Of a stretch of 14,586 bases of DNA, positions 1-14,586 are shown piece after piece. The number at the start of each line of letters is the position of its first letter. Positions within the stretch are counted from its first letter, which is position 1. Origin of the DNA: Candidatus Helarchaeota archaeon (GTDB lineage: Archaea > Asgardarchaeota > Lokiarchaeia > Helarchaeales > HEL-GB-A); NCBI GenBank assembly GCA_013375455.1, contig JABXJT010000111.1:1-14586 (forward strand), written 5' to 3'. A program made the translations under genes and the position numbers. Under the pieces are notes generated by a model that had not been told where the DNA came from, did not search any database, and saw only the letters and a program-made list of their open reading frames with translations.

Positions 1-133
1 TAATATCACGCTCTACCAACGAATGATCTTTCCCTAATAATTGAATGATATCGATTAAACGAAGAACATACTCCGAGCCTAAGAGCATTCCGCAGTTAAT
101 TGATCCATTTTGTCTATAGTTGAGAAATTTCAT
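1..133 (-). CDS. Partial gene, 5' end only; possibly fumarylacetoacetate hydrolase family
   Basis: An open minus-strand frame starts at an ATG (complement of 131-133) and runs off the left edge after 44 codons with no stop. It begins MKFLNYRQNGSINCGMLLGS. The frame has an in-frame stop upstream and no other usable start before the ATG. A weak purine-rich AGGGATGA lies just upstream. The pattern 'MKF..Y..NG....G.L.G' followed by a helical 'LIDIIQLLG' stretch resembles the N-terminal cap of fumarylacetoacetate-hydrolase-family proteins, but the catalytic domain is outside the window, so this family call is a guess. It is divergent from the OsmC-like gene and may share its TATA region. Being an open frame this short, it could also be chance. 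Confidence 0.4.
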   Translation of the reverse strand, partial: MKFLNYRQNGSINCGMLLGSEYVLRLIDIIQLLGKDHSLVERDI

Positions 134-197
134 TACATCATCCCTGTAAGCTTTATCAAGAATTAAACGAAATGTAGTTAAGGGTGATTAATCTTAC

Positions 198-228
198 TTA
201 TAAAAATTGTTTAAATTAAATTTGGTGA
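198..228. promoter_or_regulatory. TATA box and ribosome binding site before the OsmC-like gene; possibly bidirectional
   Basis: TTATAAAAA at 198-206 is a good archaeal TATA box, centred about 33 nt before the ATG at 235, which places transcription start near 226-230. GGTGA at 224-228 lies 6 nt before the ATG and could act as a ribosome binding site if the transcript starts slightly upstream; otherwise the message is nearly leaderless. Read on the other strand the same bases give TTTTTATAAG, about 65-70 nt before the ATG of the leftward partial gene, so one A+T-rich core may serve both directions. Based on motif inspection only. Confidence 0.5.
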
Positions 229-234
229 ATGTAA

Positions 235-675
235 ATGCCTACACGGGTAAAAGCAACATTGATTGAAAATATTGCGTTCAAGGTTAATGTAAAGGATTTC
301 CCAGAATTCATCATGGATGAGCCGAAATCATTCCACGGAAATGATATGGGGCCCAGTGCCGGTGAATTTTTACTAGTGTCGATTGCCGGCTGCCAAGGGG
401 TCAGTTTCATGTTCGCCCTGCAAAAATTTGGGATTGAAGTAGAGGAAATGGTGGTTAATGTTGAATCGAAGATGACACATATTTTTCGTGAAAAATATGA
501 GCGAGAGATTCTTAATATAGTTAAAATAAACGTGGTAATTGATGTCAAACTCAAGGATCCAGAAGATGAGGAAGATCTTTTAGAATGTTTTGAAGTATAT
601 AGAAAGTATTGCGTTGTAACTACTTCAGTTGAGCATGGAATTCCTTATAGCGTGGAACTGAATCACCTAAAGTAG
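235..675 (+). CDS. OsmC/Ohr-family peroxiredoxin-like protein
   Basis: The 146-residue product fits the usual OsmC size of about 140 residues. OsmC/Ohr proteins are cytoplasmic dimers that reduce organic hydroperoxides with a pair of cysteines. Both signature positions are visible: C53 in 'GEFLLVSIAGCQG' (the usual 'P.E.LL.AL..C' helix) and C126 in 'YRKYCVVTTSVEHGIPYSVEL' (the usual 'a..yC.v...l..g.p...e' end). The N-terminal strands and G35-N36-D37 before P40 also match the family. The ATG at 235 is preceded by GGTGA with 6-nt spacing and a TATA box. It stands as a single gene, 74 nt before the GTPase gene on the same strand; a joint transcript is possible but not shown. Many archaeal OsmC-like proteins have no tested substrate, so hydroperoxide reduction is inferred from the two cysteines. 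Confidence 0.85.
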   Translation: MPTRVKATLIENIAFKVNVKDFPEFIMDEPKSFHGNDMGPSAGEFLLVSIAGCQGVSFMFALQKFGIEVEEMVVNVESKMTHIFREKYEREILNIVKINVVIDVKLKDPEDEEDLLECFEVYRKYCVVTTSVEHGIPYSVELNHLK

Positions 676-749
676 CGAAGGGGAATTTGCTGAATAAATT
701 TAAGGACATGTAAATTAATTGTTTTAGAAAATGACAAATGGGATAGAAA

Positions 750-1766
750 ATGCAATCAGGTAAAGGGTCCATTCTGAAAGGATTAGTGATTTCAAAATTC
801 GGAGATCTGGGACCTGAGCCCATTTCATGGTACCCAGATCAATTTAGTAATATGATGCTGACTGAAATTGCAGTAAAAGCAGTTTCTATTCTTGCAGGTG
901 AGGAAGGTGTCCCATCTCCCAAATTTCTTTCAGTTATACCCCTTCCTAAGTTTCATTTGGCCTCCGTGATTTACGTTTTTAAAATCCCCGACCCCCAAGC
1001 CCGGGGAGGGCTATTGGTTGGAACTACATCCATACTCTTTGACATTAAATTCATGTCTGTTATCTACCAAACGATAGACGACCTTACGCGGTTAATTTCA
1101 CCCATAGATAGTTTTATAACCAAACCTATTGTTGAAAATGAAGATATAACAGCTATCGTAAAGAGATTTTATGATTCTATAGAGGAATTTATCAATAATC
1201 GGCGAGAGGAAGAAATTACCCGATATAAAATCGCAGAGCGTGAAGAAATAAAGAAGTACGATGCAATTTATTCATTTAAAGTAGTCGTAGTGGGTGACCC
1301 TAGCGTGGGGAAAACGACGTTGGTCTTGCGGTATGTCGAGAGAGCGTTTCGTGAATTATACATACCAACTATCGGAGTCCAAGTTTCCTTAAAAAAAATG
1401 GAATTGGATAACATTTCTGTTAAGTTTAATTTGTGGGATATTGCAGGACAAGACCTTTTTAGCCAAGTCCGAGATAAGTTCTACGATGGAAGCCAGGCAG
1501 TAATCATACTATATGATATAACGAATCCGAAGACGTTCGAAGACGTGTTCCAATGGCATGCAGATGTCAAGCGGGTCTTAGGAGAAGTGCCGGGCTTCAT
1601 TATAGGTAATAAACTGGATTTACCTCGAAAAATTAGCCGCTTCGACGGAAACGAATTAGCAAAAAAATTAAATTTGCAGTTCACGGAAACTTCCGCCAAG
1701 AATGGTGTGAATATAGATTTTGTATTTGAGCAACTAGCTAAATCGCTTATTAAAAAAAATAAATAA
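750..1766 (+). CDS. Rab/Ras-like small GTPase with N-terminal longin-like domain
   Basis: The GTPase domain (about 175-338) has all G motifs: P-loop GDPSVGKTT 182-190, switch I threonine T207 in PTIG, WDIAGQ 229-234 with the catalytic-type Gln, NKLD 287-290 and TSAK 314-317. It should bind and hydrolyse GTP as a molecular switch. Residues 1-130 form a separate domain (GLVISKFGDLGPEPISWYP, helix 37-52, strands to about 98, helix 102-116) with a strand-helix order consistent with a longin/roadblock-like fold, followed by a charged helical linker 130-172. The C-terminus is ...KSLIKKNK with no cysteine, so no prenyl anchor as in eukaryotic Rabs; membrane attachment, if any, would come through the N-terminal domain or a partner. 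The start ATG has only a weak GGGAT upstream. The gene ends 4 nt from the convergent coiled-coil gene. GTPase identity is certain; the N-terminal fold is inferred. Confidence 0.92.
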   Translation: MQSGKGSILKGLVISKFGDLGPEPISWYPDQFSNMMLTEIAVKAVSILAGEEGVPSPKFLSVIPLPKFHLASVIYVFKIPDPQARGGLLVGTTSILFDIKFMSVIYQTIDDLTRLISPIDSFITKPIVENEDITAIVKRFYDSIEEFINNRREEEITRYKIAEREEIKKYDAIYSFKVVVVGDPSVGKTTLVLRYVERAFRELYIPTIGVQVSLKKMELDNISVKFNLWDIAGQDLFSQVRDKFYDGSQAVIILYDITNPKTFEDVFQWHADVKRVLGEVPGFIIGNKLDLPRKISRFDGNELAKKLNLQFTETSAKNGVNIDFVFEQLAKSLIKKNK

Positions 1767-1770
1767 TTAA

Positions 1771-4700
1771 TTAAATATACGCTCGAAATAGTTCAAAAAC
1801 GCGGTCGACCATTAGTCCCGCGCTTTTAAACTGAGTAAGCTCACCAGTCCACACTTTTAAATTCTCTTGGAACTCCCGTTCAAATTCCTTAGTGAATTCG
1901 GCTAATTTCAGTTCATGCCATTCAGAACTATTTCCATCAAGAATCAAGGCAGCAACGACTAATTCGCCCTGGTTTAAGATGATTTCAAATTCTTTATAAG
2001 CCATTTTTCGTATGGGGACGGATTTGGATTTGATTTCAGATCCAAAGGAGCCAATGGCTGTTAAGAAGCCACTAATCAGGTCGGGGTTAATTTCCCACGT
2101 CCCTAATTTTCGGTGAAATAGGGCTGTGCCCATATTACGATGAATGATTAGCAAATAACGTAGTTGAAGTAAATATTGTTTCTTATCTTCTATCTCTTTG
2201 GGAATTTCTTCCTTTCTTTCGAAATCTATTTCCAGAACCGCTCCCACCCCTTCTTTGATTTCTTCTAAAAATGCTTCGGTTTCTTCAGAAATAGGTTTTA
2301 AAGCGGATAACGTGAGATTATCATTAATGGGATCGAGGTTTCCCTCTAATCGGGAGCTAGACAGGAGATATACAAGTTGATCCTTTAATTGGGAAGATTT
2401 TATGTTAGTAGCTTTCGAAAGATATTTTAAATCCGTTCGATAGCCTTCAAAAGCTTTAACGACGAAATAAATTCGCTCAATCAATACATTTTCATTTAAG
2501 TTATTTTGAATCTTCTGCAAAACAGATTCAATTAAGGTTGTAGTTTTTTGCCAGGATTGCAGTTCTTCTTCGATTATTGTTGTGAAATCTGAAAACTTTT
2601 TTGAATTATCTTTGATAAAACCATCAATTTGGGAATTGGCCTTTATTATCAATGCACGAATGGTCTTGATGGTATTAAGTAACGTAGGTTCTTGGTTAAG
2701 CACGTCACTTTTTTCTAAAGCATTATCGTAAAGTTTCATTAAATTTGAAAAATCTTTTGTTAACAGCAATTTTTGATTTTTAATAATTAGCACTAGCTTA
2801 TTTTTTTGGGTAAGTAAATCTTTTTCTACACTAAGATTGTTAAGCTGACCGTCTAATGTTTGCATTGACTGCAGAATAAAATTTTTCTCTTTTTCCCAAT
2901 TTAAAACGACATTATTCACGAGTTTCTTAAAGGTTTTATATTGCTTCGAAACTTCCTTTATGGAAGCATTGATTTCGGTTTCAAATTGATTCGATGTTTG
3001 AATAAACTGAGAAGTGGCTGCGTCTAGTTTTGATTTTGCCTCAGAAAGATTTTCATGCTTTATTAAGATTTCTATATGTTCCTTAAGAGAATCTAATTTT
3101 TCTGTTTGAGTATCAATAAATTTCTTTACTTTAGTTTCAAGTTCATTTTTCTTGGTAAGTTCGGTTTTTTCGTGGAATCGTGTTAAAAGTTCTTCTTTTT
3201 TTGATAACCATTCAGTTTCTACCTGTTTCATCTTCTTATTAAGTGAAGTTCTAAATTCATCGAATTGAACGTTAAAATGAGAAATTTTAGCAACACTTGA
3301 CCCAATCAATTTCTCTAAATTTTGAGCAATCGTTGTTTTAAGAGCATTTATTTTCTCATCTTGTGCTTCTAATTCAGCTGATGCTGAATCAAATTCTCTA
3401 TTCTCAATTTTTTCTTTTATGAGTTTTTGGGTGTTATCTAATTGATCTTTATAATTTTTGATGTCCTCTTCTATTTTTTTAGGGATTTTCTCTCGCACTT
3501 CAAGAATACCCTTGCCCTCGTCGGAAATTTCCTTTAAAGATTCAATTATAGAATCGGATAATTTTTTTGACTCAATTATAATTTCAGGAATTTGGGATAA
3601 TTCAATGGATTCGCTGAACTGAGAATCTTTTTCCGAAAGATCCTTGATAAGTGCTTCAATGTTTCCATTTAATTCGTTAATGGTTGTACTTGCCAGTTGA
3701 TGATTTTTAAAGTTCTGCTGGAAGGTTTTTTTAAAATTTTGAGTCAATAAATCTACTTTATCCCTAACTTGATTGAGATATTCTTCGTAATTTTTAATCA
3801 ATCTTTGCTCTTCCGAAAGAGCTTCTTCGTGTGCTTTATCGTGTTCCTTTTTCTTAATGAGAACATTCATTTTTCCTTGAAATTTGTCCATGTAAGTTGA
3901 TAGAGCTTTCTTATTAACGGGCCACTGTTCTAAAAATTCAATAATGATTCCTTCAAAATCAACATACTCGAATTGGGATACGATTTTAGTGAGGCTCTTT
4001 TCGAAATTTTCAATTTCTTTCATAATTTCAATTTTTCCCAGTTTTAATCTTTCACGTGCTTGACCAATTTCTTTGACCTCAAGCCATCTTAAAATTTCTT
4101 GTTCAAGACTTTTTGGCAGATCAAGTAATGATTGGAAGTTCTTTTCAATCTCTTCGCGCTTTGGTAATATTTGGGCTTTCTCTGAGAAGATCTTATCGAC
4201 GGGGATTGGTTTATCCAACGAGAGTGCAAGGAATTTTCTCGGAAGCTTAATGCCTTGAAATATGTAATGTTTCTTGATTTTATGAATTTCCCCTTCAAGG
4301 AATTTTCTCACGAGGAAATCGATTATGACAGTTTTAACACGTTCTTCAGCATCATCAAACCGTTTGCTAAATTCGTTTAATTTCAACTCAGTTGGATTCT
4401 GATTTTGGATAATTTGAATCAAACTTTTACCAATATCATAGGTAATTTTATTGCTTTGGTCCAAATAATCATTGAAGTATTCTAATTGGTCAATAATTTT
4501 TCCGGGAAACCATTCCTTGGTGAGCATTTGGTAAGCTACACCTTCAACGAAATCGTTAGAAACGGAGTTTCTTTCAGAAATCGGGGTCAAATAGATTTTG
4601 TATTCGGAAAGACTCTGTTTAAGGATATCATCCTCTATCTGTTCTACTAAGGGATCAAAAATCGTGAGTGTGATTAGATACGATTGTATAGTGCTTAGAA

Positions 4701-5712
4701 TATTGGAGATGGTATCCATTATCTGCTCGGAATATCCACCATCATTTCGTTTTAATCCCACTAAAAAACTTTTAATTGGCCCTAGATGAATAAGATTGAG
4801 TTGCTTGAGTAGAGAAAACGTGGCAACGGCCCAGAATGTATCTGACATAACTGGAACTTTTTTGCCAACACCAAAGCCGCTATTTTTATGTTGAAATGGG
4901 ATCATATTTTGGAGTAAATCTAAATAATTAATTTCTTCGCCACTTTTTATAAGATAATAGCATAATATTTGAAAAATCCGTTCAATCTCTAGAGTATATT
5001 GATTTCTATCGAGAAAATTAATGAGGCTCTTCATATCAATTTTTTCAACACTTTCTAAAATGTATAATGCGTTGATAGCGAAAAATGTTGTTTTATAAGA
5101 GGGTTTCCCCTTACAAATAATACAATTATCCAATTCACAATGAACGAATCCTCGCTTTTTTTGAAGCGTGAGAATAAATTGAATATCTTCATTGAAATTA
5201 TCGTGGCAAAATTGGCATAAGTTTGACCACTTTGATGCTGATTTTTGAATCACTCTGTTGCAAATTACGCAGGGTGATTTTTCTGGAGTGAGTGGAGCAT
5301 CGCAATTAAAACATTTTTCCATTTTATAGAGTTGTTTTTGTCCACACTCGGGACAGAAAAGTTGTTCGTCAATCAGACGCTCTTTAAACACGCCCATTAG
5401 ATATAAAAGTGCAAGCGCATAAAAGGTTGACCATATATCTGGACTTTCACCATCTAATTTGCTAGTATATCCGCCCGTACTCATCCGATATTTCATTATA
5501 TGAGAAATAAGTTGCTTCCTGTTTGATTGTTGGAAAGTACCTAGTTTTTCTAAGCCGATACTCGCCCAAAAAGTTTCTTCTAGTGTATTATAAAAGCCAT
5601 CAGCATTTTGCTCTAATTCCAGAAACCCAATAATTCCTCTTGTGTCAATTGGAATGGTTAATTGATATTTTGAAGCCGTAACCTCGGTTATCCACAGGAG
5701 TTTATTCGTCAT
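1771..5712 (-). CDS. Giant multidomain protein: prenyltransferase-like helical repeats, zinc ribbons, long coiled coil, C-terminal longin-like domain
   Basis: This 1313-residue protein has no single named family that I recognise. Residues 20-110 and 205-350 contain helical repeats like prenyltransferase-beta/terpene-cyclase barrels ('ADGFYNTLEETFWASIGLEKLG', 'SPDIWSTFYALALLYLMG', 'SGFGVGKKVPVMSDTFWAVATFSLL'). The Asp-x-Cys zinc ligands expected in true protein prenyltransferases are not found before the TFWAVA segment, so catalysis is doubtful. Between them are zinc ribbons: C120/C123-C134/C137, C148/C151-C166/C169, and C192-C197-C200. Residues about 430-470 may be a winged helix. About 540-1130 is Lys/Glu-rich coiled coil. 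The C-terminal 128 residues (from YLLIIHRN) look longin/roadblock-like ('NPDLISGFLTAIGSFGSEI', 'FTKEFEREFQENLKVWTGELTQF') and resemble the cytoplasmic domain of the surface protein at 11768-14410. No signal peptide or membrane helix is present. A role as a cytoplasmic tether or scaffold for GTPase signalling is inference. Confidence 0.85.
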   Translation of the reverse strand: MTNKLLWITEVTASKYQLTIPIDTRGIIGFLELEQNADGFYNTLEETFWASIGLEKLGTFQQSNRKQLISHIMKYRMSTGGYTSKLDGESPDIWSTFYALALLYLMGVFKERLIDEQLFCPECGQKQLYKMEKCFNCDAPLTPEKSPCVICNRVIQKSASKWSNLCQFCHDNFNEDIQFILTLQKKRGFVHCELDNCIICKGKPSYKTTFFAINALYILESVEKIDMKSLINFLDRNQYTLEIERIFQILCYYLIKSGEEINYLDLLQNMIPFQHKNSGFGVGKKVPVMSDTFWAVATFSLLKQLNLIHLGPIKSFLVGLKRNDGGYSEQIMDTISNILSTIQSYLITLTIFDPLVEQIEDDILKQSLSEYKIYLTPISERNSVSNDFVEGVAYQMLTKEWFPGKIIDQLEYFNDYLDQSNKITYDIGKSLIQIIQNQNPTELKLNEFSKRFDDAEERVKTVIIDFLVRKFLEGEIHKIKKHYIFQGIKLPRKFLALSLDKPIPVDKIFSEKAQILPKREEIEKNFQSLLDLPKSLEQEILRWLEVKEIGQARERLKLGKIEIMKEIENFEKSLTKIVSQFEYVDFEGIIIEFLEQWPVNKKALSTYMDKFQGKMNVLIKKKEHDKAHEEALSEEQRLIKNYEEYLNQVRDKVDLLTQNFKKTFQQNFKNHQLASTTINELNGNIEALIKDLSEKDSQFSESIELSQIPEIIIESKKLSDSIIESLKEISDEGKGILEVREKIPKKIEEDIKNYKDQLDNTQKLIKEKIENREFDSASAELEAQDEKINALKTTIAQNLEKLIGSSVAKISHFNVQFDEFRTSLNKKMKQVETEWLSKKEELLTRFHEKTELTKKNELETKVKKFIDTQTEKLDSLKEHIEILIKHENLSEAKSKLDAATSQFIQTSNQFETEINASIKEVSKQYKTFKKLVNNVVLNWEKEKNFILQSMQTLDGQLNNLSVEKDLLTQKNKLVLIIKNQKLLLTKDFSNLMKLYDNALEKSDVLNQEPTLLNTIKTIRALIIKANSQIDGFIKDNSKKFSDFTTIIEEELQSWQKTTTLIESVLQKIQNNLNENVLIERIYFVVKAFEGYRTDLKYLSKATNIKSSQLKDQLVYLLSSSRLEGNLDPINDNLTLSALKPISEETEAFLEEIKEGVGAVLEIDFERKEEIPKEIEDKKQYLLQLRYLLIIHRNMGTALFHRKLGTWEINPDLISGFLTAIGSFGSEIKSKSVPIRKMAYKEFEIILNQGELVVAALILDGNSSEWHELKLAEFTKEFEREFQENLKVWTGELTQFKSAGLMVDRVFELFRAYI

Positions 5713-5864
5713 ACTGCAACCGATTAAATTATTTATTGGTATTTGATAAAATTTTTCAGAAGGATTTATTTCTTTTTTAAGGAAATAATAATCAATCTAA
5801 TAATTTTTTTTAATTATCCTTTCAAATTAATTATTTTTTATAGAAATTATTGATTTATGAAGTA
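5713..5864 (-). promoter_or_regulatory. A+T-rich spacer with probable promoter for the 1313-residue gene
   Basis: The spacer is almost entirely A+T. On the minus strand AATAAATAATTTAA (complement of about 5725-5738) lies 13-26 nt before the ATG and is the likeliest TATA-like element. A clear GGAGG site is absent, so the message may be leaderless or poorly marked. At 5766-5772 and 5782-5788 TTATTTC and GAAATAA can pair around a 9-nt loop; with nearby T runs this could help end the methyltransferase transcript, but such pairs are common in this composition. Confidence 0.3.
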
Positions 5865-6875
5865 TTAGTAGGCAATAATGTGTGTAATTTGAGGTATTAA
5901 GTTCATTCTTCTTATTTCTGAGAACTTCGCTATAATTAATAATTCTTCTAATTGATTAAATTCAAAAAGTCCCGCCTCGGGTGTTTCTAGATGGAGGAGT
6001 AAGTTCAATAAAACGTTGGATTTAGGGCTTATTCGTCCCTCATCAAGAAACATCTCTTGTAAAATTAATATTCCATTTGTTTTTAACCAATCACGTGCTT
6101 TTTTAAGGATTATAAGAGCATTTTTTGGTTTAAATGCCTGAATGAATCCACTCATGAGAATGACATCGAATTTCTCATTCAACTTAAGTTCCAAAACATC
6201 TGCTAACTTAATTTCGATTCTGTCTTGAAGTTTATATTTCTCTACATTTTTCCTAGCTTCATGTACAATTGCAGCAATCCAACCACCATCTACACCAACA
6301 CCTGTCAATTCAGGATTATTTAATGCAAAGTTAATTAAGTAGCTTCCCAGGCCGCATCCCAAGTCTAAAATATGGCAATTCTCTCTTAGAATTGGTATTT
6401 CCTGCATTAGTATGGGAACAGCTAAATTTGCAATCGGAGCGATAGATTCTACGGTATTCATTGCATGTTGCGTTTCCATCAATGGTCTCTTTCCTCTAAA
6501 TCGGGCTTCAATATCAGAAAAAACTTCAGGGATGATTTTCGTGTATTTACATAAATATCCAATGTAAGTTGATGAATGGGAAAGGAGATAATGTTTACTC
6601 CACCTTGAAAGATAAAATTCATCACGATCTTTTTCCAGATAACCACAAGCTGTAGCAGCTTCGCACCATGCTTTGGTCAATTCTTTTTCAAAACCAAATG
6701 TATTAGCAATGGTTTCTGCTTTAATTTTCTTTTTTTCTAAAAAATCGAAAATACCTAGCTGAATCCCAGCCGAAATAAAATGAAATTCTTGAAATGTATC
6801 AAGAATATTGATTAAATGCTGTATATCTTTAAGGCGCTTTTGTTTCTTCTTACTATTAGACGCCAATTTAATCAC
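5865..6875 (-). CDS. SAM-dependent methyltransferase with N-terminal winged-helix/dimerisation domain (O-methyltransferase-like)
   Basis: The 336-residue product has the two-part layout of class I O-methyltransferases of the hydroxyindole/caffeate type. An N-terminal helical winged-helix domain (about 15-100; 'AGIQLGIFDFLEKKKIKAETIANTFGFE') is followed by a Rossmann domain with SAM motif I 'ILDLGCGLGSYLI' (169-181), an acidic residue after strand 2 (GVGVDGG), 'IKLADVLEL' and 'FDVILMSGFIQAF'. It should transfer a methyl group from S-adenosylmethionine; the acceptor (small hydroxylated or ring compound, or quinone-like molecule) cannot be told from sequence. The start codon is GTG (complement of 6873-6875), the only start that keeps the basic N-terminus. 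It lies 27 nt downstream of the seryl-tRNA synthetase gene on the same strand, so the two are probably cotranscribed, with a palindrome between them instead of a ribosome binding site. Confidence 0.82.
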   Translation of the reverse strand: MIKLASNSKKKQKRLKDIQHLINILDTFQEFHFISAGIQLGIFDFLEKKKIKAETIANTFGFEKELTKAWCEAATACGYLEKDRDEFYLSRWSKHYLLSHSSTYIGYLCKYTKIIPEVFSDIEARFRGKRPLMETQHAMNTVESIAPIANLAVPILMQEIPILRENCHILDLGCGLGSYLINFALNNPELTGVGVDGGWIAAIVHEARKNVEKYKLQDRIEIKLADVLELKLNEKFDVILMSGFIQAFKPKNALIILKKARDWLKTNGILILQEMFLDEGRISPKSNVLLNLLLHLETPEAGLFEFNQLEELLIIAKFSEIRRMNLIPQITHIIAY

Positions 6876-6878
6876 TTA

Positions 6879-6898
6879 TAAATACTAATTAGTATTTA
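6879..6898. repeat. Perfect 20-bp palindrome in the SerRS-methyltransferase gap
   Basis: TAAATACTAA is followed directly by its exact reverse complement TTAGTATTTA, with no spacer. It fills most of the 27-nt gap between the synthetase stop and the GTG of the methyltransferase, where a ribosome binding site would be expected. It could be an operator for a dimeric regulator, a small RNA hairpin affecting translation of the methyltransferase, or chance in A+T-rich DNA. It also contains TATTTATA-like sequence on the minus strand, too close to the GTG for a normal promoter. Confidence 0.5.
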
Positions 6899-6902
6899 GA
6901 AC

Positions 6903-8414
6903 TCAATAGAAAACAATTTGTTTAGGAAGGTCCCCGACTATTTTTCTAAATTTGTTCGGCCAATCATTTGGATTTAAGCCTTTCTGAGAAAGAAACGCTG
7001 CACACCATCTTTCTAGTCCAATTCCTGAACATCCAGACCACAATTCTAATCTTTGAGCTTTAATGTTGAATGCTCTAATGTATTTATCGCCTAAAATCGA
7101 TAAATTTTGGAATTCAAGCCATTCACTATCTTCTCTTGAGCCCCTATATGGAAGATAAGCTTCAAAATCGATGGTTCCCTTTATTCTTTCGATATTGTCG
7201 TCCAATCCTAATTGTCCCGAATGTTGCAGGTAAAATGGAGTCACCCAACTCATTCTCCATTCTAAATCTAAGATTTCATTAAAAATCAATTTGTATTTTT
7301 CAATGAGCTTGTCTTTAACCTCAATCAACTGGCCTTTTGTTCCGATATAAACTAACTCAATACGATGAAATTCATCCATGCGTTCTATTCCGTGCCGACC
7401 ACCACTTTCATATCGATTACTGACAGCGGCTTTATCAAAGACTAGCAATGGAAATTGGTCATCTCCTATCGTTTTCCCCGAGAAAAATTCATAAATATTT
7501 GGACATTGAACGTAACAGTTAATAGCATTAGGGGGAGATATTTTCTCCTTCAGTATTTCGATTGGAATCTCTTTAGTAATTTTTAAATAATCAATAAAAT
7601 CTTCCCAATCCTCCGGAGTCCTTGTCTTTGGCTCACATACATAATAGTATTCCATCGGAACTCCTTCCAAATGACCAGTTCTTAATAAAGTACTAAAGGA
7701 CTCGTGGTGGGGTTCTATTACTTCGTTAAATTTTAAGGGCTCCGCGATTTCAGTCAGGACAAGTTTTTCCATCGCTCTTAGGATTTTAACAAATTGCGGA
7801 CCGAAGAACCATTTTCCTTTGGTCTTTGCTTGAGCAATCCACCCATTTTCGAACATTTCTTTGCTCGGATCTTTGTTCCAAATCATATCTTTTTTTTCTG
7901 ATGCCCACAAGATTTCAGAAAATTCTGCTTTTCCTATATAATGTTGTAATTCTATTTTTTCTTTGATTCGTTTTACAATCCTATTGACATACTGCTTTTG
8001 GAGGACTCTTTCCTCTTTTACATCCCGAAAAAGAAGCAGACACCTCGTGTCATCATATTTAATTTCATCAACAAACGGTAATTCAAATGGAGCTAAAGGC
8101 TCTTTATCTAATTCAAATTCAATTTCATAAAGAGGAACTTCTAATTCTTTAATGGTTAAATGATATTTTTTTCCAAATTCGGTCTTTATCCTATTTCTTA
8201 TTTCAAATAATAGTTGATGTGGATAGGATCTATCAACATATATAATCTCTAAATGAAGTTTTTTCCCTTTTTGCTCAATGTTAAAAATAATCGGCTTACC
8301 TTCCTTCTTTTCTTCTTGTTTCTCTTTGATATCTATTAGTAAGCCTTTTATTTCTTTAAAATAGTCTGAAATATCAGTATTGAATGTGTATACTGATTTT
8401 AATTTCGCCTTCAT
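6903..8414 (-). CDS. serS: Seryl-tRNA synthetase, zinc-dependent archaeal (methanogen) type
   Basis: The 503-residue product attaches serine to tRNA-Ser in the cytoplasm. It is not the common SerRS: it lacks the N-terminal two-helix arm and has instead a mixed N-terminal tRNA-binding domain (1-165), as in the rare type known from Methanosarcina and other methanogens, which is also about 500 residues. Class II motifs are clear: motif 2 'GIERMDEFHRIELVYIGT' (342-359) and motif 3 'SGCSGIGLERW' (460-470). The active-site zinc ligands of that type (Cys, Glu, Cys) match C304 in 'QCPNIYEFF', E353 in 'HRIELV' and C462 in 'GCSGIG', with spacing nearly equal to the M. barkeri enzyme. All appear intact, so it should be active. 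It is the first gene of a leftward group with the methyltransferase; the ATG at 8412-8414 has no strong ribosome binding site. Confidence 0.93.
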   Translation of the reverse strand: MKAKLKSVYTFNTDISDYFKEIKGLLIDIKEKQEEKKEGKPIIFNIEQKGKKLHLEIIYVDRSYPHQLLFEIRNRIKTEFGKKYHLTIKELEVPLYEIEFELDKEPLAPFELPFVDEIKYDDTRCLLLFRDVKEERVLQKQYVNRIVKRIKEKIELQHYIGKAEFSEILWASEKKDMIWNKDPSKEMFENGWIAQAKTKGKWFFGPQFVKILRAMEKLVLTEIAEPLKFNEVIEPHHESFSTLLRTGHLEGVPMEYYYVCEPKTRTPEDWEDFIDYLKITKEIPIEILKEKISPPNAINCYVQCPNIYEFFSGKTIGDDQFPLLVFDKAAVSNRYESGGRHGIERMDEFHRIELVYIGTKGQLIEVKDKLIEKYKLIFNEILDLEWRMSWVTPFYLQHSGQLGLDDNIERIKGTIDFEAYLPYRGSREDSEWLEFQNLSILGDKYIRAFNIKAQRLELWSGCSGIGLERWCAAFLSQKGLNPNDWPNKFRKIVGDLPKQIVFY

Positions 8415-8550
8415 TATTCAATCAAACCTAACTAACAATTATACCAAACATTTTTCTTCTTAGTCTTATATTATATCGTTCATTATTAGATAAATTTTTC
8501 ATTATTGGAGAATTATGGTTGTATTATTAGTTCTAAAGGAGCTATGAGAT
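8415..8550. promoter_or_regulatory. Divergent promoter region between serS and the HMG-CoA-synthase-like operon
   Basis: The 136-nt spacer is A+T-rich and contains no gene. Leftward candidates for serS are GGTATAATTG (complement of about 8436-8445) and ATATAATATAAG (complement of 8465-8476), the latter about 55 nt before the ATG. Rightward, GATAAATTTTT (8489-8499) lies about 55 nt before the ATG at 8551, and TTATATTATAT (8466-8476) is further away. Which is used cannot be decided by eye. Confidence 0.4.
8535..8541 (+). promoter_or_regulatory. Strong ribosome binding site for the HMG-CoA-synthase-like gene
   Basis: AAAGGAG ends 9 nt before the ATG at 8551. It fixes that start over the out-of-frame ATG at 8544. 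The thiolase gene has the same arrangement (GGAG at 10009-10012, first G 13 nt before the ATG). Confidence 0.75.
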
Positions 8551-9600
8551 ATGCCTGGGATAGTAGGATATGGAATATATCTTCCGTATTATAGGATTAA
8601 GCTCTCAGATATCGCGGAAGCTTGGAATAGAAATGCAAAGATACCTGGTGAGAAAACAGTTCCGGCGCCTGATGAAACAACGCTCACTATGGGGCGTAAT
8701 GCGGTTGTTAATGCGCTTGAACACGCCAATATTGAGCCTAAAGAAATTAATGCAGTTTACTTCTGTTCCAATTCAAGTATGATTGAAGGATCGAACGCCC
8801 AGGATATTGCGGTCGCAACTGGATTAAACTCTGATAGTATCATTGCAGATTTACATGGATCTCCTCGAAGTTTAACTGTTGCCATCCAATTGTGTTTAGA
8901 TTCAATCAAATCAGGAAGCATTAAGAATGGAATAGTCGTAGGTTCGGATATTCTTGTGGGCGGTTTGGGAACAAGTGCTGGTGATGCCGCTTCGGAATAT
9001 GTTTCCGCTGCAGGGGCGGGTGCCCTAATAATAGGGAATGATGGAAGTATTGCAGATTTTGAAAATAAGGCATCATCTATGTCAGGAATGAAGGAGCGCT
9101 GGAGAGATTTAGGAGATAAATTTCCGAGAGTTGGTGATGGAAGGTTTATCCGCGATGTGGGCTATATTAATAACGTAACGCGGACGGGGAAGGAGCTGAT
9201 TCAAAAAACTCGTCCAATTGTTGAGTATGATCATATCATTTTACAGCAACCCCATGGAACCTGGGTTCGACGAGCAATAGGGAAATTAGGAGTCCCAAGA
9301 GACGCATTAAAGGTAAAATTAACAGCTCCTGGGATGCATATCGGAAAATTTGGAGACTTGGGTGCCGCTTGCATTCCTGTCGCATTAGCCGAGGTTCTAG
9401 ACCAAGGAAAACCGGAAGAGAAAATCCTAACGATATCATATGGTGCGGGTGGAAGTGATGCATTTAGTTGGATCGTAAAGCCCGCCATCAATGAGAAGAG
9501 AAACAGGGCAACTACTGTCGCAAAATTCCAGAAATATAAGGAATACGTAAATTACACGACCCATCTGAAATATAATAAAGCGATTTCACAATTTACTTAG
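8551..9600 (+). CDS. HMG-CoA synthase-like protein lacking the catalytic Glu-Cys-His triad
   Basis: Length (349) and overall pattern match archaeal 3-hydroxy-3-methylglutaryl-CoA synthase: 'GIVGYGIYLPYYRIK' at the start, 'PAPDETTLTMG', 'GDAASEYVSAAGAGALIIG', 'SYGAGGSDAFSW' near the end, and the usual basic tail 'KYKEYVNYTTHLK'. Genuine enzymes condense acetyl-CoA with acetoacetyl-CoA in the mevalonate pathway. The three catalytic positions are changed here. The usual Glu in '(G/A)(S/T)ES' is N74 in 'FCSNSS'; the nucleophilic Cys of 'ADLEFACKAGT' is P105 in 'ADLHGSPRSLT', aligned without gaps; the His of 'FHQPNG' is Q232 in 'LQQPHG'. The 'GN.YSGS' segment is also altered (HIGKFGD). The frame is intact and the flanking motifs are conserved, so it looks like a maintained pseudoenzyme or an enzyme with other chemistry, not a decaying gene. 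It heads an operon with DUF35 and thiolase. Confidence 0.85.
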   Translation: MPGIVGYGIYLPYYRIKLSDIAEAWNRNAKIPGEKTVPAPDETTLTMGRNAVVNALEHANIEPKEINAVYFCSNSSMIEGSNAQDIAVATGLNSDSIIADLHGSPRSLTVAIQLCLDSIKSGSIKNGIVVGSDILVGGLGTSAGDAASEYVSAAGAGALIIGNDGSIADFENKASSMSGMKERWRDLGDKFPRVGDGRFIRDVGYINNVTRTGKELIQKTRPIVEYDHIILQQPHGTWVRRAIGKLGVPRDALKVKLTAPGMHIGKFGDLGAACIPVALAEVLDQGKPEEKILTISYGAGGSDAFSWIVKPAINEKRNRATTVAKFQKYKEYVNYTTHLKYNKAISQFT

Positions 9601-9616
9601 TAGAAAGAAGGTGTGT

Positions 9617-10015
9617 ATGAAAATGTCAACCCCACCGTTGTATCGAGATTTGAGTATTAATTTGAAATTTGAAGGTATGAAATGCAAAAACTGCGGATAT
9701 ATTGCCTATCCGGAATACCATCGTGTCTGCTTGAAATGTGGCACCATTGATCAATGGGAAAAAGTGAAATTAAGTAAAACAGGGAAGGTTCATACTTATA
9801 TCGTATCATACTACTTACCTGCCGAATTTGAAACCCCACTACCCCTAGCCATTGTTGATTTGGATCCACCAGGAGGACGCGTTTATGCCATCTCCACCGA
9901 AACAAAAGCAGATGAGATGAAAGTGGGGTTACCCGTGGAACTTGACTTTCGAGAAATTTTTTATAAGGACGGATTGAGCGTGCCGTCATTTAAATTTAAA
10001 CCTTTAAGGGAGTGA
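9617..10015 (+). CDS. DUF35 zinc-ribbon/OB-fold acyl-CoA-associated protein
   Basis: This small protein has the DUF35 layout: an N-terminal helix, a rubredoxin-like zinc ribbon (CKNC...CLKC in 'MKCKNCGYIAYPEYHRVCLKC') and an OB-fold ('GKVHTYIVSYY', 'PLPLAIVDLDPPGGRVYAIS', 'VGLPVELDFREIFYKDG'). In the characterised archaeal complex the DUF35 subunit bridges acetoacetyl-CoA thiolase and HMG-CoA synthase and helps form the shared CoA site. Its position between those two genes fits such a scaffold. Three in-frame starts exist: GTG 9611, ATG 9617 and ATG 9623. AGAAGGTG at 9606-9613 is the ribosome binding site; 9617 and 9623 flank the ideal spacing about equally, and GTG 9611 overlaps the site and is least likely. 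The TGA stop overlaps the ribosome binding site of the thiolase gene, and the gap to it is 6 nt, so translation is probably coupled. Confidence 0.9.
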   Translation: MKMSTPPLYRDLSINLKFEGMKCKNCGYIAYPEYHRVCLKCGTIDQWEKVKLSKTGKVHTYIVSYYLPAEFETPLPLAIVDLDPPGGRVYAISTETKADEMKVGLPVELDFREIFYKDGLSVPSFKFKPLRE

Positions 10016-10021
10016 TTTGAG

Positions 10022-11176
10022 ATGCGAAAAGAAGTAGCTGTAATTGGAGCTGGAATGATAGATTTTGGAGAGTTGTTTGGGAAAAGCGTAGACAATATGA
10101 TAGAGGATGCTTATATCAACTGTCTTAAAAGTGTAGATAAGGGAATTGAACCAAAAGAGATTGAAGCCGCTTGGCTCGGGTCCGCCTACGAGAAATCAGG
10201 AGCCTCACTCGCTGTCCCAACTGGGCTATTCAGGATTCCCATATCCCGCAACGAGAATGGGTGCGCGACTGGATCGGACGCTTTTAGGAATGCATTCTAC
10301 GCTGTCAAAGCTGGAATTTACAAGGTCGTGCTAGTGTGCGGTGCTGAGAAGATGCGGGATTCAGCGGGTGGGCTCATCGCGAAGGCTGCCGCAAAAGATG
10401 GAAGAGACATGTGGCGGTACCGGGCGCGAACTATGCCCGCTTTCTTTGCGTTACGGGGAACACGCCACTTCCATGAATTTGGATCGAAGCGTGATCACCT
10501 GGCAATGATCTCCGTAAAAAACCATCACAACGGATCGCTATACCCCTACGCCCATTATAAATTCGAGACCACGGTGGAGAAAGTCCTCAATGCCCCGCTT
10601 GTATCTTGGCCATTAGGGCTGTATGATTGCTGCCCGATCACTGACGGCGCTTGTTGCGTGCTCATCGCTCATACAGATGTCGCGAAAAAATTCACGGATA
10701 CACCCGTGTGGGTTGAAGGTAGTGCTTGTGGAGTTGACAGCTGGATGAGAGGGCTGGATGAGAACCTAATCGGTTTCCCTGCATCGGCTGTAGCTGCGAA
10801 GGGAGCATATAAAATGGCAGGAATAACCGCAAAAGATGTTCAAGTCGCGGAGGTTCATGACTGCTTTACTGTGACGGAGATGTTAGATTACGAGGATCTC
10901 GGTTTCTGTAAGAAAGGTGAAGGACACAAAATGATTGAAGAGGGTATTGTTAATTTGGATGGTTCTCTTCCCGTAAATCCATCAGGTGGCTTAATTGCAA
11001 AGGGACATCCGATTGGCGCCTCGGGAGTGGCCCAGATCGCTGAAATCTACGAGCAAATAAGAGGAACCGCCGGGAAAGTGCAAGTCCCCGATGTGGAAAT
11101 AGGTCTACAACATAATATTGGGTTAGGTCGAGGAGCTACTGGAAGCGCCTCAGTGGTAACCATTCTACGCCGTTAA
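10022..11176 (+). CDS. Thiolase (SCP2-type acetyl-CoA C-acyltransferase)
   Basis: The 384-residue product fits archaeal SCP2-type thiolases, which join two acetyl-CoA to acetoacetyl-CoA or split 3-oxoacyl-CoA. Catalytic features are present: nucleophile C81 in 'ENGCATGSDAF', H279 in 'HDCFTVTEMLDYEDLGF', H329 in 'NPSGGLIAKGHPIGASG', and a terminal 'GLQHNIGLGRG' loop as in SCP2 thiolases. It is the last gene of the operon; its GGAG lies within the end of the DUF35 gene. If it makes acetoacetyl-CoA, the product would normally pass to HMG-CoA synthase, but the synthase-like neighbour lacks its triad, so the real substrate may differ. Part of the gene is much richer in G+C than its surroundings (37 of 60 bases at 10381-10440). 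Its last 38 coding bases and stop are repeated at 11734-11775. The TAA is at 11174-11176. Confidence 0.93.
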   Translation: MRKEVAVIGAGMIDFGELFGKSVDNMIEDAYINCLKSVDKGIEPKEIEAAWLGSAYEKSGASLAVPTGLFRIPISRNENGCATGSDAFRNAFYAVKAGIYKVVLVCGAEKMRDSAGGLIAKAAAKDGRDMWRYRARTMPAFFALRGTRHFHEFGSKRDHLAMISVKNHHNGSLYPYAHYKFETTVEKVLNAPLVSWPLGLYDCCPITDGACCVLIAHTDVAKKFTDTPVWVEGSACGVDSWMRGLDENLIGFPASAVAAKGAYKMAGITAKDVQVAEVHDCFTVTEMLDYEDLGFCKKGEGHKMIEEGIVNLDGSLPVNPSGGLIAKGHPIGASGVAQIAEIYEQIRGTAGKVQVPDVEIGLQHNIGLGRGATGSASVVTILRR

Positions 11177-11180
11177 ATCG
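11139..11180 (+). repeat. Direct repeat copy 1: 3' end of the thiolase gene
   Basis: These 42 bases (from CTGGAAGCGCC to CGTTAAATCG) encode the last residues GSASVVTILRR, the stop and 4 further bases. They recur at 11734-11775 with one mismatch (TCA to TCC, silent in the thiolase frame). The sequences outside the repeat differ on both sides. Confidence 0.9.
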
Positions 11181-11277
11181 AATCGAGTTCTTTCACGATC
11201 TAATACCTTTCATCATATAATGAAAATTATTGAGGAAGCGGTTCAATTTGAAAAATAAGACTTCCTTTCTCAAAGCA

Positions 11278-11688
11278 TCACAATTTCTTTTTATGAGAAA
11301 TAAGATAAAATGTAATGATAAGCAAAATATTAGGAATGATTAACAAGAACAAAATTATTACAATTAAATCCGTAGTTATCCCGGAAAAAAAAATAGGGAA
11401 CAGAAAAAAAATGGGCAGTAAATTGAGTGCTGCTGCTGTGACAAGGTAACTAATAAGATATTTTCTTTTTAACTGGTCCAAGGAAATAAAATCAAAGATA
11501 AATGAAATATTAGAAACGATCAACAACAGGATCCCAAAGCAGATAATAGCGATATGCTCGTAAAGGTATTTAATATAAACATAATTAAGGTAAATAAGAA
11601 TTAAATTAAGTACTGCTGCCGCTATAATTTTGCCAATAAGACCACTAATTTTCCTTTTTGACTGGTTCTTCGAGTCTTCCTTGTTCAA
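11278..11688 (-). CDS. Small four-helix membrane protein of unknown function
   Basis: The 136-residue product has a basic, polar N-terminus (NKEDSKNQSKRK) followed by four hydrophobic segments at about 16-40, 43-66, 77-101 and 105-130, and ends in HKKKL. This suggests a four-helix integral membrane protein with both ends in the cytoplasm. No family is recognised. The start is a TTG (complement of 11686-11688): the frame is closed by a TAG a few codons upstream and there is no internal ATG, which lowers confidence. There is no ribosome binding site. AAATTTAATAG (complement of 11710-11720) could be a TATA box for a leaderless message. The gene is very A+T-rich and lies wholly between the two copies of the thiolase 3'-end repeat, suggesting that it arrived with, or was trapped by, that duplication. 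It runs opposite to the thiolase and in the same direction as the surface-protein gene. Confidence 0.6.
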   Translation of the reverse strand: MNKEDSKNQSKRKISGLIGKIIAAAVLNLILIYLNYVYIKYLYEHIAIICFGILLLIVSNISFIFDFISLDQLKRKYLISYLVTAAALNLLPIFFLFPIFFSGITTDLIVIILFLLIIPNILLIITFYLISHKKKL

Positions 11689-11733
11689 CGCATTCTACGC
11701 TCTCGTATCTATTAAATTTCCGAAAACTGTCTT

Positions 11734-11775
11734 CTGGAAGCGCCTCCGTGGTAACCATTCTACGCCGTTAAATCG
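11734..11775 (+). repeat. Direct repeat copy 2: displaced thiolase 3' end overlapping the surface-protein stop codon
   Basis: Matches 11139-11180 at 41 of 42 bases, 595 bp downstream and in the same orientation. It still reads GSASVVTILRR and stop but has no thiolase body before it. On the minus strand its last bases contain the final Ile codon and the TAA of the 880-residue gene (complement of 11768-11770). The simplest history is that the thiolase and surface-protein genes once met tail to tail here, overlapping by their stop codons, before the segment with the small membrane-protein gene was inserted or duplicated. Confidence 0.9.
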
Positions 11776-14410
11776 TTCCCATTTTTTCTTCGGCAGCTTT
11801 GATTAGTTCGGCGTAGTCATCCATGTAATATTGTTCAATGATTGGACGGTATCGGGTCAAGAGCTGGGTGACACTCCGTAAGATGGAAATAATGAGCTCA
11901 GGTTCCGTTGCAGATCTAAGAAGTTCTTGAGTTTCGATGAGTTTTAATTTGACGCCGCGTGTAATGCGCTCTTCCATGCTCACCGGGAAGTATTCTTCGA
12001 TTAATTCATCCGTGCCCTTAAAAATTTTCATATCGCCTCGCCAGGTAGCCACTTTTTTACCGTAACGTGCCTCGAATGCCTCTGTAAATTGCGCGACACG
12101 GTTGTGGATCACAGGAAAGTTTTTCTCTGAGATTAAGGCGATGATGGTATGAGTTCCGTGGTTCATAAGGACTTTCTTGTCCTGTAAATCGATTACTCTG
12201 AGAGCCTTCTTGCTTTTCACGGCAGCTGTCACAAAAGTCGTGATTGCCATCAACGCACTCGAGATTAGTGCTGGATCTTGAATTTCTATCCCGAAGGTGT
12301 ATCCGTAAATGCTCCTTCCGTCCTTTGATAAAACGAAAAGATTTCGTAGATGTTTCTCCCAATTGCGAGTCTGGATTCTTCGACGTGCATATATAGCTAA
12401 GGGTGTGGAAACAATTGCCAATGCAAAGAGAACTCCTATTAACAGCCAATTTGGACCTGGGGGTGGAGGCGGAGGTGCTTTTACTTCAATTTGAGCATAA
12501 TAATATCCAACCCTCCATCCTTTCGTCCATGAAACTGTAATGTTGTAAAATCCCGTCTCGAGTCCCGTGTCTATATAGAATTCGGACGTATTCAGAATTC
12601 CATTTATAGAACTTAGATTCGTCTCCGAGAAAACTACCTGCCCTGATGGTGATGTAAAATTAATTGTACCATTGCCTCCCGAAAGGGGATTATTGTCACT
12701 ATCTTCGATCAACGCTTCAAGCTTAATTGTTTGCCCAAGTTCAAAGCTAGTAACTTCTTGGAACACTGAATCATCTTTTACTTTCGCGAAAATATCGTGA
12801 CAGAAATTATATTTAGATTTTACTTCAATTTGAGTACAATCATACCCAACTTCTATTCCATTCGTCCAGACAACTGAAATTGTGTAAAGCCCCGTCTCGA
12901 GTCCCGTGTCTATATAAAATTCGGACGTATTCAGAATTCCATTTATAGAACTTAAATTCGTCTCCGAGAAAACTACCTGCCCTGATGGTGATGTAAAATT
13001 AATTGTACCATTGCCTCCTGAAATGGGATTACTGTTACTATCTTCGATCAACGCTTCAAGCTTAATTGTTTGCCCAAGTTCAAAGCTGGTAACCTCTTGG
13101 AACACTGAATCATCTTTTAGTTTCGTAATAATATCATGACAGTAATTCGGGGAAGTAAATGTGCCTGTGTAATTCCCGGGTTCAGGTGGTGGGCCAAACA
13201 GAGTAAATAGAGCAAAATAAGAGCTGTTGTAATAAGATATCGGACCAAAATATACATTACTCGCAGGATCACCAGCGGGATTTCTGAATTCCACAAAATC
13301 CCAATCATATTCAAAAGCGAACATTGTCCCTGGCATTCCCCAAGCATCTACATATCGATTGGGATATATAATAGTCCATTCAATTCTATCGGGGGTAGCA
13401 TTGAACCATCCAAATGCAGGTATTAAGTAAATATATCGCATATAGGCGTCAATGCTTGCTGAATAAACTGTTACATTCGTTGTTATTGTAAGATTGATAT
13501 CAGTGGTGGGCGGCATTGTAAAATAAGATGAGTAAAATGCTTCATATCCACCCCCCCATTGGGCTTTTCGTTTTTGATAGGTGCATAATTCGTTATCAAC
13601 ATAAATCTTAAGATCGATCTGATGTGGATCAAGCACCTTTATGATACGAAAATAGCATAACATATCCATCTCGGTATCATTTTGAATCGGATTCCAGGAT
13701 GTTCCATTGAATAACAAGGTCGGTCCCTTGTTGTAAATAGAATTATTTAATAATTCCGCTTTCCATGTACTATTTCCTCCATAATCCATGCTTGCGCCAA
13801 CAGTCGTCGTATTCTCGATCTCATAAACAATGTAATAGGTTGTATTTGGTTGTATGATATTATTCCAAAACCAGAAATTTCTCCATCCCGAATAGCTCGA
13901 CGAAGAGATCCAATAATTATATTGATCAACAATTGTCACGAAATCTTCTTCATAAATCCTTGCCCAAAGTTTATAGGTTCCTGTAAGACTATAATTCAAC
14001 CACATATAAATTGTATCAATAGAGCATAAAATATCAACGGAAAACGCCTGTGCAATTTTCATTGAATTTGAAATATTCTTTTGGTTAGTAATATTATTGG
14101 CAATTATTCGATTTTCAGTTCCATTATTTAATTGATACGCCCGGACCTCAATACTATTCGCGGGAAAGACATATGATTGACTATTAGTCATATTGTGGGG
14201 AAAAATCGTGGTAAAGTTATCATCATTAAATATACCACCACCCCCCCAGAATTCCATAAAGTATATTATAGCAGCATCTCCCTCATAATCTCCTACATAA
14301 TATGGGGGATTGGAACCATTTTCCGCTTCAACTTTTACATCCATAAAAAATAAAATCGAGAATAAACATAAAAAAATTAAGAGAGCAGAAATTTTCTTTT
14401 TACTGAGCAT
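11768..14410 (-). CDS. Large surface protein: signal peptide, beta-rich ectodomain with tandem repeats, one membrane helix, cytoplasmic longin-like domain
   Basis: The 880-residue protein starts with a classic signal peptide (MLSKKKISALLIFLCLFSIL..., cleavage probably near residue 29). Residues 30-417 are beta-rich, aromatic and full of N-x-S/T sequons, as expected of a glycosylated archaeal surface protein. Residues about 418-530 and 531-643 are two almost identical Ig-like repeats ('FELGQTIKLEALIEDS', 'GGNGTINFTSPSGQVVF', 'FYIDTGLETG'). A proline run near 645-651 leads to a membrane helix (about 655-676, 'LLIGVLFALAIVSTPLAIYA') ending in RRR. The cytoplasmic part (about 685-880) looks longin/roadblock-like ('LFVLSKDGRSIYGYTFG', 'DPALISSALMAITTFV', 'FTEAFEARYGKKVATWRGDMKIFKGTDELIEEYF') plus a helical tail. 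It resembles the C-terminus of the 1313-residue protein. A receptor coupling the surface to small GTPases is inferred. GGAGG 7 nt before the ATG supports the start. Confidence 0.9.
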   Translation of the reverse strand: MLSKKKISALLIFLCLFSILFFMDVKVEAENGSNPPYYVGDYEGDAAIIYFMEFWGGGGIFNDDNFTTIFPHNMTNSQSYVFPANSIEVRAYQLNNGTENRIIANNITNQKNISNSMKIAQAFSVDILCSIDTIYMWLNYSLTGTYKLWARIYEEDFVTIVDQYNYWISSSSYSGWRNFWFWNNIIQPNTTYYIVYEIENTTTVGASMDYGGNSTWKAELLNNSIYNKGPTLLFNGTSWNPIQNDTEMDMLCYFRIIKVLDPHQIDLKIYVDNELCTYQKRKAQWGGGYEAFYSSYFTMPPTTDINLTITTNVTVYSASIDAYMRYIYLIPAFGWFNATPDRIEWTIIYPNRYVDAWGMPGTMFAFEYDWDFVEFRNPAGDPASNVYFGPISYYNSSYFALFTLFGPPPEPGNYTGTFTSPNYCHDIITKLKDDSVFQEVTSFELGQTIKLEALIEDSNSNPISGGNGTINFTSPSGQVVFSETNLSSINGILNTSEFYIDTGLETGLYTISVVWTNGIEVGYDCTQIEVKSKYNFCHDIFAKVKDDSVFQEVTSFELGQTIKLEALIEDSDNNPLSGGNGTINFTSPSGQVVFSETNLSSINGILNTSEFYIDTGLETGFYNITVSWTKGWRVGYYYAQIEVKAPPPPPPGPNWLLIGVLFALAIVSTPLAIYARRRIQTRNWEKHLRNLFVLSKDGRSIYGYTFGIEIQDPALISSALMAITTFVTAAVKSKKALRVIDLQDKKVLMNHGTHTIIALISEKNFPVIHNRVAQFTEAFEARYGKKVATWRGDMKIFKGTDELIEEYFPVSMEERITRGVKLKLIETQELLRSATEPELIISILRSVTQLLTRYRPIIEQYYMDDYAELIKAAEEKMGTI
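12482..13159 (-). repeat. Two 339-bp tandem repeats inside the surface-protein gene
   Basis: Units 12482-12820 and 12821-13159 are offset by exactly 339 bp (113 codons), so the frame is kept. The core segments 12552-12803 and 12891-13142 differ at about 13 of 252 bases by eye; the rest of each unit is more diverged. Each unit encodes one Ig-like ectodomain module beginning near CHDI..K.KDDSVFQEV. Confidence 0.92.
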
Positions 14411-14586
14411 TAGAATTCCTCCAATTTATACCATTTCATCAAACTTTTACAAACTATAAATATCTTTTAAGAAATATTAATGGTAAAACCATGTATAAAT
14501 GTCTTATTTAAGCATTAAAAATAGAAAAAAGTATTTTAGGAATTTTTTATAACGTAATGAACGAATTATGCCTCATATATGAGAGT
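14411..14586 (-). promoter_or_regulatory. Promoter and ribosome binding site of the surface-protein gene; rest of the edge spacer
   Basis: On the minus strand GGAGG (complement of 14418-14422) is 7 nt before the ATG and is the best ribosome binding site in the window. TATTTATAGT (complement of 14453-14462) is a good TATA box about 45 nt before the ATG, giving a short leader of roughly 20 nt. Beyond it the spacer holds two small inverted repeats (ATGGT-AAA-ACCAT at 14480-14492; CTCATATATGAG at 14572-14583) and an open rightward frame from ATG 14557 that reaches the edge after 10 codons, too short to call. Confidence 0.65.

Follow-up and report, generated by a model that had tools for sequence, protein, structure and literature searches.

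In archaea, thiolase and HMG-CoA synthase (HMGCS) form a complex that has a common CoA site where the two enzymes meet and in which a DUF35 protein mediates their association, as set out in the passages of PMC12329534 on this complex. Inactive HMGCS-like subunits are already known from PhlA, a component of the Friedel-Crafts acyltransferase PhlABC (PpATase, CsATase), which combines an HMGCS-like subunit without Cys and Glu, a DUF35-type subunit and a thiolase-like subunit that has its Cys. The parts of PMC6392133 that deal with the subunits report that PhlA lacks the Cys and Glu, that the bound substrate is touched by PhlC residues only, and that functional Phl enzyme requires expression of the whole operon; for CsATase, exchange of PhlC Cys88 is reported in the relevant part of PMC12955522 to abolish activity. 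MucABC from Streptococcus macacae (9VBO, 9VBT), proposed in a passage of PMC10161427 to acetylate a tetramate precursor, also has an HMGCS-like chain without the Cys. BbsAB (benzoylsuccinyl-CoA thiolase) and the ChsH2/Ltp2-type complexes pair a thiolase-fold subunit with a DUF35 partner, and the passages of PMC12329534 that describe them mention no third, HMGCS-like subunit.

The locus studied here lies in a 14,586-nucleotide stretch of DNA from a Candidatus Helarchaeota archaeon, called the window below. It holds a cassette of three adjacent genes on one strand, in the order HMGCS-like subunit, DUF35 subunit and thiolase (Table 1), and the identical trio is found in the relatives Hel_GB_A (locus L001) and LW55_61 (locus L002), with the HMGCS-like frame unbroken in all three. 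The DUF35 gene likely starts at the ATG at 9623 (MSTPPL...), as suggested by comparison with the Hel_GB_A locus. The cassette shares the make-up of PhlABC, including a thiolase Cys, and it shares the thiolase and DUF35 pair of BbsAB and the ChsH2/Ltp2-type complexes while adding an HMGCS-like gene. It differs from the archaeal thiolase/HMGCS/DUF35 complex in that the HMGCS-like subunit lacks the Glu, Cys, His and GN-motif Asn. Other genes of the window and two genes that flank the LW55_61 cassette are also listed in Table 1.

Table 1. Features discussed in the text; positions refer to the window unless a locus is named.
Feature	Position	Strand	Remarks
OsmC-like gene	235-675		Order common to window and L001
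Ras-type GTPase, long N-terminal extension	750-1766		Order common to window and L001
1313-aa protein	1771-5712		Prenyltransferase-toroid match (window); order common to window and L001
O-methyltransferase-type gene	5865-6875	-	Between 1313-aa gene and cassette; absent there in L001
Methanogen-type seryl-tRNA synthetase	6903-8414	-	465.6 bits, cut-off 611; absent there in L001
HMGCS-like subunit without Glu/Cys/His (pseudo-HMGCS)	8551..9600	+	349 aa, frame unbroken
N74, position of catalytic Glu82	8770..8772	+	By alignment
P105, position of nucleophile Cys114	8863..8865	+	By alignment
Q232, position of catalytic His (Mt238; His of 'FHQPN')	9244..9246	+	By alignment
D269, position of Asn in GN motif	9355..9357	+	By alignment
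C274	9370..9372	+	Cys in 22/22 clade members, in 0 other pseudo rows compared
DUF35 (zinc ribbon / OB-fold) subunit	9611..10015	+	PF01796 match; 6esq_E match
Thiolase subunit, 384 aa	10022..11176	+	Cys81, His279, His329 (and His364) at catalytic positions
Thiolase Cys81, acyl-accepting Cys position	10262..10264	+	
Gelsolin-repeat protein, flank of LW55_61 cassette	L002:9008-9862		Weak match (21.6 bits vs 21)
Actin-family protein, flank of LW55_61 cassette	L002:12738-14450		570 aa
Intact synthases of the two relatives	L104:3785-5491; L105:3193-4842		
Thiolase-like genes beside intact synthases	L104:5452-6669; L105:4847-6073		Phe/Asp/Asn for Cys/His/His

The window protein was aligned with the HMGCS of Methanothermococcus (6esq_I; E 9.1e-50). 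The original prediction had placed Asn, Pro and Gln at the catalytic Glu, Cys and His positions, and the alignment bore this out and added D269 in place of the GN-motif Asn; the numbering of Glu82 and Cys114 agrees with that used in the pertinent part of PMC6392133. The change from Cys to Pro falls, as had been claimed, in a gap-free stretch, 'ADLEFACKAGT' over 'ADLHGSPRSLT'. A nucleophile shifted to another cysteine, which the original prediction had named as a finding that would count against it, was considered and is rejected as far as the sequence alignment tells: none of C72, C115 and C274 aligns at the catalytic Cys position. C72 is aligned with a Gly that is invariant in intact enzymes, C115 with a position that is also Cys in Methanothermococcus, and C274, five residues after D269, with a column in which the intact enzymes mostly have Ser. 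The predicted model of the window protein has the archaeal HMGCS fold. The Cys (P105), Glu (N74) and His (Q232) of an active HMG-CoA synthase are absent. Because these three and the GN-motif Asn are all gone, HMG-CoA synthesis by this subunit is unexpected. In PhlA, by contrast, the Glu position is Cys, the Cys position Gly and the His position Gln; the MucABC chain shares the fold of the window model and is distant in sequence (19-20% identity).

The protein belongs to a clade, A2, of 22 members that are 56-88% identical to it, and the named organisms among its close relatives are mostly Helarchaeota MAGs. Position 232 is Gln in 22/22 members; at position 105, 20 members have Pro, one has Ala and one has Ser; position 74 is Asn in 12, Ile in 8, Ser in 1 and Thr in 1. 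Since the clade shows the same replacements, sequencing error is unlikely to lie behind the residue loss. All members of the clade agree at Q232, D269, C274, R106, Q84 and D85, as they do at many further positions, and none of the other pseudo rows compared has C274, Q84 or D85. Two cysteines that lie close to the vacated site in sequence, C72 (21/22 members) and C274 (22/22), could have some role. A scan of genome contigs with the single window protein as query found no relative; with the A2 alignment as query it found Hel_GB_A and LW55_61. The A2 profile was also run against 227 Asgard genomes, of which the same two (G001 and G002) carry the clade, with scores of 661.7 and 625.6 bits against 340.1 for the next best.

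Beyond the clade, one alignment of 114 sequences held 43 with Glu, Cys and His and a large remainder without the full set, in which the exceptions are one sequence that keeps Cys, one that keeps His (L095) and one fragment with Cys and His in which the Glu site is missing. The inactive row keeping Cys without Glu and His is L045/L069; in L069 (G016:C93) the nucleophile position is Cys and the remaining two are Val and Gln. Among the best 120 of 330 proteins from a wider profile search, 111 were newly compared: the set is complete in 77, and the other 34 all lack Glu and Cys, with His retained in three (P0052, P0054, P0075). In the other inactive rows the Cys position holds Ala, Thr, Leu, Ile, Val, Ser, Gly or Glu, and the His position mostly Gln, Tyr, Ser, Thr or Pro; Glu replaces Cys in L006, L007, L077, L082 and L101. 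Source names on the inactive proteins include Helarchaeota, Bathyarchaeia, Atabeyarchaeum, Chloroflexi and Pseudomonadota. The window protein is thus, judged by these residues, one of many inactive HMGCS-like subunits: the loss that the original prediction saw in a single protein is real, and it is not an isolated case.

The original prediction had also proposed a tree as a check. The main tree, with the four catalytic columns masked, holds 83 rows and omits seven short or doubtful ones (P0015, P0022, P0023, P0024, L083, L096, L097) and 24 further canonical ones. In it a single branch (98/96) lies between 66 inactive rows, including PhlA, and 17 intact rows, and another (100/99) separates 65 inactive rows from PhlA and the intact rows. 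PhlA has a long branch, placed between the canonical rows and the rest of the inactive ones. The corresponding split in a smaller repeat tree without an outgroup (78 rows) has 99/96. A further tree included six distant FabH-like Asgard proteins as outgroup and omitted P0033 and P0035, which are long, and five near-copies. When this tree was left free, PhlA grouped with the canonical rows (98/99) and the inactive rows needed two changes, with one change in 0% of 200 bootstrap trees. The outgroup branches have a length of 2.19, and the FabH-like proteins retain the Cys but carry Thr in place of the His and Tyr in place of the Asn, which makes them a poor outgroup. Constraining the inactive rows to stay together gave a log-likelihood 3.08 higher, and the AU test did not reject the constrained tree (p-AU 0.614). 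One ancient loss of the catalytic residues is compatible with the trees and is the simplest reading of them.

The partner genes were compared across 37 distinct pseudo-HMGCS loci, comprising 33 of 40 chosen regions and the window, L001, L002 and L010; these were chosen from among the matches listed and are not a random draw. All 37 have a thiolase on the same strand at most 2.5 kb away. Its Cys, His and His lie in one ORF in 35 loci, and in the other two the thiolase ORF is split, with the Cys on one piece and both His on the other; a thiolase without catalytic residues beside a pseudo-HMGCS was found in 0/37 loci. DUF35 is present in 36 of the 37 and is fused to the pseudo-HMGCS in 15, and the sole locus without it, L080, has its HMGCS-like gene at a contig end. 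Over 35 cassettes the divergence of the pseudo-HMGCS and that of the thiolase have a matrix correlation of 0.92, which 0 of 9999 permutations reached, and the nearest neighbour is identical for both subunits in 28. Such correlation is expected for partners, and is also expected from a shared history of species and paralogues.

Selection was examined in 14 hand-chosen pairs of related inactive subunits, some of which share a locus, with frames taken from stop to stop and the whole ORF used for fused proteins. Silent sites were saturated in seven pairs, including the window's two, and dN/dS was about 0.06-0.18 in the seven unsaturated pairs. In 14/14 pairs the pseudo subunit diverged further than its thiolase, by a factor of 1.30-4.34; between the window and L001, identity is 71% for the pseudo-HMGCS and 92% for the thiolase. 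Where the synthase is intact (26 cassettes), the median ratio of synthase to thiolase divergence was 0.89 over 325 pairs, a comparison in which the pairs are non-independent and the inactive and intact sets come from different lineages. Purifying selection with looser divergence is how a needed, non-catalytic subunit should look at the sequence level.

Taken together, the window protein is probably a maintained non-catalytic subunit, with the thiolase doing the chemistry and the HMGCS-like protein providing a wall and, through DUF35, a scaffold. All covalent chemistry would take place in the thiolase, where, as in its family, Cys81 would receive the acyl group and His279 and His329 would serve as acid/base catalysts. 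The HMGCS-like subunit, with Pro for the acyl-accepting Cys, would line the shared CoA site as its second wall and would hold the oligomer together through DUF35. That the window proteins form such a complex, that this subunit contributes to a CoA site and that acyl transfer is of the thiolase type, we infer by analogy with the described systems. The plainest guess for the substrate is acetoacetyl-CoA or another beta-ketoacyl-CoA, because the thiolase-like gene in the relatives' mevalonate cluster (see below) lacks the catalytic residues, so that another thiolase should supply acetoacetyl-CoA. The original prediction had left a choice between a pseudoenzyme and a subfamily with different chemistry. 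The pseudoenzyme arm is supported by the cassette, the complete thiolase, purifying selection with faster divergence, correlated divergence and the PhlABC precedent as far as its published descriptions go, and the other arm has little for it.

An acyltransferase like PhlABC or MucABC, in which the thiolase would acylate a carbon acceptor that is not a CoA ester and would not act as a beta-ketothiolase, matches this scheme in its architecture and in giving the HMGCS-like subunit a non-catalytic role. It therefore shares the main claim made above and differs in the reaction alone, and we regard it as unlikely, if worth keeping in mind: in sequence and fold the archaeal complex is closer to the window protein than PhlA is, PhlA falls outside the clade of the window protein, the methyltransferase gene is missing between the corresponding genes in L001, and no further biosynthetic gene was seen among the few neighbours checked in the window and L002. 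The vacated pocket might instead carry out other, non-covalent chemistry, such as decarboxylation, hydration or condensation, through C274, D269, Q232 and R106. The six residues invariant in the clade, three of them missing from the other pseudo rows, are what speaks for this, and it seems quite improbable given that position 74 varies among Asn, Ile, Ser and Thr while 105 is mostly Pro, that the Cys and His positions take varied residues in other inactive rows, and that the subunit has outpaced the thiolase in divergence. A decaying pseudogene would also diverge faster than its thiolase, and is hardly credible when the frame is unbroken in the window and in both L001 and L002, when the 22-member clade has so many invariant residues, and when dN/dS is well below 1 in the seven unsaturated pairs of related inactive subunits (the window's own being saturated).

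The Hel_GB_A and LW55_61 genomes each have four HMGCS-family matches, one of which, in both relatives, is a separate DUF35-HMGCS fusion with intact Glu, Cys and His near HMG-CoA reductase and polyprenyl synthase; the LW55_61 cluster also has a type 2 IPP isomerase and a glycerol-1-phosphate dehydrogenase. The original prediction's warning that the window gene is no evidence for the pathway holds up, and the protein should not count as a mevalonate-pathway gene. As judged from the two relatives, the pathway is probably present in the window lineage and encoded elsewhere. Matches to the thiolase model PRK06064 number 11 and 19 in the two genomes, some being parts of one gene, and therefore the pathway's acetoacetyl-CoA can come from another thiolase, for which the window-type complex, by its sequence, would be one candidate.

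Databases name the window protein HMG-CoA synthase. With the curated NCBIfam equivalog NF003274 (cut-off 244) it scores 247.2 bits and passes by 3 bits, a point against the non-catalytic reading, while the intact LW55_61 synthase falls below the cut-off at 239.1 and that of Hel_GB_A passes at 261.5. With TIGR00748 the window protein fails (217.7 against a cut-off of 353.35), and so do the intact synthases of both relatives. The inversion under NF003274 is a problem of the model or its cut-off for HMGCS annotation.

Beside the relatives' intact synthases, the thiolase-like gene is the one that has lost its residues (Table 1), and in two other Asgard loci, L016 and L017, the synthase is intact while Glu and Phe occupy two of the three catalytic positions of its partner thiolase. 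Among 39 intact-synthase loci, a complete thiolase adjoins 28, a thiolase without two or three residues is found in 4, a truncated one in 1, and none is seen in the stretch covered in 6, which means little for loci from the genome search because these span only about 1.5 kb either side. No locus where both folds were seen has both without catalytic residues. Residues are lost from one fold or the other with both genes still clustered, and therefore either fold can lose them and stay. Tentatively, and with rather less confidence than we place in the non-catalytic role itself, the Asgard thiolase/HMGCS complex might be a modular platform that keeps its scaffold, of which the mevalonate version in Helarchaeota retires the thiolase and a series of sister complexes, including that of the window, retire the synthase, each with its own acyl substrate.

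Among the open-licence PMC papers listed we did not find the archaeal inactive family, the reciprocal loss or the inverted model score in print. How membrane lipids and the origin of eukaryotes are argued over is affected by mevalonate-pathway calls in Asgard archaea, many of which rest on automated names. The reciprocal losses also make the evolutionary dismantling of a two-enzyme complex open to test, in that one partner stops catalysing and its gene stays.
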